A stretch of 64,000 nucleotides of DNA from Rhodococcus triatomae BKS 15-14 (lineage in GTDB: Bacteria > Actinomycetota > Actinomycetes > Mycobacteriales > Mycobacteriaceae): NCBI GenBank assembly GCA_000341795.1, contig AODO01000032.1, forward strand, positions 1-64,000. Reading direction: 5' to 3'. Below, piece after piece: positions 1 to 64,000 of this stretch. The translations under genes were made by a program, and so were the position numbers. The notes below the pieces were generated by a model, which did not search any database, had not been told where the DNA came from, and saw nothing but the letters and a program-made list of their open reading frames with translations. How positions within the stretch are numbered: position 1 is the first letter of the stretch; each line of letters starts with the position of its first letter.

Positions 1-79
1 GCCATCGCCGCCTAGGGTTCTAGTTCGACGGTCCAACTATCGGGGACCAGTGCAGTGCCGGTCTGACCGGGCAAGGGTT

Positions 80-101
80 CCCCTCACCCGAAAGGGAGGG
101 G
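80..101 (-). terminator. Hairpin after L,D-transpeptidase gene
   Basis: CCCCT and CCC pair with GGG and AGGGG around a GAAA loop, with a two-base bulge. It lies immediately beyond the stop codon of the leftward transpeptidase gene. There is no clear T-tract, as is usual in high-GC actinobacteria. Confidence 0.5.
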
Positions 102-103
102 TG

Positions 104-1408
104 TCAGCGGGTGGGGAGAGCCGCGGGCACCGCAGTGCCGGTGGTCACGCCGGTCCCCGTCGCGCTGCTTCCCGCAGCGCCGGCCGAGGCGGTGTCGGTC
201 CCGCCGGGCAGCGCCGACAGCGACTGCCACGTCGACCAGTCGATCGCCCAGTCGTAGATGTCGCCGTCGGCGGCGGACAGGTCGATTCGGGTGCCGGTGA
301 CCTCGACGGGGTCGCCGTACATCGCCGTCCCGAAGTACTCCTCCGCATCGGACAGCGACAGGTTGATGCACCCGTTGGTGACGTTCGCCGACCCCTGCAC
401 GCCCGTGGTGGCCGGGTTGGCGTGGATGAACTCACCGTTGTTCGAGATCCGCACCGCCCAGCGCTCGCGGACGTTCTCGTAGTACGGAGGGTTCGACATC
501 AGGAAGTCCTCGTGCTTCTCGGTGACGACGTGGACGCCGCTGCGGGTGACGTTGCGGTCCTCGTTGCCCTCGCCGTAGCTGACCGGGATGTCCATGATCG
601 TGGCACCGTCGCGGATCACCTGCATCCGGTGGCTGGTGGCGTCGGCCTTGACGATCTGGCTGCGCCCGACCGTGAAGTCGAGGGTGAAGTCGGACTCGCC
701 GTACGCGCCGTCGCCGTAGTCGACGCCGTACAGGTTCCCGGCGACGTGCACAGCCGTCCCCGGTGTCCAGTAGTCCCTCGGCCGCCAGTGCACGCGGGAT
801 CCGCCGTCGTCGGGCAGCCACGCCCACGACCCGACGGTCTGCGGGGTGGTGGTGACGGTCAGGGCCTTCTCGACCGCCGCCTTGTCGGCGACGGGCGCGT
901 CGAACTTGAGGATGATCGGTGCGGCGATGCCGACCTCCTGACCGTCGGCGATGTAGGTGGTGACCGAGGTGACGGAGTCCGGGTCGACGGTGGTGAACGC
1001 GCCTTCGACGGGCGTGCTGTCACCGGACGCTCCGATCGCGGTCCCGGACCACGTGTAGGTGGCGCCGTAGCCGAGCGGCTCGGTAACCGTGTAGCTACGC
1101 CGATCCGGCGACAATGCGCCCTGCACGGCCCTTCCCGACTCGCTGGTGAGCGCGACGTCCTGGAGGGTGCCGCCCGACGCGGTCACACTGACGGGCGCGG
1201 TGGGCGAAATGTCCGTGGCTCCGGCGCCGGGGTCCTGCGTGACCGAGACGCCGGAATCCCGCTCGGGCTGCGCGACCGGCGTCGCGGTCCCGCCCGTGGA
1301 GCAGCCCGCGATCAGCGCGATCAGCGCAGTCAACAGCGCGGCGAGTGCGAGCACCGACCGTCCGCGCGTCCTGTTTGTCCGTTTACCCTGTACAGCCACG
1401 GACTCCAC
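104..1408 (-). CDS. L,D-transpeptidase lipoprotein (LdtMt5/LprQ-like)
   Basis: Predicted to form 3-3 peptidoglycan cross-links outside the membrane. The 434-aa product has a basic N-terminus, a hydrophobic segment and a lipobox ending at Cys36. Two Ig-like domains (about 55-250) and a YkuD catalytic domain (about 255-375) follow, then a low-complexity Ser/Thr/Ala tail. The catalytic region has His329, about 14 intervening residues, then Thr344-Asn345-Gly346-Cys347-Ile348-Asn349. The usual motif has His before Gly-Cys; here it is Asn. Lying downstream of murB matches Rv0482-Rv0483 (lprQ, LdtMt5), so orthology to that divergent class is likely. Cys347 is kept, so activity is still expected. Confidence 0.9.
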   Translation of the reverse strand: MESVAVQGKRTNRTRGRSVLALAALLTALIALIAGCSTGGTATPVAQPERDSGVSVTQDPGAGATDISPTAPVSVTASGGTLQDVALTSESGRAVQGALSPDRRSYTVTEPLGYGATYTWSGTAIGASGDSTPVEGAFTTVDPDSVTSVTTYIADGQEVGIAAPIILKFDAPVADKAAVEKALTVTTTPQTVGSWAWLPDDGGSRVHWRPRDYWTPGTAVHVAGNLYGVDYGDGAYGESDFTLDFTVGRSQIVKADATSHRMQVIRDGATIMDIPVSYGEGNEDRNVTRSGVHVVTEKHEDFLMSNPPYYENVRERWAVRISNNGEFIHANPATTGVQGSANVTNGCINLSLSDAEEYFGTAMYGDPVEVTGTRIDLSAADGDIYDWAIDWSTWQSLSALPGGTDTASAGAAGSSATGTGVTTGTAVPAALPTR

Positions 1409-1468
1409 GGTACCGACGCCGCACGTGTGCTCGGCGTCACAAGCTGGGGATACCCCGGCTCACAGACC

Positions 1469-2554
1469 TCAGACGGCGCAGCCGACCGTCACCGGCTCCG
1501 GTTCGAGACGCACCCCGAACACGTCCTGGACCCCGGCCCGCACCTCCCGCGCGAGTGCCAGCACATCTCCCGCGACCGCGGAACCGCGGTTCGTCAACGC
1601 CAGCGTGTGCTTCGTCGACAACCGGGCCGCCGACCCCGGACCGGGGTGGCCCTTCGCGAATCCCGCACGCTCGATCAGCCAGCCCGCCGACAGCTTCGTG
1701 CCGCCGTCCGCGGGGAACCGGGGCACGGGAACATCGCCCACCCGCGCCGAGATCGCGGCCAGCACCTCGGCAAGCCGGTCGTCCGGCACCACCGGATTGG
1801 TGAAGAAGGAGCCCGCACTCCAGGTGTCGTGGTCGGTGTCGTCGAGCACCATGCCCTTGCCTGCGCGCAGCCGCAGGACCGTCTCGCGCACCTGCGCCGC
1901 GGGTCGCCGTTCCCCTTCCGCCGCGCCGAGCGCGGAGGCGAGCTCGCGATACCGCAGCGGCGCGCTCAGTCCGTCCTCGGTCGCGTCGAACTCGACGGCC
2001 AGGACGACGGCGGTGTCCGTGTGTTTGAGCGTGCTGGTGCGGTATCCGAGGCCGAGTTCGTCGGGCCGCACCCAGAGAACCTCACCGGACGCGCGATCGA
2101 GCAGCTGCACCCGGCGTAGCAGCGACGCGACCTCGACGCCGTACGCACCGACGTTCTGCACCGGGGTCGCACCTGCGGATCCCGGGATCCCCGACAGGCA
2201 TTCGAGGCCGCCGAGCCCGGCCGCCACGGACCGCGCGACCACCTCGTCCCAGACTGCACCCGCCTCCGCGGTGACGACCGAGCCGTCGATCCGGATCGTG
2301 TCGTTCGCGACCCGGACGACGACGGCGTCCACGCCGGCGTCGTCGACGAGCAGGTTGGAACCTCCCCCGAGGATCAGCAGCGGCACGTCAGCCGCATCGA
2401 GGGCGCGAACGACCGAGACGAGGGTGTCCGTGGAACGGCACGTCAGCAGGGCATGGGCCGGGCCCCCGACACGCAATGTCGTCAGCCGCGACATCGGCGC
2501 GTCCACGTCCAGTTCGGCGCCGTACTCGGCCGCCACGTCCTTCGCTACCCGCAC
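1469..2554 (-). CDS. murB: UDP-N-acetylenolpyruvoylglucosamine reductase MurB
   Basis: Reduces UDP-GlcNAc-enolpyruvate to UDP-MurNAc with NADPH and FAD in the cytoplasm, an early peptidoglycan step. The FAD-binding motif GGSNLLV, the segment [20 protein letters not shown] and the Ser-containing [10 protein letters not shown] are all visible. The frame stays open to an ATG at 2593, but that would overlap the divergent DUF2505 gene. GTG at 2554 (about 361 aa) is taken as the start, and GTG at 2536 is also possible. No good ribosome site precedes either, so the exact start is uncertain. The function is not in doubt. Confidence 0.93.
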
Positions 2555-2566
2555 GAGATCACACGG

Positions 2567-2572
2567 TAGCGT
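2567..2572 (+). promoter_or_regulatory. -10 element, leaderless DUF2505 copy 1
   Basis: TAGCGT lies 7 nt before the ATG at 2580 and no ribosome site is present. This is the TANNNT spacing of actinobacterial leaderless genes. The same arrangement precedes the next two paralogues. Confidence 0.5.
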
Positions 2573-2579
2573 GCCGAAC

Positions 2580-3083
2580 ATGGCACGCCGCATCCCGCAT
2601 TCGGTCAGTTATCCACAGCCGGTCACCAGCGTGCACGCGGCACTGACCGACGAACGGTACTGGCGTGAGCGGATCGCCGAGGTCGGTGGCGACGACGCCC
2701 GCCTCGACAAGCTCGAGATCGGCGACGGCACGGTGTCGGTCGAGATGGAGCAGGCGATCCCCGCCGAGCACCTGCCGTCGATCGTGACCAAGATCCGGCC
2801 GGGTGACCTGCAGATCGTCCGCACCGAGGCGTGGGGCCCGCTGGACGGCCAGCGAGCCACCGGCACCGTCACCGCACGGGTGACCGGGATGCCGGGCGAG
2901 CTGACCGGCACGGTGACCCTGTCCGCGTCGGGAACCGGGTCGACCGTCGAACTGGACGGCCGGGTACAGGTCTCGATGCCGCTGATCGGCGGGCGGATCG
3001 AGGCCGTCATCGCCGACCGGATCACGGAGATCCTCGATCACGAGGACGAGTTCACCGCTCGCTGGCTCGGCAACGATGCGTGA
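2580..3083 (+). CDS. DUF2505 (SRPBCC-like) protein, copy 1
   Basis: A 167-aa cytoplasmic protein without signal or membrane segment, matching DUF2505, whose fold resembles START/SRPBCC lipid- or ligand-binding cups. It shares with copies 2 and 3 the N-terminal basic segment, the [15 protein letters not shown] region and a C-terminal segment with [17 protein letters not shown]. It is divergent from murB and corresponds by position to Rv0481c. The ATG at 2580 fits the leaderless hexamer at 2567. The ligand and role are unknown. Confidence 0.85.
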
Positions 3084-3096
3084 CGGCGCGAACATG

Positions 3097-3102
3097 TAAT
3101 CT
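3097..3102 (+). promoter_or_regulatory. -10 element, leaderless DUF2505 copy 2
   Basis: TAATCT ends 8 nt before the ATG at 3111, only 13 nt after the stop of copy 1. Its position mirrors the hexamers before copies 1 and 3. Confidence 0.5.
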
Positions 3103-3110
3103 GCCCCACT

Positions 3111-3617
3111 ATGTCACGCCGAATCGAACTCACCCTGACCTACAACGCACCTGCGGCGGCCGTTCACAGTGCGCTGACCAACCGCGACTTCTGGCTGCAC
3201 CGCATCGAGAAGAGCGCCGACAACGGAGTCGTCCTCGACCGTCTCGACGGCGGCGACGGCACCGTCGACGTCGCGATCAGCCAGACCCTCGACAAGAACG
3301 CTCTGCCCGGGATGGTGTCCAAGGCCGTCAAGGGCGATCTCGTGCTCACCCGCGGCGAAGCGTGGGGTCCGTTCGAGAACGGCAGGGCCACCGGCACCTT
3401 CACCGTCTCGACCACCGGTCTGCCGATCACCGCCAAGGGCTCTGCCGTGCTCGCGGACGCCGGCGACCAGTCGACGCTGACGCTCGAGGGCGAGGTCGAG
3501 GTCGCGATCAAGCTGATCGGCGGCGCGATCGAGGGCATGGTCGCGGACCAGGTCATCGGCCCCCTCCTGCAGCGCGACCAGACGGCGACCGAGGAGTGGG
3601 TCGCGGCGAACGCCTGA
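3111..3617 (+). CDS. DUF2505 (SRPBCC-like) protein, copy 2
   Basis: A 168-aa paralogue of the flanking DUF2505 proteins. Shared landmarks include NRDFWLHRIEK near residue 25, GEAWGPFENGRATGTF near residue 82 and LEGEVEVAIKLIGGAIE near residue 125. It starts 27 nt after copy 1 and has its own TAATCT hexamer, so it may be transcribed separately. No catalytic residues are recognisable. Binding of a hydrophobic ligand is inferred only from the fold family. Confidence 0.85.
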   Translation: MSRRIELTLTYNAPAAAVHSALTNRDFWLHRIEKSADNGVVLDRLDGGDGTVDVAISQTLDKNALPGMVSKAVKGDLVLTRGEAWGPFENGRATGTFTVSTTGLPITAKGSAVLADAGDQSTLTLEGEVEVAIKLIGGAIEGMVADQVIGPLLQRDQTATEEWVAANA

Positions 3618-3688
3618 TCGCCCCGTCCGACCCCGTTCCCGCAGGCGCAACCTGCCTCCAGCGTTGTGGTCGATGCGTGCCGAGCCGG

Positions 3689-3694
3689 TAACCT
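3689..3694 (+). promoter_or_regulatory. -10 element, leaderless DUF2505 copy 3
   Basis: TAACCT is followed by 7 nt and then the ATG at 3702. The hexamer, spacer (gccgttc versus gccgaac) and first codons closely resemble those of copy 1. Confidence 0.5.
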
Positions 3695-3701
3695 GCCGTT
3701 C

Positions 3702-4202
3702 ATGGCTCGCCGCATCGACTACTCCGCTCGCTACACCCACTCGACGGCGGAGGTGTACGCCGCGCTGTCCAACCGGGACTACTGGGAGGCGCGGATGATC
3801 GAGCTTCGGAAGTTCTCGGACAACGAGGTCGAGTCCTTCGAGGTGACGGACGACGGCATCGACCTGGTCTTCAATCACCTCATTCCCCGCAGCGCACTGC
3901 CCGACGCCGCCCAGTCCGTGATGAAGAAGGACATGGTCATCACGCGCCGCGAGCGCTACAGCGCCTTCGGAGAAACCGTCACCGGCACGTACAGCGCCTC
4001 CATCCCCGCAGGACCGGGCAGCCTGACCGGCACGATGTCGCTGTTCGCGACCGATACGGGGTCGACGTTGCGGACGTCCTCGGAGGCGAAGGTGTTCATC
4101 CCGTTCATCGGCGGCAAGCTCGAGCAGATGATGCTGGTCAACGTCGTCGATCTCCTGCGTACCGAGGCCCGGGTCACCGCGGACTGGCTCGCGGAGCAGT
4201 AG
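3702..4202 (+). CDS. DUF2505 (SRPBCC-like) protein, copy 3
   Basis: A 166-aa third tandem DUF2505 paralogue, more diverged than the other two (ALSNRDYWEARMIELRK, then SSEAKVFIPFIGGKLEQ). ATG 3702 is preferred over an upstream in-frame ATG at 3666 because MARRIDYS aligns with the start of copy 1 and a leaderless hexamer sits 7 nt upstream. No partner enzyme is adjacent. Function unknown. Confidence 0.83.
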   Translation: MARRIDYSARYTHSTAEVYAALSNRDYWEARMIELRKFSDNEVESFEVTDDGIDLVFNHLIPRSALPDAAQSVMKKDMVITRRERYSAFGETVTGTYSASIPAGPGSLTGTMSLFATDTGSTLRTSSEAKVFIPFIGGKLEQMMLVNVVDLLRTEARVTADWLAEQ

Positions 4203-4239
4203 CACCGGCCGGGACCCCTCCCCCGGAGTGAATCCAGCA

Positions 4240-5025
4240 ATGAACCGCGCGGTAAGGCCCGACGGAGTCATCACTCGCGGCACCACGGGAATCAACCGGC
4301 TGCGCCGCAGCGACCGCTGGCTGATGCACCGCCCACAGGTCGTCGACCTGCTCCGCTCGGCTCCCGATCCGTTGGTCGTCGACCTCGGTTACGGCGCCCG
4401 CCCCGACACCACGTTCGAGTTGGCGGCCCGACTGCGCACCGTGCGCCCGGAGCTACGAGTGGTCGGCCTCGAGATCGACCCCGGCCGTGTCGTGCCGGGC
4501 CGCGACGGGGTCAGTTTCGCCCGCGGCGGATTCGAGCTCGCGGGGCTGCGCCCGGTTCTGGTGCGGGCGTTCAACGTGCTGCGCCAGTATCCCGAGGACG
4601 CGGTCGACGGGGCCTGGGCGAAGATCCGGTCGTCACTGGCACCGGGCGGACTGTTCGTCGACGGCACCTGCGACGAACTCGGTCGCCGCTGCGCGTGGGT
4701 GCTCGTCGATCATCTGGGGCCACGGTCGCTGACCCTGGCGTGGGACCCGTTCGACGTGGACCGCCCCGGCGACGTGGCCGAGCGCCTGCCGAAGGCACTG
4801 ATCCACCGCAACGTGCCCGGTGAGGGTGTGCACGACCTGCTGCGCGCCGCGGACCGGGCGTGGGCGACCGCGGCCCCGCACGCGGCGTTCGGGCCGCGGG
4901 TGCGGTGGCGGGCGACCCTGGACCTGCTGCGAGCCGAGGGGCTTCCGGTCGAGGTGCCGCGACGTCGGCTGCGGGACAACGTGCTGACCGTGCCCTGGTC
5001 GCTGGTCGCGCCGCGTGCCGACTGA
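4240..5025 (+). CDS. Class I SAM-dependent methyltransferase-like protein
   Basis: A 261-aa cytoplasmic protein. The segment VVDLGYGARPDTTFELA (about residues 50-66) is a SAM-binding motif I in a Rossmann-type methyltransferase, followed by VVGLEID, the acidic end of strand 2. The substrate cannot be read from the sequence. ATG 4240 is chosen because GGAGTGA lies about 9 nt upstream; the GTG at 4228 has no room for a ribosome site. It follows DUF2505 copy 3 by 37 bp, so co-transcription is possible. Confidence 0.75.
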   Translation: MNRAVRPDGVITRGTTGINRLRRSDRWLMHRPQVVDLLRSAPDPLVVDLGYGARPDTTFELAARLRTVRPELRVVGLEIDPGRVVPGRDGVSFARGGFELAGLRPVLVRAFNVLRQYPEDAVDGAWAKIRSSLAPGGLFVDGTCDELGRRCAWVLVDHLGPRSLTLAWDPFDVDRPGDVAERLPKALIHRNVPGEGVHDLLRAADRAWATAAPHAAFGPRVRWRATLDLLRAEGLPVEVPRRRLRDNVLTVPWSLVAPRAD

Positions 5026-5096
5026 CGGGCCGGCCGCAGACGATGTCGCGTGGTGCCCGACGCACGTCCCGGCGGGCGGCGCAGGTGCGTGCCGTG

Positions 5097-5690
5097 TCAG
5101 GCCCAGGCCGAGAGCGCTCGGCGCAGCCTCTGCCGGACCCGCGGCGTACTGCCCTCGGAACCGGCCTCGACCTCCGCGCGTCCGAGCCGCCCGATCGCGA
5201 GGCCGTCGCCGACGACCTCGTCGAGCACCCACTGGGACACACCGCCCTCGGCCAGGTCGAGGACGGTGCGCAGCGGGGTGGTGATCCGGAACGCGCCGGT
5301 GTGCTCGGTGTCGCCGAGGTCGAGGTCGTTGTGGTGTACCGCGACACGGTCGAGGCGCAGGTGCGCCTCCTCGCCCGCGGTGACGTGCAGGAAGCTCGGA
5401 TGCAGGTGACCGAGCCCGTGGAGTTCGGCGGCGCTCTGGTGCGATACGACGGCCCCGTTGAGGCGGACGCAGCAGCGCGCCACCTCGTCGAGGTCGCTCG
5501 ACCGCCACGGGGCGAGCCGGAACAGGCCGGGGTCGGGTTGGGACCAGCTGCCGGAGACGACGGCGTCCGCCATCTCCTCGGCCGAGTATCCGCAGGACCG
5601 CGCCTGACCGGCGGTGAAGTAGCCGTCCTGCGCACCGGCGCGCTCGCGGAGTGCGCGCTCACGTAGCTCGGTTTCGCGGATCTCGTCCAT
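5097..5690 (-). CDS. AbiEi-like antitoxin-domain protein (orphan)
   Basis: A 197-aa protein with an N-terminal winged-helix of the type IV AbiEi antitoxin domain (DGYFTAGQARSCGYS..., about 21-70) and a linker region resembling transcriptional regulators of that group (VVSHQSAAELHGLG). No AbiEii nucleotidyltransferase toxin is encoded next to it, so it is a solitary member. The start ATG is preceded by TAGTCT 6 nt away on this strand, again suggesting a leaderless mRNA. A regulatory role is plausible; toxin-antitoxin function is not shown. Confidence 0.7.
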   Translation of the reverse strand: MDEIRETELRERALRERAGAQDGYFTAGQARSCGYSAEEMADAVVSGSWSQPDPGLFRLAPWRSSDLDEVARCCVRLNGAVVSHQSAAELHGLGHLHPSFLHVTAGEEAHLRLDRVAVHHNDLDLGDTEHTGAFRITTPLRTVLDLAEGGVSQWVLDEVVGDGLAIGRLGRAEVEAGSEGSTPRVRQRLRRALSAWA

Positions 5691-5811
5691 TCCGACAGAC
5701 TACGGGCAACCTGTGTCCCAAGTCACATATGTGTCCGCGTGGCGAATTCCACACACTTTCATCGGGGTGGTTCTCAGAACCGACTCAGGAATCTGCGGAA
5801 GAATCCGTGCA

Positions 5812-6582
5812 ATGGCTTCCACCACTTCCGCCCCCACCGCGAGCGCGCGACCGAAGCGCAGCCGCGCCCTGGTCATCGTCGTGGTCGTGATCGTCGCCCT
5901 CGCCGCCGTGCTGATCGGCGGCGAGCTCTACGTCCGCAACAACGTCAAGCAGTGCATGGCGGACCAGTTCGAAAGTCAGCTCGGTTCCCAGGTCGACGTC
6001 GGGCTCAGCGCGAAGCCGGTGCTGCTGCAGGCAATCGACAAGAAGGTCCCGCACATCACCATCGACAGCGACGACTCCAGCTTCGGACCCGCGAAGGACA
6101 TGAACGTCCACGCGCGCGTCAACGACATCGACCTCACCAGCAGCGACACGTCCGGCGGCACGATCGGCAGCTCCACCGCCGACATCGACTGGTCGTCCGA
6201 GGGAATCGCCGCCACCATCGCGGCCCAGCCGTTCGGCACCCTCGTCACCGGAGTGACCACGGATCCGACCGCGGGCACCATCTCGTTCGCGGTCCTCGGC
6301 AATCTCGCCGAGCTGACGGTCCAGCCGACGATCTCGGACGGCGTCGTGAACGTGGAGACGATCGGGGCGGAACTCTTCGGACTCGGGCTGCCCACCGACC
6401 TCGTCAGCGGCATCGTCGACATCCTGACCAGCAGCCTGCAGACGTTCCCCCTCGGCATGACCGCGCAGTCGGTGACGGTCACCGACACCGGCCTCCAGCT
6501 GTCGCTGGCCGGTGGCGAGTTCACCCTGCCCGCGCCCGACCAGGACGCGCAGCCGGTCGAGGGCTGCTCGGTCCTGATGTAG
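5812..6582 (+). CDS. LmeA-family (DUF2993) membrane-anchored protein
   Basis: A 256-aa protein with one transmembrane anchor (about residues 18-38, preceded by RPKRSR) and an extracytoplasmic DUF2993 domain. Family members bind phospholipid or take part in mannosylated glycolipid biology (LmeA in mycobacteria). Cys residues occur near the start of the domain (QCMADQ) and at the extreme C-terminus (EGCSVLM), possibly forming a disulfide. ATG 5812 is used because it places the basic residues just before the anchor. The position next to deoC matches Rv0479c. Confidence 0.8.
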   Translation: MASTTSAPTASARPKRSRALVIVVVVIVALAAVLIGGELYVRNNVKQCMADQFESQLGSQVDVGLSAKPVLLQAIDKKVPHITIDSDDSSFGPAKDMNVHARVNDIDLTSSDTSGGTIGSSTADIDWSSEGIAATIAAQPFGTLVTGVTTDPTAGTISFAVLGNLAELTVQPTISDGVVNVETIGAELFGLGLPTDLVSGIVDILTSSLQTFPLGMTAQSVTVTDTGLQLSLAGGEFTLPAPDQDAQPVEGCSVLM

Positions 6583-6585
6583 GAA

Positions 6586-7248
6586 TCAGTCGGGGAACCC
6601 GTCGAGAACCGCGCGGGTCCCCGACAGCCCGAGCCGCGTGGCGCCCGCCTCCAGCATCGCGCGGGCGGCGTCCGCGGTGCGGATGCCGCCACTGGCCTTG
6701 ACCCCGAGGCGGCCGCCGACGGTCTGCGCCATCAGCCGGACCGCCGACGTCGTGGCGCCACCCGCCGGGTGGAACCCGGTGGACGTCTTGACGAAGTTCG
6801 CGCCCGCCCGTTCCGCAGCGAGGCAGCACTCGACGATCGCCTCGTCGCTCAGCGCGGCCGTTTCGAGGATCACCTTCAGCACGGTCGCGTCCGTGAGACC
6901 GCCACGGACGGTCAGGATGTCGGCGAGCACCGCGTTGTAGTCGCCGGCGACTGCGGCACCGACGTCGATCACCATGTCGACCTCGTCCGCGCCCTGCTGC
7001 TCCGCGAGCCGTGCCTCCGATCCCTTGACCAGCGAATGGTGCTTGCCGGACGGGAATCCCGCGACGACGGCGATCTTCCGTCCACCGGCCCGCAGCGGCA
7101 ACATCGACGGGGACACGCAGACCGCGTGGACGCCCAGTTCGTCGGCCTCCGCGATCAGCGCGGCGACGTCGGCGGGGGTCGCCTCGGGCTTGAGAAGGGT
7201 GTGGTCGACCATCGCGGCGACAGCGGCGCGGGTGAGGGTGTCGGGCAT
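6586..7248 (-). CDS. deoC: Deoxyribose-phosphate aldolase DeoC
   Basis: Cleaves 2-deoxyribose-5-phosphate to glyceraldehyde-3-phosphate and acetaldehyde in deoxynucleoside catabolism. The 220-aa TIM-barrel protein has the Schiff-base lysine in FVKTSTGF (Lys154), the activating lysine in GVKASGG (Lys184) and the conserved DHTLLKPEA near the N-terminus. The start [10 protein letters not shown] at 7248 gives the usual family length; longer in-frame extensions run antisense to the neighbouring acetyltransferase. It converges with the LmeA-like gene with a 3-bp gap. The order matches Rv0478-Rv0479c. Confidence 0.95.
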
Positions 7249-7347
7249 GGGTCGAGCTTGGCACAGGACACCGCCGTCCCGGTGGAGGGGACGGCGGGCG
7301 AACAATCCGGTTGCCGACGTCGCCGCGGTACGTCGACACTGACGGCC

Positions 7348-7872
7348 ATGATGATCCGCCGCGAACGCCCCACCGACGCCGACGCCGTCGCCGACGTGCA
7401 CCGACTCGCCTTCGCGCACGAGACACCACCCGGCGCCGCCGAACCGGTCGAGGTGGCTCTCGTCGCGACGCTGCGCGACTCGGACGCCTGGATTCCCGCC
7501 CTGTCGCTGGTCGCGGAGAACGCGGGAGGCGACGTCGTCGGGCACGTGTGCCTGACCCGGGCGAACATCGGCCCCCACCCGGTCCTGGCACTCGGTCCGA
7601 TCGGGGTGATCCCGGACCGTCAGCAGAGCGGTGTCGGTGCCGCGCTGATGCACGCGGGTCTCGGCGGCGCGGACGCTCTCGGCGAGACGCTCGTCGGCCT
7701 GCTCGGCCACCTCGACTACTACCCCCGCTTCGGCTTCGTTCCCGGCGCCACGCTGGCGATCGACCCCGGAATCCCGGAGTGGGTCAGCCATTTCCAGATA
7801 CGGCCCCTCGACGCGTTCACGCCGGACGTGCAGGGCGAGTTCCGCTATGCGCAACCGTTCTACGAGCTCTGA
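7348..7872 (+). CDS. GNAT-family N-acetyltransferase
   Basis: A 174-aa single-domain acetyltransferase. The acetyl-CoA pyrophosphate-binding loop is [15 protein letters not shown], preceded by the beta-strand [10 protein letters not shown]. The segment [10 protein letters not shown] is typical of the YhbS-type subgroup. It is divergent from deoC with about 100 bp between them. Two adjacent ATG codons (7348, 7351) could serve as start. Substrate unknown. Confidence 0.85.
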
Positions 7873-7930
7873 CGGTCGCCACGACGATCGGCGGGACACG
7901 TCACGCGTCCCGCGGGTCTACCCTTACGGA

Positions 7931-8821
7931 ATGAGCGACTCCGCCGACGTGGCGGCACGGCACACAGCGATTCTCACCGGCGACGCCGAGGACCCCGACG
8001 GCACCACCGAGGCCCTCGGCAGGGTCTTCGACGCCGGCGCCCGGGAGTTCGACAGGCTGACGCCGACGTTGTGGGGGCCGGCCGGCCAGGCACTGGCGTT
8101 CCAATTGCGGTTGCGACCCGGCGACACTGTGCTCGACGTGTGCTGCGGTGCGGGCGCGTCGGCGATTCCGGCGGCCGCCGCGGTGGGACCGACGGGCCTC
8201 GTCCACGCCGTCGACGTCGCCGACGAACTGCTCGAACTCGGCAGGGTGGCGGCCTCCGACCGCGCCCTGCGCAACGTCGATTTCGTACGCGCCGACGCGA
8301 CGCGCTGGGAACCGCCGAGCAACGTCCCCCGCGGACGGTACGACGTGCTGTCGTGCTCCTACGGCATCTTCTTCCTGCCGCACCCGAACATGGCGACCGC
8401 CCGGCTGCTCAGGCTGCTGCGCCCGGTCTCGCGGGTGGGCGTGACGGTGTGGCGTCGGGGCGCACTCGACGACGTCACCGGCGCCTACTTCGACGCCGTC
8501 GCCCGGCACGTGCCGGATGCGGCGCGGCCGATCGGTCCGTCCGCGCTCGCCGACTTCGACACCCCGGACGCGCTGCGCGCCTGGCTGTCCCGGTTCGGGG
8601 CGGCGTCCGTCGAGGTCAACGAACTGTCCAACCTGATACCCCTGTCGCCGGAGTTCGCCTGGGACCTGGTGCTCGGCAGCGCGCTCCGGGGTCCTCTGCT
8701 CTCCCTGGCACCGGAGGTCGTGGAGGCGGTGCGGCTCGAGTACCTGTCGCTGCTCACCGAACGGGACGTCGAGGTGGCCGACGCAGGAACACTGGTCGCG
8801 ACCGCCGTCGTGGTGCGGTAG
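7931..8821 (+). CDS. Class I SAM-dependent methyltransferase (UbiE-like)
   Basis: A 296-aa protein whose motif I, VLDVCCGAGASAIPAA (about residues 66-81), and acidic VHAVDVADELLELG identify a UbiE/COQ5-like methyltransferase fold. FVRADATRWEPP corresponds to motif II and YDVLSCSYGIFFLP to motif III. The small-molecule substrate cannot be inferred. ATG 7931 is preceded by TACCCT with 6 nt between, the leaderless pattern. It lies 58 bp after the acetyltransferase. Confidence 0.82.
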   Translation: MSDSADVAARHTAILTGDAEDPDGTTEALGRVFDAGAREFDRLTPTLWGPAGQALAFQLRLRPGDTVLDVCCGAGASAIPAAAAVGPTGLVHAVDVADELLELGRVAASDRALRNVDFVRADATRWEPPSNVPRGRYDVLSCSYGIFFLPHPNMATARLLRLLRPVSRVGVTVWRRGALDDVTGAYFDAVARHVPDAARPIGPSALADFDTPDALRAWLSRFGAASVEVNELSNLIPLSPEFAWDLVLGSALRGPLLSLAPEVVEAVRLEYLSLLTERDVEVADAGTLVATAVVVR

Positions 8822-8884
8822 CGCCCGTCGCCCGATTCACCGGTCCGAGCCGGAGCCGACGACGCACCTGACAGACTGTCGGAC

Positions 8885-9772
8885 ATGAGTACGCCCTCCC
8901 GTGACGACGACCGTCGCTATGTCCTCACCCTCGGCACCCCGGACCGAACCGGCATCGTGGCCCGCATCTCGACGTTCCTCGCCGAGGTCGGCGGTTCCAT
9001 CGTCGAGGCCGCGTACCACGCCGATCAGGACTCGGGTTGGTTCTTCACACGGCAGGCGGTGCGGGCGTCCTCGATCGAGCTCGGCCTGGAGGAGCTGCGC
9101 GAGCGGTTCGCCGCGGTCGCGACCGAGCTCGGCCCCGAAACGGACTGGACGCTGCACGACACGGGCATGCGCAAGCGCATCGTCCTCCTCGTCAGCAAGG
9201 AGGGTCACTGCCTGCACGATCTGCTGGGCCGGGTGGCGGGTGGCGAGCTGTCCGTCGACGTCGCCGCGGTGATCGGCAACCATCCCGATCTCGAGGAGGT
9301 CACCCGCAGGCACGGCATCGACTTCCACTACGTGTCGTTCCCGAAGGATCCCGCCGAGCGTGGCCCCGCGTTCGAGCAGGTCCGCAAGCTCGTCGACGTC
9401 CACGACCCGCACGCGGTCGTGCTGGCCCGCTTCATGCAGGTGCTACCGCCGGAACTCTGCGATCACTGGGCGGGACGGGCGATCAACATCCACCACAGCT
9501 TCCTGCCGTCGTTCGTCGGCGCGCGCCCCTACCATCAGGCGTTCACGCGCGGCGTGAAACTGATCGGCGCCACCTGCCACTACGTCACCGCGGAGCTGGA
9601 CGCGGGACCGATCATCGAGCAGGACGTGATCCGGGTCGATCACGCCGACGAGGTGCGTGACATGGTCCGGCTCGGCCGCGACATCGAGAAACTGGTCCTG
9701 GCCCGTGGACTGCGCTGGCATCTCGAGGACCGCGTTCTCGTCCACGGGCGCAAGACCGTCGTCTTCAGCTGA
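8885..9772 (+). CDS. purU: Formyltetrahydrofolate deformylase PurU
   Basis: Hydrolyses 10-formyl-THF to THF and formate, balancing one-carbon pools and supplying formate for purine synthesis. The 295-aa product has an N-terminal ACT domain (YVLTLGTPDRTGIVARIS) and a C-terminal formyltransferase-like hydrolase domain. The signature INIHHSFLPSFVGARPYHQA includes the catalytic His, and GATCHYVTAELDAGPIIEQD follows. The length is normal. A perfect palindrome GACAGACTGTC (8870-8880) sits just before the start and could be a regulator site. Confidence 0.95.
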   Translation: MSTPSRDDDRRYVLTLGTPDRTGIVARISTFLAEVGGSIVEAAYHADQDSGWFFTRQAVRASSIELGLEELRERFAAVATELGPETDWTLHDTGMRKRIVLLVSKEGHCLHDLLGRVAGGELSVDVAAVIGNHPDLEEVTRRHGIDFHYVSFPKDPAERGPAFEQVRKLVDVHDPHAVVLARFMQVLPPELCDHWAGRAINIHHSFLPSFVGARPYHQAFTRGVKLIGATCHYVTAELDAGPIIEQDVIRVDHADEVRDMVRLGRDIEKLVLARGLRWHLEDRVLVHGRKTVVFS

Positions 9773-9777
9773 CCCGG

Positions 9778-9802
9778 GGTCCTCGCCGGTCCGGCGAGGA
9801 CC
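9778..9802. terminator. Hairpin between convergent purU and hydrolase
   Basis: Perfect 12-bp arms GGTCCTCGCCGG and CCGGCGAGGACC with a single central base. It lies between two convergent stop codons, so it can serve both directions. Confidence 0.75.
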
Positions 9803-9810
9803 GGCACGGT

Positions 9811-10821
9811 TCACAGACTCCGCAGTCGCCGGATCTCCGCGTTGACCTCGTCGGCCGCCTCGATCGTCGACATGTGCCCGATTCCGGGCAGGCGGATCAG
9901 GCGAGCGAGGTGGTCGTGGGAGTCGAGCCGATCGGCCATCCGTACCGAGTGCACGGGCGGGGTGAGCCGGTCGGCGTCCCCCACGACGACGGTGGTCGGC
10001 ACGACGAGGTTGTCGAGGGCCTCCGCGACGTCGATGCCGCTCAGTGCGCGACCCCAGCCGGCGCGGGTGGCGGGCGCGCACTGGTGCACGATCGTGGAGG
10101 TGAACGCCACCTGCTCGCGGGTGGATCCCGGGGCAAGTGCGACGTACTGCAGCGCGCGGCGGGTCAACCGTGACTCCACCATCGGCACCGTGCTGCCGAG
10201 GACGACCCTGGCCACCGGCACCGGCAGCGGCGGGATGCCGATGCGCTTCGGGATGACCGCGAGCTCGGAGACGAGTCGGTCGGCGCCGGTGCTCGCGAGC
10301 ATGACCGCACCGACCTTCTCCGGCACCCGCTCCGGGTACTTCAGCGCCCACGACATCACGGACATGCCGCCCATGCTGTGGCCGACGACGACGGCCTTGG
10401 TGCCGTCGGGAACGGTCGCCGACAGCACCGCGTCGAGGTCGTCACCGAGCATCTCGGGTGTCGGTGCCACGGCGCCGAGTTCACTACGGCCGTGGCCGCG
10501 CTGGTCGTACGCGATCACGCGGTAGTCATCGGCGAACTCGTTGATCTGCGGGAACCACATCATCGTCGAGCACGTCCAGCCGTGCGCGAAGACGATCGGC
10601 GGTGCGGCGGGGTCGCCATAGGCGACGACATGAATGCGGTGTCCGTCCGCGGACACGACAGTGAGCTCCTCGGGACGCGAAACCGGGTCGGCGAGAGCGG
10701 GATTCGGCCCGGATCCGAGGACACCGGCCACCTTCCTGCGGCGGCGGACCGCCATCGTGGCACCGGCGACCGCGGCGACCGCGGCCGTTCCTGCGAGTAT
10801 GCGTCGGGACGATGAGCGCAC
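9811..10821 (-). CDS. Alpha/beta-fold hydrolase, membrane-anchored or exported
   Basis: A 336-aa protein with a basic N-terminus (VRSSSRRIL) and a hydrophobic segment (about 9-25) that could be an anchor or signal. The hydrolase domain has VFAHGWTCS (oxyanion loop), the nucleophile elbow GHSMGG with Ser149, an Asp in VVGDADRLTPP and a C-terminal His in PGIGHMS. The start is GTG 10821 because GAAAGG lies 6 nt upstream. The AurF-like gene ends 32 bp upstream on the same strand, so the pair is probably an operon. Confidence 0.85.
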   Translation of the reverse strand: MRSSSRRILAGTAAVAAVAGATMAVRRRRKVAGVLGSGPNPALADPVSRPEELTVVSADGHRIHVVAYGDPAAPPIVFAHGWTCSTMMWFPQINEFADDYRVIAYDQRGHGRSELGAVAPTPEMLGDDLDAVLSATVPDGTKAVVVGHSMGGMSVMSWALKYPERVPEKVGAVMLASTGADRLVSELAVIPKRIGIPPLPVPVARVVLGSTVPMVESRLTRRALQYVALAPGSTREQVAFTSTIVHQCAPATRAGWGRALSGIDVAEALDNLVVPTTVVVGDADRLTPPVHSVRMADRLDSHDHLARLIRLPGIGHMSTIEAADEVNAEIRRLRSL

Positions 10822-10853
10822 TGTGAACCTTTCGAGATGGTGGGAATCGGGAG

Positions 10854-11771
10854 TCAGATGATGTGGGCTCGCCGCAACAGAACCGTGGAGGGGCCACCGA
10901 TCAGCCCGATCCCGTCGAGGAACTCGATGGTCTTCGCGCAACCCTGGCGGATCATGTCGTGGTAGTGCCGGTTCGATGCCGCCGCGGCGCGCGCCTGCTT
11001 CGGGTCGAGCCCGGCAGCCTCGTACACCTTCGGGTTGACCAGGCTGGTCACGACGAAGTAGGCGGTGACGCCGAGTGCGAGACGAATTCGCGCCCGGGTG
11101 AACGCGGAGGCGTTCGCGACCCGGCGCGTCGCCTCCTCCCGCGCGAACTTGATGTGCCGAGCTTCCTCCGTGACGTGGATACGGCTGACGGTGCGGGTGA
11201 TCGGCTGGACGCGTTCGTCACGCATGAAGTCGCGCTGCATCATGTCGAGGATCTCCTCGGCGAACAGTGTGCCGCCGTAGGCCAGCGATCCCGTCGCGGT
11301 CGCCTTGAACAGGCGCGCGGACTGCCTGATCCATGGTTGCGGCTGGTACGACGGAATACCGAACCGCGTCGCGGATCGGGCGAACATCGTCGAGTGTCTG
11401 CACTCGTCGGCGATCTCGGTGAGCGCGAACTGGAAGTGCGCGGTGGCCGGGTCGTGGCTGTAGACGTCTCGCAGAAGCATCTGCATGAGGATCATCTCGA
11501 ACCAGATCCCGGTGCCGGCGATGCTGGCGGCCTCGTGCTTGGTGAGCGTGATCCGCTGTTCCTCGGTCATCGACTCCCAGAGGTCGGTGCCGTAGAGGCT
11601 GGACCACTCGGGGGTCATGCCGTAGAGGTCCGGTGGGATGGGCGCGTCCCAGTCGACCTCGACGAGCGGGTCGTACGATTTCCGCGCGGCGGACGCGAGC
11701 AGACGCGATGCGGTTTCCTGACGGGTCCCGACACGTTCCCGGCGGGACTGGCCGGTGTGGTCGATCGACAT
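10854..11771 (-). CDS. AurF-like diiron oxygenase
   Basis: A 305-aa ferritin-like protein of the p-aminobenzoate N-oxygenase AurF / diiron oxygenase family. Candidate iron ligands are in LTKHEAASIAG, EIADECRHS (ExxH), FAEEILDMM and VTEEARHIKFA (ExxH), the pattern of a carboxylate-His bridged diiron centre. AurF oxidises aryl amines; many actinobacterial homologues have no known substrate. ATG 11771 is preceded by GAGGAGCG at a good distance. It heads the operon with the alpha/beta hydrolase; whether the two act in sequence is not known. Confidence 0.8.
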   Translation of the reverse strand: MSIDHTGQSRRERVGTRQETASRLLASAARKSYDPLVEVDWDAPIPPDLYGMTPEWSSLYGTDLWESMTEEQRITLTKHEAASIAGTGIWFEMILMQMLLRDVYSHDPATAHFQFALTEIADECRHSTMFARSATRFGIPSYQPQPWIRQSARLFKATATGSLAYGGTLFAEEILDMMQRDFMRDERVQPITRTVSRIHVTEEARHIKFAREEATRRVANASAFTRARIRLALGVTAYFVVTSLVNPKVYEAAGLDPKQARAAAASNRHYHDMIRQGCAKTIEFLDGIGLIGGPSTVLLRRAHII

Positions 11772-11900
11772 GACGACGCTCCTCGCCGAGTGCCTGCGGG
11801 TGGGTGCGGACGGGGTCCGGGCCCACGCGAACACTTCAACAATGCGTCGTTCGAATACCCGTTGTCAACGGTATCTGTGACTTTGGTTCTCAGGCACTGG

Positions 11901-12194
11901 TCACCAGCGCGGACCGCGCTGGATCTCGTCCACCCTGGGCCGCACGTCCACCAGGTACACACAGATCGCGACCACCGCCACCAGGCCGAACAGCTGCACC
12001 ACGTCGAAGAGGAACACCACCAGCACCGCGACCGCGAGGATGCCGACCCAGATGGGCTTGCTCAGCTTGTCCACGGCCGTGAAGGCGTCTGCGCGCTGTC
12101 GGGCCGCATGGAACAGCGCAAACGCTCCCGCGGCAAGGGCGAGCAGCTGAAGTGCGCGCAGGATCAGCTCGGTCAGGGAGTAGGCGGTGCTCAC
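11901..12194 (-). CDS. DUF2516 small membrane protein
   Basis: A 97-aa integral membrane protein with three hydrophobic segments (about residues 8-27, 46-62 and 66-82) and a charged C-terminal tail (DVRPRVDEIQRGPRW). It matches the actinobacterial DUF2516 family. It lies downstream of hbhA, as Rv0476 does, but a very strong hairpin separates them, so it probably has its own transcript. Function unknown. Confidence 0.8.
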   Translation of the reverse strand: MSTAYSLTELILRALQLLALAAGAFALFHAARQRADAFTAVDKLSKPIWVGILAVAVLVVFLFDVVQLFGLVAVVAICVYLVDVRPRVDEIQRGPRW

Positions 12195-12244
12195 CAGCCC
12201 ATCCTAACGATCAACCGGCGCCGAGATCAGCTGCGGCTCCGACA

Positions 12245-12283
12245 CGTCGGCCCCCGCGCAGCGACGCTGCGCGGGGGCCGACG
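12245..12283. terminator. 19-bp perfect hairpin after hbhA
   Basis: Arms at 12245-12263 and 12265-12283 are perfect inverted repeats, about 85% G+C, around one base. It lies about 40 bp beyond the hbhA stop and upstream of DUF2516, so it should end the HTH-hbhA transcript. Confidence 0.8.
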
Positions 12284-12321
12284 AGCGAACATTCGGACGC
12301 CGGGACGTCCGTCACCACGCC

Positions 12322-13257
12322 TCAGGCGCCGGTGGACTTCGGAGCCGCCTTCTTCGCGGGCGCCTTGGTCGCAGCCGCCTTGGTCGCAGCCGCCTTGGTC
12401 GCCGGCTTCGCGGCACTCTTGGCGGGAGCGGACTTCGCCGGAGCGGGCTTGGCCGGGGCCTTCTTCGCGGGAGCCTTGGCCGCCGCGGGCTTGGCGGGAG
12501 CGGGCGTGGCGGGAGCCGGCTTGGCCGGTGCGGTCACCTTGGGCGCGGCAGCGGCAACCTTGGTCGCGGCGGTCTCCGTCGTCGCCTCGGCCTTCTCGCC
12601 TGCCCCGACGAACCTGCTCGCGACCTGCTCGCCGGCGTCCGACACGGCATCGGAGACCTCGTCGGCGACGTCGCTGATCTTCTCGGCGGCACGACCCGCG
12701 AGCTTCGCGGCCTGCTCGCCGACGGCGCGCGTCTGACGTGCCACCGTGCCGAGAGCCTCCTCGGTCAGCGTGGCGGCGTCCCCGAGCACCGACTCGGCGC
12801 GGTCGAAGCCCTCCTCGAGCCCGGGCTGCTTGCGGATGCGCTCGACGGTCTCCTCGCCGCGCTCGGCCAGCGAGGTGTAGATGTCGGCGGCGACCTTCAG
12901 GTACGCCTCGGCAACCTTGCGGAGCTCGTCGGCGGTGAACTTCTCACGGAGGTCGGCGAGTTCCTCGGGCAGCTCGGCGGGCAGCCCGGCGAGCCGCTCG
13001 CGCAGCGACTCGACGCCCTCGGTCAGGTCGACGGTCAGCTTGTCGAAACGCTCACGCGCAGCATCGACGGTGAGGTCGCCGGACAGCTTGTCGAAGCGCT
13101 CGCGGGCGGCGTCGACGGTGAGGTCGTCACCTGCGGCGGTGGCCCGTTCACGGACCTGGGCGACGATGTCGGCGACGGCCTGCACGACGACGTCACCGGC
13201 CCCGACCGCAGCGAAGATCGGCGTCTTGACGGTGTCGAAACCCTTGAGATCAGTCAT
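12322..13257 (-). CDS. hbhA: Heparin-binding hemagglutinin HbhA-like adhesin
   Basis: Mycobacterial HbhA is a surface and lipid-droplet-associated protein that binds heparan sulfate through a C-terminal Lys/Ala/Pro-rich tail. The 311-aa product shows both parts: a coiled-coil helical region (about 1-195) starting MTDLKGFDTVKTP, and a tail (about 215-311) of repeated KxAPAK / AATKA units. It is longer than M. tuberculosis HbhA (199 aa). The helical part contains a duplicated TVDAARERFDKL unit. It has no signal peptide, as in mycobacteria. The start overlaps the HTH gene by 4 bp (ATGA), indicating translational coupling. Confidence 0.9.
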   Translation of the reverse strand: MTDLKGFDTVKTPIFAAVGAGDVVVQAVADIVAQVRERATAAGDDLTVDAARERFDKLSGDLTVDAARERFDKLTVDLTEGVESLRERLAGLPAELPEELADLREKFTADELRKVAEAYLKVAADIYTSLAERGEETVERIRKQPGLEEGFDRAESVLGDAATLTEEALGTVARQTRAVGEQAAKLAGRAAEKISDVADEVSDAVSDAGEQVASRFVGAGEKAEATTETAATKVAAAAPKVTAPAKPAPATPAPAKPAAAKAPAKKAPAKPAPAKSAPAKSAAKPATKAAATKAAATKAPAKKAAPKSTGA

Positions 13258-13688
13258 GTGGATTCTCCTGTTTCCTCGGGTTGGGATTCCGTTCTCGGCG
13301 CGTTCTCACGTCGGAACGATTCGTAGATTTCGAGGAGCACCTGCTTCTGGCGCTCCGTGAGCTCGGCGTCGGCCAGCAGCGCATCTCGCACCGGACCACC
13401 CACTCGCTGCTCGAGCAGGCCGGCCCGCATGAGCAGCACCTCCGACGACATGCGCAGACCCTTGGCGATCTGGCCGAGCACCTCGGCGGAGGGCTTGCGC
13501 AACCCTCGCTCGATCTGGCTGAGGTACGGATTGCTGACACCGGCCAACTGCGACAGCTGACGAAGGGACACCTCCGCAGCTTCGCGTTGCGACCTGATGA
13601 AACTGCCGATGTCCTGCGCGGCGGAGGTGACCACCCGTGCCGCCACGTCGCCGGCACTGTCTCCGGTCGACCGGGTGTCCTCGCTCAC
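13254..13688 (-). CDS. XRE-family HTH regulator upstream of hbhA
   Basis: A 144-aa protein with an XRE/Cro-type helix-turn-helix at about residues 28-85 (LRQLSQLAGVSNPYLSQIERG is the recognition region). The C-terminal region (about 90-130) is acidic. It corresponds in position to Rv0474. Its stop overlaps the hbhA start by 4 bp, so the two are co-expressed. The inverted repeat TGCTAGC...GCTAGCA just upstream (13733-13762) is a good candidate for autoregulation. Confidence 0.88.
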   Translation of the reverse strand: MSEDTRSTGDSAGDVAARVVTSAAQDIGSFIRSQREAAEVSLRQLSQLAGVSNPYLSQIERGLRKPSAEVLGQIAKGLRMSSEVLLMRAGLLEQRVGGPVRDALLADAELTERQKQVLLEIYESFRRENAPRTESQPEETGEST

Positions 13689-13732
13689 TGCCGCTCCCTA
13701 CCCCTGTGTGCACCGTCCACGGTACGGGAGGG

Positions 13733-13762
13733 TGCTAGCTATTGCAAGCACCCTTGCTAGCA
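13733..13762. promoter_or_regulatory. Inverted repeat operator candidate for HTH-hbhA operon
   Basis: TGCTAGC (13733-13739) and GCTAGCA (13756-13762) form a perfect 7-bp inverted repeat with 16 bp between. An inner pair GGTGCT / AGCACC overlaps it. It lies 45-74 bp upstream of the XRE gene and next to the DUF445 stop. The spacing fits a dimeric regulator. Confidence 0.5.
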
Positions 13763-13767
13763 GTGGG

Positions 13768-15030
13768 TCAGCCGAACAGCAGGTGCGAGATCGTGTAGAT
13801 CGCGAGCCCGGCGAGCGCACCGACCACGGTGCCGTTGATCCGGATGAACTGCAGATCTCGGCCGACCTGGAGTTCGATCTTGCGGCTCGCCTCCTCGGCG
13901 TCCCAGCGCTCGACCGTTTCGGTGATGATCCCGGTGATCTCGCCGCGGTAGTTGACGCTGACGTAGCGCACCGCGCTGTCGAGCCAGCCGTCCACCTTGG
14001 CCCGGAGCTCGGCGTCGTCGCGCATCCGCTCGCCGAGCCGGATCACGGTGTCGCGCGTCTTCGACCGCAGCGCGCTGTTCGGGTCGTCCGCCGATTCGAG
14101 GATCATCCGCTTGGCGACCTTCCACGCCGCCTCCGCGGCCCCGGTCACCTCCTTGCGGCCCATCAGCTCGGACTTGATCTTCTCCGCCTTCGCCATCGTC
14201 GCGGGATCGTGCTGCAGGTCCTGCGCGAAATCGATGAGGAACCGGTTCGCCGCCAGCCGGACCTCATGTTCGGGGTTCGACCGGACCTTCCACGTGAAAT
14301 CCACGAGCTCTCGGTGAATCCGCTCGCCGAGGAGCAGGTCCACGAACTTCGGCGACCAGGACGGGCTGTCCCGGTCGATGATCCGGTCGATCGTCTCCTG
14401 ACTGCCGAGCGCCCACTGGTGGGCGCGCTCGGCGAGCATGTCCAGCAACGGCAGCTGGCGGTTCTCCGCGAGCAGTTCGGCCAGCACCTTGCCGATCGGC
14501 GGACCCCACGCCGGTTCCGCGATCCTCCGCACGATCGTGTTGTCGATGATCTGCTGCACGTCCTCGTCGCGCAGCACCTCGACGAACCCGCGGAGCAGCG
14601 TCGCGGTCTCCGCCGCGACCCGCTCGGCGTGCGCGGGATCGGCGAGCCACGTCCCCAGCCGCAGGGGAACCTGCGCCGCCTGCACCTTCTGGGACACCAC
14701 GTCGGGCGCGAGGAAGTTCTCCCCCACGAAGCTGCCGAGACTCGACCCGAGCTGGTCCTTCTTGCGCTTGATGATCGCGGTGTGCGGAATCTTCAGTCCG
14801 AGCGGATGCCGGAACAGAGCGGTCACCGCGAACCAGTCCGCCAGCGCGCCGACCATCGCGGCCTCCGACGCCGCGCGGACGTAACCAACCCACGCGCCGG
14901 CGCCGACGGACTCCTGCCACCGGCAGAACAGATACACCGCGGTCGCGACCAGGAGGAATCCGGTCGCGATCGCCTTCATCCGGCGCAAGTCACGTCGTTT
15001 CACGTCGTCGTCGACACCCAGCAACTGCAT
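13768..15030 (-). CDS. DUF445 membrane-associated protein
   Basis: A 420-aa DUF445 protein. The N-terminal part has hydrophobic segments near residues 20-36 and 48-62 (WVGYVRAASEAAMVGALADWFAVTALF), and the C-terminus ends in a hydrophobic hairpin (GTVVGALAGLAIYTISHLLFG). The middle is long, charged and helical. By position it matches Rv0473. ATG 15030 is chosen, since the upstream extension is arginine-rich and overlaps the divergent promoter region. Role unknown. Confidence 0.85.
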   Translation of the reverse strand: MQLLGVDDDVKRRDLRRMKAIATGFLLVATAVYLFCRWQESVGAGAWVGYVRAASEAAMVGALADWFAVTALFRHPLGLKIPHTAIIKRKKDQLGSSLGSFVGENFLAPDVVSQKVQAAQVPLRLGTWLADPAHAERVAAETATLLRGFVEVLRDEDVQQIIDNTIVRRIAEPAWGPPIGKVLAELLAENRQLPLLDMLAERAHQWALGSQETIDRIIDRDSPSWSPKFVDLLLGERIHRELVDFTWKVRSNPEHEVRLAANRFLIDFAQDLQHDPATMAKAEKIKSELMGRKEVTGAAEAAWKVAKRMILESADDPNSALRSKTRDTVIRLGERMRDDAELRAKVDGWLDSAVRYVSVNYRGEITGIITETVERWDAEEASRKIELQVGRDLQFIRINGTVVGALAGLAIYTISHLLFG

Positions 15031-15167
15031 CACCCGCTCAATTGTGCCGAATCGTCGCGCGGTGCCGGGCAACGCGACCACGCGGACACGACCCCGACCG
15101 GCACCGGGGATCACCTCGAGCCGTCCCGCCCACCGTAAGCTGACCTGAGGATCGATCTGGAACGGAT

Positions 15168-15932
15168 GTGGCGAGAACAGTGCCGAAGAAGACAGCGACC
15201 GACCTCGACACGAACGAGGTCGCCGACGCGGGCGTCACCACGCCCGGCGCGAAGCCCGACAAGACCGACGGCCGCAAGCGGCGATGGCGTGAACACAAGA
15301 TCGCCCGCCGGGAGGAACTGGTGGACGGCACGCTGGCTGCCATCCGCATCCGCGGCCGGGATGTGGGCATGGACGAGATCGCGGCCGAGATCGGCGTCTC
15401 CAAGACCGTCCTGTACCGGTACTTCAACGACAAGAGCGATCTGACCAGCGCCACCATGACGCGATGGGTGGAGACGGTGCTCGCGCCGCGGATGTATGCC
15501 GCGATCGGCGCCGACATGGACGAGTACCAGCTGACCCGGGTGGCCATCACCGCCTACGTGGAGACCGTGTCCGAGGACACCGAGGTCTACCTGTACGTGA
15601 TGGCGAACAGCTCGGGAGCCAACCGCGACGTGGTTGCCGAGTCGGAGCGGATGATCGCCGAGGCGCTCTCGGCGGTCCTCGGCCTCAAGCTGCGCCAGAT
15701 GGAGATGGACTCGGGCGGTGCGCTGCCCTGGGCGTACGGGATCGTCGGCGCCGTCCAGTTGGCCACGCACTGGTGGATCTCGAACCGGTCCATGACCGCG
15801 AACGATCTGATCGACTACCTGACGATGATGACCTGGGGTGGCGTGACCGGCATCGCCGCCGTTGCCGCCTCCCCGGCCCGGTTCAAGTCGCTGCCACACC
15901 CCCTCCTCCCCGACCAGCCGGACGTGTTGTAG
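15168..15932 (+). CDS. TetR/AcrR-family regulator
   Basis: A 254-aa regulator with an N-terminal extension (about 40 residues, rich in Lys/Asp/Thr) before a TetR HTH (about 47-95: RGRDVGMDEIAAEIGVSKTVLYRYFNDKSDL). The C-terminal ligand/dimer domain has several tryptophans (WAYGIVGAVQLATHWWI). The start is the GTG at 15168, with GGAAC a short way upstream; a GTG at 15180 is an alternative. It is divergent from DUF445, matching Rv0472c-Rv0473. The target is unknown. Confidence 0.87.
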   Translation: MARTVPKKTATDLDTNEVADAGVTTPGAKPDKTDGRKRRWREHKIARREELVDGTLAAIRIRGRDVGMDEIAAEIGVSKTVLYRYFNDKSDLTSATMTRWVETVLAPRMYAAIGADMDEYQLTRVAITAYVETVSEDTEVYLYVMANSSGANRDVVAESERMIAEALSAVLGLKLRQMEMDSGGALPWAYGIVGAVQLATHWWISNRSMTANDLIDYLTMMTWGGVTGIAAVAASPARFKSLPHPLLPDQPDVL

Positions 15933-15970
15933 CCCCGTCGCGGGCGGGGCCCTGTGGGAGAGTCACGGGC

Positions 15971-16828
15971 ATGGGCACGAGTGAAGGCTGGCTGATCCCC
16001 ACTGCGAAGGCGTTGCGCGTCACGTCGACGACCCGCGTCGGGGAGCTCGACACCAACGGCACCCCCGGCTTCGAGGGAGGCAAGTCCCTCGGCGCCCGCC
16101 TGCTCGAGGAGCGCGGTGCGGTGCTGTCCGAGCTTCAGGAGAAGCTGTTCGCGTGCGCCCGCACGACCGACGAGCACCGGTCGGTGCTGCTGGTTCTGCA
16201 GGGCATGGACACCGCGGGCAAGGGCGGAGTTGTCCGGCACGTGATCGGGCACGTCGATCCACAGGGCGTCGACCACGCCTCCTTCGGCGTTCCGACGCCC
16301 GAGGAGAAGCGCCATCACTACCTGTGGCGGGTTCGACGGGAACTGCCGCGGAAGGGCCAGCTCGGTGTCTTCGACCGCTCGCACTACGAGGACGTGCTCG
16401 TGGTTCGGGTGCACGACCTGGTTCCGCGCACCGAGTGGGAGGCCCGCTACGACGAGATCAACGCCTTCGAGCGTGACCTCGTCGACTCGGGGACGACGCT
16501 CGTGAAGGTGGCGATGTTCGTCTCCCTCGACGAGCAGAAGGCGCGTCTCGCCGAGCGCCTCGACCGCCCCGACAAGTACTGGAAGTACAACCCTGGTGAC
16601 GTCACCGAACGCGGCTTCTGGCCGAGGTACCAGGAGGCGTACCAGGCCATGCTCGACCGGACGTCGACCGAGCACGCGCCCTGGTTCGTGGTCCCGTCGG
16701 ACCGGAAGTGGTACACCCGGCTGGCGGTGACGGAACTGCTGATCGATGCCCTCGAACGGCTCGAACTGTCGTGGCCGCCGGCCGATTTCGACGTCGAAGC
16801 GGAGAAACTGCGGCTGGCCCGGTCCTGA
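15971..16828 (+). CDS. ppk2: Polyphosphate kinase 2 family protein
   Basis: PPK2 enzymes transfer phosphate between polyphosphate and nucleotides. The 285-aa single-domain protein has Walker A GMDTAGKGG (about residues 77-85), the lid-region KRHHYLWRVRRELP and Walker B FDRSHYEDVLVVRVHDL. KYNPGDVTERGFWPRYQEAY and WFVVPSDRKWYTRL are typical of the class. The DxAGKG form of Walker A is kept. ATG 15971 follows the TetR gene by 38 bp. The nucleotide preference (ADP, AMP or GDP) cannot be decided here. Confidence 0.9.
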   Translation: MGTSEGWLIPTAKALRVTSTTRVGELDTNGTPGFEGGKSLGARLLEERGAVLSELQEKLFACARTTDEHRSVLLVLQGMDTAGKGGVVRHVIGHVDPQGVDHASFGVPTPEEKRHHYLWRVRRELPRKGQLGVFDRSHYEDVLVVRVHDLVPRTEWEARYDEINAFERDLVDSGTTLVKVAMFVSLDEQKARLAERLDRPDKYWKYNPGDVTERGFWPRYQEAYQAMLDRTSTEHAPWFVVPSDRKWYTRLAVTELLIDALERLELSWPPADFDVEAEKLRLARS

Positions 16829-16831
16829 GGG

Positions 16832-17086
16832 TCAGGGCTTGACCGGCCAGGCGCGCCCACCGGGAAGCGGGAACCGAGGCGTGTGCCGCCGCTGCCGGTG
16901 ATCGTGCCGCACGGTGCCGGCGACCACGGCGAGACCCACCGCGACCGCGACCATGAAGGTCACCGCGGCCACGACCGCCCACCCCGCGTAGCCGGACGCC
17001 GCCGCGACGACGGCCAGTGCGAACGCGATGATCGCGAGCAGGCCGAGCGCGTAGCCGAACCACTCGGCGAACAGATGAAGCTTCAT
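16832..17086 (-). CDS. Small two-helix membrane protein
   Basis: An 84-aa hypothetical protein with two hydrophobic helices (about residues 10-31 and 35-60) and a basic, His-rich C-terminal tail (RHDHRQRRHTPRF). It converges on ppk2 with a 3-bp gap. A ribosome site GAGGGGAGTG lies just upstream of the ATG at 17086. No family recognised; the tail is probably cytoplasmic by the positive-inside rule. Confidence 0.65.
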   Translation of the reverse strand: MKLHLFAEWFGYALGLLAIIAFALAVVAAASGYAGWAVVAAVTFMVAVAVGLAVVAGTVRHDHRQRRHTPRFPLPGGRAWPVKP

Positions 17087-17183
17087 GGTGCACTCCCCTC
17101 TTCGGTGGAGGAAACGGCTGTGGTGTTCGACGCTACGCCCGCCGAACCGGGAGCGACAAGGGTCGCTCCCGAGCGGCCACCGG

Positions 17184-17750
17184 TCAGAATCGACCGAGTA
17201 CCTCGGGATGCTGGGTGAACTTCCCGACGAGCGCGGCGCAGAAGCTCGGCAGGTCCATCGGGCTGCGACTGGTCACCAGGTTCCGGTCGACGACCACCTT
17301 CTCGTTCACGAAGAAGCCACCGGCGTTGACGACGTCGGTGCGCAGGCTCGGCCACGCCGTGATGGTGCGTCCGGACACCACGCCGGCCTCGATCAGCGTC
17401 CACGGAGCGTGTCCGATCGCCGCGACCGGTTTGCCGATGTGCATGGCGTGGCGCACGAAGGCGACCGCGTGGTCGTCGGTCCGCAGCCGGTCCGGGCACA
17501 GTGTCCCGCCCGGCAGGATCAGACCGTCGTAGCTGTCGAGATCGGCGCGACCCACGAGCCGGTCCACGGGGAACCGGTCCGCGGTGACGATGTCCGAGCG
17601 GTACGCCTGCAGTTCACCGGGCGCGATCGACAGCAACTCGGTCGTGCCACCGGCCGCCTCGACCGCACGCCGCGGCTCGACCAGCTCGTCCTGCTCGACG
17701 CCGTCGGCGGCGAGAACCGCCACCCGACGTCCGTCCAGTTGACCCCGCAT
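17184..17750 (-). CDS. PfpI/DJ-1-type glutamine amidotransferase-like protein lacking the nucleophile
   Basis: A 188-aa class I glutamine amidotransferase-like (DJ-1/PfpI) domain protein. ILPGGTLCPDRLR holds the oxyanion region, and AAIGHAPWTLIEAG is the nucleophile elbow. PfpI proteases have Cys-His here; this protein has Gly113-His (codon GGA), so the cysteine nucleophile is missing. The glutamate position near the N-terminus (DGVEQDELVEP) is retained. Peptidase, glyoxalase or deglycase activity is therefore unlikely unless another residue substitutes. The gene is followed at 97 bp by the small membrane protein gene. Confidence 0.8.
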   Translation of the reverse strand: MRGQLDGRRVAVLAADGVEQDELVEPRRAVEAAGGTTELLSIAPGELQAYRSDIVTADRFPVDRLVGRADLDSYDGLILPGGTLCPDRLRTDDHAVAFVRHAMHIGKPVAAIGHAPWTLIEAGVVSGRTITAWPSLRTDVVNAGGFFVNEKVVVDRNLVTSRSPMDLPSFCAALVGKFTQHPEVLGRF

Positions 17751-17844
17751 AGCCTCGACCCTTCACCAGACGTGATCTGCGTCACTCCCATTATGCGCCG
17801 GTGTGCGGTGGCGGCGGGAAGGGTGTTTCCGCTCTCGCCGCTCC

Positions 17845-18891
17845 CTAGAAGGTCGCGGCGTCGATGACGAACCGGTAGCGGACGTCGCTCCGCAACACCC
17901 GCTCGTACGCTTCGTTGATCCGGTCCGCGGAGATGAGTTCGATCTCCGAGACGATGCCGTGCTCCGCGCAGAAGTCGAGCATCTCCTGCGTTTCGCGCAG
18001 GCCGCCGACGTTGGATCCGGCCAGGCTGCGACGGTTGCCCGCCAGCGAGAATCCGCGGACCGAGATCGGCTTCTCCGGGAGCCCGAGCAGGACCAGGGTG
18101 CCGTCGAGCGCGAGCGTCCCCAGATAGGCGTCGATGTCGAGGTTGACCGAGACGGTGTTGAGGATGAGGTCGAAGGTGCTGCGCAACTGCTTGAACACCG
18201 CCGGATCCGCGGTCGCGTGGTAGTGGTCGGCACCGAATCGCAGTCCGTCCTCCTGCTTGGACAGCGACTGGCTCAGCACCGTGACCTCGGCGCCCATCGC
18301 GTGCGCGATCTTCACGCCCACGTGCCCGAGCCCGCCCATCCCGACGATGGCGACCTTCTTGCCGGGGCCCGCGTTCCAGTGCCGCAGCGGCGAGTAGAGG
18401 GTGATGCCCGCGCACAGCAGCGGCGTGGCCGCGGCAAGGTCCAGTCCGTCGGGGATGGAGACCACGAAGCTCTCGGTGACGACGATGTGCGTCGAGTAGC
18501 CACCCTGGGTGACCTTTCCGTCCTTCCCGACGGAGTTGTAGGTGGCGGTGACCCGGTTGGCGCAGTACTGCTCCTCGCCGGCCTCGCACGGCCCACACGC
18601 TCCGCAGGAGTCGACGAAACAGCCGACTCCGACGCGATCGCCGACCTCGTGCCGGGTCACGTCGGCACCGACCTCGGTGACGATGCCGGCGATCTCGTGA
18701 CCGGGCACCACCGGGTACCGGGTACCGCCCCACTCGTTGCGGGCGGTGTGGATGTCGGAGTGGCAGATGCCCGCGTACTTGATCTCGATCAGGACGTCGA
18801 GCGGGCCGAGGTCACGGCGCTCGATGGTCGTCTTCTCCAGTGGTGCGTCGGCGGCGGTCGCGGCATAGGCGGAAACGGTGAGCATGCGCAT
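17845..18891 (-). CDS. adhC: Zinc-dependent NAD(P) alcohol dehydrogenase (AdhC-like)
   Basis: Oxidises alcohols or reduces aldehydes. The 348-aa medium-chain dehydrogenase has the catalytic zinc ligands in [11 protein letters not shown] and GHEIAG, and structural zinc cysteines in [15 protein letters not shown]. The nucleotide-binding motif is [17 protein letters not shown] (about residues 180-195). It closely resembles M. tuberculosis AdhC (Rv3045) along its length. ATG 18891 is chosen over a second ATG 6 bp later. It is divergent from endoglycoceramidase; the intergenic palindrome at 19002-19017 may control one or both. Confidence 0.92.
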
Positions 18892-19001
18892 ATGTCTATC
18901 CCCGTGAGTCGAACCTCCGCAACGTCGGACGGTGGGGACGACAACGGGATTCCGCCGTTCCGGCCCCAGCGCGACCGGAGGCTGGCTAACATCGCGTGAA
19001 T

Positions 19002-19017
19002 TTGGACAAATGTCCAA
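19002..19017. promoter_or_regulatory. Palindromic operator candidate TTGGACA-AA-TGTCCAA
   Basis: A perfect 7-bp inverted repeat with a 2-bp spacer in the 151-bp intergenic region, 25 bp upstream of the endoglycoceramidase ATG and 110 bp upstream of adhC. Position and symmetry suggest a dimeric repressor site (TetR, MarR or GntR type). The regulator is unknown. Confidence 0.55.
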
Positions 19018-19042
19018 TCTCTCGACCCGGAGGAGTTCCGTG

Positions 19043-20518
19043 ATGCGAGTGAAGTCACTGCTGGCGAGAGTCGCGACACTCGGCGTACTGATGGCGATCC
19101 CCACCGTTCCCGCCGTCGCCGTCGCCGTTGCCGACGAGACACCGACACCCGCGGGCTCGGTTCGCATCGACGGCAGGTACTTCGTCGACGAGTTCGACCG
19201 CACGGTCCTGCTCCACGGCGTGAACACCGTCGACAAGGACGCCCCCTACCTCGAGGCCGGCGAGGCCCTCACCTCCGCGGACGCAGATCTGCTCGTCGGG
19301 CACGGATTCAACACCGTCCGCCTCGGGACCTCGTTCGACGCCCTGATGCCCGAACGCGGACGGATCGACGACGCCTACCTCGATCGGCTCGCCGCCGTCG
19401 TCGACACGCTCACCTCCCGCGGCATCCAGGTGCTCCTCGACAACCATCAGGACGGCCTGTCGACGGTGTGGGGCGGCAACGGCTTTCCCGCCTGGGCCAT
19501 CGAGGCACGACCCGGAGCGAACGAGCCGAATCCCGGATTTCCGCTCTACAACCTGATGCCGAGCATGAACCGGGGCTGGGACGAGGTGTGGAACAACACC
19601 CACGGCGCTCTCGACCACCTCGGCACCGCACTGGCCGCACTCGCCTCGAAGGTCGGCGCCACCCCGGGGGTCCTCGGCATCGAGGTGATGAACGAACCGT
19701 GGCCCGGATCCCCGTTCCCCACCTGTTTCCCGAACGGCTGCCCCGACTTCGACCGCACGTACCAGGCGGCGATGCAGAAGCTCACGGACGCGATCCGGGT
19801 GGCGAACCCGACGCTGCCGGTGTTCTGGGAACCGAACGTCACCTGGAACCAGCTGATGCCGTCGAACCTCGCGAATCCGCCGAGGACGCCCGCTCTCACC
19901 GACCCGAACATCGCCTTCGCGCCGCACGACTACTGCATCCCCAGTCAGCTCGCCATCTACCTCGGACTGCCCGAGGACCTGAGGGTCCTGTGCACCGTCA
20001 CCCAGGACAACACGTGGCGGAACATCGACGCGATCACCCAGCGTGCAGGCGTCCCCACCGTGGTCACCGAGTTCGGCGACGGTGACCCGACCGTGCTCGG
20101 CAACACCCTCCGACGCGCGGACGAACGCTTCGTCGGCTGGCAGTACTGGCACTTCGACGCCGACCGCGACACCGATCCGTTTCTCGGAGAGGTGGGTCGC
20201 CAACTGGTCCGCACCTACCCGCAGGCCACCGCAGGCACCCCTGGCACGCTGCAGTTCGACCCCGACGGCGGCGACTTCCGCTACACCTACACGGCCCGAG
20301 CGTCGGCGAAGCCGACCGAGATCTACGTCTCGGACCGGCACTACCCCGACGGGTACGTGACGACGGTGGACGGCGGGCGCCTCACCTCGGAACCCGGCGC
20401 ACGAATCGTCACGGTGGAGGCGGCACCGGGCGCACAGGTGACCGTCTCGATTCACGGACCCGGATCCGACGGCACGAACCTCCCGAACGCGACGTCGGGC
20501 GGCAGCAGCGGCTCCTGA
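19043..20518 (+). CDS. Secreted endoglycoceramidase (GH5)
   Basis: Cleaves the glycan-ceramide linkage of glycosphingolipids. The 491-aa protein has a signal peptide (about 1-30, basic then hydrophobic, AVAVADE at the cut). A GH5 (alpha/beta)8 domain follows, with the acid/base in EVMNEPW (Glu218) and the nucleophile in VVTEFGDG (Glu343). A C-terminal beta domain (about 395-470) and a Gly/Ser tail complete it. Features such as [14 protein letters not shown] and GWQYWHFD match Rhodococcus EGCase. ATG 19043 has AGGAG 7 nt upstream. The substrate is normally of eukaryotic origin, so it implies contact with animal tissue or its debris. Confidence 0.92.
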
Positions 20519-20536
20519 CCTGCCCGCGACACGAGA

Positions 20537-20566
20537 AGGCCCCGAACCGAGATCGGTTCGGGGCCT
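20537..20566. terminator. Bidirectional hairpin between endoglycoceramidase and metE
   Basis: A perfect 14-bp inverted repeat, AGGCCCCGAACCGA / TCGGTTCGGGGCCT with a GA loop, between two convergent stop codons. Confidence 0.8.
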
Positions 20567-20668
20567 CCCCATCCCGGACGACGGTGAAGTCCGGGCCCCT
20601 CGAGACGTTCCCTCCGCGGCCGCGACCACTCACGGGCCGCGAACGGAACGCACGACTCGTCGGCGGCG

Positions 20669-22954
20669 TCAGTCCGGCTGCGCCGCCCGTCTCCGCAAGC
20701 GCCGTGCGGCGGCCACCAGATTCCGCAGTGACGGTTCGAGCTGCCAGTAGTGGCGCGTCTTGAGGCCGCCGTCCGGATTCGCCCACAGCCGGTCGAGATC
20801 GACGGATTCGGCTGCCTTGGTGAGAAGTTCGTCGAACTCGTCGATGTCGGGTATTCGCGCCGAACGGGACTCGTACACGCCGGGTCCCACGCCGTGGGTG
20901 AGCTTGCGCTCGGTGATCGCGTCGAGCACCCAGTCGATGGACCGGGTCGCCACGATCGCCGTCACGTCGCAGTCGAGGCGCTCGATGGCGTCGACCACCT
21001 CGACGCGACTGGTGTACGACAGGTGCGTGTGGATCTGTGTGTCCGGCTTCGCCCCTCCCGTCGCCAACGTGAACGCGTCGACCGCCCACCCCAGGTACTC
21101 GATACGGCCACCGGCGCGCAGCGGCAGCAGCTCGCGGATCGCGGGTTCGTCGACCTGGATGATCGCGATTCCCGCCTTCTCGAGATCCGCGATCTCGTCG
21201 CGGATGGCGAGCGCCAGCTGGTCGGCGGTCTCGTGCAGCGGCTGGTCCTGACGCACGAACGACCGCGCCAGCATCGTCACCGGCCCGGTGAGCATGCCCT
21301 TGACCGGCTTGTCCGTGAGCGACTGCGCGTACCCGATCCACGAGGTCGTCATCGGCCCGCGGCGCCGCACGTCGCCGTACAGGACCGGCGGACGAACACA
21401 CCGGGAACCGTAGGCCTGCACCCAGCCCGCCCGGGTGGACGCGAATCCGTCCATCAGCTCGGCGAAGTACTGGATCATGTCGTTGCGTTCGTGCTCACCG
21501 TGCACGAGGACGTCGAGCCCGATGTCCTCCTGGAGGCGAACAGTGCGCTCGATCTCCTCCTGGACCCGCTCGACGTAGTCCGGGTACGGGATCCGGCCTT
21601 CGGCGAGTTCGTACCGCGCCTGCCGGATCTCGCCGGACTGCGGGAACGAACCGAGCGTCGTCGCGGGCACCAGCGGCAGGTTCAGGCGGGCCTGCTGTGC
21701 CGCCCGGCGCTCCTCGTACGGTGCCCGAACCCTGTCCTCGGGCCGGATCGCGTTGAGTCGCGCGCGGACCTCGTGCTTCTGCTTGAAATGCACCGACGTC
21801 GGCTTCTTACGCCAGCGCTCGGAGGGGCCCTCGGTCAGGGCCTTCGCCAACGACACGACCTCCCCGACCTTCTGCTTGGCGAAGGCCAGCCGGTCCGCGA
21901 CGTCACCGTCGAGGTCCCACTCGGCGAGCACGTCGTAGGGCACGTGCATCAGCGAACACGAGGTGGACACGACCAGGTCCGGAACGACGTCCTTGAGCTG
22001 CGACAGGTACGCGAGCGTGACGACGTTGTCCGCGCGCCAGACGTTGCGCCCGTTGACAACACCGGCGTAGAGGCGCTTGCGCTTGAGGCCGGGGATCCGG
22101 GCCAGCTCGTCGGCGGACATCCGGCCGTACACCAGGTCCAGGCCGATGGCCTCGACCTGGGTGGCGGCGAGGATCGGCAGGGCTTCGCCGAGGTTGCCGT
22201 ACGGTCCGGTGACGAGGATGCGTGGACGCAGCGGGGCGCGGGACAGCTTCCGGTACGCCCGGTCCAGCGCGACGAGCTCGTCCGCCGTGCGGTCCTGCGT
22301 GAACATCGGTTCGTCGAGCTGGATGCACGTCGCGCCCGCTTTCGCGAGCAGCTCGAACAGCGCCTCGTACTGTGGGAGCAGCCGGTCCAGGAGGTCGAGG
22401 GTCGACAAGCCCTCGGCCGCGTCGGGTCCCACCTTGGACAGCAGCAGCAACGAGACCGGCCCCAGTACCACCGGACGCAGTTCGATCCCCCGCGCCTCGG
22501 CGCGTTCGAATTCGTCCAACAGGGCGTCGGCATGCAGCGCGAAGGGCGTCCGCTCGTCCAGTTCGGGCTGGCGGTAGTAGTAGTTGCTGTCGATGTACCG
22601 CACCAGCTCGAGTGGCGGGAAGTCGGGCCGGCCGCGGGCCATCGTGAAATAGAAGTCGAGTTCGCCGAGCTCACCCTGGAGCGGCGCGAAACGAGACGGG
22701 ACCGCACCGAACAGCATCGCGTTGTCGAGGACGTGGTCGTAGTAGGAGAACGTGTTGCCCGGCACCTGGGTCAGACCCGTCGCGGCGAGCTCGCTCCACG
22801 TCTGCTCCTGAAGCTCTCGTGCCACCGCCACGAGTTCCGCCTGGGGGCACTGTCCGTGCCAGTACGCCTCGAGCGCCCGCTTCAGCTCACGCCGGGGCCC
22901 GATCCGCGGGTAACCGAGGATGCTTGAACCGTAACCAGCTGCGCCGCTCGACAT
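20669..22954 (-). CDS. metE: MetE-family methionine synthase homologue with degenerate zinc site
   Basis: A 761-aa two-barrel protein of full MetE length. Canonical MetE transfers methyl from methyl-THF-polyglutamate to homocysteine. Conserved pieces include LGYPRIGPRRELK, LGSFPQSGEIR, VHGEHERNDM, YGSRCVRPP, KGMLTGPVT, QVDEPAIRE and GPGVYESRS. The zinc ligands of E. coli MetE (His641, Cys643, Glu665, Cys726) align with His644, Ser646, Val668 and Gly729. Three of four are therefore lost (codons TCG and GGC confirmed for Ser646 and Gly729). Homocysteine thiolate activation by zinc is then doubtful. ATG 22954 has GAGGAAGGG upstream. There is no room for a cobalamin riboswitch before it. Confidence 0.85.
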   Translation of the reverse strand: MSSGAAGYGSSILGYPRIGPRRELKRALEAYWHGQCPQAELVAVARELQEQTWSELAATGLTQVPGNTFSYYDHVLDNAMLFGAVPSRFAPLQGELGELDFYFTMARGRPDFPPLELVRYIDSNYYYRQPELDERTPFALHADALLDEFERAEARGIELRPVVLGPVSLLLLSKVGPDAAEGLSTLDLLDRLLPQYEALFELLAKAGATCIQLDEPMFTQDRTADELVALDRAYRKLSRAPLRPRILVTGPYGNLGEALPILAATQVEAIGLDLVYGRMSADELARIPGLKRKRLYAGVVNGRNVWRADNVVTLAYLSQLKDVVPDLVVSTSCSLMHVPYDVLAEWDLDGDVADRLAFAKQKVGEVVSLAKALTEGPSERWRKKPTSVHFKQKHEVRARLNAIRPEDRVRAPYEERRAAQQARLNLPLVPATTLGSFPQSGEIRQARYELAEGRIPYPDYVERVQEEIERTVRLQEDIGLDVLVHGEHERNDMIQYFAELMDGFASTRAGWVQAYGSRCVRPPVLYGDVRRRGPMTTSWIGYAQSLTDKPVKGMLTGPVTMLARSFVRQDQPLHETADQLALAIRDEIADLEKAGIAIIQVDEPAIRELLPLRAGGRIEYLGWAVDAFTLATGGAKPDTQIHTHLSYTSRVEVVDAIERLDCDVTAIVATRSIDWVLDAITERKLTHGVGPGVYESRSARIPDIDEFDELLTKAAESVDLDRLWANPDGGLKTRHYWQLEPSLRNLVAAARRLRRRAAQPD

Positions 22955-23012
22955 TCGACTCGACCCTTCCTCGTGCGCTGGGATGCTCACCGTAGCGGGC
23001 GCACTGATCGGG

Positions 23013-23909
23013 TCAGCTTGCCTTCTTGGCGACACGGCCGTTGTCGGCGTACTCGTAGAAGCCGCGGCCGACCTTCTTGCCGACGAGACCGGCCTCGACC
23101 ATGCGCAGCAGCAGCGGCGGCGCCGAGTACAGGGGCTCCTTGAACTCCTCGTACATCGAGTCCGCGATCGACTTCACGGTGTCGAGACCGACGAGGTCGG
23201 TCAGTGCGAGCGGCCCCATCGGGTGCGCGAGACCGAGAACGGTCGCCTTGTCGATGTCCTCCTTGGTCGCGAAACCGGACTCGACCATGCGGATGGCGGA
23301 CAGCAGGTAGGGCACGAGCAGCGCGTTGACGACGAAGCCGGAGCGGTCGGCGGACCGCACGACCTGCTTGCCGAGTACCTCGCCGGCGAACTGCTCGGCG
23401 CGCTCGGTGACCGCGGCGCTCGTCTTGAGGGTGGTGACCAGCTCGACCAGGGGGAGCACGGGCACCGGGTTGAAGAAGTGCAGACCGATGACGCGCTCGG
23501 GACGGCTGGTGGTGATGCCGAGCTTCATGATCGGGATGGAGGAGGTGTTGGAGGCGAGAACCGCGTCGGGATCGGTGACGACCTGGTCCAGTTCGGCGAA
23601 GATCGCGCTCTTGATCTTCTCGTCCTCGACGACGGCCTCGACGACGAGCTGCCGGTCGGCGAAGTCGCCCAGGTCGGAGGTGAAACGGAGACGCCATGCG
23701 GCCTGCTCGCGTTCACGTTCGGTGATCTTTCCACTGCTCACGCCGCGGTCGAGCGAGCGCAGGATGCGTGCGCGTCCGGCGGCCGCGAGCTCCCGGGTCT
23801 GCTCGTACACCAGGACGTCGACATGCGAGCGAGCACACACCTCAGCGATTCCGGCGCCCATCTGGCCGGCACCGATCACGCCGACGCGCTGGATCTTCTC
23901 GCTGGTCAC
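23013..23909 (-). CDS. fadB2: 3-hydroxybutyryl-CoA dehydrogenase (FadB2-like)
   Basis: NAD(P)-dependent interconversion of 3-hydroxyacyl-CoA and acetoacyl-CoA in short-chain fatty-acid metabolism. The 298-aa product has the N-terminal Rossmann motif VGVIGAGQMGAGIAEVCA, the catalytic His in RVIGLHFFNPVPVLPLVE, NTSSIPI and the C-terminal helical domain with HPMGPLALTDLVGLDT. The start is a GTG at 23909 with GAGGAGC before it. It lies between isocitrate lyase and metE, and in M. tuberculosis it also adjoins icl (Rv0467-Rv0468). Twin hairpins separate it from isocitrate lyase. Confidence 0.93.
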   Translation of the reverse strand: MTSEKIQRVGVIGAGQMGAGIAEVCARSHVDVLVYEQTRELAAAGRARILRSLDRGVSSGKITEREREQAAWRLRFTSDLGDFADRQLVVEAVVEDEKIKSAIFAELDQVVTDPDAVLASNTSSIPIMKLGITTSRPERVIGLHFFNPVPVLPLVELVTTLKTSAAVTERAEQFAGEVLGKQVVRSADRSGFVVNALLVPYLLSAIRMVESGFATKEDIDKATVLGLAHPMGPLALTDLVGLDTVKSIADSMYEEFKEPLYSAPPLLLRMVEAGLVGKKVGRGFYEYADNGRVAKKAS

Positions 23910-23969
23910 GTCAGCTCCTCATCGTGTGGTGGATCGTCATGCATGAGTCTGTGCAATACGGTTGTCCAG

Positions 23970-24008
23970 CCCCGCCGCGGGATCCGGGCTGTTGGTCCCG
24001 CGGCGGGG
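23970..24008 (-). terminator. Hairpin downstream of isocitrate lyase (distal)
   Basis: CCCCGCCGCGGG (23970-23981) pairs with CCCGCGGCGGGG (23997-24008). It is the second of two hairpins after the aceA stop codon. Confidence 0.6.
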
Positions 24009-24030
24009 TGAACGATGAGTCGTCAACCGT

Positions 24031-24057
24031 GCGGCGGCGCTGGGAGAGCGCCGCCGC
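24031..24057 (-). terminator. Hairpin downstream of isocitrate lyase (proximal)
   Basis: A perfect 11-bp repeat GCGGCGGCGCT / AGCGCCGCCGC with a 5-nt loop, 22 bp beyond the aceA stop. Confidence 0.65.
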
Positions 24058-24078
24058 GGGCGACTGGGGTGGCAGTTC

Positions 24079-25368
24079 CTAGTGGAACTGGCCCTCCTCG
24101 GTGGAGCCCTTCAGGGCAGCCGTCGAGGTGTTGGGGTCGACAGTGGTGGCGATGCTGTCGAAGTAGCCGGCGCCGACCTCACGCTGGTGCTTGATGGCGG
24201 TGAAGCCACGCTCCTCGGCGGCCTTGAACTCGCGCTCCTGCAGGTCGACGAAGGCGGTCATGCCGTTGCGGGCGTAGCCGTGGGCCAGGTCGAACATGCC
24301 GTAGTTGAGCGAGTGGAAGCCGGCGAGGGTGATGAACTGGAACTTGAAGCCCATCGCGCCGAGCTCACGCTGGAACTTCGCGATGGTCGCGTCGTCCAGG
24401 TGCGCCTTCCAGTTGAAGGACGGCGAGCAGTTGTAGGCCAGCAGCTGGTCCGGGAACTCGCTGCGGACGGACTCGGCGAACTTCTTCGCGACCTCGAGGT
24501 CCGGAACACCGGTCTCCATCCAGATGAGGTCGGAGTACGGGGCGTAGGCCTTGGCGCGAGCGATGCAGGGCTCGATGCCGTTCTTGACACCGTAGAAGCC
24601 CTCGGCGGTGCGGGTGCCGTCCAGGAACTCACGGTCGCGCTCGTCGACGTCGGAGGTCAGCAGGGTGGCGGCCTCGGCGTCGGTGCGGGCGATGACGACC
24701 GTCGGGACGTCGGCGACGTCGGCCGCGAGGCGAGCCGAGGTCAGGGTGCGGATGTGCTGCTGGGTCGGGATGAGCACCTTGCCACCGAGGTGGCCGCACT
24801 TCTTCTCCGAGGCGAGCTGGTCCTCCCAGTGCGAGCCGGCGACGCCGGCCGCGATCATGGCCTTCTGCAGCTCGTAGACGTTGAGGGCGCCACCGAAGCC
24901 GGCCTCACCGTCGGCGACGATCGGAGCGAGCCAGTTGTCGACGGAGGTGTCACCCTCGACCTTGGCGATCTCGTCGGCGCGCAGCAGCGCGTTGTTGATG
25001 CGGCGGACAACCTGCGGGACCGAGTTGGCCGGGTAGAGGCTCTGGTCCGGGTAGGTGTGGCCGGAGAGGTTCGCGTCACCGGCGACCTGCCAGCCGGAGA
25101 GGTAGATGGCCTTGAGGCCCGCGCGGACCTGCTGGACCGCCTGGTTGCCGGTGAGCGCACCGAGCGAGTTGATGTAGTCCTCGTTGTTGACGAGATCCCA
25201 GAGGATCTCCGAACCGCGACGGGCGAGGGTGGCCTCCTCGACAACGGTGCCCTGGAGCTTGACGACCTGCTCCGCGGTGTAGTTGCGCGTGATGCCCTTC
25301 CAGCGGGGGTTGGTGTCCCAATCCTGCTGGATCTGCTCTGCGGTCTTCGGGGTGCCGGTGGTCGACAT
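24079..25368 (-). CDS. aceA: Isocitrate lyase
   Basis: Splits isocitrate to glyoxylate and succinate, the first glyoxylate-shunt step needed for growth on acetate and fatty acids. The 429-aa product keeps the signature KKCGHL with catalytic Cys191, the same number as in M. tuberculosis ICL1, plus [10 protein letters not shown] and [12 protein letters not shown] 25368 is preferred over the adjacent TTG; GGAG lies about 6 nt upstream. A TTTGCAAA box about 170 bp upstream (25538-25547) matches the RamB motif, and ramB itself is 5.7 kb away in this window. Confidence 0.96.
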
Positions 25369-25537
25369 CAAGACTCCACTCTCTTCGGATCAACTGGCCT
25401 TTCGGGGAGCTCGTCCAGTACGTCCGTACGGCTTCACATCCTTGCCAGGCCCTTGCTGTGTACGTACCGAGGGTGTCATAGGCGAAATCCGGCGTCTACC
25501 TGTAGCTAATGCCAAGCTTGGCTAGATTCTCCTGTTG

Positions 25538-25556
25538 ATTTGCAAATCTTGCGAAG
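25538..25556. promoter_or_regulatory. ramB-box: RamB-type operator candidate upstream of aceA
   Basis: ATTTGCAAAT (25538-25547) is a perfect palindrome containing the TTTGCAAA core reported for corynebacterial RamB, followed by TTGCGAAG (25549-25556). It is about 170 bp upstream of the isocitrate lyase start, and TTGCGAAG recurs just before ramB. Confidence 0.6.
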
Positions 25557-25876
25557 AACAGACGTGTCATTACCTGCTGGCCGCGCGGTCGGAAGTTACC
25601 CGCGGGTACAGTGTTTTCGCAGGCAGATGCCCCGCCTCCGGCCGCGGACGCGATGCGGTCACGCGGGCAGGAGCGAAGCCGTCCCGTCCGTGGCGATCAC
25701 GACCGGAACTCCCCGACTGTGAGGGCAATCACCACATCGGTCCTCCCCCGCCGGTCACACCGGGCCCTCGTCCGCGGCTCCCCCGCCTCGCATCGCGCAC
25801 GCCTGCAGGCGCCGGCTCCACACCGATGCCAACATCGCGGCACGCGGCAATTCGCCGCGCTGCGATCGACCCCGGC

Positions 25877-25882
25877 TACCGT
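25877..25882 (+). promoter_or_regulatory. -10 element, leaderless MBL hydrolase
   Basis: TACCGT followed by 7 nt and then the ATG at 25890, with no ribosome site. Confidence 0.45.
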
Positions 25883-25889
25883 GCCCCGT

Positions 25890-26804
25890 ATGCGCCTGCG
25901 CCTCGGTAGACCCGACATCGCCACGTACCGCGACCGGTTCGACGTCCCGGCCGCAGGCGCCGGGCTCGCCGTCACATTTCTCGGAGTCTCGACCCTGCTG
26001 ATCGAGGACGGTGTTTCGGCGATCATGACCGACGGCTACTTCAGCCGCCCGTCACTCGCCAGGGTCGGTCTGCGCCGGATCGCACCGGACCCCGCGCGCA
26101 TCGACGAGGCCCTCGGCCGAGCGGGCGTCGCGACACTCGACGCGGTGATTCCGGTGCACACCCATTTCGACCACGCACTGGACTCCGCCGTGGTCGCCGA
26201 GCGCACCGGCGCGGTCCTCGTCGGTGGCGGCTCCGCCACACAGGTCGGCCGGGGTCACGGCCTACCCGCCGACCGGTTGGTGGCCGTGACACCGGGCGCC
26301 CCGATGCGGTTCGGCGGTTTCGAGGTGACGCTCGTCGAGTCGCACCACTGCCCACCCGACCGGTATCCCGGCACGATCACCGCGCCCGTCGTGCCGCCCG
26401 TGCGCGCGTCCGCCTTCCGCTGCGGCGAGGCCTGGTCGACGCTGGTCCGACACGCCGGTTCCGGGCGATCGGCTCTCGTCCAGGGCAGCGCCGGATTCGT
26501 ACCGGGAGCGCTCGACGGCGCGAGCGCGGACGTCTCCTATCTCGGCGTCGGACAGCTCGGCATCCAGCCCGACGACTACATCGAGAGGTACTGGCACGAG
26601 ACCGTGACGACGGTCGGCGCCCGTCGGGCGGTCCTCGTCCACTGGGACGACTTCTTCCGCCCGCTCACGCGCCCACTGCGGGCACTGCCCTTCGCGGGCG
26701 ACGACCTCGACCGCACCATGTCGGTGCTCGTGCCGCTCGCCGACCGGGACGGCGTCGCGCTCTCCTTCCCCACCGTCTTCGCCCGCGAGAACCCCTGGGC
26801 GTGA
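25890..26804 (+). CDS. MBL-fold metallo-hydrolase
   Basis: A 304-aa protein with the metallo-beta-lactamase fold. LLIEDGVSAIMTDGYFSRP is the usual first sheet and loop, VIPVHTHFDHALD contains the HxHxDH metal motif, and LVESHHC and VLVHWDDF supply later ligands. The variant resembles the UlaG/lactonase-like branch. There is no signal peptide. The substrate is not evident. The 3' end abuts, in the opposite orientation, a truncated VWA gene, so the boundary may mark an old rearrangement. Confidence 0.82.
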   Translation: MRLRLGRPDIATYRDRFDVPAAGAGLAVTFLGVSTLLIEDGVSAIMTDGYFSRPSLARVGLRRIAPDPARIDEALGRAGVATLDAVIPVHTHFDHALDSAVVAERTGAVLVGGGSATQVGRGHGLPADRLVAVTPGAPMRFGGFEVTLVESHHCPPDRYPGTITAPVVPPVRASAFRCGEAWSTLVRHAGSGRSALVQGSAGFVPGALDGASADVSYLGVGQLGIQPDDYIERYWHETVTTVGARRAVLVHWDDFFRPLTRPLRALPFAGDDLDRTMSVLVPLADRDGVALSFPTVFARENPWA

Positions 26805-26805
26805 C

Positions 26806-27170
26806 CCGAGGACGCTCGCCTTGCCCGGAGCGAAGCCCTTGCCCGCCCCCACCGACACCGCGTCGATGTTCGCACCGAGAAACACGTAGTCCCAGGCGAA
26901 GTCGCGCTCCTGCCGGGTGATCGTCGACTTCACCGCATCGAGATCCCACTCGGTGCTGGCGTTCTCGTGCCCGTCCGTGATCACCACGACGATCACGGTG
27001 CCGGGCCGTTCGTGCTCCGGCGCGGCCGCGAGTTCCTCTCCGATCTCCGTGGTGAAGCGCCCGATTCCGTCGAGCAGCGCGGTGCTGCCACGGGGGCGCA
27101 ACTCCAGAGCAGGCACCTCACCGATCGGGATCGACCGGTAGACGCGCTCGTGGTCGTTGTCGAACTGGGA
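26806..27170 (-). pseudogene. VWA-domain protein remnant
   Basis: The minus strand encodes a continuous piece of a von Willebrand factor A protein: QFDNDHERVYRSIP, LRPRGSTALLDGIGRF, GTVIVVVITDGHENAS, WDYVFLGANIDAVSVGAG. Intact relatives begin with a MIDAS segment (DxSGSM); here the upstream frame becomes unrelated sequence and no start codon fits. The C-terminal end runs straight into sequence antisense to the MBL gene without a stop. Both ends are missing, so it is called a decayed fragment. No frameshift is seen within the remaining 120 codons. Confidence 0.7.
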
Positions 27171-27438
27171 CGGGCGAACCCGGTCCGGTCGCCGACGAGT
27201 CGTCACGGTCGACCGTGCGTCACCGAGTTCGGCGCGGTTGCCGATGCCTCGCAGCCGTGCCGCCGAGGGTGCCGGCCGATCCCGGACGATCCCGGAGCCG
27301 CCTCGGCCCCCGGTGCGTCCAACAGACGAGACACCGAACAGGACGAGACCGCCGGCGTGAACTCGACCGGCGCCTGATCGCAGCCGACAGGCTCGTGCGA
27401 GAGTGCACACGACGAACCCACCCAGCGAAAGAGAGCGC

Positions 27439-28224
27439 ATGAGCACGCACCTTCCGATTCGACGCCTGCTTGCCGCCGGCCTGCTCGCCGGCGCGGTTGC
27501 CGCGGCGGCAACGGGCTGCGGTGACGAGACGTCCGGCACAGCGCAGTCCGCCGAATCGGCACCGGTCGCCGAGCTGTCGGCGTCCTCGTCCCCCGCCGAG
27601 AAGCTCGAGGCGGCCGTGACCCGGACGCTGAATGCGGGACCCATCCGCGTGTCCACCGTCGCCGACGGGGTCACGACCGAGAGTCAGCTCGACTACTCCC
27701 AGCGAGTCACCTACACCGAGATGGGCGACGCGTCGTCCCCCGTTCAGGGCGTGCTCATGCGGGACGACGTCGTGTTCGTGCTGCCCGGTCAGGGCGCCGA
27801 GGGCGCGAAGCCGGGCACCTGGTACCGGATCGCCGACAGCAACGGCATGTCGGGGATGCTGGGCAAGACCTTCGACTCCGAGTTCGTGAAGAAGCTGGTG
27901 CTGAGCTCGAAGGAGATCGTGGAGAGCGGCCGGGAGGACGTGGACGGCACTTCGACGACGCATTTCGTGGTGACCCCCGACCCCGAGGTGATGATCGACC
28001 TGGCCATGGAGGCGCTCCCCGAGGAGATGAAGACGTCGGGCGTCGATCTCCGGGCGGCGATGCGCCCGCAGGTCCCGACCGCGCTCCACTACTGGGTCGG
28101 TGACGACGGTTATCTGGTGAAGGAGGACGACGGCGCGCAGGTGAAGACGTACCACTCGTTCGGCGAGCCGCTCGACCTGCCGGAGTTCGACGAGGACACC
28201 GTCGAGGTCCTGCCGGGCGCCTGA
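27439..28224 (+). CDS. Putative LppX/LprG-like lipoprotein
   Basis: A 261-aa exported lipoprotein with basic RR, a hydrophobic core and a lipobox-like ATGC at Cys27. A Ser/Ala-rich linker (about 30-50) and a single beta-rich domain follow, including GTWYRIAD and HYWVGDDGYLVKEDDG. The pattern resembles the LppX/LprA/F/G or LolA-like lipid carriers of actinobacteria, though this was recognised only from general layout. ATG 27439 has an AAAGAGAG ribosome site. It is followed by a strong hairpin and has no obvious operon partner. Confidence 0.72.
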   Translation: MSTHLPIRRLLAAGLLAGAVAAAATGCGDETSGTAQSAESAPVAELSASSSPAEKLEAAVTRTLNAGPIRVSTVADGVTTESQLDYSQRVTYTEMGDASSPVQGVLMRDDVVFVLPGQGAEGAKPGTWYRIADSNGMSGMLGKTFDSEFVKKLVLSSKEIVESGREDVDGTSTTHFVVTPDPEVMIDLAMEALPEEMKTSGVDLRAAMRPQVPTALHYWVGDDGYLVKEDDGAQVKTYHSFGEPLDLPEFDEDTVEVLPGA

Positions 28225-28245
28225 CCGCCGGAGTCCTGTCCGCGC

Positions 28246-28289
28246 ACAACCCCTGCGCACCGGCGAAGAGCCGTGTGCACAGGGGTTGT
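28246..28289. terminator. Hairpin between lipoprotein and ABC permease
   Basis: 15-bp arms (28246-28260 and 28275-28289, one mismatch) enclose an inner CGGC/GCCG stem. It lies between two convergent stops. Confidence 0.78.
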
Positions 28290-28295
28290 CGTGTG

Positions 28296-29120
28296 TCAGA
28301 TGCTGCGCATGACCGCCCGAATGCCGACCCACAGGCCGACCGCGCACGTGGCGAGCGCCGCGACGATCCCCCACGCGACGTCGGCGTCCCACATGATGCC
28401 GGTGAACAGGGCCCGTTCGGCGTCGACGATGTAGGTGAGCGGATTGCCATTCGACACCGCCTGCATCCAGCCGGGACCGGATTCCAGCGGCAGCATCATG
28501 CCGGCGAGGAGCAGCAGCGGGAAGATCACCGACTGTTGCACCCCCCAGAACACCCATTCGCGACCCTTCGCGGCCAGCCCGAGCGCGTAGGACAGCGCAC
28601 CGAGCCCGATACCGAAGACACCGAGGATCAGCAGCCCGACGAGGACGTGCAACGGGTAGAACGTGAGCCCGAACGGGATGGCGACGACCGTGATCAGCAG
28701 GGCTTGCACCACCAGCGGCGCGAACTCCTTGAGCGCGCGGCCGACCAGGATCGACGACCGGTCCAACGGTGTCGCGAGGATGCGTTCGTAGGCGCCGGTC
28801 ATCAACTCGTACAGCAGGTTTCCGCCGACCATGCCGGTGCCGAAGATCGCGATCATGACCAGCACACCGGGCAGGAACCACTGCAGTGCCGACTCGCCCT
28901 CGATGCCCCCGGCGCCGAGCATCCCGTCGAGCAGCGGGCCGAAGAGTCCGAGGAACACCAGCGGCTGCAGCAGCGAGAAGATCAGCGAGAAGGGATCGCG
29001 CAGCACGACGAGGATCTCGCGGGTGAACACCGCGCCGGTGTCGTGCACCCACTTGCCGACGCGAGAGCGGTCGGCGACGGGATAGGGCGTGGTGTCGGTT
29101 CGGGTGATGACGTCGGTCAT
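28296..29120 (-). CDS. ABC-2 type transporter permease
   Basis: A 274-aa DrrB-like permease with six predicted membrane helices. It has the cytoplasmic N-terminus with REILVVLRDPFSLIFSLLQP, the EILATPL-like AYERILATPLDRSSILVGR loop characteristic of ABC-2 exporters, and a C-terminal YIVDAERALFTG segment. The start overlaps the stop of the ATPase by 4 bp (ATGA), so the two subunits are coupled. Probably exports a drug or lipid; the substrate is unknown. Confidence 0.9.
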   Translation of the reverse strand: MTDVITRTDTTPYPVADRSRVGKWVHDTGAVFTREILVVLRDPFSLIFSLLQPLVFLGLFGPLLDGMLGAGGIEGESALQWFLPGVLVMIAIFGTGMVGGNLLYELMTGAYERILATPLDRSSILVGRALKEFAPLVVQALLITVVAIPFGLTFYPLHVLVGLLILGVFGIGLGALSYALGLAAKGREWVFWGVQQSVIFPLLLLAGMMLPLESGPGWMQAVSNGNPLTYIVDAERALFTGIMWDADVAWGIVAALATCAVGLWVGIRAVMRSI

Positions 29121-30112
29121 GCCGCCTCCTCGCGCAGGGACCTGCCGGTCAGATTCAGGAACACGTCGTCGAGCGACGCGGGTTTGACGTCGGTGGACGC
29201 GACCGCGACCCCGGCCGAGTCCAGGGTGCGCAGCAGCGGCGGCACGAGTTCCGGGCCGTTGTGGGTGGTGAGCGCCAGCCGGACCACGCCACCGTCGGTG
29301 ACGGTCTCCTCGACACCGGTCACGGTGGCGGGCAGCACCGAGCGGGCGGCGGCCGCCCCTTCCCCGGGGGCCAACTCCACGGTGACGACGTCGTCCGCGT
29401 AGTCGCGTTTGAGCACCGCGGGCGTGGCGTCCGCAATGACGGTGCCGTGGTCGATCAGCACGATCCGCTCCGCCATCGCATCGGCCTCGTCGAGATAGTG
29501 CGTGGTCAGGAGCAGCGTCATCTCGTTCTGCTCACGCAGCCGCAGCACGTGGTCCCACAGGTTCGCGCGTGCGTGCGGATCCAGGCCGGTGGTCGGCTCG
29601 TCGAGGAACAGCAGCCGCGGGTGGTTCATCAGGCCCATCGCGACGTCGAGGCGCCTGCGCTGGCCTCCGGACAGCGACTGGACCGTGCGCTTCTCCAGGC
29701 CCGTCAGCTCGAGTGCGTCGAGCAGTTCGGCGGAGCGGGCGCGGGCCACATCGGCGGGCACGGCGTAGAACCGTGCCTGGTTGCGCAGCTCGTCCCCCAC
29801 CCGGTACGAGTAGCCGCCCGCGTTGCCCTGCCCGACGTAGCCGATTCGCGCCCGGACCGCCGCGGGCTCGCGCACCACGTCGCAGCCCGCGACCTCTGCG
29901 CTCCCGGAGGTGGGGCTCAGTACCGAGGTGAGCATGCGCATCGTGGTGGATTTCCCCGCCCCGTTGGGGCCGAGGAAGGCGACGAGTTCGCCCTGTTTCA
30001 CGTCGAGGTCCACGCCCTTGACCGCCTCGACGGTCTCCTTCTTGCGACGAAAGGTCTTCGTGAGCCCCCTCGCCCGAATCGCATTTTCCGTACGCCGTAC
30101 CGATTCAGTCAC
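29117..30112 (-). CDS. ABC transporter ATP-binding protein (DrrA-like)
   Basis: A 331-aa ATPase of the daunorubicin-resistance type. Walker A FLGPNGAGKSTT (about residues 45-56), signature QSLSGGQRRRLDVAMGL, Walker B LLFLDEPTTGLDP and H-loop LLLTTHYLDEA are all intact. A C-terminal regulatory extension (about 230-331) follows. The start is GTG 30112, supported by TACCGT 7 nt upstream (leaderless pattern). That hexamer overlaps an inverted repeat shared with the divergent TetR gene, so TetR repression of this exporter is likely. Confidence 0.92.
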   Translation of the reverse strand: MTESVRRTENAIRARGLTKTFRRKKETVEAVKGVDLDVKQGELVAFLGPNGAGKSTTMRMLTSVLSPTSGSAEVAGCDVVREPAAVRARIGYVGQGNAGGYSYRVGDELRNQARFYAVPADVARARSAELLDALELTGLEKRTVQSLSGGQRRRLDVAMGLMNHPRLLFLDEPTTGLDPHARANLWDHVLRLREQNEMTLLLTTHYLDEADAMAERIVLIDHGTVIADATPAVLKRDYADDVVTVELAPGEGAAAARSVLPATVTGVEETVTDGGVVRLALTTHNGPELVPPLLRTLDSAGVAVASTDVKPASLDDVFLNLTGRSLREEAA

Positions 30113-30127
30113 GAGATTTACGGTACG
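30096..30127. promoter_or_regulatory. Shared operator/promoter, TetR - ABC exporter
   Basis: CGTACCG (30096-30102) and CGGTACG (30121-30127) form an inverted repeat with 18 bp between. The right half overlaps the ABC gene's TACCGT -10 (plus-strand 30120-30125). A further symmetric GTACGCCGTAC lies at 30090-30100. The arrangement fits repression of the exporter by the adjacent TetR. Confidence 0.45.
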
Positions 30128-30170
30128 CTGCACGAGAAATCTGCGCAACGGAAAGTCCGAGGAAGGTTCC

Positions 30171-31079
30171 ATGAGCGACTCGACCCCCGAGACGCCCGAG
30201 ACGAGCATCGCCTCGGAGGTTCCCGCGGCGAACAACCAGCGCTTCGCCCCCCTGTGGGACGAGCCGGCCCCGCCACCGACCCGCGGCAGGCCCGCCCGGG
30301 TGAACCGCGCCCAGGTGGTGGACGCCGCCGTCGCCGTCGCCGACGAGCACGGCCTCGACGCGGTGTCCATGCGATCGGTGGCCAGGGCACTCGGCGTGGG
30401 GACGATGACGCTCTACTCCCACGTCCCGAGCCGCAACCACCTCGTCGACGCGATGGTCGACCGCGCCTACGGGGACTTCACCCTCCCCGATCGCAGCCTG
30501 CCCTGGCGGCCTGCACTCGAGGCCTATGCCCGCGGCTACTTCGCACTGCTGCGGGCACACCCCTGGCTGACCGTCATCAACACCTGGCGAATGCCGCTGG
30601 CACCCAACGTGTTCGATGCCGACGAAGCCGGTTTCCGGATACTGGTCGACACCGGACTGTCCGCCGGCCAGGTTGTCGAGACGATCGGGATCGTCACCCA
30701 GACCGTGTCCGGATTCGCGCGTTCCGCCGCCGCCGAGGACGCCGACCAGCGCAGCCAGGGCACCGACTACGAGACCTACTGGGCCGCGCAGACCGACTTC
30801 TGGCAGAACACCTTCGAGCCCGGTCGGTACCCGACGATGACGAGACTGTGGACCGTCGGCGCGTTCGACAACGGCGCCACCCCGTTCGAACTGCGCATCG
30901 GCGCCCTCCTCGACACCATCGAGCTGCTCATCGCGAAGTCCTCCGCCGAACCCATCCCGTCGTTCGACGACTGCATGGCGGCGCCGTGGCCGGAACCCGA
31001 GAGCGACTGCCCCTCGCCGACCGAACAGCGGGACCGCCCCGACACGCCCACCGACACCGCTAATGGTGCGAAGGCCTGA
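30171..31079 (+). CDS. TetR/AcrR-family regulator of the adjacent ABC exporter
   Basis: A 302-aa regulator with an unusually long N-terminal acidic/proline tail (about 40 residues) and then a TetR HTH (about 45-92: AVAVADEHGLDAVSMRSVARALGVGTMTLYSHVPSRNHLVD). The C-terminal domain is of the TetR_C type found with drug exporters. ATG 30171 has GAGGAAGG at the right distance. It is divergent from the ABC ATPase, sharing a 58-bp control region. Its stop lies 35 bp before ramB. Confidence 0.9.
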   Translation: MSDSTPETPETSIASEVPAANNQRFAPLWDEPAPPPTRGRPARVNRAQVVDAAVAVADEHGLDAVSMRSVARALGVGTMTLYSHVPSRNHLVDAMVDRAYGDFTLPDRSLPWRPALEAYARGYFALLRAHPWLTVINTWRMPLAPNVFDADEAGFRILVDTGLSAGQVVETIGIVTQTVSGFARSAAAEDADQRSQGTDYETYWAAQTDFWQNTFEPGRYPTMTRLWTVGAFDNGATPFELRIGALLDTIELLIAKSSAEPIPSFDDCMAAPWPEPESDCPSPTEQRDRPDTPTDTANGAKA

Positions 31080-31108
31080 TTGCGAAGGCTGGGAAACGCA
31101 CCTAACCT
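31067..31108 (+). promoter_or_regulatory. ramB promoter region with repeated TGCGAAGGC
   Basis: Two direct copies of TGCGAAGGC (31067-31075 and 31081-31089) are followed by the leaderless -10 TAACCT (31103-31108), 6 nt before the ramB ATG. TTGCGAAG also occurs beside the aceA RamB box, so autoregulation is plausible. Confidence 0.5.
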
Positions 31109-31114
31109 GGTGCA

Positions 31115-32533
31115 ATGGCCAAGACCTTCGTCGGGGCACGTCTCCGGCAGCTGCGCACCGAACGCGGAATGAGCCAGGCCGCGCTGGCCAAGACCCTCGA
31201 GATCTCGGCCAGCTATCTCAACCAGATCGAGCACGACGTCCGGCCGCTCACCGTCCCTGTCCTGCTCCGCATCACCGAGATGTTCGGCGTCGACACGTCG
31301 TTCTTCTCCTCCCAGGACGACACGCGCCTGATCGCCGAGCTCCGGGAGGTCGCCCTCGACCAGGAGATCGGGTTCGAGGCGGACCCACAGGAACTCGCCG
31401 AGATGGTCTCCGCACACCCGACACTCGCCCGCGCGGTCGTGAACATGCACCGCCGGTACCGCAACACCACGGCCCAGCTGGCCGCGGCGACAGAGGACCG
31501 GTACAGCGACGGCAGCGGATCCGGCTCCATCACGATGCCGCACGAGGAGGTGCGCGACTACTTCTACCAACGCCAGAACTATCTGCACGACCTCGACACG
31601 GCCGCCGAGGATCTCACCGCCCGGATGCGGTTCCACCGAGGCGACGTCGCGGGCGAGATCGCCAAGCGGCTCCAGAACGTCCACGACGTCCAGATCGTGC
31701 AACGCATCGACCTCGGTGAGGGCGTCCTGCACCGATACGACCCGGAACTGCGGGTCCTGGAGATCTCCCCGCACCTGTCGGGCGGTCAGCGGGTCTTCAA
31801 GTTCGCCGCGGAACTCGCCTACCTCGAATACGGCGACCTCATCGAGAAACTCGTCGACGACGGCAGTTTCACCTCCGATTCGTCCCGTTCCCTGGCGAAG
31901 CTGGGCCTGGCCAATTACTTCGCCGCCGCGACCGTGCTCCCCTACGGACAGTTCCACGACGTCGCGGAGGACTTCCGGTACGACGTCGAGCGGCTCTCGG
32001 CGTTCTTCTCGCAGTCCTACGAGACGATCTGCCATCGACTGTCCACGCTCCAGCGACCCAAACTGCGTGGAGTGCCGTTCTCGTTCGTCCGCGTCGACCG
32101 GGCCGGGAACATGTCGAAACGGCAGTCCGCCACGGGCTTCCACTTCTCGTCCAGCGGCGGCACCTGCCCGCTCTGGAACGTGTACGAGACGTTCGCCTAC
32201 CCGGGCAAGCTGATGACCCAGATCGCACAGATGCCGGACGGCCGCAACTACCTGTGGGTCGCCCGGACCGTCGAGCGTCGGGCCGCCAGGTACGGCCAGC
32301 CCGGCAAGACCTTCGCGATCGGACTCGGCTGCGAGCTACGGCACGCCCACCGCACCGTCTACGCGGACGGCCTGAACATCGGATCCGACGCCGCTGCGAC
32401 GCCCATCGGCTCCGGATGCCGGGTGTGCGAACGGATGAACTGCCCGCAGCGGGCGTTTCCGCCGCTCGGTAAGGAGCTCGACATCAACGAGCACCGCAGT
32501 TCCGTCTCTCCGTATCAGATCGCGGAGTCGTGA
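31115..32533 (+). CDS. ramB: RamB-like transcriptional regulator (acetate metabolism)
   Basis: Controls glyoxylate-shunt and acetate genes in corynebacteria and mycobacteria. The 472-aa protein has an N-terminal XRE helix-turn-helix (about 8-65: LRTERGMSQAALAKTLEISASYLNQIEHDVRP). An IrrE/ScfR-like middle domain (about 150-300) and the C-terminal short-chain fatty acyl regulator domain with CRVCERMNCPQRAFPP (about 433-448) follow. That cysteine cluster is conserved in RamB. TAACCT lies 6 nt before the ATG. The 3' end overlaps the convergent gene by 50 bp. Orthologue of Rv0465c. Confidence 0.93.
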   Translation: MAKTFVGARLRQLRTERGMSQAALAKTLEISASYLNQIEHDVRPLTVPVLLRITEMFGVDTSFFSSQDDTRLIAELREVALDQEIGFEADPQELAEMVSAHPTLARAVVNMHRRYRNTTAQLAAATEDRYSDGSGSGSITMPHEEVRDYFYQRQNYLHDLDTAAEDLTARMRFHRGDVAGEIAKRLQNVHDVQIVQRIDLGEGVLHRYDPELRVLEISPHLSGGQRVFKFAAELAYLEYGDLIEKLVDDGSFTSDSSRSLAKLGLANYFAAATVLPYGQFHDVAEDFRYDVERLSAFFSQSYETICHRLSTLQRPKLRGVPFSFVRVDRAGNMSKRQSATGFHFSSSGGTCPLWNVYETFAYPGKLMTQIAQMPDGRNYLWVARTVERRAARYGQPGKTFAIGLGCELRHAHRTVYADGLNIGSDAAATPIGSGCRVCERMNCPQRAFPPLGKELDINEHRSSVSPYQIAES

Positions 32534-33842
32534 CGGCCTCGACCGAGGTGAGGGTGCCCGCGGGCGTCCACGTCCCGCGGCCGGCCGGGGCCGGATAGCC
32601 GGGCCAGGCGAGCACCTGCACCGCGTCGTCCGGGTCGACGGCGGTCAGCGCGAGCGTGTCGGTGTCCTCCCAGTACGCGACGCAGACCGCTTCGGAGACC
32701 GACCCGAGGCACACCCACTCGTCCCACACCCCCGCGAGGTCACGGCGCCGGTGCCGGATCTCCCCCGCCTCGGTGACCGCGACGGCCACGAGTCCGTGTG
32801 CGGGGTGGCCGACCGCGCTGACGGCGGCGACGCCCTGCCCCAGCGACTCCCAGGCCCCCTCGGGCGTACCGTCGAACACACGGTGGCGCAGCTTCCCGTC
32901 GGACCCCGCCACCAGGACGTGCGCCGCCCCACCCGGCATGGGAACGGCCGCCACGGACAGGGGGTCGCGCTGCCCCAGCGGGACCCAGTCCGCCGCGGCG
33001 CCGGGGCGCACACCGCAGGCGACGAGTTCCCCGCCCGCGGTCGTCGCCACGAGGGCGGGCCCGGCCGCGCCGGCGCAGGCGATCACTCCGTTGCGGAACG
33101 GTCCACCGAGCGGGGTGGACTCCCCGTTGCCCTGGGCGTCGAGCGACCCGTCGGGCCACTGTCGTACCGTGACGGGCCCCGCGGGGGTGTCGATGTGGAC
33201 GCGACCGGCGAGGGCGACACCGGACGACGTCGCGTCGGTCCGTGTCCGCAGATGCAGGGCGCGATACTCCGCCGGGTCGGCCACCCACTCGTCCGTCCCC
33301 GCGGGGACCGTGCCGACGTACCGGGCCGCGGCACCCTCCGTCGCGATCCGTACGGTGCAGTCCGCGGGAGGCCGATCGAAGCGCACCTCGTGCACGGAAC
33401 CGGGATCGGTCCAGGCGAATCGGGTCTGCTCCCCCGGCGCGGTCACCTCCGCCCAGCAGGAGATCGACAGCGCTGTGCGCCAACGCAACTGGACGGAGTC
33501 ACGGTGAACCGTGACTCGGCTCATCCGGATCCGCTCGCTCGGCGTCACGGGGACCGGCGCCGACTCGAGGGCGGTGGTGACGACCAGCGTGGCGAGCACC
33601 TGCCCCAGCGCCGAGCGCAGCGTGAAGGTCTGGGTCTGATTGAGGGTCACCGTCGTGACCGCCGACCCCGTCCGGCCGAATCCGCACACGGACTCCGCTC
33701 CCCCGTCGATCCGGAGTGTCAGCCGACCCGACGCGAGGGTTCCGGTGTCCCACGTGACGGCCACCGGAACGGTCGAGTCGACCCCGCTCGGCGTGAAGAC
33801 CACGGGGTTCCGCGCCGGGGGCAGCAGGGACAGCAGCGCCAT
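32484..33842 (-). CDS. Hypothetical protein with PLL-like beta-propeller C-terminal half
   Basis: A 452-aa protein without a signal peptide or membrane segment. Residues 1-190 are beta-rich with no recognised domain. The C-terminal half has repeated blades of about 48 residues (GPALVATTAGGELVACGVR, AAHVLVAGSDGKLRHRVFDG, HGLVAVAVTEAGEIRHRRRD), each ending with a Trp-containing strand, as in PLL-type fucose-binding propellers. Carbohydrate binding is an inference only. ATG 33842 has AGGAGG 7 nt upstream. The 3' end overlaps ramB by 50 bp tail-to-tail. Confidence 0.68.
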   Translation of the reverse strand: MALLSLLPPARNPVVFTPSGVDSTVPVAVTWDTGTLASGRLTLRIDGGAESVCGFGRTGSAVTTVTLNQTQTFTLRSALGQVLATLVVTTALESAPVPVTPSERIRMSRVTVHRDSVQLRWRTALSISCWAEVTAPGEQTRFAWTDPGSVHEVRFDRPPADCTVRIATEGAAARYVGTVPAGTDEWVADPAEYRALHLRTRTDATSSGVALAGRVHIDTPAGPVTVRQWPDGSLDAQGNGESTPLGGPFRNGVIACAGAAGPALVATTAGGELVACGVRPGAAADWVPLGQRDPLSVAAVPMPGGAAHVLVAGSDGKLRHRVFDGTPEGAWESLGQGVAAVSAVGHPAHGLVAVAVTEAGEIRHRRRDLAGVWDEWVCLGSVSEAVCVAYWEDTDTLALTAVDPDDAVQVLAWPGYPAPAGRGTWTPAGTLTSVEAVTTPRSDTERRNCGAR

Positions 33843-33975
33843 CGGCTCCCTCCTGACAGACAGGCACCCCACCCTACCGACGCCACCCCGATTCGCCGGC
33901 AGCCGCGGCGCGGACTCGCCTCGCGAGTCGAAGATGCCTGTTATTTTGCGTACGACGCCGACATCGGGGGGACAC

Positions 33976-34845
33976 ATGGCACGCCAGTTCGACGAACTCC
34001 TGGCCGGACGCCGGGTGCTCGTCACCGGCGCGGCGCGCGGCATCGGTGCCGCCCTCGCCACCCGACTGCACCGCCGCGGCGCCCGGGTCGCACTGCTCGG
34101 GCTGGACCCCGAACTGCTCGAACAGGTCGCCGTCACGTGCGGCCGCGCCCCCTGGCGGCACTGCGACGTCCGGGACCCGGACGCCCTCGAACGGGCGGTG
34201 AACGAACTGGTCGGCGGCCTCGGCGGGCTGGACGTCGTGGTCGCGAACGCCGGGGTCGGCGCCCAGCTGCCGATGGTCGGCGGCGACCCGGAGGTCATGC
34301 GGCAGACCGTCGAGGTGAACCTGATGGGCACCTATCACACGTTGCGCATCGCCGGGGAGCACCTCGGTCACTCGAACGGGTACGCACTCGTGGTGGCGTC
34401 CGGCGCCGCCGGGGTGTCGCTGCCGCTGCTGGGCGCGTACAGCGCCACCTCCGCCGCGACCGAGGCCCTGGCCAACACACTTCGCGTGGAGATGCGGCAC
34501 CTGGGCACCCGCGTCGGCGTCGGATACCTCGGCGAGATCGACACCGAGATGGTGAGCATCGGATTCGACAGCGCCGCCGCGGACAAGATCCGGTGGTCCG
34601 GCATGTTCACGTCGCTGTCGCCCACGGAAACCGCAGTCGCGGCGCTGGAGAAGGGAATCGCACTGCGGCGCAGGAAGATCTATGCCCCGGCCTGGGTGGG
34701 CGGCGTGATGCGCCTGCGAACACCAGCGCAGCGGATCGTCGATCTGCGTCCGCAGCCGTCGATGGCGACGGCCCTCGCGATCGCGCGGACCGAGCGGGCC
34801 CGGTTCACCACCCCGCTCGCCGGCCGAAAGGAACCGACCACATGA
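33976..34845 (+). CDS. Short-chain dehydrogenase-like protein lacking the catalytic Lys
   Basis: A 289-aa SDR-fold protein with cofactor motif VLVTGAARGIGAALA and the NAG motif VVANAGVG. The usual catalytic set Ser-Tyr-x3-Lys appears as Ser142, Tyr155 and Ser159 (YSATS, codon TCC), so the lysine that lowers the tyrosine pKa is absent. Reductase activity may be lost or altered. The C-terminal part (LRTPAQRIVDLRP) resembles lipid-modifying SDRs in mycobacteria. Its stop overlaps the start of the carboxymuconolactone-decarboxylase-like gene by 4 bp, so the two are made together. Confidence 0.85.
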   Translation: MARQFDELLAGRRVLVTGAARGIGAALATRLHRRGARVALLGLDPELLEQVAVTCGRAPWRHCDVRDPDALERAVNELVGGLGGLDVVVANAGVGAQLPMVGGDPEVMRQTVEVNLMGTYHTLRIAGEHLGHSNGYALVVASGAAGVSLPLLGAYSATSAATEALANTLRVEMRHLGTRVGVGYLGEIDTEMVSIGFDSAAADKIRWSGMFTSLSPTETAVAALEKGIALRRRKIYAPAWVGGVMRLRTPAQRIVDLRPQPSMATALAIARTERARFTTPLAGRKEPTT

Positions 34846-35381
34846 CGCCCCGTATCCCACCTGGCCGGTTGCGCAGGCTCGGTCCCGTGAACTGGACGGT
34901 GTGGCGGGTGGTGTCGCTGGTGTCGCGCACCCCCGACGCCCAGTTGTTCAGCACCCTCGGGCGGGCAGGTGGCACGTACCGGGGCTGGCTGCACTTCGCG
35001 GCGACCGTGCTCATGCCGGGCGGCCGGATCTCCCGGCACGAGACCGAACTCGTGATCATCCGGGTCGCGCACCTTCGCGGCTGCGACTACGAGATGGACC
35101 ACCACATCCGGCTCAGCCGACGCGCGGGCGTGACGCCGGAAATCCTGGCCCGCGCTCTGATCGGCTCGGAGGCCGACGGTTGGAGCGATCGACACCGCGC
35201 GATGCTGGCGGCGGTCGACGAACTCATCACCGGCAAGGACCTGAGCGACACCGCCTGGGCGGCGCTGTCGAGGCACCTGAACGACCGCGGGATGATCGAG
35301 TTCGTCCTCCTGGTCGGCCAGTACGACATGCTCGCCACCACGATCACGACCCTGCGCATCGACCGCGACACCTTCCACTGA
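34842..35381 (+). CDS. Carboxymuconolactone decarboxylase/AhpD-family protein
   Basis: A 179-aa all-helical protein of the CMD/AhpD superfamily. The core RVAHLRGCDYEMDHHIRLSRRAGVTPE carries one Cys and a following His pair, where AhpD peroxidase partners have CxxC...H. The second redox Cys is missing, so disulfide-type AhpD activity is unlikely. It is translationally coupled to the atypical SDR (ATGA). Role unknown; the pair may form one two-component enzyme or binding unit. Confidence 0.85.
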   Translation: MTPRIPPGRLRRLGPVNWTVWRVVSLVSRTPDAQLFSTLGRAGGTYRGWLHFAATVLMPGGRISRHETELVIIRVAHLRGCDYEMDHHIRLSRRAGVTPEILARALIGSEADGWSDRHRAMLAAVDELITGKDLSDTAWAALSRHLNDRGMIEFVLLVGQYDMLATTITTLRIDRDTFH

Positions 35382-35387
35382 CCCCCT

Positions 35388-35398
35388 CCCCCCCCCCC
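35388..35398 (+). repeat. Run of 11 cytosines
   Basis: A C11 homopolymer just after the CMD-like gene, followed by GGGGTGAGGGG. Flanking C and G tracts could form a hairpin. Such runs are prone to slippage and to sequencing error. Confidence 0.9.
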
Positions 35399-35572
35399 GG
35401 GGTGAGGGGAGATGGCGCGGCTGTGCTCACAGCGGACCGCGCGAAGGCAAGCCGGTGTGACGTTGTCGACGACGAACCGTCCGTCGCTTACGAATGCGCC
35501 CGCGATCGGGCTAGCCTGACTTCTTTCGGCCGTGACACTCGTCCGTGCCCCCAATCGGTAGGAAATTTCGCT

Positions 35573-37057
35573 ATGTCCGTTGAGGTCAAGGACGCCTCCC
35601 TCCCGCATCCCGACCACGACAATCCCAATCACGCCCGCCGCTGGCTGGTGCTGTGCATCGTCGGACTCGCCCAGCTGACGGTCGTGCTCGACGCCACCAT
35701 CGTCTCGATCGCCCTGCCCCAGGCCCAGCTCGACCTCGGGATCAGCGACGGCGACCGGCACTGGGCCGTCACCGCGTACGCGCTGGCATTCGGCGCGCTG
35801 CTGCTTCTGGGCGGTCGCATCGCCGACTTCTGGGGACGCAAGCGTTCCTTCATGGTCGGCATGATCGGGTTCGCCATCGCGTCGGCGGTCGGCGGCCTGG
35901 CTCAGACGGGTGTGCAACTGTTCGCTGCGCGCGCCGGCCAGGGTGTGTTCGCGGCGCTCCTGGCGCCTGCGGCCCTGGCCATTCTGACCACGACGTTCAC
36001 CGAGGGACGTGAGCGCGCCAAGGCGTTCGCCGTGTACGGCGCCATCTCGGGCGGCGGCGCCGCCGTCGGTCTGCTTCTCGGCGGCCTCCTCACCGAGTAC
36101 GTCGACTGGCGGTGGTGCCTGCTGGTGAACGTCCCGGTCGCACTGTTCGCCCTCGCCGTCACCGCTCCGATCGTGCGGGAAACCAAGGCGCACGGTGACG
36201 TTCGTTACGACATTCCGGGAACCGTCCTGGTCGCCCTCGGGCTCGGTGCACTCGTGTACGGGTTCACCCAAGCCGAGAAGCACGGCTGGGATTCCGCTCC
36301 GGCCATCGGTTTCGTGGTCGTCGGTCTGCTGGCACTCGGGGCGTTCGTCGCGGTCGAGAAGAGGTCCTCTCATCCCCTGCTGCCGCTGTACATTCCGTGG
36401 GACCGCAATCGTGCACCGGGTCTGATCGGCTCCCTGGTGATCGGCTCGGTGCTGATCGGCGGCACCCTGTATCTGACGTTCTACCTGCAGATCGTGCTCG
36501 GCATGAGTCCGTTCGTGTCCGGGGTGGCGTCCCTTCCGTTGACGGTGGCGATCACCGTCGCCGCGGGTGTCGCGGCTCAGGCGAGCACACGCATCGGACC
36601 CAAGGTGCCGATGGCGGTCGGCCCGGTCGTCGCGGCGGCGGGCCTGGTGCTGATGCTGACGCGGATCGACGTCGACAGCTCCTACTGGACCGTCGTGCTG
36701 CCTGCGCTGCTCGTGCTCGGTTTCGGTATCGGACTGATGATCGCCCCGATGCAGAACGTCGCGCTGGTCGGCGTGCGGGACCACGACGCGGGCGCTGCGA
36801 GCGCCCTCGTCAACGCCGCCATGCAGATCGGTGGCGCACTCGGCACGGCACTGTTCACGACGATCTATGTTTCCGCGAAGTCGTCGTACTCCACGAGCAA
36901 CCCTGCCGCGCACCCGTTCTCGGTCGAGGTGTCCGGGTACGCACACGTGTTCGGCTGGGCCGCCGTGTTCCTTGTGATCGTCTCCCCGATCGTGATGGCG
37001 CTGGTGCGGGTCACGAAGGACGAACTGCCCGCGGAGGGCGCCGTCGGCGTCCACTAG
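35573..37057 (+). CDS. MFS drug exporter, DHA2 family (EmrB/QacA-type)
   Basis: A 494-aa proton-driven exporter with 14 predicted helices. Recognisable motifs are VVLDATIVSIALPQAQ in helix 1 (motif D1), GGRIADFWGRKR in the 2-3 loop (motif A) and GQGVFAALLAPAALA (motif B region). Motif C is represented by GAISGGGAAVGLLLGGLL in helix 5. It confers multidrug efflux in related systems; the substrate here is unknown. It is preceded by about 190 bp containing the C11 run and followed by a strong terminator. No regulator is adjacent. Confidence 0.9.
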   Translation: MSVEVKDASLPHPDHDNPNHARRWLVLCIVGLAQLTVVLDATIVSIALPQAQLDLGISDGDRHWAVTAYALAFGALLLLGGRIADFWGRKRSFMVGMIGFAIASAVGGLAQTGVQLFAARAGQGVFAALLAPAALAILTTTFTEGRERAKAFAVYGAISGGGAAVGLLLGGLLTEYVDWRWCLLVNVPVALFALAVTAPIVRETKAHGDVRYDIPGTVLVALGLGALVYGFTQAEKHGWDSAPAIGFVVVGLLALGAFVAVEKRSSHPLLPLYIPWDRNRAPGLIGSLVIGSVLIGGTLYLTFYLQIVLGMSPFVSGVASLPLTVAITVAAGVAAQASTRIGPKVPMAVGPVVAAAGLVLMLTRIDVDSSYWTVVLPALLVLGFGIGLMIAPMQNVALVGVRDHDAGAASALVNAAMQIGGALGTALFTTIYVSAKSSYSTSNPAAHPFSVEVSGYAHVFGWAAVFLVIVSPIVMALVRVTKDELPAEGAVGVH

Positions 37058-37065
37058 TCACCCTG

Positions 37066-37112
37066 GTGAGGGGAACCCTCGGCCGGTCCAACCGGCCGTG
37101 GGTTCCCCTCAC
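37066..37112 (+). terminator. Strong hairpin after MFS exporter
   Basis: Outer arms GTGAGGGGAACCC / GGGTTCCCCTCAC and inner arms GGCCGGT / ACCGGCC give a nearly continuous 20-bp stem, 9 bp beyond the stop codon. Confidence 0.8.
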
Positions 37113-37195
37113 CCGTCGTCGCCCGGTTTGGCTCGTTGCACGGGTGGGAATGCGGTGGGGGACCGAGTTCCCACCGCGAGGCGAGAGGAGCAACC

Positions 37196-37648
37196 ATGAC
37201 CGACGTCCGCCACCCCGGAAAAGTCCCACCACGAACAGGCGAACCTCCCGGGCCCGCGCGGCAGGTCGACGATCTCTCGACAGCGGCGTTGATCGAACGA
37301 CTCACCGACCAGGTGACGACGTTGGTCCGCACCGAGATCAGACACGGTGTCGCCGAGATCAAGGACAAGGGCTCGCGCGTCGGCGTGGGTGTCGGCGTGT
37401 CCGGCGCCGGGGTTCTCCTGCTGCTGTTCGGTTTCGGAACGCTCGTCGCCGCCGCCGTCCTCGGTCTCGCGGTCGCGCTCGATCCGTGGCTGGCGGCGCT
37501 GGTCGTCGCGGCGATCCTGATCGTGATCGGCGGCGGTCTCGCGGCCGTCGGCGGCCGGAAGACGAAGGACGCGCTGCCCCCGACACCGGAGCAGACCACC
37601 CGCAGCGTCCAGGAGGACGTGGCGACAGTGAAGGAGAACTGGCGATGA
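37196..37648 (+). CDS. Actinobacterial holin-X-type (DUF1469) membrane protein
   Basis: A 150-aa protein with a charged amphipathic N-terminal region (about 25-60, LIERLTDQVTTLVRTEIRHGVAEIK) and two hydrophobic helices (about 65-85 and 92-112). This is the phage_holin_3_6/DUF1469 layout, common in actinobacterial chromosomes with no prophage. ATG 37196 follows GAGAGGAG. It overlaps the next gene by 4 bp. A role in envelope stress or membrane organisation is possible but not shown. Confidence 0.82.
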   Translation: MTDVRHPGKVPPRTGEPPGPARQVDDLSTAALIERLTDQVTTLVRTEIRHGVAEIKDKGSRVGVGVGVSGAGVLLLLFGFGTLVAAAVLGLAVALDPWLAALVVAAILIVIGGGLAAVGGRKTKDALPPTPEQTTRSVQEDVATVKENWR

Positions 37649-37890
37649 CGGGCGACACGAACGAGGTCGAGGAGCTGGCCGCGGCAGCCGAGCACCAGCG
37701 CGCAGAACTGGCGACCACCGTGGAGGCGCTCGCGGACAAGGCCGACGTGACGGGCAGGGCGAAAACGAAGGCGCGCACCGAACTGGAACGGGTGCGGCAC
37801 GATCCGAAACTCGCCGCGCTGCTGGCCGGGGCCGTCGCGGGTGTGGTCACCGTCGCCACCCTGCGCCGAATCCGGCGCAACCACCATTGA
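37645..37890 (+). CDS. DUF3618 protein
   Basis: An 81-aa protein with an amphipathic N-terminal half (EELAAAAEHQRAELATTVEALADKADVTGRAKTKA) and a single hydrophobic segment (LAALLAGAVAGVVTVATL, about 54-71), ending in a basic His-containing tail. It matches DUF3618, which routinely follows the DUF1469 protein. ATGA overlap with the upstream gene indicates translational coupling and probably a membrane complex. Confidence 0.8.
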   Translation: MTGDTNEVEELAAAAEHQRAELATTVEALADKADVTGRAKTKARTELERVRHDPKLAALLAGAVAGVVTVATLRRIRRNHH

Positions 37891-37957
37891 TCCACCGCCG
37901 CGGCGCCCTCGCGCGGGTGTGTCGCACGAGGGCGCCTTCGCGCCGTGTGGATCGGGT

Positions 37958-38812
37958 TCACAGCGCGGCGCGCAGCACCTCCACCGCGGGGGTCGAGTTG
38001 CGGCCGATCAGTCGCTGCAGGTCGCCGCTCTCGGTGTCGAGTGCACCCACCTTGATGCCGGCGTCGGCACTGGCGAGCATGCCCGCGTAGACGGGAGGAA
38101 GGCCCGCGCCTTCGAGCGCGGCCTCGTACTGCTCGACCGGAAGGTCCTGGTACACAACCTTCTTGCCCGTGGCGTCGGACATCGCGGCGGCCAGTTCGGC
38201 GAGGGTGAGCCGCTCGTCGCCCCCGAGTTCGTAGATCTTGCCCGCCTGCCCGTCGGAGAGCAGCACGACCGCGGCGGCGTCGGCGTAGTCGACGCGCGCC
38301 GCGCCTGCCACGCGACCCTCGCCGCCCGCACCGGCCAGTACGCCGCGCTCCGCGGTCCCGGCGAGGTCCGCGGTGTAGTTCTCCCAGTACCAGCCGTTGC
38401 GCAGCAGTGCGTGGTCGATGCCGGACTTCGCGAGCAGTTCCTCGGTCGCCTTGTGCTCGGGGGCGAGGGACAGCGGGCTCTGCGCCGCGTCGAGCACCGA
38501 GGTGTAGGCGACGAATCCGACTCCGGCGGCCTTCGCGGCCTCGATGACGTTGGTGTGCTGCGGGAGCCGATGCCCCACCTCACTGCCGGAGATCAGGAGC
38601 AGCTTGTCGACGCCGGCGAGCGCGGCGGTGAGGGCGGCGGGGTCGGAATAGTCTGCGACGCGCACCTGGACGCCCTTGTCCGCGAGGTCGGCGGCCTTCT
38701 CGGCGTCGCGAACGACGGCGACGAGGTCGGCGGCGGGGGCGCCGCGCGTGAGCAGTGCGTCGACGACGAGCCGGCCGAGGTGGCCGGTGGCTCCGGTGAT
38801 GGCGATGGTCAT
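37958..38812 (-). CDS. NmrA-like NAD(P)H:quinone oxidoreductase (QorB/Qor2-type)
   Basis: A 284-aa atypical SDR with NAD(P)-binding motif ITGATGHLGRLVVDALL (about residues 4-20), followed by LLLISGSEVGHRLPQHTNVIEAAKAAGV and LRNGWYWENYT. This is the pattern of YtfG/QorB quinone reductases that protect against quinone and oxidative stress. ATG 38812 has GGAGGAA upstream. It is divergent from an HxlR regulator with a single Cys, as in the Corynebacterium qor2-qorR pair, and an inverted repeat lies between. Confidence 0.85.
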   Translation of the reverse strand: MTIAITGATGHLGRLVVDALLTRGAPAADLVAVVRDAEKAADLADKGVQVRVADYSDPAALTAALAGVDKLLLISGSEVGHRLPQHTNVIEAAKAAGVGFVAYTSVLDAAQSPLSLAPEHKATEELLAKSGIDHALLRNGWYWENYTADLAGTAERGVLAGAGGEGRVAGAARVDYADAAAVVLLSDGQAGKIYELGGDERLTLAELAAAMSDATGKKVVYQDLPVEQYEAALEGAGLPPVYAGMLASADAGIKVGALDTESGDLQRLIGRNSTPAVEVLRAAL

Positions 38813-38857
38813 TGAGTGTTCCTCCACGAATCAGGGCACAAAGCTTCCCTGTCATCA

Positions 38858-38880
38858 TGCACTTATTTTTAGTAAGTGCA
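38858..38880. promoter_or_regulatory. HxlR-type operator candidate
   Basis: TGCACTTA (38858-38865) and TAAGTGCA (38873-38880) form a perfect 8-bp inverted repeat with a 7-bp AT-rich spacer, between the oxidoreductase and its divergent HxlR regulator. It is the only AT-rich stretch nearby. Confidence 0.65.
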
Positions 38881-38915
38881 ACACCAGAAGGTAGTGCTAA
38901 CTGTTCGACCAGTAG

Positions 38916-38921
38916 TAACCT
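38916..38921 (+). promoter_or_regulatory. -10 element, leaderless HxlR gene
   Basis: TAACCT followed by 7 nt and then the ATG at 38929, with no ribosome site. Confidence 0.45.
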
Positions 38922-38928
38922 GGGCTGC

Positions 38929-39327
38929 ATGAGCGCCCCCGACCTGCCCGTATCCGAGCCGAGCCCCGACTTCGCGGCCGACGTGTTCGAGCGCGCGTGT
39001 CCGTCACGGGACGTGGTCCACACGATCACCGGACGCTGGGGATTGCTGGCGCTGCTCGCGCTCAACGAGGGTCCGTACCGGTTCGGCGCGCTGCGACGCC
39101 GGGTCGACGGCGTCAGTGAGCGGATGTTGGCGCAGAGCCTGCAGGCACTGGAACGGTCCGGCTTCGTGCACCGTGAGGTTCTCGAGGCGATCCCACCCAA
39201 GGTCGAGTACAGCCTGACGGCGAGGGGCGAGCAGGTCGCGGCGGACCTGATGTCACTGGTTCACCTCGTCGAGTCGCAGATGCCCGACATCCTGGCCGAT
39301 CAGGCCGAGTACGACAGAGGTCGCTGA
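38929..39327 (+). CDS. HxlR-family (DUF24) redox-type regulator
   Basis: A 132-aa winged-helix regulator. ERACPSRDVVHTITGRWGLLALLAL holds the N-terminal Cys24 and the first helices, and FGALRRRVDGVSERMLAQSLQALERSGFVHRE is the HTH. Cys24 is the only cysteine and sits where QorR and HypR carry a redox-sensing thiol. It is divergent from a quinone oxidoreductase with the inverted repeat at 38858-38880 between them. Oxidation-relieved repression of both genes is the likely mode. Confidence 0.88.
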   Translation: MSAPDLPVSEPSPDFAADVFERACPSRDVVHTITGRWGLLALLALNEGPYRFGALRRRVDGVSERMLAQSLQALERSGFVHREVLEAIPPKVEYSLTARGEQVAADLMSLVHLVESQMPDILADQAEYDRGR

Positions 39328-39332
39328 CACAC

Positions 39333-39380
39333 CCCTGTGCGTGGGTTCGGTAGCCAGGACTACCGAACCCACGCACAGGG
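39333..39380. terminator. 21-bp perfect hairpin between HxlR and allophanate hydrolase
   Basis: Arms at 39333-39353 and 39360-39380 are perfect inverted repeats around a 6-nt loop, between two convergent stops. Its right arm and the following GGCGGC-GGG-GCCGCC resemble the sequence after lpd (50661-50693). Confidence 0.85.
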
Positions 39381-39393
39381 CGGCGGGCCGCCT
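39360..39393 (-). repeat. Extragenic repeat element, copy 1
   Basis: CTACCGAACCCACGCAC then AGGGCGGCGGGCCGCC up to the allophanate hydrolase stop codon. It aligns with 50661-50693 with few differences; the first half doubles as the arm of the 21-bp terminator. Confidence 0.55.
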
Positions 39394-41104
39394 ACACCCA
39401 GCCGCCCCGCTCCGTGATGTCGGCCGCGCCGTCGACGGCGTCGTGGGTGCAGCTGAAGCCGACGACACTCCGCCCGTCCGACAGTTCGACGCTCGTCAGC
39501 GCCATGGGTGCGGGCAGTGCGCCGAGGAAGGAGCCGAGGCCCGCGGCGGACACCCGGAACACCTCACCTCGGATCGGTGCACCGAGCCCCGGCCCGCGCC
39601 GCACCAGCCCCGGCTTCGGCGGCACCGTGTCGAGCGCGTACAGCCGGTAGGCGTCGGTGGTGGAGACGGCGCCGGTGAACCGGGCACCGATGTCCTCGAG
39701 CTGGAAGTGCAGCGGCTGCCCGCGCAGGTGTGCGCCGAACACCGCGAGCTCCACTCCCCCGTCGACGAGCGCAGGCGCCGGCACCCCCGTGAGCCGGGCA
39801 CCGAGATCGACCGCCACCTGGTCGTCGAACGCGGGGACGACGAACATGACGCCGAACGGATGCCCTTCCGCGGTCGCCGCGCCGGGCACCGCGACCGCGG
39901 CCATGTCGAGCAGGTTGCAGAAGTTCGTGTACGTGCCCATCCGACGGTTGATCCCGAGCGGGTCGGCCTGCACCGCCGCGATCGTCGGATGCTCCGTCGT
40001 CGTCGGCAGCAGCAGGGCGTCGCAGCCCGCGAGTGTGGCTGCGGCGGCGACCTTCGCGCGGCGCAGCGCGTCCAGGTCGGTGACGAGTTCGTGCGCGGCA
40101 GGCGCCTTCGCTCCCGCGACGATCGCCGCCACGGTGGGATCGGCTCCGGCGGGCGAACTGTCGAGGAACTGCCCGACCGCGGCGTACCGCTGTGCGACGA
40201 CGGCACCGTCGTACAACAGCGTGGCCGCGTCGAGCAGGCCGGAGATGTCGACGGTCCGCGTCGCGACGCCGGTCGCCTCGAGCGCCGAGACGGTGGCGTC
40301 GAACGCGGCGCGGTACTCGGGGCTCAGGGGCTCCAGGTCCTCGGCGCGTGGCACCGCGACCACCGGGGCGGCCGGGGCGGCGAGGCGGACGTCCGCCGGC
40401 CACCTCCGACTGCGGGGGTCACGTGTGTCGGGACCGGCCATGACGCGCGCCGCGGCGACAGCGCAGTCCAGGTCGGTGGCGAACACGGTGAGGCAGTCGT
40501 AGTCGACACAGGCCGGGACGACACCGTGGGTGGGGATCACGCCGAGCGAGAGCTTGAGCCCGACGAGGCCCGCGAACGCGGCGGGCACCCGGCCGGATCC
40601 GGCGGTGTCGGTGCCGATGCCGATGTCGGCGATCCCGAGTGCGACGGCGACCGCGGAGCCGGAACTCGACCCCCCCGAGACCCGCTCGGGATCCCAGGAC
40701 CCGCGGACCGCGCCGTACGGACTGCGGGTGCCGACCAGGCCGGTCGCGAACTGGTCGAGGTTTGTCTTGCCCAGCACGACCGCGCCCTGCTCGACCAGCC
40801 GGGCCACACCGCTCGCCGTCTCGGTCGCCGGGTACGCGAACTCGGGGCATGCCGCGGTCGTCGGTAGACCCGCGACGTCGACGTTGTCCTTGACCGCGAC
40901 GAGCAGGCCCGCCAGTGGCAGGTCGTCTCCCGCCGCGAGGCGGTCCTCGACGGCGCGTGCGTCGGCGAGGACGTCGGTTTCGCTGCGCAGCAGGATCCAC
41001 ACCTCGGGCCGGTCGACCTCGGCGATGCGCCGGAACGCCCGCACGACACGGTCGGTCGGCGACAGTGTGCCTGCCAGTTCAGCGACGTTGCCGACTGCGT
41101 TCAT
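39392..41104 (-). CDS. atzF: Allophanate hydrolase
   Basis: Hydrolyses allophanate, the product of urea carboxylase, to ammonia and CO2. The 570-aa protein has the amidase-signature domain (about 1-440) with Lys72 in VAVKDNVDV, cis-Ser146 in GGSSSGSA and nucleophile Ser170 in GTDTAGSGR. The C-terminal domain (about 450-570) of AtzF type includes FQLEDIGARF and GLVRRGPGLG. ATG 41104 lies 2 bp after the urea carboxylase stop. It is the last gene of the urea block. Confidence 0.95.
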   Translation of the reverse strand: MNAVGNVAELAGTLSPTDRVVRAFRRIAEVDRPEVWILLRSETDVLADARAVEDRLAAGDDLPLAGLLVAVKDNVDVAGLPTTAACPEFAYPATETASGVARLVEQGAVVLGKTNLDQFATGLVGTRSPYGAVRGSWDPERVSGGSSSGSAVAVALGIADIGIGTDTAGSGRVPAAFAGLVGLKLSLGVIPTHGVVPACVDYDCLTVFATDLDCAVAAARVMAGPDTRDPRSRRWPADVRLAAPAAPVVAVPRAEDLEPLSPEYRAAFDATVSALEATGVATRTVDISGLLDAATLLYDGAVVAQRYAAVGQFLDSSPAGADPTVAAIVAGAKAPAAHELVTDLDALRRAKVAAAATLAGCDALLLPTTTEHPTIAAVQADPLGINRRMGTYTNFCNLLDMAAVAVPGAATAEGHPFGVMFVVPAFDDQVAVDLGARLTGVPAPALVDGGVELAVFGAHLRGQPLHFQLEDIGARFTGAVSTTDAYRLYALDTVPPKPGLVRRGPGLGAPIRGEVFRVSAAGLGSFLGALPAPMALTSVELSDGRSVVGFSCTHDAVDGAADITERGGWV

Positions 41105-41106
41105 GA

Positions 41107-44100
41107 TCACGCGACTCCCATCACGACGAGCGGGGTTCCCGGCTGTACCCGTGCACCCGGTTCGACGAGCACGTCGAGCACGGTTCCCGCAGAGTTGAAC
41201 GGTACCGGCATCTCCAGCTTCATCGCCTCGAGGATCACGGCGTCCCCACCGGCCTCCACGATGTCGCCCGGTTCGACCGCGACCCGCCACACGGTCCCGA
41301 CCATGGGCGCCTCCACGACGACGGCGCCCGCGGGCAGCACGAGATCGGCGACCTCCGGCTCGGGCACGGCGGACTCGACGCGGTCGAACTCGCCCGCGGC
41401 GCGCCACGCCTCCTTCTCCGCCTCGAACGCGGCGCCCTGCCTCGTGTTGAACTCGGCGATCGACTCGGCGTTGTCCTCGAGGAAGCGCAGATGGTCGGCG
41501 AGCGCGAAGGTGCCCTCGGTGATCTCCGCGTTGAATCGGCCCGCAGCGGCCTCCGCGCGGAACTCGGTGAGTTGTTCGGGGGTGACGGGTTCCCAGACGA
41601 TGCGGTCGAAGAATCGGAACAGCCAGGGCCTGCCGTCCTCGAACGGCCCCTGCTGCCGGTATCCGGACCAGATCGGGACGGTCCGGCCGATCAGCTGGTA
41701 CCCACCGGGCGATTCCATTCCGTAGACGCAGAGGTACTTCCCGCCGATGCCGACGGCATCCGACGGCGTCCACGTGCGGGCCGGGTTGTACTTCGTCGTC
41801 ACCAGCCGATGCCGGGGGTCGAGCGGAACGGCCAGTGGCGCACCCAGATACACGTCGCCGAGGCCGAGAACCAGGTACTCGGCGTCGAAGACGGCGTCCC
41901 GTACCTGGTCGACGGAGTCGAGTCCGTTGATGCGGCGGATGAACTCGGTGTTCGACGGCAGCCACGGCGCGGCGTCGCGCACGCCCGCCCGGTAGCGGTC
42001 GATGGCCTCGGCGATCGACGGGTCGTCGAACGAGAGCGGCAGCCGGATCGTGCGGCTCGGCACGACGAGGTCACCGGTCGCGGGCAGCAGGTCCTCGATG
42101 TCCTGGAGGACGTCGAGCAGCGCCCGCGCCGGCAGCGCGTCGGGGTCGAAGTGCAGGTGCAGGGACCGCACGCCGGGGGTGACGTCGATCAGTCCCGGCA
42201 CGGCGCGTTCGGCCAGCGCCACCGACAGGGCGTGCACCCGCATGCGCAGACCGAGGTCGAGCTCCATCTCGCCGTACTCGACGAGCAGGTTGTCGTCGCC
42301 GCCGCGCAGGTAGACCACCGCCGGGCGGCCGAGGATCTCCTCGCGCCGCGCCAGTACGCCGCCGTCGGAACTCGCCGCGCGGGCCGTCGACGGCGGCAGC
42401 TGTGCGGCCCGAACGGAATTCGACGCACGCAGCATGTCGGCGCCACCCTCGGTGACGGGCACGAACCGCACCTGGTCACCGGGCCGGATCTGGCCGAGCT
42501 TCCAGCGGTGTGCGCTGGTGACGGTCAGCGGGCACGCGAAACCACCGAGGCTCGGGCCGTCCGGGCCGAGCAGGATCGGGGTGTCACCCGAGACGTTCAG
42601 TGCGCCGACGCTGTACGGGTTGTCGTGCAGGTTGGACGGGTGCAGTCCCGCCTCGCCTCCGTCGGTACGCGACCAGGTCGGCTTCGGGCCGTCGAGCCGG
42701 ATACCGGTCCGGTTGGCGTGCGCGGCCGCCGTCCAGGTGGTGTCGTAGAACTGCGCCATGTCGGAGTCGGTGAAGTACGACGGAGCCGGCTGCGGCCCCT
42801 CGCCGACCGCGAGGTGCCAGGTGTGTCCGAACACCGGACGATCCTGCGCCGGAACGATCGTCGGTTCCGCGAGGTCGTCATCGGTCTGCGCGAGTGCCAG
42901 GACGTCGCCGGTGGCGAGCGCTCGACCGGTGACGCCGCCGAACCCGCCGAGCGTGAAGGTGGAGGCACTGCCGAGGTAGCGGGGAGCGTCGATGCCACCG
43001 CGAACCGCGACGTAGACGCGCAGTCCCTCACCGGCCGGGCTGCCGACGTCGAGGACGCCACCGGCGGGCACCTCGACCGGCTCCCACATCGGCACCGCGT
43101 CACCGTTCACGGTCACCGGGGCGGGTGCCCCGCCGACGCACACGACTGTGGCCTCGGCGAACTCCAGTTGCGGACCCTGCAGGGTGCATTCGAGCCCGAC
43201 GGCGTCGGGGGTGTTGCCGACGGCGGTGTTCACCAGGGTGAAGGACAGGTCGTCCATCGGACCCGACGGCGGAATGCCGACCTCCCAGTAGCCGAGGCGG
43301 CCCGGGTGGTCCTGGAGCGTGGTCATGGTCCCCGGCCGGAGCACGTCCACCCGCGGTCCCCCGACCACCAGCTCGGCGAGGGTACCGGTGGTCTGGCCGC
43401 CGCCGAGGACGACCGGGAGCGCCGTGATCGCCCGCAGCTGCGGCAGATTGGTGGCGATGCCGTGGATCGCGGTCTCGTCCAGTGCGGCGCCGAGCGCGGC
43501 GAACGCTCCCGCGCGGGTGCTGCTCGCGGTGACGATCTTGGCGATCATCGGGTCGTAGTGCTCGCTGACCGTGGTGCCGGTGTCCACCCAGGTCTCCACC
43601 CGGGTGTGCGCGGGGAACTCGACGCTGGTGAGCAGCCCGGCGGACGGGCGGTACTCACGCCCCGGATCCTCCGCGTACACGCGGGCCTCGACGGCGTGCC
43701 CGGTGATCTCGGGCCCGCTGTCGGGGAGCTCGTCGAGCATCGAGTTGTCGCCACCGGCCAGGCGCAGCATCCACGCGACCAGGTCGACGCCCGTCACCTC
43801 CTCGGTGACGGGGTGCTCGACCTGCAGGCGGGTGTTCATCTCCAGGAAGGACGCCTCGCCGCGATCCACGTCGTACACGAACTCGACGGTGCCGGCGGAG
43901 CGGTAGTCGACGGAGGACGCGAGGGCACGCGAGGACGAGAGCAGCTGGTCGACAACGGCGTCCGAGAGACCGAAGGCGGGCGCCTCCTCGACGACCTTCT
44001 GGTTCCGGCGCTGCAGCGAGCAGTCGCGGGTGCCGAGACTGAGGGTGCGGCCCGCGCCGTCGCCGAACACCTGGACCTCGACGTGCCGGGCGTGGGCGAC

Positions 44101-44715
44101 GAAGCGTTCGAGGAAGACACCCGAGGACGAGAAGTTCGCCGCCGCCAGACGCTGCACTCGATCGTAGGCACCGCGCAGGTCCGTCTCGTCGAAACACGCC
44201 TGCATGCCGATGCCGCCACCGCCGCCGACCGCCTTGAGCATCACCGGGTACCCGACCTCCGCAGCAGCCGCGAGGGCCGCCTCGACGCTCTCGAGCATCC
44301 CGCTGCCCGCGACCAACGGAACCCCGACCGCGCGGGCCGCCTCCCGGGCCGAGTGCTTGTTGCCGAACACCCGCAGCTGGTCCGGCGTCGGTCCGACGAA
44401 GGCGATTCCGGCCGCTTCGGCGGCAGCGGCGAACGCGTCGTTCTCCGACAGGAATCCGTAACCCGGGTGGATCGCGCCCGCGCCGGACGCCAGCGCCGCC
44501 TCGATCACCGCGTCCGCCCGCAGGTACGACTCCTGCGCCGGCGCCGGTCCGAGCCGGATCGCCACGTCCGCGAGTTCGACGTGCGCCGCCGCCGCGTCCG
44601 CGTCCGAGTGGACCGCCACCGTCTTGAGTCCCAGGATGTGGGCGGAACGCATGATCCGGCAGGCGATCTCACCTCGATTGGCAACGAGCAGGGTGTCGAA
44701 CGAGAGGGCGGTCAT
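41107..44715 (-). CDS. Urea carboxylase (biotin-dependent)
   Basis: Carboxylates urea to allophanate using ATP, bicarbonate and biotin. The 1202-aa protein has a biotin carboxylase domain (about 1-450; LVANRGEIACRIMRSAHILG, GGGGGIGMQACFDE, EMNTRLQVEHPVTEE). KipA/KipI-like carboxyltransferase domains follow (about 480-1060; IPPSGPMDDLSF, GPDGPSLGGFACP). The biotinyl domain ends the protein, with the carrier lysine in LEAMKLEM at Lys1166. Start ATG 44715 has GAAAGG upstream. No DUF1989 urea-carboxylase-associated genes, typical of guanidine carboxylases, are adjacent; the urea transporter is. Confidence 0.94.
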   Translation of the reverse strand: MTALSFDTLLVANRGEIACRIMRSAHILGLKTVAVHSDADAAAAHVELADVAIRLGPAPAQESYLRADAVIEAALASGAGAIHPGYGFLSENDAFAAAAEAAGIAFVGPTPDQLRVFGNKHSAREAARAVGVPLVAGSGMLESVEAALAAAAEVGYPVMLKAVGGGGGIGMQACFDETDLRGAYDRVQRLAAANFSSSGVFLERFVAHARHVEVQVFGDGAGRTLSLGTRDCSLQRRNQKVVEEAPAFGLSDAVVDQLLSSSRALASSVDYRSAGTVEFVYDVDRGEASFLEMNTRLQVEHPVTEEVTGVDLVAWMLRLAGGDNSMLDELPDSGPEITGHAVEARVYAEDPGREYRPSAGLLTSVEFPAHTRVETWVDTGTTVSEHYDPMIAKIVTASSTRAGAFAALGAALDETAIHGIATNLPQLRAITALPVVLGGGQTTGTLAELVVGGPRVDVLRPGTMTTLQDHPGRLGYWEVGIPPSGPMDDLSFTLVNTAVGNTPDAVGLECTLQGPQLEFAEATVVCVGGAPAPVTVNGDAVPMWEPVEVPAGGVLDVGSPAGEGLRVYVAVRGGIDAPRYLGSASTFTLGGFGGVTGRALATGDVLALAQTDDDLAEPTIVPAQDRPVFGHTWHLAVGEGPQPAPSYFTDSDMAQFYDTTWTAAAHANRTGIRLDGPKPTWSRTDGGEAGLHPSNLHDNPYSVGALNVSGDTPILLGPDGPSLGGFACPLTVTSAHRWKLGQIRPGDQVRFVPVTEGGADMLRASNSVRAAQLPPSTARAASSDGGVLARREEILGRPAVVYLRGGDDNLLVEYGEMELDLGLRMRVHALSVALAERAVPGLIDVTPGVRSLHLHFDPDALPARALLDVLQDIEDLLPATGDLVVPSRTIRLPLSFDDPSIAEAIDRYRAGVRDAAPWLPSNTEFIRRINGLDSVDQVRDAVFDAEYLVLGLGDVYLGAPLAVPLDPRHRLVTTKYNPARTWTPSDAVGIGGKYLCVYGMESPGGYQLIGRTVPIWSGYRQQGPFEDGRPWLFRFFDRIVWEPVTPEQLTEFRAEAAAGRFNAEITEGTFALADHLRFLEDNAESIAEFNTRQGAAFEAEKEAWRAAGEFDRVESAVPEPEVADLVLPAGAVVVEAPMVGTVWRVAVEPGDIVEAGGDAVILEAMKLEMPVPFNSAGTVLDVLVEPGARVQPGTPLVVMGVA

Positions 44716-44773
44716 GTCACGGCCTTTCGGTGGGAGAGGGTCGTCGGAGCGGAACCTGCGCGGCGACCGGGCG

Positions 44774-45502
44774 TCAGTCACGAACGGCGTTGGCCATCCG
44801 CGCCATTGCCAGTGCCTGCTGGGCGCGTTCGATCACGACGGCCCGCGATTCGTCGATGTGCGAGAGGAGCGCGTCGTGTGCGCGCTGGAGATGTCCGTCG
44901 AGGACGAGTTCGGCGACCGCGATGTGTTCGTCGACGGTCGCGCGCATCCGGTCGGGGGTCAGGTAGTCGAACATCCGGACGGGCCGGACCTTCGCGTTGA
45001 CTCCCGCGAGAGCGTCCACGAGCGCTCGATTGCCGGAGGACGCGAGCAGCGTGGTGTGGAACTGTTCGTCGAGCACGACGAACCCGGCGTCCGGGTCCGG
45101 CATCTCGTTGCGGAACCCGTACCACCGCTGCACTTCCGGGCCGAGGATCTGCGGGTCGTGCATTTCGCCGCTGCCCTGCAGGATCCGCAGTAGCCCCCGC
45201 ATCTCCAGGGTGATGCGCAGCTCGTAGAGGTCGGCGAGCTCCTCGAGACGAGGCCGGTACGGGAAGAGGCCGTGGTCGTCACGCTCGACGAGTCCGTCGG
45301 CCTGCAACCGTGCCAGCGCCTCCCGGACCGGGGTCCGGGACACGCCGTACAGTTCGGCGAGCCGCTCCTCGCCGAGGCGGTCGCCCGGGCCGATCCGGCC
45401 GGTCATCAGGTCACTGCGGAGCCGCAGGTACACCCGCTCGCGAAGCGGTCCGCGGGCGGCCGGCGCGAGGCCGCCGTCGTCCTCGGGTTCGATCACCGTC
45501 AT
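44774..45502 (-). CDS. GntR-family (FadR/FCD) regulator inside the urea operon
   Basis: A 242-aa regulator with an N-terminal GntR winged helix (about 20-88: LRSDLMTGRIGPGDRLGEERLAELYGVSRTPVREALARLQADGLVE) and a C-terminal FCD ligand domain (about 92-220; DEQFHTTLLASSGNRAL and HIAVAELVLDGH supply metal/ligand histidines). It starts 1 bp after the urtE stop and ends 58 bp before urea carboxylase, so it is within the operon. The symmetric TTGGTCACCAA upstream of urtA fits the family operator and suggests it controls the whole block. Confidence 0.9.
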   Translation of the reverse strand: MTVIEPEDDGGLAPAARGPLRERVYLRLRSDLMTGRIGPGDRLGEERLAELYGVSRTPVREALARLQADGLVERDDHGLFPYRPRLEELADLYELRITLEMRGLLRILQGSGEMHDPQILGPEVQRWYGFRNEMPDPDAGFVVLDEQFHTTLLASSGNRALVDALAGVNAKVRPVRMFDYLTPDRMRATVDEHIAVAELVLDGHLQRAHDALLSHIDESRAVVIERAQQALAMARMANAVRD

Positions 45503-45503
45503 G

Positions 45504-46196
45504 TCAGATGGCCATTGCGGCGCGGACGGCGTCGGCCGATTCCGCGCCCCCTGTTCCGGTGGACGTGACGTGGCCGGCGGCGAGCACGCTGTAGTGCTGC
45601 GCGGCCTGCAGGGCGAAGCCGATGTGCTGTTCGACCAGCAGGACGCTGAGGTCGCCGCGCCGGGTGAGGTCGATGATCGTGCGCTCGATCTCGGCGACGA
45701 CGTTCGGCTGGATGCCCTCCGTCGGTTCGTCGAGGATCAGCACCTTCGGTTCGGTGACGAGGGCACGGGCGATCGCGAGTTGCTGTCGCTGGCCTCCCGA
45801 GAGCAGGCCGGCGCGGCGGTCGAGCAGGTCCTTCAGCGCGGGGAACAGGTCCAGTGCCTCCGCGATCAACGCCTTGCCGCGCTTGCGACCGTCGGCGACC
45901 ACCTGCAGGTTCTCCTCGGTGGTCAGCTGCCCGAACGACTGCTGTCCCTGCGGCACGTACGCGAGGCCCCTGCCGACTCGTGCGCTGGGCCGCAGCGAGG
46001 TGATGTCCTCACCGCCGAGCAGGATCTTTCCCGACGTCGCCTTGATCAGACCGACAGCGGCGCGCAACAGCGTGGTCTTGCCCGCGCCGTTGTGCCCCAT
46101 GACAGCGGCGACGCCACCCTCGGGCACGGTGAGCGAGACCCCGTGCACGACCTCGGTGCGGCCGTAGCCGGCGTGAATGTCGACGAGTTCGAGCAT
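45504..46196 (-). CDS. urtE: Urea ABC transporter ATP-binding subunit UrtE
   Basis: A branched-chain amino-acid type ATPase (LivF-like), 230 aa. Walker A VMGHNGAGKTTLLRAAVG, signature LLSGGQRQQLAIARAL and Walker B VLILDEPTEGIQP are intact. PNVVAEIERTIIDL is typical of UrtE. Two start codons exist: ATG 46202 overlaps urtD (ATGA), but AAGGAGG is spaced 7 nt from ATG 46196, which is preferred here. It works with UrtABCD to import urea. Confidence 0.94.
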   Translation of the reverse strand: MLELVDIHAGYGRTEVVHGVSLTVPEGGVAAVMGHNGAGKTTLLRAAVGLIKATSGKILLGGEDITSLRPSARVGRGLAYVPQGQQSFGQLTTEENLQVVADGRKRGKALIAEALDLFPALKDLLDRRAGLLSGGQRQQLAIARALVTEPKVLILDEPTEGIQPNVVAEIERTIIDLTRRGDLSVLLVEQHIGFALQAAQHYSVLAAGHVTSTGTGGAESADAVRAAMAI

Positions 46197-46198
46197 CG

Positions 46199-47029
46199 TC
46201 ATCCCTCCTTCGCGTGGTCGGTGCCGACGGCGGGATCGCCCACCTGCCCGGTACCGAGATAGACGGCCTGGACCTTCGGATCGGCCTGCACCTGCGCGAC
46301 GGTGCCCTCGGAGAGCACCTTCCCCGCGGCCAGCACCGTCACCGAGGTGGCGAATGCGCGCATGAAGTCCATATCGTGTTCGACGACGACGACGGTGCGC
46401 TCACCACCGATGCGGCGCAGCAGGTTTCCGGTTTCCTCGCGTTCCTCGAGGCTCATGCCGGCGACCGGTTCGTCGAGCAGGAGCACGTCGGCGTTCTGCA
46501 CGAGGAGCATGCCGATCTCGAGCCACTGCTTCTGTCCGTGCGCGAGGATGCCCGCGGGGGTGTCGCGCTGCCGGGTCAGGCCGATGGTCTCGAGGGCCTC
46601 CTCGATCTGCGGCAGCACCTCCTTGCGGCGCCGCAGCAGCGTCAGTGCCGATCGGCCTGCGCCCGCGGCGATGTCGAGGTTCTGCAGCACCGACAGGTCC
46701 TCGAAGACGCTGGCGGTCTGGAACGTCCGTCCGACACCGAGCCGGGCGATGTGGTGGACCTTCTTGCCGACGAGCTCGACTCCGGACTTCGTGGCGGAGC
46801 CGGTGGCCGGGACCAGCCCGGTGATCGCGTCGACGAGTGTGGTCTTGCCTGCACCGTTGGGGCCGATGAGGAAGCGCAGGTCGCCCTGTAGGAGGGTCAG
46901 GTCGACGTTGTCGACGGCCTTGAAGCCGTCGAAGCTGACCGACAGGCCCCGCACCTCCAGGTACTCGCTCGACATGCCCGCGTTGCCGCCCAGCTCGGGC
47001 GCTTTGACTGCTTCGGTCGATCCGGTCAT
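46199..47029 (-). CDS. urtD: Urea ABC transporter ATP-binding subunit UrtD
   Basis: A LivG-like ATPase, 276 aa. Walker A LIGPNGAGKTTLVDAITG, the VGRTFQTASVFEDLSV loop, GILAHGQKQWLEIGMLL (the variant signature typical of UrtD) and LLLDEPVAGMSLEE are present. The N-terminus has about 18 extra residues before the usual start; an internal ATG (MSSEYLEVRG) is an alternative. It overlaps urtC by one base at TGATG, so translation is coupled. Confidence 0.94.
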   Translation of the reverse strand: MTGSTEAVKAPELGGNAGMSSEYLEVRGLSVSFDGFKAVDNVDLTLLQGDLRFLIGPNGAGKTTLVDAITGLVPATGSATKSGVELVGKKVHHIARLGVGRTFQTASVFEDLSVLQNLDIAAGAGRSALTLLRRRKEVLPQIEEALETIGLTRQRDTPAGILAHGQKQWLEIGMLLVQNADVLLLDEPVAGMSLEEREETGNLLRRIGGERTVVVVEHDMDFMRAFATSVTVLAAGKVLSEGTVAQVQADPKVQAVYLGTGQVGDPAVGTDHAKEG

Positions 47030-48135
47030 CAGGACACCTTCACGGGTTCGGGCACCTCTGCGGGCGAGGGTGCGTCGGGTTCCGACTGGGGCGTGGTCCT
47101 GCGCCTGCGGAGCAGTGCCAGGAGGCCCGCGACTCCGGCCGGGAAGAAGCCGACCACCACGATGAACAGCAGTCCCTGGGCATAGATCCAGCCGGACGGG
47201 AACGACTCGGAGAACGCGGACTGGGCCCAGGCGACACCGATCGCACCGAGAACCGGGCCGAGCAGGGTGGCGCGGCCGCCGATGGCGACGCCGATCAGGA
47301 AGGCGAGGGACGGAACGATTCCCACGTCCGCGGGCGAGATGATCCCGACGATCGGCACGAACAGCGCCCCGGCGACACCGGCGAGGAACGCGGCGGCCAC
47401 GTAGGCGACCAGCTTGATGTTGGCCGGGTCGTACCCGAGGAACCGGACGCGTTCCTCCTGGTCCCGCACCGCGACGAGCAGTTCGCCGTAACGGGAGTTC
47501 ATCAGCTGCCGGATCGCGGCAACGGACAGCAACAGCACTGCGGCCGCGATGAAGAACAGCATTCGCTTGTTGGCGGGGTCGGCGAGGTTGAAGCCGAAGA
47601 ACGTGCGGAACCTGTTGAGCCCGTTGCTGCCACCGATGGTCTGCTGACCGACGAGCAGGATCGCGAACGCGGCGGCCAGCGCCTGGGACAGGATGGCGAA
47701 GTACGCACCCTTGACGCGGCGCTTGAAGACGCCGAGCCCGAGCAGGAACGCCACCAGGGCCGGAAGGGTCAGGACGGCGATGATCGCGACCACCGGCGAC
47801 GCGAACGGCTGCCAGTAGCCGGGCAGCTCCGTCTTGCCGGCGATCTGCATGAAGTCGGGGACGTCGTCACCGCGGAGCTCGGCGTCCGCGATCTTGAGGT
47901 GCATCGCCATCGCGTAGGCGCCGATGCCGAAGAAGACGCCCTGACCGAGGGTCAGCATCCCGCCTCGGCCCCAGGCCAATCCGATTCCGGCGGCGACGAT
48001 GGCGAAGCACAGGAACTTGCCGAGCAGGCCGAGCCGGAAGTCGGACAGCACCGCGGGTGCCACACCGAACAGGACGACGGCGGCGAGCGCGAACCCGCCC
48101 CACACGCGCAACTTGGGATGTGTCAGGACGCTCAC
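47029..48135 (-). CDS. urtC: Urea ABC transporter permease UrtC
   Basis: A LivM-like permease, 368 aa, with about ten membrane helices. GLAWGRGGMLTLGQGVFFGIGAYAMAMHL and ILVGQQTIGGSNGLNRF are characteristic of UrtC, and the cytoplasmic EAA-like loop is RVRFLGYDPANIKLVAYVAAAFLAGVAG. The C-terminal tail (about 345-368) is acidic and Pro-rich. Start GTG 48135 overlaps the urtB stop by 4 bp (GTGA). Confidence 0.93.
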   Translation of the reverse strand: MSVLTHPKLRVWGGFALAAVVLFGVAPAVLSDFRLGLLGKFLCFAIVAAGIGLAWGRGGMLTLGQGVFFGIGAYAMAMHLKIADAELRGDDVPDFMQIAGKTELPGYWQPFASPVVAIIAVLTLPALVAFLLGLGVFKRRVKGAYFAILSQALAAAFAILLVGQQTIGGSNGLNRFRTFFGFNLADPANKRMLFFIAAAVLLLSVAAIRQLMNSRYGELLVAVRDQEERVRFLGYDPANIKLVAYVAAAFLAGVAGALFVPIVGIISPADVGIVPSLAFLIGVAIGGRATLLGPVLGAIGVAWAQSAFSESFPSGWIYAQGLLFIVVVGFFPAGVAGLLALLRRRRTTPQSEPDAPSPAEVPEPVKVS

Positions 48136-49016
48136 ACGAGACTCCTCGTCTTGACGGCGAACAGACCCTGCGGGCGGATCTGCAGGAAGACCACGATGAT
48201 CACGAACACGATCACCTTCGCGATCGACGCGGTGGTCGAGTACTCGATGAAGGAATTCAGGATGCCGAGGGCGAACGCCGCGATCACGGCACCCTTCATC
48301 TGGCCGAGCCCGCCGACCACGACCACGAGGAACGCGTCGATCAGGTAGCTCTGCCCGATGGTCGGGCTGGTCGAGCCGATCAGCGTCAGCGCGACGCCGG
48401 CGACGCCCGCCAGTCCCGACCCGATGAAGAAGGTGGTGACATCGGTACGGCGGGAGGAGATTCCGCTGGTCTCCGCGAGGTCGCGGTTCTGCACGACGGC
48501 GCGGATCCGGCGGCCCATCGGGGAGCGCTTGAGCGCGGTCGCCAGCACCGTCACCGCGACCACGGCCAGTACCAGGATGAAGATGCGGGTCTTCGGGACC
48601 ACCGCGCCGAAGATCTCGACACCACCCGAGAGCCACTCCGGTGCAACGACATTGACTGCGGGTGCCCCGAAGACGTCCCGGGCGAGCTGCTGCAGGATCA
48701 ATCCGACACCGAACGTCACCAACAGCGTGTCGAGGGGACGGTGGTACATCCGCTTGACCAGAACGGTTTCGAGGGCGACACCCATCAGGCCGCCGACGAC
48801 GAAGCCGACCACCAGCGAGACGAACAGCGATCCGGTGGCGCTCGAGATCACCTGCTGCACCACGTAGGCCGTGTAGCTGCCGGCCATGATGAACTCGCCG
48901 TGGGCCATGTTGATCACGCCCATCTGACCGAAGGTCAGGGACAATCCCAACGCGGCGAGCAACAGAATCGAGCCGATGCTCAATCCGGTGAAGAGCTGTC
49001 CGATCACGACATCCAT
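48132..49016 (-). CDS. urtB: Urea ABC transporter permease UrtB
   Basis: A LivH-like permease, 294 aa, with about eight helices. GLSLTFGQMGVINMAHGEFIMAGSYTAYV near the N-terminus and RRIRAVVQNRDLAETSGI in the coupling loop identify UrtB. FLVVVGGLGQMKGAVIAAFALGI completes it. It lies 97 bp after urtA; the gap holds two GC-rich mini-hairpins. It is translationally coupled to urtC. Confidence 0.93.
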   Translation of the reverse strand: MDVVIGQLFTGLSIGSILLLAALGLSLTFGQMGVINMAHGEFIMAGSYTAYVVQQVISSATGSLFVSLVVGFVVGGLMGVALETVLVKRMYHRPLDTLLVTFGVGLILQQLARDVFGAPAVNVVAPEWLSGGVEIFGAVVPKTRIFILVLAVVAVTVLATALKRSPMGRRIRAVVQNRDLAETSGISSRRTDVTTFFIGSGLAGVAGVALTLIGSTSPTIGQSYLIDAFLVVVVGGLGQMKGAVIAAFALGILNSFIEYSTTASIAKVIVFVIIVVFLQIRPQGLFAVKTRSLV

Positions 49017-49057
49017 GAAAGATGCACTGCCTCTCTACTGGTCGGCTTCGTCGTCTC

Positions 49058-49098
49058 GGGCGGCACCGCCGCCCCCTCACTGGGGCGGCACCGCCGCC
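49058..49098 (-). repeat. Two tandem mini-hairpins between urtA and urtB
   Basis: GGGCGGCACCGCCGCC occurs at 49058-49073 and again at 49083-49098. Each copy folds as GGCGG-CAC-CGCC. They could attenuate read-through or stabilise the urtA mRNA so that the binding protein is made in excess. Confidence 0.55.
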
Positions 49099-49113
49099 GT
49101 CGTCGGATGACTG

Positions 49114-50373
49114 CTACTGCTTGCTGAGGCCCTCGGCCCACGGGTAGGTCTCGAGGTACGGGTCGGGCTCGATCGGCTGACCGGAGTCCCACACCGTGTA
49201 GATCAGTCCGTCGTTACGGATCTCGCCGATGCGGGCGGTCTTGGTGATGTGGTGGTTGTCCCCGTCGATCGTGACCAGACCCTCGGGGGCCTCGAACGTG
49301 ACGCCGTCCGCATTGGCCTGAATGTCCGCGACCGCGAACGAATTCGCCTTCTCGACGGTGTTCTTCCACAGGTGGACCGACACGTAGGCGGCTTCCATCG
49401 GGTCGGACGTGGGCTTGTTCTGTCCGTACTTCGCCTTGTACGCCTCGACGAAGGTCTTGTTCACCGGGGTGTCGATGGTCTGGTAGTAGTTCCACGCCGT
49501 CAGCTGGCCCTCGATGTTCTGCACACCGATGCCACCGACCTCCTCCTCGGCGATGGAGACCGAGACGACCGGCATGGCCTGCGGGGTCAGGCCGACGTTC
49601 TTGTACTCACGGAAGAACGCGACGTTGGAGTCGCCGTTGAGGGTGTTGAACACGGCATCGGCGTCGGCGGTGCGAACCTTGTTGACGATGGTCGAGAAGT
49701 CGGTGGACCCGAGCGGGGTGTAGTCCTCGCCCTTGATCTCGATGCCGTTGGCCTCCGCGTACGCCTTGATGATGCGGTTCGCGGTCTGCGGGAAGACGTA
49801 GTCGGAGCCGACGAGGTAGAGGGACTTGACGCCCTTCTCCTTGAGGTAGTCGAGCGCCGGGATGATCTGCTGGTTCGTGGTGGCGCCGGTGTAGAAGATG
49901 TTCGGCGAGTCCTCGAGGCCCTCGTACTGAACGGGGTAGTACAGCAGCGAGTTCCGGTCCTCGAACACCGGCAGCATCGCCTTGCGGGACGAGGAGGTCC
50001 AGCCACCGAACACGGCCGCGACACAGTCGCTGCTGATCAGCTTCTCCGCCTTCTCCGCGAAGACGGTCGGCTCGGAGGCACCGTCCTCGCCGACGAGCTG
50101 AATCTGCTTGCCGAGAACGCCTCCGGAGGCGTTGATCTCCTCGACGGCGAGGGCGATGGAGTCACGCACGGTGACCTCGGAGATGGCCATCGTGCCCGAC
50201 AGGGAGTTGAGCGAGCCGACCTTGATGGTGTCACCGGAGGTGTCCACGCAGGATGCGGCGGCCGAGTCGCCGGACGCGGTGTCGGATGCCTTGCTGCCGC
50301 AACCGGTCAGCACGAGGCCGAGCGCGGCGACGGCGGCGGGCGCGGCGAGCGCGCGCTTCGAGATGTGACGCAT
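49114..50373 (-). CDS. urtA: Urea ABC transporter substrate-binding lipoprotein UrtA
   Basis: Captures urea outside the membrane for UrtBCDE. The 419-aa protein has a signal peptide with lipobox LTGC (Cys25), a Ser/Ala linker and a periplasmic-binding-protein type I domain. UrtA-type landmarks are [55 protein letters not shown] and [15 protein letters not shown]. It is the first gene of the operon, preceded by about 210 bp of control region and then the lpd terminator. The name was recognised from these motifs. Confidence 0.95.
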
Positions 50374-50588
50374 GTAAAGGGCCTTTCGGTCGAGAACGTG
50401 CGAGAGGAGGACATGCCGGTGAAGCTGTATCCGATCCGCGTATACAGGGAGGTATTCGCGACGAGTGCAGACAGTAGGCGGCCCGTATTGCGCCGGAATG
50501 TCTGTTGGTCACCAATTGATTTCGCACATTTCGACCGTGTGAACATGCGCTCACGCCAGAGGTGAGTGCCGTGTGCAGACACGAAAAA
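50374..50588. other. Control region upstream of urtA
   Basis: About 215 bp before the lpd terminator. It contains the symmetric GntR-type site at 50505-50515, a GTATAC palindrome near 50440 and a weak GlnR-like half-site pair at 50528-50543. No gene is seen. Confidence 0.5.
50505..50515. promoter_or_regulatory. GntR/FadR-type operator candidate TTGGT-C-ACCAA
   Basis: A perfect 5-bp inverted repeat with one central base, matching the T-G-G-T...A-C-C-A pattern of FadR-subfamily operators. It is about 130 bp upstream of the urtA start, in the promoter region of the operon that encodes a GntR/FCD regulator. Confidence 0.55.
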
Positions 50589-50617
50589 GGGCGCCCGACC
50601 GCAATGGTCGGGCGCCC
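50589..50617 (-). terminator. Intrinsic terminator downstream of lpd
   Basis: GGGCGCCCGACC / GGTCGGGCGCCC with a 5-nt loop. On the minus strand it is followed by CCTTTTTCG, a true T-tract. A second hairpin, AGGCACC-GTC-GGTGCCT (50620-50636), lies between it and lpd. Confidence 0.85.
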
Positions 50618-50660
50618 CGAGGCACCGTCGGTGCCTGTGCGTGAGTGTGGTGGTTTCAGC

Positions 50661-50691
50661 TACCGAACTCGCGCACGGGCGGCGAAGCCGC

Positions 50692-50693
<2 letters not shown>
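50661..50693 (-). repeat. Extragenic repeat element, copy 2
   Basis: CTACCGAACTCGCGCAC then GGGCGGCGAAGCCGCC up to the lpd stop codon. It closely matches 39360-39393 after allophanate hydrolase, including the hairpin and its overlap with the stop. Confidence 0.55.
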
Positions 50694-52095
<1,402 letters not shown>

Positions 52096-52507
52096 GAGCT
52101 ACCAGCCTAGTCCTGCACTGTTTCGATGTCCCGCGGGTGGGTCCGGTTACCACCCGGTAGACGTCCCGGTCGCCAGCGTTTCCCGTCGTGCGAACGACGG
52201 ACAGGGATTGCGCCTGTCATCCGAACGGGGTAAATCACCCGGAGAACCTGGCCCGGCGGACCGAAGGCGACGACAATCATGTGTGTGGTCGTGGGCCCGT
52301 CAGGACCGGGTCCACGACCACACCCCGCGCGGCGTTCCGTGGGACCGCGTCAACACCCGGCAAACCCGGACCTCACGGCCGGATCGAGCCGTCCCGAGGT
52401 CGTCGCGACGATGGCCGTCGAACCAACATTTCGGTAGAAAGGGAAACGACCAGGGTTCTGCCGGTCCCGCGACGGCACGCGCCCGCCCCCGATCGAAGGG
52501 TCTGCCC
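52096..52507. other. Long leader upstream of mycolyltransferase
   Basis: 412 bp between the divergent starts of lpd and the mycolyltransferase. It contains a long hairpin at 52283-52323. No convincing coding sequence or known riboswitch was recognised in the rest. Confidence 0.5.
52283..52323 (+). promoter_or_regulatory. Leader hairpin upstream of mycolyltransferase
   Basis: GTGTGGTCGTGG (52283-52294) pairs with CCACGACCACAC (52312-52323), with an inner CCCG/CGGG stem, giving a 17-bp stem about 185 nt before the ATG. It is not at a gene end, so it may be an attenuator or an RNA-stability element. Confidence 0.45.
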
Positions 52508-53527
52508 ATGCGCGTTCGGACCTACTCACGTCGCGTGTGTGCTGCGGCGGCCGCGTTCGTCCTGCTCCCCCTGCTGGCCGCGCCCGCGTACGCCCAGGGC
52601 GGCACCGAGCCCACCGGCGGCCCGTCCCACCTGGAGAGCGTCGACGACGCGGGCGGCCGACTGGTCACCGCGAACGTGTACTCGGCCGCGATGGACCGGG
52701 TGATCCCGGTCGAGGTCATCCGCCCCGCCGACACCAGCGTGCCCCGTCCCACGCTCTACCTGCTCAACGGTGCGGGCGGTGGCGAGGACTCCGCGACCTG
52801 GCAGCGACGCACCGACATCATGAACTTCTTCGCGGACGAGAACGTGAACGTCGTCACCCCGATCGGTGGCGCGTTCAGCTACTACACCGACTGGGAGAAG
52901 GACGACCCGGAACTCGGCCGCAACAAGTGGCAGACCTTCCTCACCCGGGAGCTTCCGCCCGTCATCGACGAGACCTTCGGCACCACCGGGGCCAACTCCC
53001 TCGCGGGTATCTCCATGGCGGGAACCTCGGTGCTGAACCTCGCGATCGCGGCCCCCGGCCTCTACCGCAGCGTCGGGGCGTACAGCGGCTGCGCCGAGAC
53101 GTCCACCGAACCCGGGCAGGCGTACGTCCGCGCCGTGGTCGAGTCCCGGGGCGGCGGCGACGCCACCAACATGTGGGGTCCGTACGACGGCCCCGGCTGG
53201 ATCGCGAACGACCCGATCGTCAACGCCGAGAATCTCCGCGGCCTGCAACTGTTCGTGTCCGCGTCCTCGGGCCTGCCCGGTGATCACGACACCCTGAACT
53301 CCCCCGGCATCGACGGCAGGCCGAACGTTCTCGTCAATCAGGTGGTCGTCGGCGGTCTGATCGAAGCCGCCGTCAACCAGTGCACCATCCACCTGCAGGA
53401 GCGACTGAACCAGCTGCAGATCCCCGCGACCTTCGACTTCCGGCCCGCGGGCACCCACTCGTGGGCCTACTGGCAGGACGACCTGCACGAGTCGTGGCCG
53501 ATGCTCGCGGCGTCCATCGGCGCCTGA
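52508..53527 (+). CDS. Secreted mycolyltransferase / antigen 85-like esterase
   Basis: Predicted to transfer mycolates onto trehalose or arabinogalactan outside the membrane. The 339-aa protein has a signal peptide (cleaved after APAYA, about residue 29) and an esterase-D-type alpha/beta hydrolase domain. The nucleophile is Ser169 in GISMAG, the His is His317 in GTHSW, and the acidic residue is expected near LNQLQIPATFDF. PTLYLLNGAGGGED is the oxyanion loop. ATG 52508 gives a clean signal peptide. It is preceded by an unusually long leader with a hairpin. Confidence 0.9.
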   Translation: MRVRTYSRRVCAAAAAFVLLPLLAAPAYAQGGTEPTGGPSHLESVDDAGGRLVTANVYSAAMDRVIPVEVIRPADTSVPRPTLYLLNGAGGGEDSATWQRRTDIMNFFADENVNVVTPIGGAFSYYTDWEKDDPELGRNKWQTFLTRELPPVIDETFGTTGANSLAGISMAGTSVLNLAIAAPGLYRSVGAYSGCAETSTEPGQAYVRAVVESRGGGDATNMWGPYDGPGWIANDPIVNAENLRGLQLFVSASSGLPGDHDTLNSPGIDGRPNVLVNQVVVGGLIEAAVNQCTIHLQERLNQLQIPATFDFRPAGTHSWAYWQDDLHESWPMLAASIGA

Positions 53528-53542
53528 ACGTCCACCTCCGGT

Positions 53543-53578
53543 GAACGGGCCCCGCACCGGTTGGTGCGGGGCCCGTTC
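53543..53578. terminator. Bidirectional hairpin between mycolyltransferase and FadD
   Basis: A perfect 16-bp inverted repeat (53543-53558 / 53563-53578) with a GGTT loop, between convergent stops. Confidence 0.82.
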
Positions 53579-53583
53579 GTCCG

Positions 53584-55092
53584 TCAGGCGGCGCGCAGTT
53601 GCCGCTTGAGGATCTTGCCGACGGCGTTCTTCGGCAGCGCGTCGCTGAACACGACGTCCTTGATCGACTTGTAGGACGCCAGGTGCTCGCGGCAGTGGGC
53701 GATCAACTCGTCGGCCGTCGCCGTGGACCCCGGCGCGACCACGACGTGCGCGACCGGGACCTCGCCCCACCTGGTGTCAGGCCGTGCGACGACCGCGACC
53801 TCCCGCACCGCGGGATGCCGCGCCAGCACCTGCTCCAGTTCGACCGGGTAGATGTTCTCGCCGCCGCTGATGATCATGTCCTTGAGCCGGTCCTTGAGGT
53901 GCAGGAGGTTCCGCTCGTCGACGAGCCCGACGTCTCCGCTGCGATACCAGTCGCCGGCCATCGCGGCAGCAGTGGCGTCCGGGTTGTTCCAGTAGCCGAC
54001 GAACACCATCGGTCCGCGGCACCACACCTCGCCGGCAGTCCCGGTCGGCGCGTCCCGCCCGGTGTCGGGATCGACGATCTTGATCTCTCCGAACATGAGG
54101 GCGCGACCCTGTGTCGTGGCGGCGTCCATGCCCATCTCCCGGGTCCAGTAGGTCAGAGCCCCGGAGTACTCGGTGATGCCGTAGACCGCCTGCACGGTGA
54201 TCCCGGCGCGACCGGCCGCCTCGATCAGGTCGACCGACACCGAGGAACCGCCACAGGTGACGTTGACGAGGCCGGAGGTGTCGACGTCCGTGGCTGCGGC
54301 GACGGCGAGCAGCGCCTGCAGCATCACCGGCACCACCATCATGGTGGTGATCCGTTCGGCCGCGACGGTGTCCCACACCGCGGCCGGGTCGAAGTCGGGA
54401 AGGAACACGCACGGCGTGCCCTGGAGGATGTTGGTGACGACCGGATTGAACCCGCCGATGTGGAACATCGGCGCCACCAGCAGGAACCGGTGCTGCCCGT
54501 GCCATTCCAGTGTCGCCGCGCAGCCCTGCGCGGACCACAGCAGGTTGTCGTGGGAGATCATGGCGCCCTTGGGTTTTCCGGTGGTTCCCGAGGTGTACAT
54601 GATGACGACCGGATCGGTCGGCGCCGGTTCGTGCGCCGCCGCGAGCGGCTGCCACGGCCGGCCCGTGATCTCCCGGTGGTCCGCGACGGCACCGTCGCCG
54701 CCGTCCGGCGCGGAGGACACACGAACCTCCGGCACACCCTCCAAGGCCGCGACGACCGGGGCGAACTCCTCCTCGTACACGAAGGCGACCGGGGTCGCGT
54801 CACCGAGAACGTACTGCAGTTCCGGCGCAGGCAGGCGCCAGTTCAGTACCACCGCGATCGCGCCGAGGCGGGCCGCGGCGAACACCGTGGCGGCGTGGAA
54901 CTCCCCGTTCCGGGCGAGCAGCGCGATCCGATCTCCCGCCCCGACTCCGGCGGACTGCAGGTGGGCGGCCAGGAGGTCGACCCTCCGGTCCACCTCCCCG
55001 AAGGTGTAGCGGCGGTCCGATCCGATCCATGCCTCCTTGTCGGGAGTCAGATGGGCGCGGTGGGACAGCAACTGTCCGAGTGTGCGTTGCAT
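53584..55092 (-). CDS. Acyl-CoA synthetase (FadD-type, AMP-forming)
   Basis: Activates a carboxylic acid to its CoA ester through an acyl-adenylate. The 502-aa enzyme has the P-loop-like VIMYTSGTTGKPKGAM, AVYGITEYSG, YRSGDVGLVDE and the C-terminal catalytic lysine in LPKNAVGKILKRQL. PVELEQVLARHPAVREVAVV is the hinge region. It is short, within the FadD13-like size range. It lies 29 bp after an AidB-like acyl-CoA dehydrogenase under a PaaX regulator, which suggests a catabolic acid as substrate. Confidence 0.9.
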   Translation of the reverse strand: MQRTLGQLLSHRAHLTPDKEAWIGSDRRYTFGEVDRRVDLLAAHLQSAGVGAGDRIALLARNGEFHAATVFAAARLGAIAVVLNWRLPAPELQYVLGDATPVAFVYEEEFAPVVAALEGVPEVRVSSAPDGGDGAVADHREITGRPWQPLAAAHEPAPTDPVVIMYTSGTTGKPKGAMISHDNLLWSAQGCAATLEWHGQHRFLLVAPMFHIGGFNPVVTNILQGTPCVFLPDFDPAAVWDTVAAERITTMMVVPVMLQALLAVAAATDVDTSGLVNVTCGGSSVSVDLIEAAGRAGITVQAVYGITEYSGALTYWTREMGMDAATTQGRALMFGEIKIVDPDTGRDAPTGTAGEVWCRGPMVFVGYWNNPDATAAAMAGDWYRSGDVGLVDERNLLHLKDRLKDMIISGGENIYPVELEQVLARHPAVREVAVVARPDTRWGEVPVAHVVVAPGSTATADELIAHCREHLASYKSIKDVVFSDALPKNAVGKILKRQLRAA

Positions 55093-55121
55093 GGTGCTCC
55101 GAGATGCTCGTGTCCGCGCGG

Positions 55122-56756
55122 TCAGGAGACCGGGACGGGGACGGTGCGGTCGATGATCGGGGCCAGGTCCAACCCGGTCGGGAGGGTGCCGTAGACGGTG
55201 CCCCGGTCACCGGCGAGGCGGCTCGCGACGAATGCGTCGGCGACAGCGGGATGCCCGGACCGCACCAGCAGCGATCCCTGGAGCGCCAGCGCCAGTTGCC
55301 CGACGACGGCGCGGGACCGGTACTCGAGCTCCGACAGGTCCGCGAACTGCGCCTTGAGTGCGGCGACATACGCGTCGTAGCGGGTGTCGACGCCGAGGGC
55401 CGCGTCGAGTTCGTCGAAGAACACGCCGAGCACCTCGGGCTGCTTCGCCAGCGCGCGCAGCGTGTCGAGGGCTGCGACGTTGCCGCTGCCCTCCCAGATC
55501 GACCCGAGCGGTGCCTCCCGGTAGATCCGCGGCATCCCGGAGTCCTCGATGAAGCCGTTGCCGCCCAGGCATTCCAGTGCCTCCGCGGCATGACCCGGAC
55601 CACGCTTGCAGACGTAGTACTTGGAGACCGCCAGACCGAGACGGCGCAGCTGCGCCGCCCGTTCGTCACCGCGCAGCGCGGCATCGGTCTGCGCGGCGAG
55701 CCACAGCGCAACGGTCGTCGACGCCTCCGCCTCGACCGCGAGATCGGCGATCACGTTGCGCATCAACGGCTTGTCGATCAGCGGTCCCCCGAACGCCGCA
55801 CGGTGGGCGACATGGTGGGCTGCCTGACCGACCGCCTCGCGCATCAGAGCCGACGCACCGAGGGTGCAGTCGAGGCGGGTCATGTTGACCATCTCGATGA
55901 TGGTCCGCACGCCGCGGCCCTCGTCGCCGAGCCGCCAGCCGACGGCATTGTCGTACTCGATCTCGCTGCTCGCGTTCGACCTGTTGCCGAGCTTGTCCTT
56001 GAGCCGTTGCAGGGCAATGGAGTTCATCGACCCGTCGGGCAGTACCCGCGGCAGGACGAAGCAGGTGAGCCCGCCCGGCGCCTGCGCGAGGGTGAGCAGG
56101 ATGTCCGACATCGGTGCGGACGTGAACCACTTGTGCCCGACGATCCGGTAGCTGCCGTCCCGCTGCGGCGTCGCGGTGGTGGTGTTGGCTCGCACGTCCG
56201 AGCCGCCCTGCTTCTCGGTCATCGACATGCCGGCGATCAGGCCGCCCTTGAGCGCGGTCGGCGCGATCGACGGGTCGTACCGGTCGTTGCCGAGCAGGGG
56301 TTCGAACTCGGTGGACAGCTTCTCGTCCGCACGCAGTGCCGGGACGGCGGCGTAGGTCATCGAGATCGGGCAGCCGTGGCCGGCGTCGGTGACCTGCCAG
56401 GCGGTGAACTTCGCGGCCCGGATCAGGTGCGCGTTGGCGCGGCGGTCACGCCAGGGTGCGCCGTGCAACCCGAAGCCGACGGCGTGCCGCATCAGGTCGT
56501 GATAGGCGGGGTCGTAGTCGACGCGGTCCACCCGGTTGCCGAACCGGTCGTGGGTGCGCAGGATCGGTGGGTGCGCCTCCGCGCGGTCCCCGAGTTCCTT
56601 CGCGTACGCACTGCCTGCCAGGGTGCCCACCTCGTGCACCTCGGCGAGCGCGTCCGCGGCACCGGCCGCGGTGAGGATCTCGTCGAACAGCGGATGTCCG
56701 GCGGTGTCGTGGTCGACCAGCAGCGGAGGCTGGTTGGTCACTTCATGTGTCTTCAC
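55122..56756 (-). CDS. AidB-like acyl-CoA dehydrogenase
   Basis: A 544-aa flavoprotein of the acyl-CoA dehydrogenase family, AidB branch. GLIAGMSMTEKQGGSDVRANTT and YRIVGHKWFTSAPMSD form the FAD/substrate motif, followed by LERLKDKLGNRSNASSEIEYDN-type sequence and GGNGFIEDSGMPRIYREAPLGSIWEGSGNV. E. coli AidB is linked to alkylation damage, but homologues in FadD operons are probably ordinary acyl-CoA dehydrogenases. Its start overlaps the PaaX stop by 14 bp. The first about 60 residues match the AidB N-terminus. Confidence 0.9.
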   Translation of the reverse strand: MKTHEVTNQPPLLVDHDTAGHPLFDEILTAAGAADALAEVHEVGTLAGSAYAKELGDRAEAHPPILRTHDRFGNRVDRVDYDPAYHDLMRHAVGFGLHGAPWRDRRANAHLIRAAKFTAWQVTDAGHGCPISMTYAAVPALRADEKLSTEFEPLLGNDRYDPSIAPTALKGGLIAGMSMTEKQGGSDVRANTTTATPQRDGSYRIVGHKWFTSAPMSDILLTLAQAPGGLTCFVLPRVLPDGSMNSIALQRLKDKLGNRSNASSEIEYDNAVGWRLGDEGRGVRTIIEMVNMTRLDCTLGASALMREAVGQAAHHVAHRAAFGGPLIDKPLMRNVIADLAVEAEASTTVALWLAAQTDAALRGDERAAQLRRLGLAVSKYYVCKRGPGHAAEALECLGGNGFIEDSGMPRIYREAPLGSIWEGSGNVAALDTLRALAKQPEVLGVFFDELDAALGVDTRYDAYVAALKAQFADLSELEYRSRAVVGQLALALQGSLLVRSGHPAVADAFVASRLAGDRGTVYGTLPTGLDLAPIIDRTVPVPVS

Positions 56757-57498
56757 GGGTCGGCTTCACTTTCTCGCGCATGCTCAGTTCGGCGAACTGC
56801 GCGCGGTAATCGTCGTAGGCCCACCGCAGTTCGTCGGCGGGCCAGTTGTCGGGGAGCAGGTCGTCGGGTAGTGCGGGGTCGGTGCGCAGGTGCCGGACCG
56901 CCGCGGCCGCGGCCATGAACCGCTCCTTCGACTGCCCCGGGACGGTCAGTGCGGCGAGGATCACGCGCGCCTCGGCAGCCCAGGTCTCGAGGTCCCACAG
57001 CTGATGAACCAGGGCGACCGGCTCCGCCGGGGTGGTGGCGAAGCGGTGCACCTCGTCCTGCGGCGGCAGATCGTGCCCGGCGAGGTTGGCCGGGCGCATC
57101 CAGACTCCCTCGCGCAGTTCGGCGTAACGATGCTCGGCGAGCGTGCTGCGCAGTGCGCCGCGTGCGGCGGCGTCGCGCCCGGACACCACCACGACCACCA
57201 TGTCCCACTGTCCGTCGAACGGGGTGCGTCGCGGATTGACCAGGACCTCCTGCAGCGCCTGCCGTTCCAGGTGTCGCGCGCCCAGCAGGTAGGTCGCGTC
57301 CTCGGACACCAGGTCCCCGGCCGCGACCATCCGGGAGAGAGCCGCCCGCATCGTCGACGGGGCCATCCCGAAGAGCTCGCCGGTTCGGGTGATCTCGCGG
57401 CCGGGCAACCGGGCCGGGCGCGCGCCGAGCAGCAGACTGAGCACCACCGACCTGGCCGTCATCGGCGGCGTGAGCTCCGTGAGCGTGCGGATGGGCAT
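56743..57498 (-). CDS. PaaX-family transcriptional regulator
   Basis: A 251-aa repressor-type protein. The N-terminal PaaX winged helix (about 10-75) contains PPMTARSVVLSLLLGARPARLPGREI and TMRAALSRMVAAGDL; the middle and C-terminal PaaX domains (about 90-225) have GQWDMVVVVVSGRD and LRWAYDDYRAQFAEL. Family members respond to aryl-CoA such as phenylacetyl-CoA. It overlaps the AidB-like gene by 14 bp. ATG 57498 has CAGGAG upstream. A symmetric AACAGCTGTT box lies 34 bp before it. Confidence 0.9.
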   Translation of the reverse strand: MPIRTLTELTPPMTARSVVLSLLLGARPARLPGREITRTGELFGMAPSTMRAALSRMVAAGDLVSEDATYLLGARHLERQALQEVLVNPRRTPFDGQWDMVVVVVSGRDAAARGALRSTLAEHRYAELREGVWMRPANLAGHDLPPQDEVHRFATTPAEPVALVHQLWDLETWAAEARVILAALTVPGQSKERFMAAAAAVRHLRTDPALPDDLLPDNWPADELRWAYDDYRAQFAELSMREKVKPTREDT

Positions 57499-57526
57499 GG
57501 CACTCCTGCGACGTGATTGCTGCATA

Positions 57527-57546
57527 TTTTCAACAGCTGTTCTAAA
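57527..57546. promoter_or_regulatory. PaaX operator candidate
   Basis: AACAGCTGTT is a perfect palindrome (57532-57541) flanked symmetrically by TTT and AAA two bases away on each side. It is 34 bp upstream of the PaaX ATG, in the only AT-rich stretch of this intergenic region. Confidence 0.5.
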
Positions 57547-57639
57547 TTTGTAACACCTCGGGGCGGGGATGGGAACCCCGCGGGGCGCGCCGGGCGCCCG
57601 CCTACACCTGGATCCGCACGTCAGGGGTATCAATGAACA

Positions 57640-59679
57640 ATGGCTACCGACCCGCAGGATCCGCATCTCTGGCTCGAGGACGTCACCGGCGACGCCGCCC
57701 TGGACTGGGTACGCGCCCACAACGCCGACACCGTCGCCGAGTACGCGGAGTCGGCGGAGTTCACCGACCTGCAACGCCGCATCCGCGAGGTCCTCGACAC
57801 CGACGCCCGGATTCCGTACGCCCGCCGCCGCGGTCCGTGGCTGTACAACTTCTGGCGCGACGCCGAGCACGTCCGCGGTCTGTGGCGGCGCACCACCATG
57901 GACTCGTACCGCACCGACTCCCCCGACTGGGAGATCCTCGTCGACCTCGACGAGGTCGCGCGCGACGAGGACGAGAACTGGGTGTGGTCGAGCGCGCAGG
58001 TGCTGCGCACCGAGGACGACGCCGACCAGACGCGCGCCCTGATCAGCCTCTCCCGCGGCGGCGCCGACGCCGTCGTGGTTCGCGAATTCGACCTGGCACG
58101 TCGGGAATTCGTCGTCCCCGAGGACGGCGGATTCTTCCTCCCCGAGGCCAAGTCGGACATCGGCTGGATCGACGTCGACACCGTCTACGTCGGAACCGAC
58201 ACCGGCCCCGGATCACTCACCGACTCCGGCTACCCGCGCACCGCCGCCCGCTGGCACCGCGGAACCGCCCTCGACGACGCCGTCACCGTGTTCGAAGGCG
58301 ACCACGCCGACGTCGCCGCCTCGGTCTGGTACGACCGCACCCCCGGATTCGAACGCTCCTTCGCCGAGCGGGCCGTGGACTTCTTCACGTCGATCCGGTA
58401 CGAACTCTCCGGCGACGGCGACCTGACGCCGATCGACGCGCCCGGCGACGCCCGCGTTTCCGCACACCGCGAATGGCTGCTGATCCGCACCCGGTCACCG
58501 TGGACGGTGGGCGGCACCACCCATCCCGCGGGCGCGCTGCTCGCCGCGCGCTACGCCGACTTCCTCGACGGTGCCCGCGAGCTGACCGTGCTGTTCGCCC
58601 CGGACGAGCACACCTCGCTCGAGCAGTACGTGTGGACGCGCAATCACCTTCTGCTCGTGACACTGTCGGATGTCCAGACCCGGATGCGCGTCCTCACCCC
58701 CGGGCCCGACGGCTGGACGGAGTCCGCGGTCGACGGTGTCTCGGAACTGACATCGACCGACGTGATCGACGTCGACTCGATCACCTCCGACGAGTTCTTC
58801 CTCAACTCCAGCGGCTACCTCACCCCGTCCACGCTGCTGCACGGCTACGTGGGCGAACCGGTCGAGGCACTCAAGCAGGCACCCACGTTCTTCGATGCGG
58901 CGGACCTCACGGTCGCACAGCACTTCGCGACATCCGACGACGGAACGCGAATCCCGTATTTCGTGGTCCGGCGCGACGGCGCCGCGCCGGGGCCGACGCT
59001 GCTGTACGGCTACGGCGGCTTCGAGAACTCGATGCTCCCCGCCTACAGTGGCGGACTCGGCCGTGGCTGGCTCGAACGCGGCGGTACCTACGTCGTCGCG
59101 AACATCCGCGGCGGCGGCGAGTACGGCCCGCGATGGCACACCCAGGCCCTCAAGGCCGGGCGGCACCTGGCGTTCGAGGACTTCGCGGCCGTCGCCCGCG
59201 ACCTCGTCGCGCGCGGTGTCACTACCGCCTCCCAACTGGGCGCGCAGGGCGGCAGCAACGGCGGTCTCCTGATGGGCGTGATGCTGACCCGGTATCCGGA
59301 GTTGTTCGGCGCGATCGTCTGCCAGGTTCCACTGCTCGACATGCGCCGCTACCACCTGCTGCTCGCGGGCGCATCGTGGATGGCGGAGTACGGCGACCCC
59401 GACGATCCGGCCCAGTGGGAGTACATCGGCAGGTACTCGCCGTACCAGAACGTCGATGCGGACCGGGCCTACCCGCCGGTCCTGATCACCACCTCCACCC
59501 GCGACGACCGGGTGCACCCCGGCCACGCGCGCAAGATGGCGGCGCGACTCGAGGACCTCGGCCACGAGGTCCACTACTACGAGAACATCGAGGGTGGGCA
59601 CGGCGGCGCCGCCGACAACGCGCAACTCGCCTTCAAGTCGGCGCTGGCATACGAGTTCCTGTGGCGCACGCTGAACTGA
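57640..59679 (+). CDS. Prolyl oligopeptidase family (S9A) serine peptidase
   Basis: Cleaves short peptides after proline. The 679-aa protein has an N-terminal seven-bladed propeller (about 60-390, starting after DPHLWLEDVTGDAALDWV) and a C-terminal alpha/beta hydrolase. The catalytic Ser539 is in GGSNGG, the acid lies in STRDDRVHP (Asp622/623) and His654 in EGGHGG. There is no signal peptide, so it is cytoplasmic or moonlighting. It corresponds to Rv0457c. A longer frame in another phase on this strand is a shadow. Confidence 0.94.
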   Translation: MATDPQDPHLWLEDVTGDAALDWVRAHNADTVAEYAESAEFTDLQRRIREVLDTDARIPYARRRGPWLYNFWRDAEHVRGLWRRTTMDSYRTDSPDWEILVDLDEVARDEDENWVWSSAQVLRTEDDADQTRALISLSRGGADAVVVREFDLARREFVVPEDGGFFLPEAKSDIGWIDVDTVYVGTDTGPGSLTDSGYPRTAARWHRGTALDDAVTVFEGDHADVAASVWYDRTPGFERSFAERAVDFFTSIRYELSGDGDLTPIDAPGDARVSAHREWLLIRTRSPWTVGGTTHPAGALLAARYADFLDGARELTVLFAPDEHTSLEQYVWTRNHLLLVTLSDVQTRMRVLTPGPDGWTESAVDGVSELTSTDVIDVDSITSDEFFLNSSGYLTPSTLLHGYVGEPVEALKQAPTFFDAADLTVAQHFATSDDGTRIPYFVVRRDGAAPGPTLLYGYGGFENSMLPAYSGGLGRGWLERGGTYVVANIRGGGEYGPRWHTQALKAGRHLAFEDFAAVARDLVARGVTTASQLGAQGGSNGGLLMGVMLTRYPELFGAIVCQVPLLDMRRYHLLLAGASWMAEYGDPDDPAQWEYIGRYSPYQNVDADRAYPPVLITTSTRDDRVHPGHARKMAARLEDLGHEVHYYENIEGGHGGAADNAQLAFKSALAYEFLWRTLN

Positions 59680-59707
59680 CGACCGCGCCGACCCGGCGGG
59701 CCGTGAC

Positions 59708-59935
59708 TCACATCAGTACAGCGACGATGACGGCCACGAAGACGACGACGATCACGACGATCACGAGCAGCGCGAGCGTGCCGGTGGGCGGAAACCGATA
59801 GCTGGTGCGCGGCTCGGGCGCGGACAGACCCGAGGTCTGCGCCGAGTCCGGCGGCGTGGAACCCGGCCGGACGCCCCCGCCGGTGTCGAGGTCCGGGGTG
59901 CGATCCGGGTCCGGATCGGGAGGTGGCGCAGTCAT
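59708..59935 (-). CDS. DUF6480-like small membrane protein
   Basis: A 75-aa protein with a proline- and aspartate-rich N-terminal half (PPPDPDPDRTPDLDTGGGVRPG, PPDSAQTSGLSAPEPR) and one C-terminal membrane helix of Val/Ile/Leu/Ala (about 54-75). The layout matches the small DUF6480 family. ATG 59935 has GGAAGGATCG upstream. It converges with the peptidase gene. Function unknown. Confidence 0.7.
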   Translation of the reverse strand: MTAPPPDPDPDRTPDLDTGGGVRPGSTPPDSAQTSGLSAPEPRTSYRFPPTGTLALLVIVVIVVVFVAVIVAVLM

Positions 59936-60176
59936 GAGCGATCCTTCCGTTTCTCGTCTCGCCTCCGACTCGAGGCGATCACGCCGGCGACGACGCGAGT
60001 TCCGATGATCCTCGTGCCTGCTGTATGCCCGGATCGGCACGATTCATGCACGCCACCGCCCGTCGGGCACGGCGGGAACGAAGACACGCCCCGAACCGTC
60101 GCCGCCCGGGTGTGAGAGTCGAGGTGTCCGGGTACCCACCACTCCGGCTTCCTCGACGTCCCGGAGGTTCGTCACG

Positions 60177-61181
60177 ATGCGGTTGCGCAGAAGCGATCCC
60201 AGCGCCCCCGGCATCCGCCGTCGGCGACGAGGAACAGGGTTCTCCTACGAGGCCACGGACGGAACCGGTGCGGTGTCCGCGGACGACAGGGAGCGGATCG
60301 AGGCGCTCGTCATCCCGCCCGCGTGGCGCAAGGTCTGGATCAGCCCGCACGCGAACGGCCACATCCAGGCCGTGGGGCGCGACGCGGCGGGCCGGCGGCA
60401 GTACCTGTATCACGAGCGGTGGCGGCAGGAACGCGACGAGGAGAAGTTCGACCGAGTTCTCGCGCTGGCGGCGCGTCTGCCGGAGTGGCGGGAACGGGTG
60501 GACCGCGACCTGTGCCGGCGAGGGCGTGGCCGGGCCCGCGTCGAGGCGGTGGCCCTGCGACTCCTCGACCGCGGCGTCCTCCGCATCGGCGGCGAGGAGT
60601 ACGCCGAGGAGCACGGTTCCCGGGGTGTCGCGACCCTGCTGCGCGAGCACGTCACAGTGGTCGGTGACGAGATCCGACTGGACTTCCCGGCGAAGAGCGG
60701 TGTGCAGCGTGTGCTCGCCATCGAGGACGGCGCCCTGGCGACGGCCGTGTCCTCACTCCTGCGTTGCGACAGCGACTCCGACCGTCTCCTCGTGTTCCGG
60801 ACCCACGACGGCTGGGCGGAGATTCACGCCGACGACGTCAACGCGCGCTTCAAGGACGTCGTGGGAGACGAGTTCACGGTGAAGGATCTCCGGACCTGGC
60901 ACGCGACGGTGTTCGCGGCCGTCGCATTCGCCGACGCCGGGCCGGGTACCTCGAGAAGTGCGCGCGCCCGGGTGGCGGCGCAGGTGATGCGCGAGGTCGG
61001 TGAGGTGCTGGGGAACACTCCGGCGGTCGCCCGGGCGTCGTATGTCGACCCGCGGGTGATCGCTGCCTACGAGTCGGATCGCACGATCGTGTCCGCGCTG
61101 ACGAGGGCGCGGCGCTCGCGCTCCGAGGACGCCGAGCGAGAGGTGGTCGAGCGCGCGGTCATTCGTCTGCTCTCGACATAG
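60177..61181 (+). CDS. DNA topoisomerase IB (poxvirus-type)
   Basis: Relaxes supercoils by a 3'-phosphotyrosyl intermediate without ATP. The 334-aa enzyme has the N-terminal domain (GTGFSYEATDG, WRKVWISPHANGHIQAVGRDAAGRRQYLYHERW) and a C-terminal catalytic core. RVEAVALRLLDRGVLRIGGEEYAE supplies the first Arg, FRTHDG and FTVKDLRTWHATV the later Arg/Lys/His, and Tyr289 in ASYVDPRVI is the nucleophile. The length is normal for the bacterial family. It stands alone between the DUF6480 and kinase genes. Confidence 0.93.
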   Translation: MRLRRSDPSAPGIRRRRRGTGFSYEATDGTGAVSADDRERIEALVIPPAWRKVWISPHANGHIQAVGRDAAGRRQYLYHERWRQERDEEKFDRVLALAARLPEWRERVDRDLCRRGRGRARVEAVALRLLDRGVLRIGGEEYAEEHGSRGVATLLREHVTVVGDEIRLDFPAKSGVQRVLAIEDGALATAVSSLLRCDSDSDRLLVFRTHDGWAEIHADDVNARFKDVVGDEFTVKDLRTWHATVFAAVAFADAGPGTSRSARARVAAQVMREVGEVLGNTPAVARASYVDPRVIAAYESDRTIVSALTRARRSRSEDAEREVVERAVIRLLST

Positions 61182-61231
61182 GCCCGGCCCCGGTTCGTGC
61201 GCTCCGCGGACGGACGGGTGGGACGTGGCGG

Positions 61232-63559
61232 TCAGCCGAGGACGACCACGCGCTGCAGTGCCCGCAGGTCCGCCTCGATCCGCCGGAACAGCTGGTACAC
61301 GAGGATGAACCCGACGATGCCGCCGAGGCACAGGAGGCGGACCGTCACCTCGACGTGCCCGCTGCCCGCGCGCGCGAAGCTGAGCCCCGCGACACCGACC
61401 AACGGCACGGAGGCCGCGACCGCGAGATACCGGGTGCACAGCACGGCGAGCTCCCCCAGGTCGCGGCCGTCGCCGCTGCCGATCTCCCCGTGCGCCACCA
61501 GAACGGGGTACAGGCTGCGGACGGCGAAGTAGGTGAGGATGAAGTACGGATACGCGACGGCGACCGCACCGCACACCACCAACGACGCGACCAGCTGCGA
61601 GAACGTCGCCGCCCGGATACCCCCCGCCACGACGTGCAGCGTGACCGGATACGCGATGCCCGCGGCCAGCCACATGGCGAAGGCGACGATCACCGCGCGA
61701 TGTCCGAGGCCCAGGGTGACGCGCCGGGCGTTCGCGAGGGTCGGCGCGTCCACCACCCCGCCGGCCTGCACGTGGCGCGGCACCGTGAGCGCCGGCCGGC
61801 ACCACCACACGATCAGGAACGCGGCCAGGGGGAAAGCGAGCAGCCCGATCACCAGATGCACCTGATCGAGGCTCTGCTGGGCGCCCGGTGCGAGCCGGGA
61901 GACGATGGTCTCCCGGTTGTAGTAGTAGTTGTATCCGGTGGCCAGCAGGTTGGGGATGCCGATCGCCGCGAGAACGATCGGAAGCGCCCACCGCACCGCC
62001 GCCGCCCTCTTGCTGCCCGGCCGCGGGTCGACCAGCTCGCGGGCTCGGGGGTCGAGGCACAACGCGAACTGCCGGGCCAGCTTGCGACCGGTGGACCAGC
62101 GGCGGTCCGGCTGGGGCTCCAGCGCGGTCAGCAGCACCCGGCGCAGCGCGGCCGGACACTCCTCGGGCAACCGCGCGGCAACCGCCTCCGGCACCCCGGC
62201 CCGGCGCCGCCCGAGGGCCGCCTCCGGCGTCTCCTCGTCCGGGAACGGACGCTCGCCCGTCAGCAGTTCCCACAGCATCACGCCCATCGAGTAGATGTCG
62301 CTGCGGGTGTCGATCCGGGCGTCCACCGCCTCGCCGGACGTCGCTCCCGCCGACACCGCCAGCTGCTCCGGTGACATGTACGCCAACGAACCGGCCACCA
62401 CCCCCGTCGAGCCCGGCACCGCGACCGTGTCGCCGGAGCTGACATTGAAGTCGGCGAGCTTCGGGGTTCCCTCCGCGGTCAACAGCACGTTGGCCGGCTT
62501 GATGTCACGGTGCAGCACACCCTGCTCACGGGCGTGCTCGAGCGCCTCCGCGAGCCGCAATCCGATCCAGGCCACCGTCTCCGGCCACGTCAGCGCCGAC
62601 AACTCGTCACGAACACTGGACTCACCCGGACCGGCGACACCCTTGCGTGCCAGCTCGCGGTCGATCGAATCCAGCACGAGCTGCCCGCTTCGTCGTTCGG
62701 GAGGGGTCGCGCGCGCGAGCCGGACGACGTCGAGCAGCGTGCCACCGGGCACGAACTCCATGAACAGCGCACGCAGCCGGCGGTCCTCCAGGACCCTTTG
62801 GTCGTACACCCGGACGATGCCCGGATGGTCGAGCTGGGCGAGGGTCTGCGGCTCGGCCCCGACATTGCGCGACAGCTTCAGCGCCACCCACCGCTGCATC
62901 GCGGTCTGCCGCGCGAGGAACACCCGGGCGAACGCGCCGTGTCCGAGTTCGGCAACCAGGTCGAAGTCGTCGAGCCGCTCCCCGACCTGCAGCTCCTCAC
63001 CGTCCGGCAACGCGGACGGAACGGCGTCACCGGACCGCGGGTCGTGCTCGAGCAGCCAGACGAAGCGCTCCGCCTGCTCGGGGAACTCCGCGACGTAGTC
63101 CTCGGCGCGCACCTTCTCCCCGGCGAGCCGCCGGACCCGGAACTCCTCGTAGATCAGTTCCGGCGGAATCGGACCCGCGAGGAGTTCTGGAAAGTCGAGG
63201 CAGTAGTCGGAGATCCGCTTCGGTGTGTGTACCCGGATCCAGCGGTACGCGAGGTCGACCATCACCAGCTCGATCAGCGCGGCCCGCCGGATCGCGTCGG
63301 TGTCCGGCAGATAGTCACGCAGGTCGGCGGGTGGGCCGTCTCCCTCCTCCCACTCGGTGACCAGCCGAGCGACCCCGGTGTCGACGACGACCCCGGCACT
63401 GGGCCCTCCACCCGACCGGGTGGTCGCGTCCGATCCCGTTCCACCCGGCCCGAGCAGGGCTGCCACACCGACCTCCGTCGGCGGGCCGTCCGCGTCCGGG
63501 ACCACGCCTCCGCGCGCAGTCGGGACTGCGTCGTCGGGGAACTCGCGTTCCGGATGCAT
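61232..63559 (-). CDS. Membrane Ser/Thr protein kinase with N-terminal extension
   Basis: A 775-aa kinase. Residues 1-180 form an extension with LELVMVDLAYRWIRV and a YVAEFPEQAERF motif found in some multi-domain bacterial kinases. The kinase domain (about 190-480) has LGHGAFARVFLAR, the invariant Lys in WVALKLS, HRDIKPAN with Asp352, and DFN (370-372) in place of DFG. The C-terminal about 240 residues have five to six membrane helices, so the kinase lies at the membrane with a polytopic domain rather than the single helix of Pkn-type receptors. Confidence 0.88.
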   Translation of the reverse strand: MHPEREFPDDAVPTARGGVVPDADGPPTEVGVAALLGPGGTGSDATTRSGGGPSAGVVVDTGVARLVTEWEEGDGPPADLRDYLPDTDAIRRAALIELVMVDLAYRWIRVHTPKRISDYCLDFPELLAGPIPPELIYEEFRVRRLAGEKVRAEDYVAEFPEQAERFVWLLEHDPRSGDAVPSALPDGEELQVGERLDDFDLVAELGHGAFARVFLARQTAMQRWVALKLSRNVGAEPQTLAQLDHPGIVRVYDQRVLEDRRLRALFMEFVPGGTLLDVVRLARATPPERRSGQLVLDSIDRELARKGVAGPGESSVRDELSALTWPETVAWIGLRLAEALEHAREQGVLHRDIKPANVLLTAEGTPKLADFNVSSGDTVAVPGSTGVVAGSLAYMSPEQLAVSAGATSGEAVDARIDTRSDIYSMGVMLWELLTGERPFPDEETPEAALGRRRAGVPEAVAARLPEECPAALRRVLLTALEPQPDRRWSTGRKLARQFALCLDPRARELVDPRPGSKRAAAVRWALPIVLAAIGIPNLLATGYNYYYNRETIVSRLAPGAQQSLDQVHLVIGLLAFPLAAFLIVWWCRPALTVPRHVQAGGVVDAPTLANARRVTLGLGHRAVIVAFAMWLAAGIAYPVTLHVVAGGIRAATFSQLVASLVVCGAVAVAYPYFILTYFAVRSLYPVLVAHGEIGSGDGRDLGELAVLCTRYLAVAASVPLVGVAGLSFARAGSGHVEVTVRLLCLGGIVGFILVYQLFRRIEADLRALQRVVVLG

Positions 63560-63570
63560 CGGGCCTCACG

Positions 63571-64000
63571 TCACTCCCGGTCCCGGAGCCACTCCACGAC
63601 CCGGTCCACCGTGCTGGAACAGTTGCGAATCCACCCGTTGTGGCCGAGTGGCTCCTCCTGATGCCAGGTCGTCACGTCGGCTTTCGGAAACTTGCGCACC
63701 ATGTACCGAATCGCGGATTTCGGGGCGAGATCGTCCGCTTGCACCGAGATCGACAGGACCGGCAAGGTCAGCTCGCCGATCTCCTTCTCGTAGTCGAGAT
63801 CCGCGCCCGCCGGCTCGATCCGGCCGGTCCGGGCGAACCTCGACCAGTCGGAGATCAGCACCTTCGACTGCCTCCCGAAACCCCCGACCCGGTCGCCCGG
63901 CCAGAACCCGGCCATGTTCGCGGTCACCGACATCGCCGCCGAACCGACGAACAGGCCCGCCCCGCGCACGACACCGTGCCCGCGATGGAACGGCGACCCG
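63571..64000 (-). CDS. Alpha/beta-fold hydrolase, C-terminal part (cut by window end)
   Basis: The C-terminal about 143 residues of an alpha/beta hydrolase, open to the end of the window so the N-terminus is outside. LPVLSISVQADDLAPKSAIRYMV carries the late-strand Asp typical of the family, and EPLGHNGWI carries the catalytic His. An in-frame GTG at 63969 exists, but upstream sequence remains coding-like (FHRGHGVV). The stop is 11 bp from the kinase start, so the hydrolase and kinase are probably in one transcript. Confidence 0.8.
   Translation of the reverse strand, partial: GSPFHRGHGVVRGAGLFVGSAAMSVTANMAGFWPGDRVGGFGRQSKVLISDWSRFARTGRIEPAGADLDYEKEIGELTLPVLSISVQADDLAPKSAIRYMVRKFPKADVTTWHQEEPLGHNGWIRNCSSTVDRVVEWLRDRE

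Follow-up and report, generated by a model that had tools for sequence, protein, structure and literature searches.

AhfA of Corynebacterium glutamicum (Cgp_0475) is encoded beside murB2; without it, the trehalose mycolates TMM and TDM drop dramatically, and it was proposed to act in the transport of TMM (PMC9671496). The deletion mutant further shows induction of the SigD envelope response (PMC11175481). At the murB locus, Mycobacterium smegmatis is reported to carry two such genes in tandem and Mycobacterium tuberculosis one (PMC9671496). Rv0481c of M. tuberculosis is reported to be non-essential (PMC9671496), and in a transposon study insertions in Rv0479c–Rv0481c and the neighbouring lprQ (Rv0483) seem to be growth-advantageous (PMC3854130), a listing that contrasts with the severe defect in C. 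glutamicum. The mycolate role has been shown for C. glutamicum only (PMC9671496).

Two kinds of described promoters are relevant to the DNA next to these genes. Bidirectional promoters with a symmetrical -10 element are described as having starts mostly 18 bp apart, with distances of 10 and 23 bp also being common, and the polymerases of the two directions are mutually exclusive (PMC12825309). Promoters of M. tuberculosis are reported to contain TANNNT, often preceded by CG, with no -35 consensus (PMC3898074). Leaderless starts in mycobacteria are reported to work only if the message opens with ATG or GTG, TTG being excluded (PMC4633059).

The locus described here lies in the window, i.e. the whole stretch of 64,000 nucleotides that was analysed, and belongs to a genome of 5.8 Mb in 73 contigs. 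Judged by its sequence, one bidirectional minimal promoter probably couples murB to the first of three tandem ahfA copies, while the two downstream copies would have one-way leaderless promoters. An initial annotation of this DNA overlooked the main feature, which is the predicted shared-TA, doubly leaderless promoter.

The box between murB and the first ahfA copy

The features of the locus are collected in Table 1. The three tandem genes match the Pfam family PF10698 (DUF2505) with 186.9, 148.1 and 168.0 bits for copies 1 to 3, at a cut-off of 26.9, and have a mutual identity of 32–40%. Identity to the counterparts in Rhodococcus sp. RD6.2 amounts to 93% for copy 3, 86% for copy 2 and 80% for copy 1. 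A fourth DUF2505 match in the same genome (contig C12) reached 22.0 bits, which is below the cut-off, was missed by our own profile and was left out. The 265-aa open reading frame at 4228–5025 (+), 3' of copy 3, has no Pfam match at E 0.001; by eye, its N-terminal half looks like a class I SAM methyltransferase.

Table 1. Features of the murB–ahfA locus in window coordinates
Feature	Position	Strand	Remarks
L,D-transpeptidase-like gene (YkuD + Big_10 domain)	104–1408		beyond murB, upstream of copy 1; domain matches
murB (UDP-N-acetylmuramate dehydrogenase)	1469–2554	-	361 aa; predicted leaderless GTG at 2554
Symmetrical ANNNTANNNT box, sequence ACGGTAGCGT	2563–2572	both	central TA common to both -10s
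-10 box TACCGT, murB	complement of 2563–2568	-	8 nt before GTG 2554
-10 box TAGCGT, copy 1	2567–2572	+	7 nt before ATG 2580
DUF2505/AhfA copy 1	2580–3083	+	167 aa; predicted leaderless ATG
-10 box TAATCT, copy 2	3097–3102	+	8 nt before ATG 3111; C at symmetrical-A position
DUF2505/AhfA-like copy 2	3111–3617	+	168 aa
-10 box TAACCT, copy 3	3689–3694	+	7 nt before ATG 3702; C at symmetrical-A position
DUF2505/AhfA-like copy 3	3702–4202	+	166 aa

Read on the opposite strand, the copy-1 box ACGGTAGCGT gives a second TANNNT hexamer followed, at leaderless spacing, by an in-frame murB GTG, so that the -10 hexamers of both genes overlap. This murB start is supported because position 8 of the NCBIfam model PRK13903 (MurB, 362 positions) aligns with residue 8; overall, model positions 8–361 align to residues 8–360 of the protein. 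An in-frame ATG further upstream, at 2581, was rejected as murB start, as it lies beyond the box. A scan of window positions 2300–4500 gave no sigma-70 consensus with a -35 element.

The design was then compared across the order. The survey of copies covered 397 genomes; DUF2505 was matched with an E-value of at most 0.001 in 283 of them and above the family cut-off in 266. Loci were hand-picked from among the matches listed, with some contig-edge matches skipped. Of 129 loci scored, L102 was dropped, being from the same genome as L036, which left 128; in 102 of them, including the window, the first copy adjoins murB, and in 26 it does not. As the loci are related, their counts cannot be treated as independent. 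For the DUF2505 genes, the start codon was set by profile position, regardless of the box, whereas for murB all in-frame candidates were considered and TTG was allowed. Dinucleotide shuffles of the 60 nt upstream of the 102 murB-adjacent first copies served as the null. Among the genus (g) and family (f) groups, g2 is probably Mycobacterium, g3 probably Nocardia, g7, with small genomes, probably Corynebacterium, and f12 probably Pseudonocardiaceae. The window genome and Rhodococcus sp. RD6.2 belong to one genus group, of which a further member (G398) contains the whole RD6.2 locus L036.

The symmetrical ANNNTANNNT is found in 96 of the 102 murB-adjacent loci (96 of 101 first-copy boxes). In 93 of the 102, a shared-TA box has ahfA 6–8 nt away on one side and an in-frame murB ATG or GTG 6–8 nt away on the other. 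This full design occurs in at least one locus of 13 of 14 genus or family groups, the exception being f4 (0/1). It is present in 6/6 loci of the window genus, 31/34 of g2, 10/10 of g3, 8/9 of g7, 3/6 of g5, 1/2 of g4, 3/3 of g9 and 22/22 of f12. Shuffles yield a TANNNT box at 6–8 nt in 1.7% of cases, a symmetrical box in 0.3%, and a symmetrical box with an opposite start in any frame in 0.04%. Across 1.96 Mb of fetched loci, the same architecture with two open reading frames of at least 150 aa was found 93 times here and twice elsewhere. The murB starts of the 93 loci are GTG in 89 cases, ATG in four and TTG in none, which fits the leaderless rule reported for mycobacteria (PMC4633059). If both messages are leaderless, the predicted start-to-start distance is 26 bp in the window and 24–27 bp in its relatives. 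CGG precedes the TA here with group-weighted frequencies of 0.91, 0.98 and 0.99, and no conserved -35 element is seen in the box-anchored alignment columns.

Similar arrangements were noticed at other places. The only other exact match in the window genome to ACGGTAGC[CG]T followed by 6–8 nt and ATG or GTG lies at G000:C12:257909-257927 (-). In L069 (g3), at about 10667, genes that by eye are SDR-like and alpha/beta-hydrolase-like diverge from a symmetrical TANNNT with starts 6–7 nt away on both sides. The same gene pair occurs in L056 at about 10466, but there the SDR start is probably further in.

Nine of the 102 loci deviate from the design: five are decoupled, three have the symmetrical box but a distant murB start, and one has no box. 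In the five decoupled loci (L067, L084, L088, L091 and L111), murB has a separate TANNNT followed by 6–8 nt and GTG. The symmetrical A is missing from the ahfA box in all five, and no other first-copy box is without it. A separate murB box in these stretches has a chance of 0.8–5.2% in shuffles with the candidate starts held fixed. On the copy-1 tree, the symmetrical A underwent at least three changes by parsimony. In L087, L119 and L120 (g2), the symmetrical box is kept and the murB ATG lies 22 nt away, with an SD-like GGAG ahead of it in L119 and L120. L087 contains a five-codon leaderless-type open reading frame between box and murB, the stop of which overlaps the murB start. As judged from this overlap, translational coupling possibly replaces a direct leaderless start of murB in L087. 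In L137, the sole f4 locus scored, the matched part of murB is 321 nt away and the box is absent. In L110 and L112 (g7) and in L137, the murB match is split in two, with some 50–65 bases between the parts.

The shared TA could also be the mere packing of two leaderless genes with abutting starts, whose promoters would overlap but serve no common purpose. In M. tuberculosis, divergent promoters in close juxtaposition are reported to be common (Cortes et al., PMC3898074), and the five decoupled loci indicate that the coupling is dispensable. Yet 93 of the 102 loci have kept it, in f1 as well as f12, and even in g9, where the sole murB-adjacent copy belongs to the clade of copy 3 and the symmetrical promoter is nevertheless kept in 3/3 loci. 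Moreover, an arrangement of this kind should by itself entail steric exclusion, however it arose. Packing is thus regarded as unlikely, and a bidirectional promoter coupling murB and copy 1 as the preferred reading.

Start signals of the downstream copies

The initial annotation placed a TANNNT hexamer 6–8 nt before each paralogue, and this is borne out: the distances are 7, 8 and 7 nt, and no Shine-Dalgarno site is present. Hence the pattern of a leaderless gene, TANNNT 6–8 nt before ATG or GTG and no Shine-Dalgarno site, is present here. The three boxes differ from one another, and only that of copy 1 is symmetrical and common to murB. The same difference is seen among the relatives, where the first-copy boxes nearly all carry the symmetrical A (96 of 101) and the downstream boxes rarely do (8 of 48; Fisher 1e-22, relatedness ignored). 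These eight downstream boxes are symmetrical although no gene diverges there.

TANNNT is located 6–8 nt upstream of 101 of 102 first copies and 48 of 49 downstream copies, while SD-like sites precede two of 102 and none of 49, respectively. First copies away from murB (n = 26) have a one-sided box in seven cases. The other 19, which are DUF2505 genes of f2, f4, f8 and f14, have no such TANNNT box, and ten of them have an SD-like site. Because every copy has its own conserved leaderless-type -10 box, an independent start site per copy is the best prediction.

In an ordinary operon, one message from the copy-1 promoter would cover all three genes, with little or no use of the internal TANNNT boxes. 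The copies do share one strand with gaps of 27 nt (copies 1 to 2) and 84 nt (copies 2 to 3), and no terminator-like site was detected in the scan of 2300–4500. However, as SD-like sites are absent from downstream copies, a gene in the interior of a long message would be unfavourably situated for translation, and nearly all of these copies carry the box at leaderless distance. An operon is therefore rather improbable, and read-through in addition to the copies' own promoters is possible.

Age, fold and function of the AhfA paralogues

Three tandem copies beside murB occur in 6/6 genomes of the window genus and in none of the other 96 murB-adjacent loci, of which 61 have one copy and 35 have two. 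The copy-number survey suggested in the initial annotation thus confines the triple tandem to the window genus in this sample. That mycobacteria have fewer copies, as stated in the initial annotation, holds if g2 is Mycobacterium (34 loci, one copy in 26 and two in eight).

A tree of 102 proteins was rooted on families f2, f8 and f14. The copy-3 clade comprises 30 rows (support 99/98) and the copy-1 clade 42 rows (97/88); each covers most of the sampled f1 genera, and g7 falls outside both. Copy 2 groups (98/96) with paralogues away from murB, namely L161–L163 of g3 and L037 and L038 of Rhodococcus. On this tree, which has long branches and an unsure exact branching order, the lineages of copies 1 and 3 separated early in the history of the family, and copy 2 is placed as an old third lineage that is in tandem only in this genus. 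A recent local triplication is ruled out by these anciently separate clades. The proposed tandem duplication of promoter plus gene, as a simple recent event, is accordingly not supported, with copies 1 and 3 in ancient clades and copy 2 grouped with paralogues from other places.

DUF2505 had been annotated as a family of no known function, but its members include AhfA, which is reported to be required for mycolate synthesis in C. glutamicum (PMC9671496). AlphaFold2 models were obtained for copy 1 (mean pLDDT 89.0, pTM 0.82) and copy 2 (mean pLDDT 88.2, pTM 0.81). The best match of the copy-1 model is a StART-like sterol-transfer domain (Z 15.1, 154 residues, rmsd 2.7), and that of the copy-2 model is a phospholipid-trafficking complex (Z 14.8, 157 residues, rmsd 3.0). 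Both copies are predicted to adopt a helix-grip (SRPBCC/StART-like) lipid-carrier fold, and a role as lipid carrier is the best inference for the AhfA family from these models. The carriers are putatively cytosolic, with lipids as candidate ligands, and the copies may divide the labour among them.

AhfA proteins might instead be enzymes, similar to cyclases or aromatases of the SRPBCC type. Aromatase/cyclases and norcoclaurine synthase have the same fold (Z about 11.5–13), and R31, R81 and E141, which are invariant in a 12-row alignment, could be functional. Lipid-transfer domains rank at the top for both models, however, fold likeness alone shows no function, and the C. glutamicum phenotype was read as lipid transport by its authors (PMC9671496). 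An enzymatic role is thus held to be improbable, and a lipid carrier is the favoured assignment.

The link between ahfA and mycolates can be followed beyond the mycolate producers. Pseudonocardiaceae are not known to have mycolates. Pks13, the condensing enzyme of mycolate synthesis, exceeded its cut-off in 15 of the 16 f1 genomes examined and in one of 22 f12 genomes (G390). As the score in G390 is an unconvincing sum over modular polyketide synthase stretches, a convincing Pks13 is found in 0/22 genomes of f12. All 22 of these genomes carry ahfA and murB on the symmetrical box, which indicates that the coupling either arose before mycolic acids or does not depend on them. The lone f1 genome without Pks13 (G215) contributes L111, one of the five loci with decoupled boxes, though this is a single case. 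Mycolate transport as the original role of AhfA is unlikely, and its first cargo may have been other than mycolate. Tentatively, and with considerable doubt, murB and ahfA could have been hard-wired to one mutually exclusive two-way promoter because the first cargo of AhfA was a lipid from the pathway of peptidoglycan or of another cell-wall component rather than a mycolate, with mycolate transport by two or three specialised tandem carriers coming later. A strict partnership with arabinogalactan was rejected, as Emb (PF04602) is present in just five of eight f12 genomes tested.

Proposed mechanism and comparison with known systems

Chance matches in GC-rich DNA can be dismissed as very remote, since TANNNT is admittedly loose, with about 16,400 occurrences reported for M. 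tuberculosis (PMC3898074), but lies at 6–8 nt in 149 of 151 copies (murB-adjacent first plus downstream), far above the shuffles, and in none of the DUF2505 genes away from murB in f2, f4, f8 and f14, so that shuffles and conservation refute a chance motif at sequence level.

On the observed genes, boxes, spacings and conservation, we infer the actual start sites and the competition of a bidirectional mechanism. Lying between the murB and copy-1 start codons, the symmetrical 10-bp element would act as two -10 hexamers with a common TA, from which RNA polymerase would start either way. Each transcript would begin at the first base of its start codon, the ATG of ahfA or the GTG of murB, about 26 bp apart and without a 5' UTR. 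Because the site should have room for a single polymerase, the murB and ahfA messages would compete for it. Copies 2 and 3, without a second half-site, would fire one way just after the preceding gene. In mycolate makers, the resulting helix-grip lipid carriers would probably assist in delivering trehalose monomycolate, or a precursor of it, to its exporters.

If true, the supply of an essential peptidoglycan enzyme would be tied to that of an envelope lipid carrier via ten base pairs, an element that is kept across two large families of Mycobacteriales. The murB–ahfA box would allow promoter symmetry to be tested cleanly on leaderless genes, by the exchange of a single base. The question of the AhfA ligand becomes askable in lineages without mycolates, and a rule for correcting murB start codons is suggested.

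The window locus resembles those of AhfA Cgp_0475, Rv0481c and MSMEG_0926/0927 in Pfam family, place beside murB and helix-grip fold (PMC9671496). In contrast to the Cgp_0475 system, it has three tandem paralogues, with copy 2 placed in a separate clade. AhfA of C. glutamicum is described as having no secretion signal, and the parts of that paper that concern AhfA do not mention the promoter (PMC9671496). A description of a murB–ahfA shared promoter was not found in the open-licence literature searched.

The start signals are similar to those described for mycobacterial and corynebacterial leaderless genes, in which TANNNT lies a few nucleotides before an ATG or GTG that is the start site, often after CG (PMC3898074, PMC4633059, PMC3890552). 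Among these, prpD of M. tuberculosis and its divergent regulator are reported to be both leaderless (PMC3898074). Here, by comparison, two such genes stand back to back on one box, and the tandem copies are each boxed as well.

Known bidirectional promoters with a shared -10 are alike in their pseudo-symmetrical -10 and in having opposing starts, which are predicted here (PMC12825309, PMC10268837). By our own geometry, their class of about 23 bp suits two hexamers with a common TA, and the 24–27 bp predicted here is slightly more than the 23 bp described for this class in E. coli. Unlike in these known cases, both messages are predicted to be leaderless, the promoter would lie between two start codons, and it is kept across two families for one gene pair.

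Follow-up and report, generated by a model that had tools for sequence, protein, structure and literature searches.

The zinc site is what makes methionine synthase work, and a conserved homologue of MetE that has lost most of this site raises the question of what such a protein does. The gene in question, denoted here metE' (zinc-less MetE-like gene), lies on the reverse strand at positions 20669..22954 of the window, the 64,000-nucleotide stretch of Rhodococcus triatomae BKS 15-14 DNA that was analyzed, and encodes a protein of 761 amino acids from an ATG start. It is convergent with a gene for a GH5-family glycoside hydrolase containing a Glyco_hydro_5_C domain (18932-20518, forward strand), which is retained beside metE' in the same genus and in one neighbouring genus.

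A MetE-like protein without the zinc site

Both MetE domains, PF08267 and PF01717, were found in the window protein, which thus has the two-barrel architecture of MetE, and the match to Arabidopsis MetE (1u1h) extends over the full length (E = 1e-195). The AlphaFold2 model (pLDDT 87) superposes best on the Candida, Arabidopsis, Neurospora and Thermotoga MetE (Z 46-50), the top PDB match being MetE with Z 49.8, an rmsd of about 3 and more than 700 aligned residues. Sequence identity is 41-44% to the Candida, Arabidopsis and E. coli enzymes (EC 2.1.1.14) and about 50-57% to actinobacterial MetE. The NCBIfam MetE equivalog model NF003556 is matched well above the cut-off (946.8 bits vs 541); the score with the curated MetE model TIGR01371, 866.1 bits, falls below the cut-off of 929.95. 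Judged by its sequence, the protein is a member of the MetE fold family by architecture, yet fails the sequence-level tests that define MetE function.

At the columns of the E. coli zinc ligands H641, C643, E665 and C726, which were read against the Arabidopsis, Candida, Neurospora and E. coli K-12 MetE, the window protein carries His644, Ser646, Val668 and Gly729. The alignments thus confirm the claim of an earlier note, made from this DNA alone, that a full-length MetE homologue here lacks three of the four zinc ligands; if anything, that note understated the case. We collected 159 different full-length MetE-like sequences, which fall into two classes, 55 canonical (HCEC and His694 in every one) and 104 variant (H-x-[V/I]-[G/F] at the zinc columns in every one), with no intermediates among the 159. 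His641 is the sole ligand retained in the window protein and in all 104 orthologues. The Cys643 column varies freely among the variants (G, T, A, S and others), and the Val/Ile and Gly columns are fixed, so that the zinc site is permanently lost.

The changes extend beyond the zinc ligands, to positions that the earlier note had missed. The Asp-Ile-His of the canonical DIHSP motif is Glu-Ser-Arg in the variants: Asp692 is replaced by Glu in all 104, Ile693 by Ser in 100, and His694 by Arg in 101 (the other three have His, in two cases, or Lys, in one). Trp561 is replaced by Arg in 97 of the 104 variants and Pro485 by His in 81. The window protein itself has Arg at the columns of His694 (Arg697) and Trp561 (Arg564) and Cys at that of Trp205 (Cys210), and altogether, 27 of the 231 columns that are invariant in canonical MetE are altered in most variants. 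In the Thermotoga maritima MetE, Trp539 stacks on the pterin, and His672 is a candidate proton donor (PMC539065); with the numbering of the E. coli and T. maritima proteins matched by motif, these residues are Trp561 and His694, respectively.

Many residues involved in substrate binding are unaffected. S433, E484 and D599, which together with H641 form the pocket for the amino and carboxyl groups of homocysteine, are retained in 100% of the sequences of both classes, and the variants also keep Asp489 of the DMV loop, the arginines and other basic residues of the polyglutamate groove and, in 97 of 104 cases, Glu605. VHGEHERND, listed in the earlier note among the motifs that are kept, is not the canonical motif, which reads HGEPERND. 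Several residues are newly invariant, or nearly so, in the variants: Cys210 in the N-terminal barrel, which is the only new invariant cysteine, as well as Glu695, Arg697 (101/104), Trp675 and Gln738; His735 (94/104) and Asp703 (101/104) are also new in the C-terminal barrel. A scan of all columns for new conserved His, Cys, Asp or Glu revealed no apparent replacement metal cluster near the old ligands.

A single conserved clade under purifying selection

As this kind of loss is shared, without exception, by the 104 non-canonical sequences, it cannot be attributed to chance or sequencing error: metE' is a member of one conserved zinc-less clade, the existence of which the earlier note had proposed to check. 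Orthologues 86-90% identical to the window protein are present in all five congeners, and the clade spans some twenty related genera, including Rhodococcus, Nocardia, Smaragdicoccus, Hoyosella, Williamsia and Dietzia. In a tree of 85 sequences, constructed with a quick method and rooted by midpoint only, the variants form a single branch (SH-aLRT 100) with a stem of 0.74 changes per site, which adjoins the canonical MetE of Pseudonocardiaceae such as Kutzneria and Actinosynnema, the exact sister group being weakly supported. The canonical MetE of Rhodococcus rhodnii groups with the Pseudonocardiaceae rather than with other Rhodococcus, which suggests horizontal transfer of that gene.

The variant was detected in 89 of the 151 genomes sampled from the GTDB family of the host. 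Among 396 Actinomycetota genomes, the diagnostic NPDGGLK-type pattern was found in only three, all from that family, although the exact pattern is not shared by all variants of the family itself and could therefore miss remote relatives. In the open-licence full-text literature searched, neither the clade nor its link to isocitrate lyase was found to be described, which is weak evidence of novelty. Pairwise dN/dS among the variants is 0.02-0.15, resembling that of canonical metE and indicative of purifying selection, and none of the variants contains internal stops. A decaying or strain-specific gene, a reading raised in the earlier note for which the loss of the ligands alone would speak, is ruled out by these values together with the 104 different orthologues sharing the same loss and the fixed operon described below.

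Association with the glyoxylate operon

The genomic context of metE' differs from that of canonical metE. In the window, the gene 58 bp upstream on the same strand (23013..23909, reverse) encodes a FadB2-like 3-hydroxybutyryl-CoA dehydrogenase (HBDH; NF005875, 522 bits, cut-off 319), and further upstream lies aceA, the isocitrate lyase gene (24079..25368, reverse; NF011645, 767 bits, cut-off 562), the first gene of the proposed operon. Both aceA and the HBDH gene are located upstream on the same strand in 80 of the 80 variant loci for which 2.5 kb or more of upstream sequence was available, compared to 0 of the 55 canonical metE.

Upstream of aceA, at 25539..25546 (no strand assigned), the window contains its sole copy of TTTGCAAA, the core of the site of the acetate regulator RamB, which has been described as AA/GAACTTTGCAAA (PMC4448153). 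In the 651 kb of collected loci, TTTGCAAA occurs 22 times, and 19 of these copies, against an expectation of 0.07, lie in the 450 bp preceding aceA; the exact octamer is present upstream of aceA in 20 of 36 loci, the window included. A RamB/PrpR-type regulator with the ScfRs domain is encoded near many metE' loci, though not in the window. With metE' in the same orientation as aceA and downstream of a RamB-type site, the gene can be assigned, from sequence, to a glyoxylate/acetate (RamB-type) operon. The earlier note reported that the 58-bp gap holds no zinc-responsive box; this gap is intra-operon, and therefore regulation is to be sought upstream of aceA. A search of the window for a Zur-type box, a weak test, gave one match with 3 mismatches, at 11878, against 1.9 expected by chance. 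Cobalamin riboswitches were identified in all five Rhodococcus-type canonical metE loci checked and neither in the window nor in the metE' loci checked.

The arrangement resembles the icl1-fadB2 locus of mycobacteria and the RamB acetate operon, in which isocitrate lyase is followed by HBDH, with a ScfRs/RamB-type regulator nearby; unlike the metE' loci, loci of this type in genomes lacking metE' have another third gene. In the nine family members without metE' that were checked, aceA and the dehydrogenase persist and the following gene differs (in one of these, a cyclopropane/mycolic-acid-synthase-like gene). Thus, metE' is an accessory gene, which the operon can lack.

Methionine synthases in the host and its relatives

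The second check proposed in the earlier note, for metH or a canonical metE elsewhere in the genome, was positive for the former: R. triatomae BKS 15-14 encodes MetH along with a MesX-MesD pair, and lacks canonical metE. The pair resides on a separate segment (G000:C6:34750-38721), with MesX (PF08908) at 473-1462 and MesD at 1489-2517; the MesX/MesD system is described in PMC7857596. MesX-MesD is an oxygen-dependent, folate-independent methionine synthase system. The same genome additionally encodes a 340-aa PF01717 protein with a single barrel (G000:C30:53417-57376, 1471-2493, reverse strand), whose ligands, by eye, look like H-C-D-C; its gene immediately follows an mnmA-like tRNA thiolase gene.

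Across the 151 family genomes, the variant is present in 89, canonical metE in 85 and MetH in 142, with no correlation between the presence of the variant and that of canonical metE (p=0.24). The 89 variant genomes comprise 52 with both MetH and canonical metE, 35 with MetH only and 2 with canonical metE only; both genomes without MetH retain canonical metE, and the count of variant genomes lacking a zinc methionine synthase, zero, is only mildly informative given how common MetH is. A Dietzia-like genome (G008:C1:1747257-1750774, genus g4), in which the zinc-less variant is the sole full-length MetE found, has metH divided into two abutting reading frames; this is a MetH of two subunits or else a lesion, and provides a natural test of the capability of metE'.

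Published proteomic results

Another line of evidence comes from a proteomic study of the biodesulfurizing strain Rhodococcus qingshengii IGTS8 (PMC8557817), in which the level of a protein annotated as MetE (IGTS8_peg5907) in dibenzothiophene cultures exceeded that in sulfate cultures 190-273-fold; in the sulfur proteome, this protein ranks in the top ten by abundance. MetH escaped quantification under sulfur limitation, to which the authors attribute the induction of 'MetE', and 5-methyl-THF-triglutamate fell in the cultures rich in this protein (PMC8557817). The fall could mean that the protein uses this compound. The stated composition of IGTS8_peg5907 is 2 cysteines and 7 methionines, and that of MetH is 11 and 27 (PMC8557817). 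In R. qingshengii IEGM 1359 and R. erythropolis NBRC 15567, the variants have 2 cysteines and canonical MetE has 4, and MetH of IEGM 1359 has 11; the methionine counts in these strains are slightly above the published ones (variant 8-9 vs 7, MetH 30-31 vs 27). Given the cobalamin riboswitch on canonical metE in these genomes and the cyanocobalamin in the IGTS8 medium (PMC8557817), canonical MetE should be off. Because of this expectation and the count of 2 cysteines, the IGTS8 protein is very probably the zinc-less variant.

Dibenzothiophene was supplied in that study at 0.5 mM from a 100 mM stock in ethanol, with no ethanol mentioned for the sulfate cultures, and we calculate that the dibenzothiophene cultures contained 0.5% v/v, or about 86 mM, ethanol. 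Induction of the glyoxylate operon by ethanol would, hypothetically, explain the result. Sulfur source and ethanol are confounded in this design, and the study alone is therefore no proof of induction by C2 compounds.

Comparison with known protein families

The metE' protein shares with MetE the full two-barrel architecture, S433/E484/D599 and the polyglutamate groove, and differs from it in lacking three of the four zinc ligands, His694, Asp692 and Trp561, in being encoded in a glyoxylate operon, and in having no cobalamin riboswitch. With the core methionine synthases MesA-D (Price et al. 2021, PMC7857596), it shares the catalytic C-terminal barrel of the PF01717 family. However, MesA-D have no N-terminal barrel and mostly retain the zinc ligands; a single catalytic barrel with retained ligands is not what is found in the 761-aa protein, which has both barrels and has lost the ligands. 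A parallel for the loss itself is provided by the MesB-like proteins of Chloroflexales, in which the zinc positions read FSHG, YCDQ or YREQ (PMC7857596): the catalytic domain belongs to the same family, and the zinc site is not conserved. These are core proteins without the folate-binding N-terminal half, from another phylum and with another set of residues. We know of no link between them and isocitrate lyase. Uroporphyrinogen decarboxylase is a zinc-free relative in the fold superfamily, with metal-free chemistry. Its barrel matches the C-terminal barrel of the metE' protein with Z 22-24; at 11-14% identity and with a different pocket, the two have only the fold in common.

Possible functions of the metE' protein

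Taken as a whole, the interpretation in the earlier note is partly supported, the reading closest to ours being its suggestion that the enzyme uses another acceptor. We favor, with a probability of about 0.6, the reading that metE' is a neofunctionalised, zinc-thiolate-free paralogue of MetE made together with isocitrate lyase and HBDH during life on acetate, ethanol or fatty acids. We infer from the residue changes that the protein retains the ability to bind an amino acid, and perhaps a folyl-polyglutamate, and that zinc-thiolate methyl transfer is gone. It would then catalyze a different step, without zinc, with the invariant Glu695 and the near-invariant Arg697 replacing Asp692 and His694; because of this altered pair and the absence of zinc, the protein is most likely not a 5-methyl-THF:homocysteine methyltransferase. 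What the step might be can be proposed only tentatively, the odds being somewhat against it: an undescribed metal-free enzyme with the MetE double barrel, serving C2 and fatty-acid growth, whose ligands are an amino acid and possibly a folyl-polyglutamate and whose reaction, a new one of the one-carbon or C-C type, couples the glyoxylate shunt to amino-acid and one-carbon metabolism. Several observations point against the favored reading: the homocysteine residues, Asp489, Glu605 and the polyglutamate arginines are kept, as a methionine synthase would keep them; the MetE equivalog model is matched well above its cut-off; 5-methyl-THF-triglutamate fell in the IGTS8 cultures rich in the likely orthologue; the methionine count in the IGTS8 paper is below that of the variants; and the exact RamB core is limited to 20 of 36 loci.

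The same retained amino-acid pocket, Asp489, Glu605 and groove are what a genuine zinc-independent methionine synthase would show, that is, an enzyme with the substrates and product of MetE in which homocysteine is activated by Arg697 or another group and which is useful when zinc, cobalamin or sulfur is scarce. The great abundance of the likely IGTS8 orthologue under sulfur limitation, when MetH was not quantifiable, and the low sulfur content of a protein with 2 cysteines fit this reading as well. It was among those offered in the earlier note, and we consider it unlikely, given that Trp561 and His694 are gone in addition to the three ligands, that in 89 genomes the variant is never the sole methionine synthase (both MetH-less carriers have canonical metE), and that the operon is linked to glyoxylate rather than to methionine or zinc, with no cobalamin riboswitch and, by a weak test, no Zur-like box in the window beyond chance. 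Slightly less probable still is a pseudoenzyme, a non-catalytic relative of MetE that, by binding homocysteine, methionine or folate, would act in regulation or sequestration and coordinate C2 growth with one-carbon supply: the known catalytic groups are gone, the binding residues stay, and metE' is dispensable, being missing from several relatives with an intact aceA-HBDH pair. However, the new invariant or nearly invariant Glu695, Arg697, Trp675, Cys210 and Gln738 suggest a new active site rather than relaxation, and a place in the top ten of the sulfur proteome, if the IGTS8 protein is the same, would be unusual for a regulator. Finally, zinc or another metal could be held in the same pocket by other residues, for which the invariant His641 and the new His735 and Asp703 would be candidates; this is improbable, in that no new invariant His or Cys lies near the old ligands in the sequence, Val and Gly have become fixed in place of Glu and Cys, and the N-terminal barrel holds the only new invariant Cys.

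Implications

Database models (NF003556) label metE' as methionine synthase, and therefore the metabolic models of Rhodococcus, Nocardia, Dietzia and their relatives probably contain a wrong or unproven reaction. At least one published conclusion, the switch from MetH to MetE during biodesulfurization by R. qingshengii IGTS8, appears to be based on the variant and may be, in part, an effect of ethanol. If methionine is, after all, made by the metE' protein, these bacteria would provide a natural test of the zinc requirement in methionine synthesis; if the protein instead has a new activity, metE' would be a so far unrecognised part of the glyoxylate-shunt operon in bacteria that matter to biotechnology and medicine.
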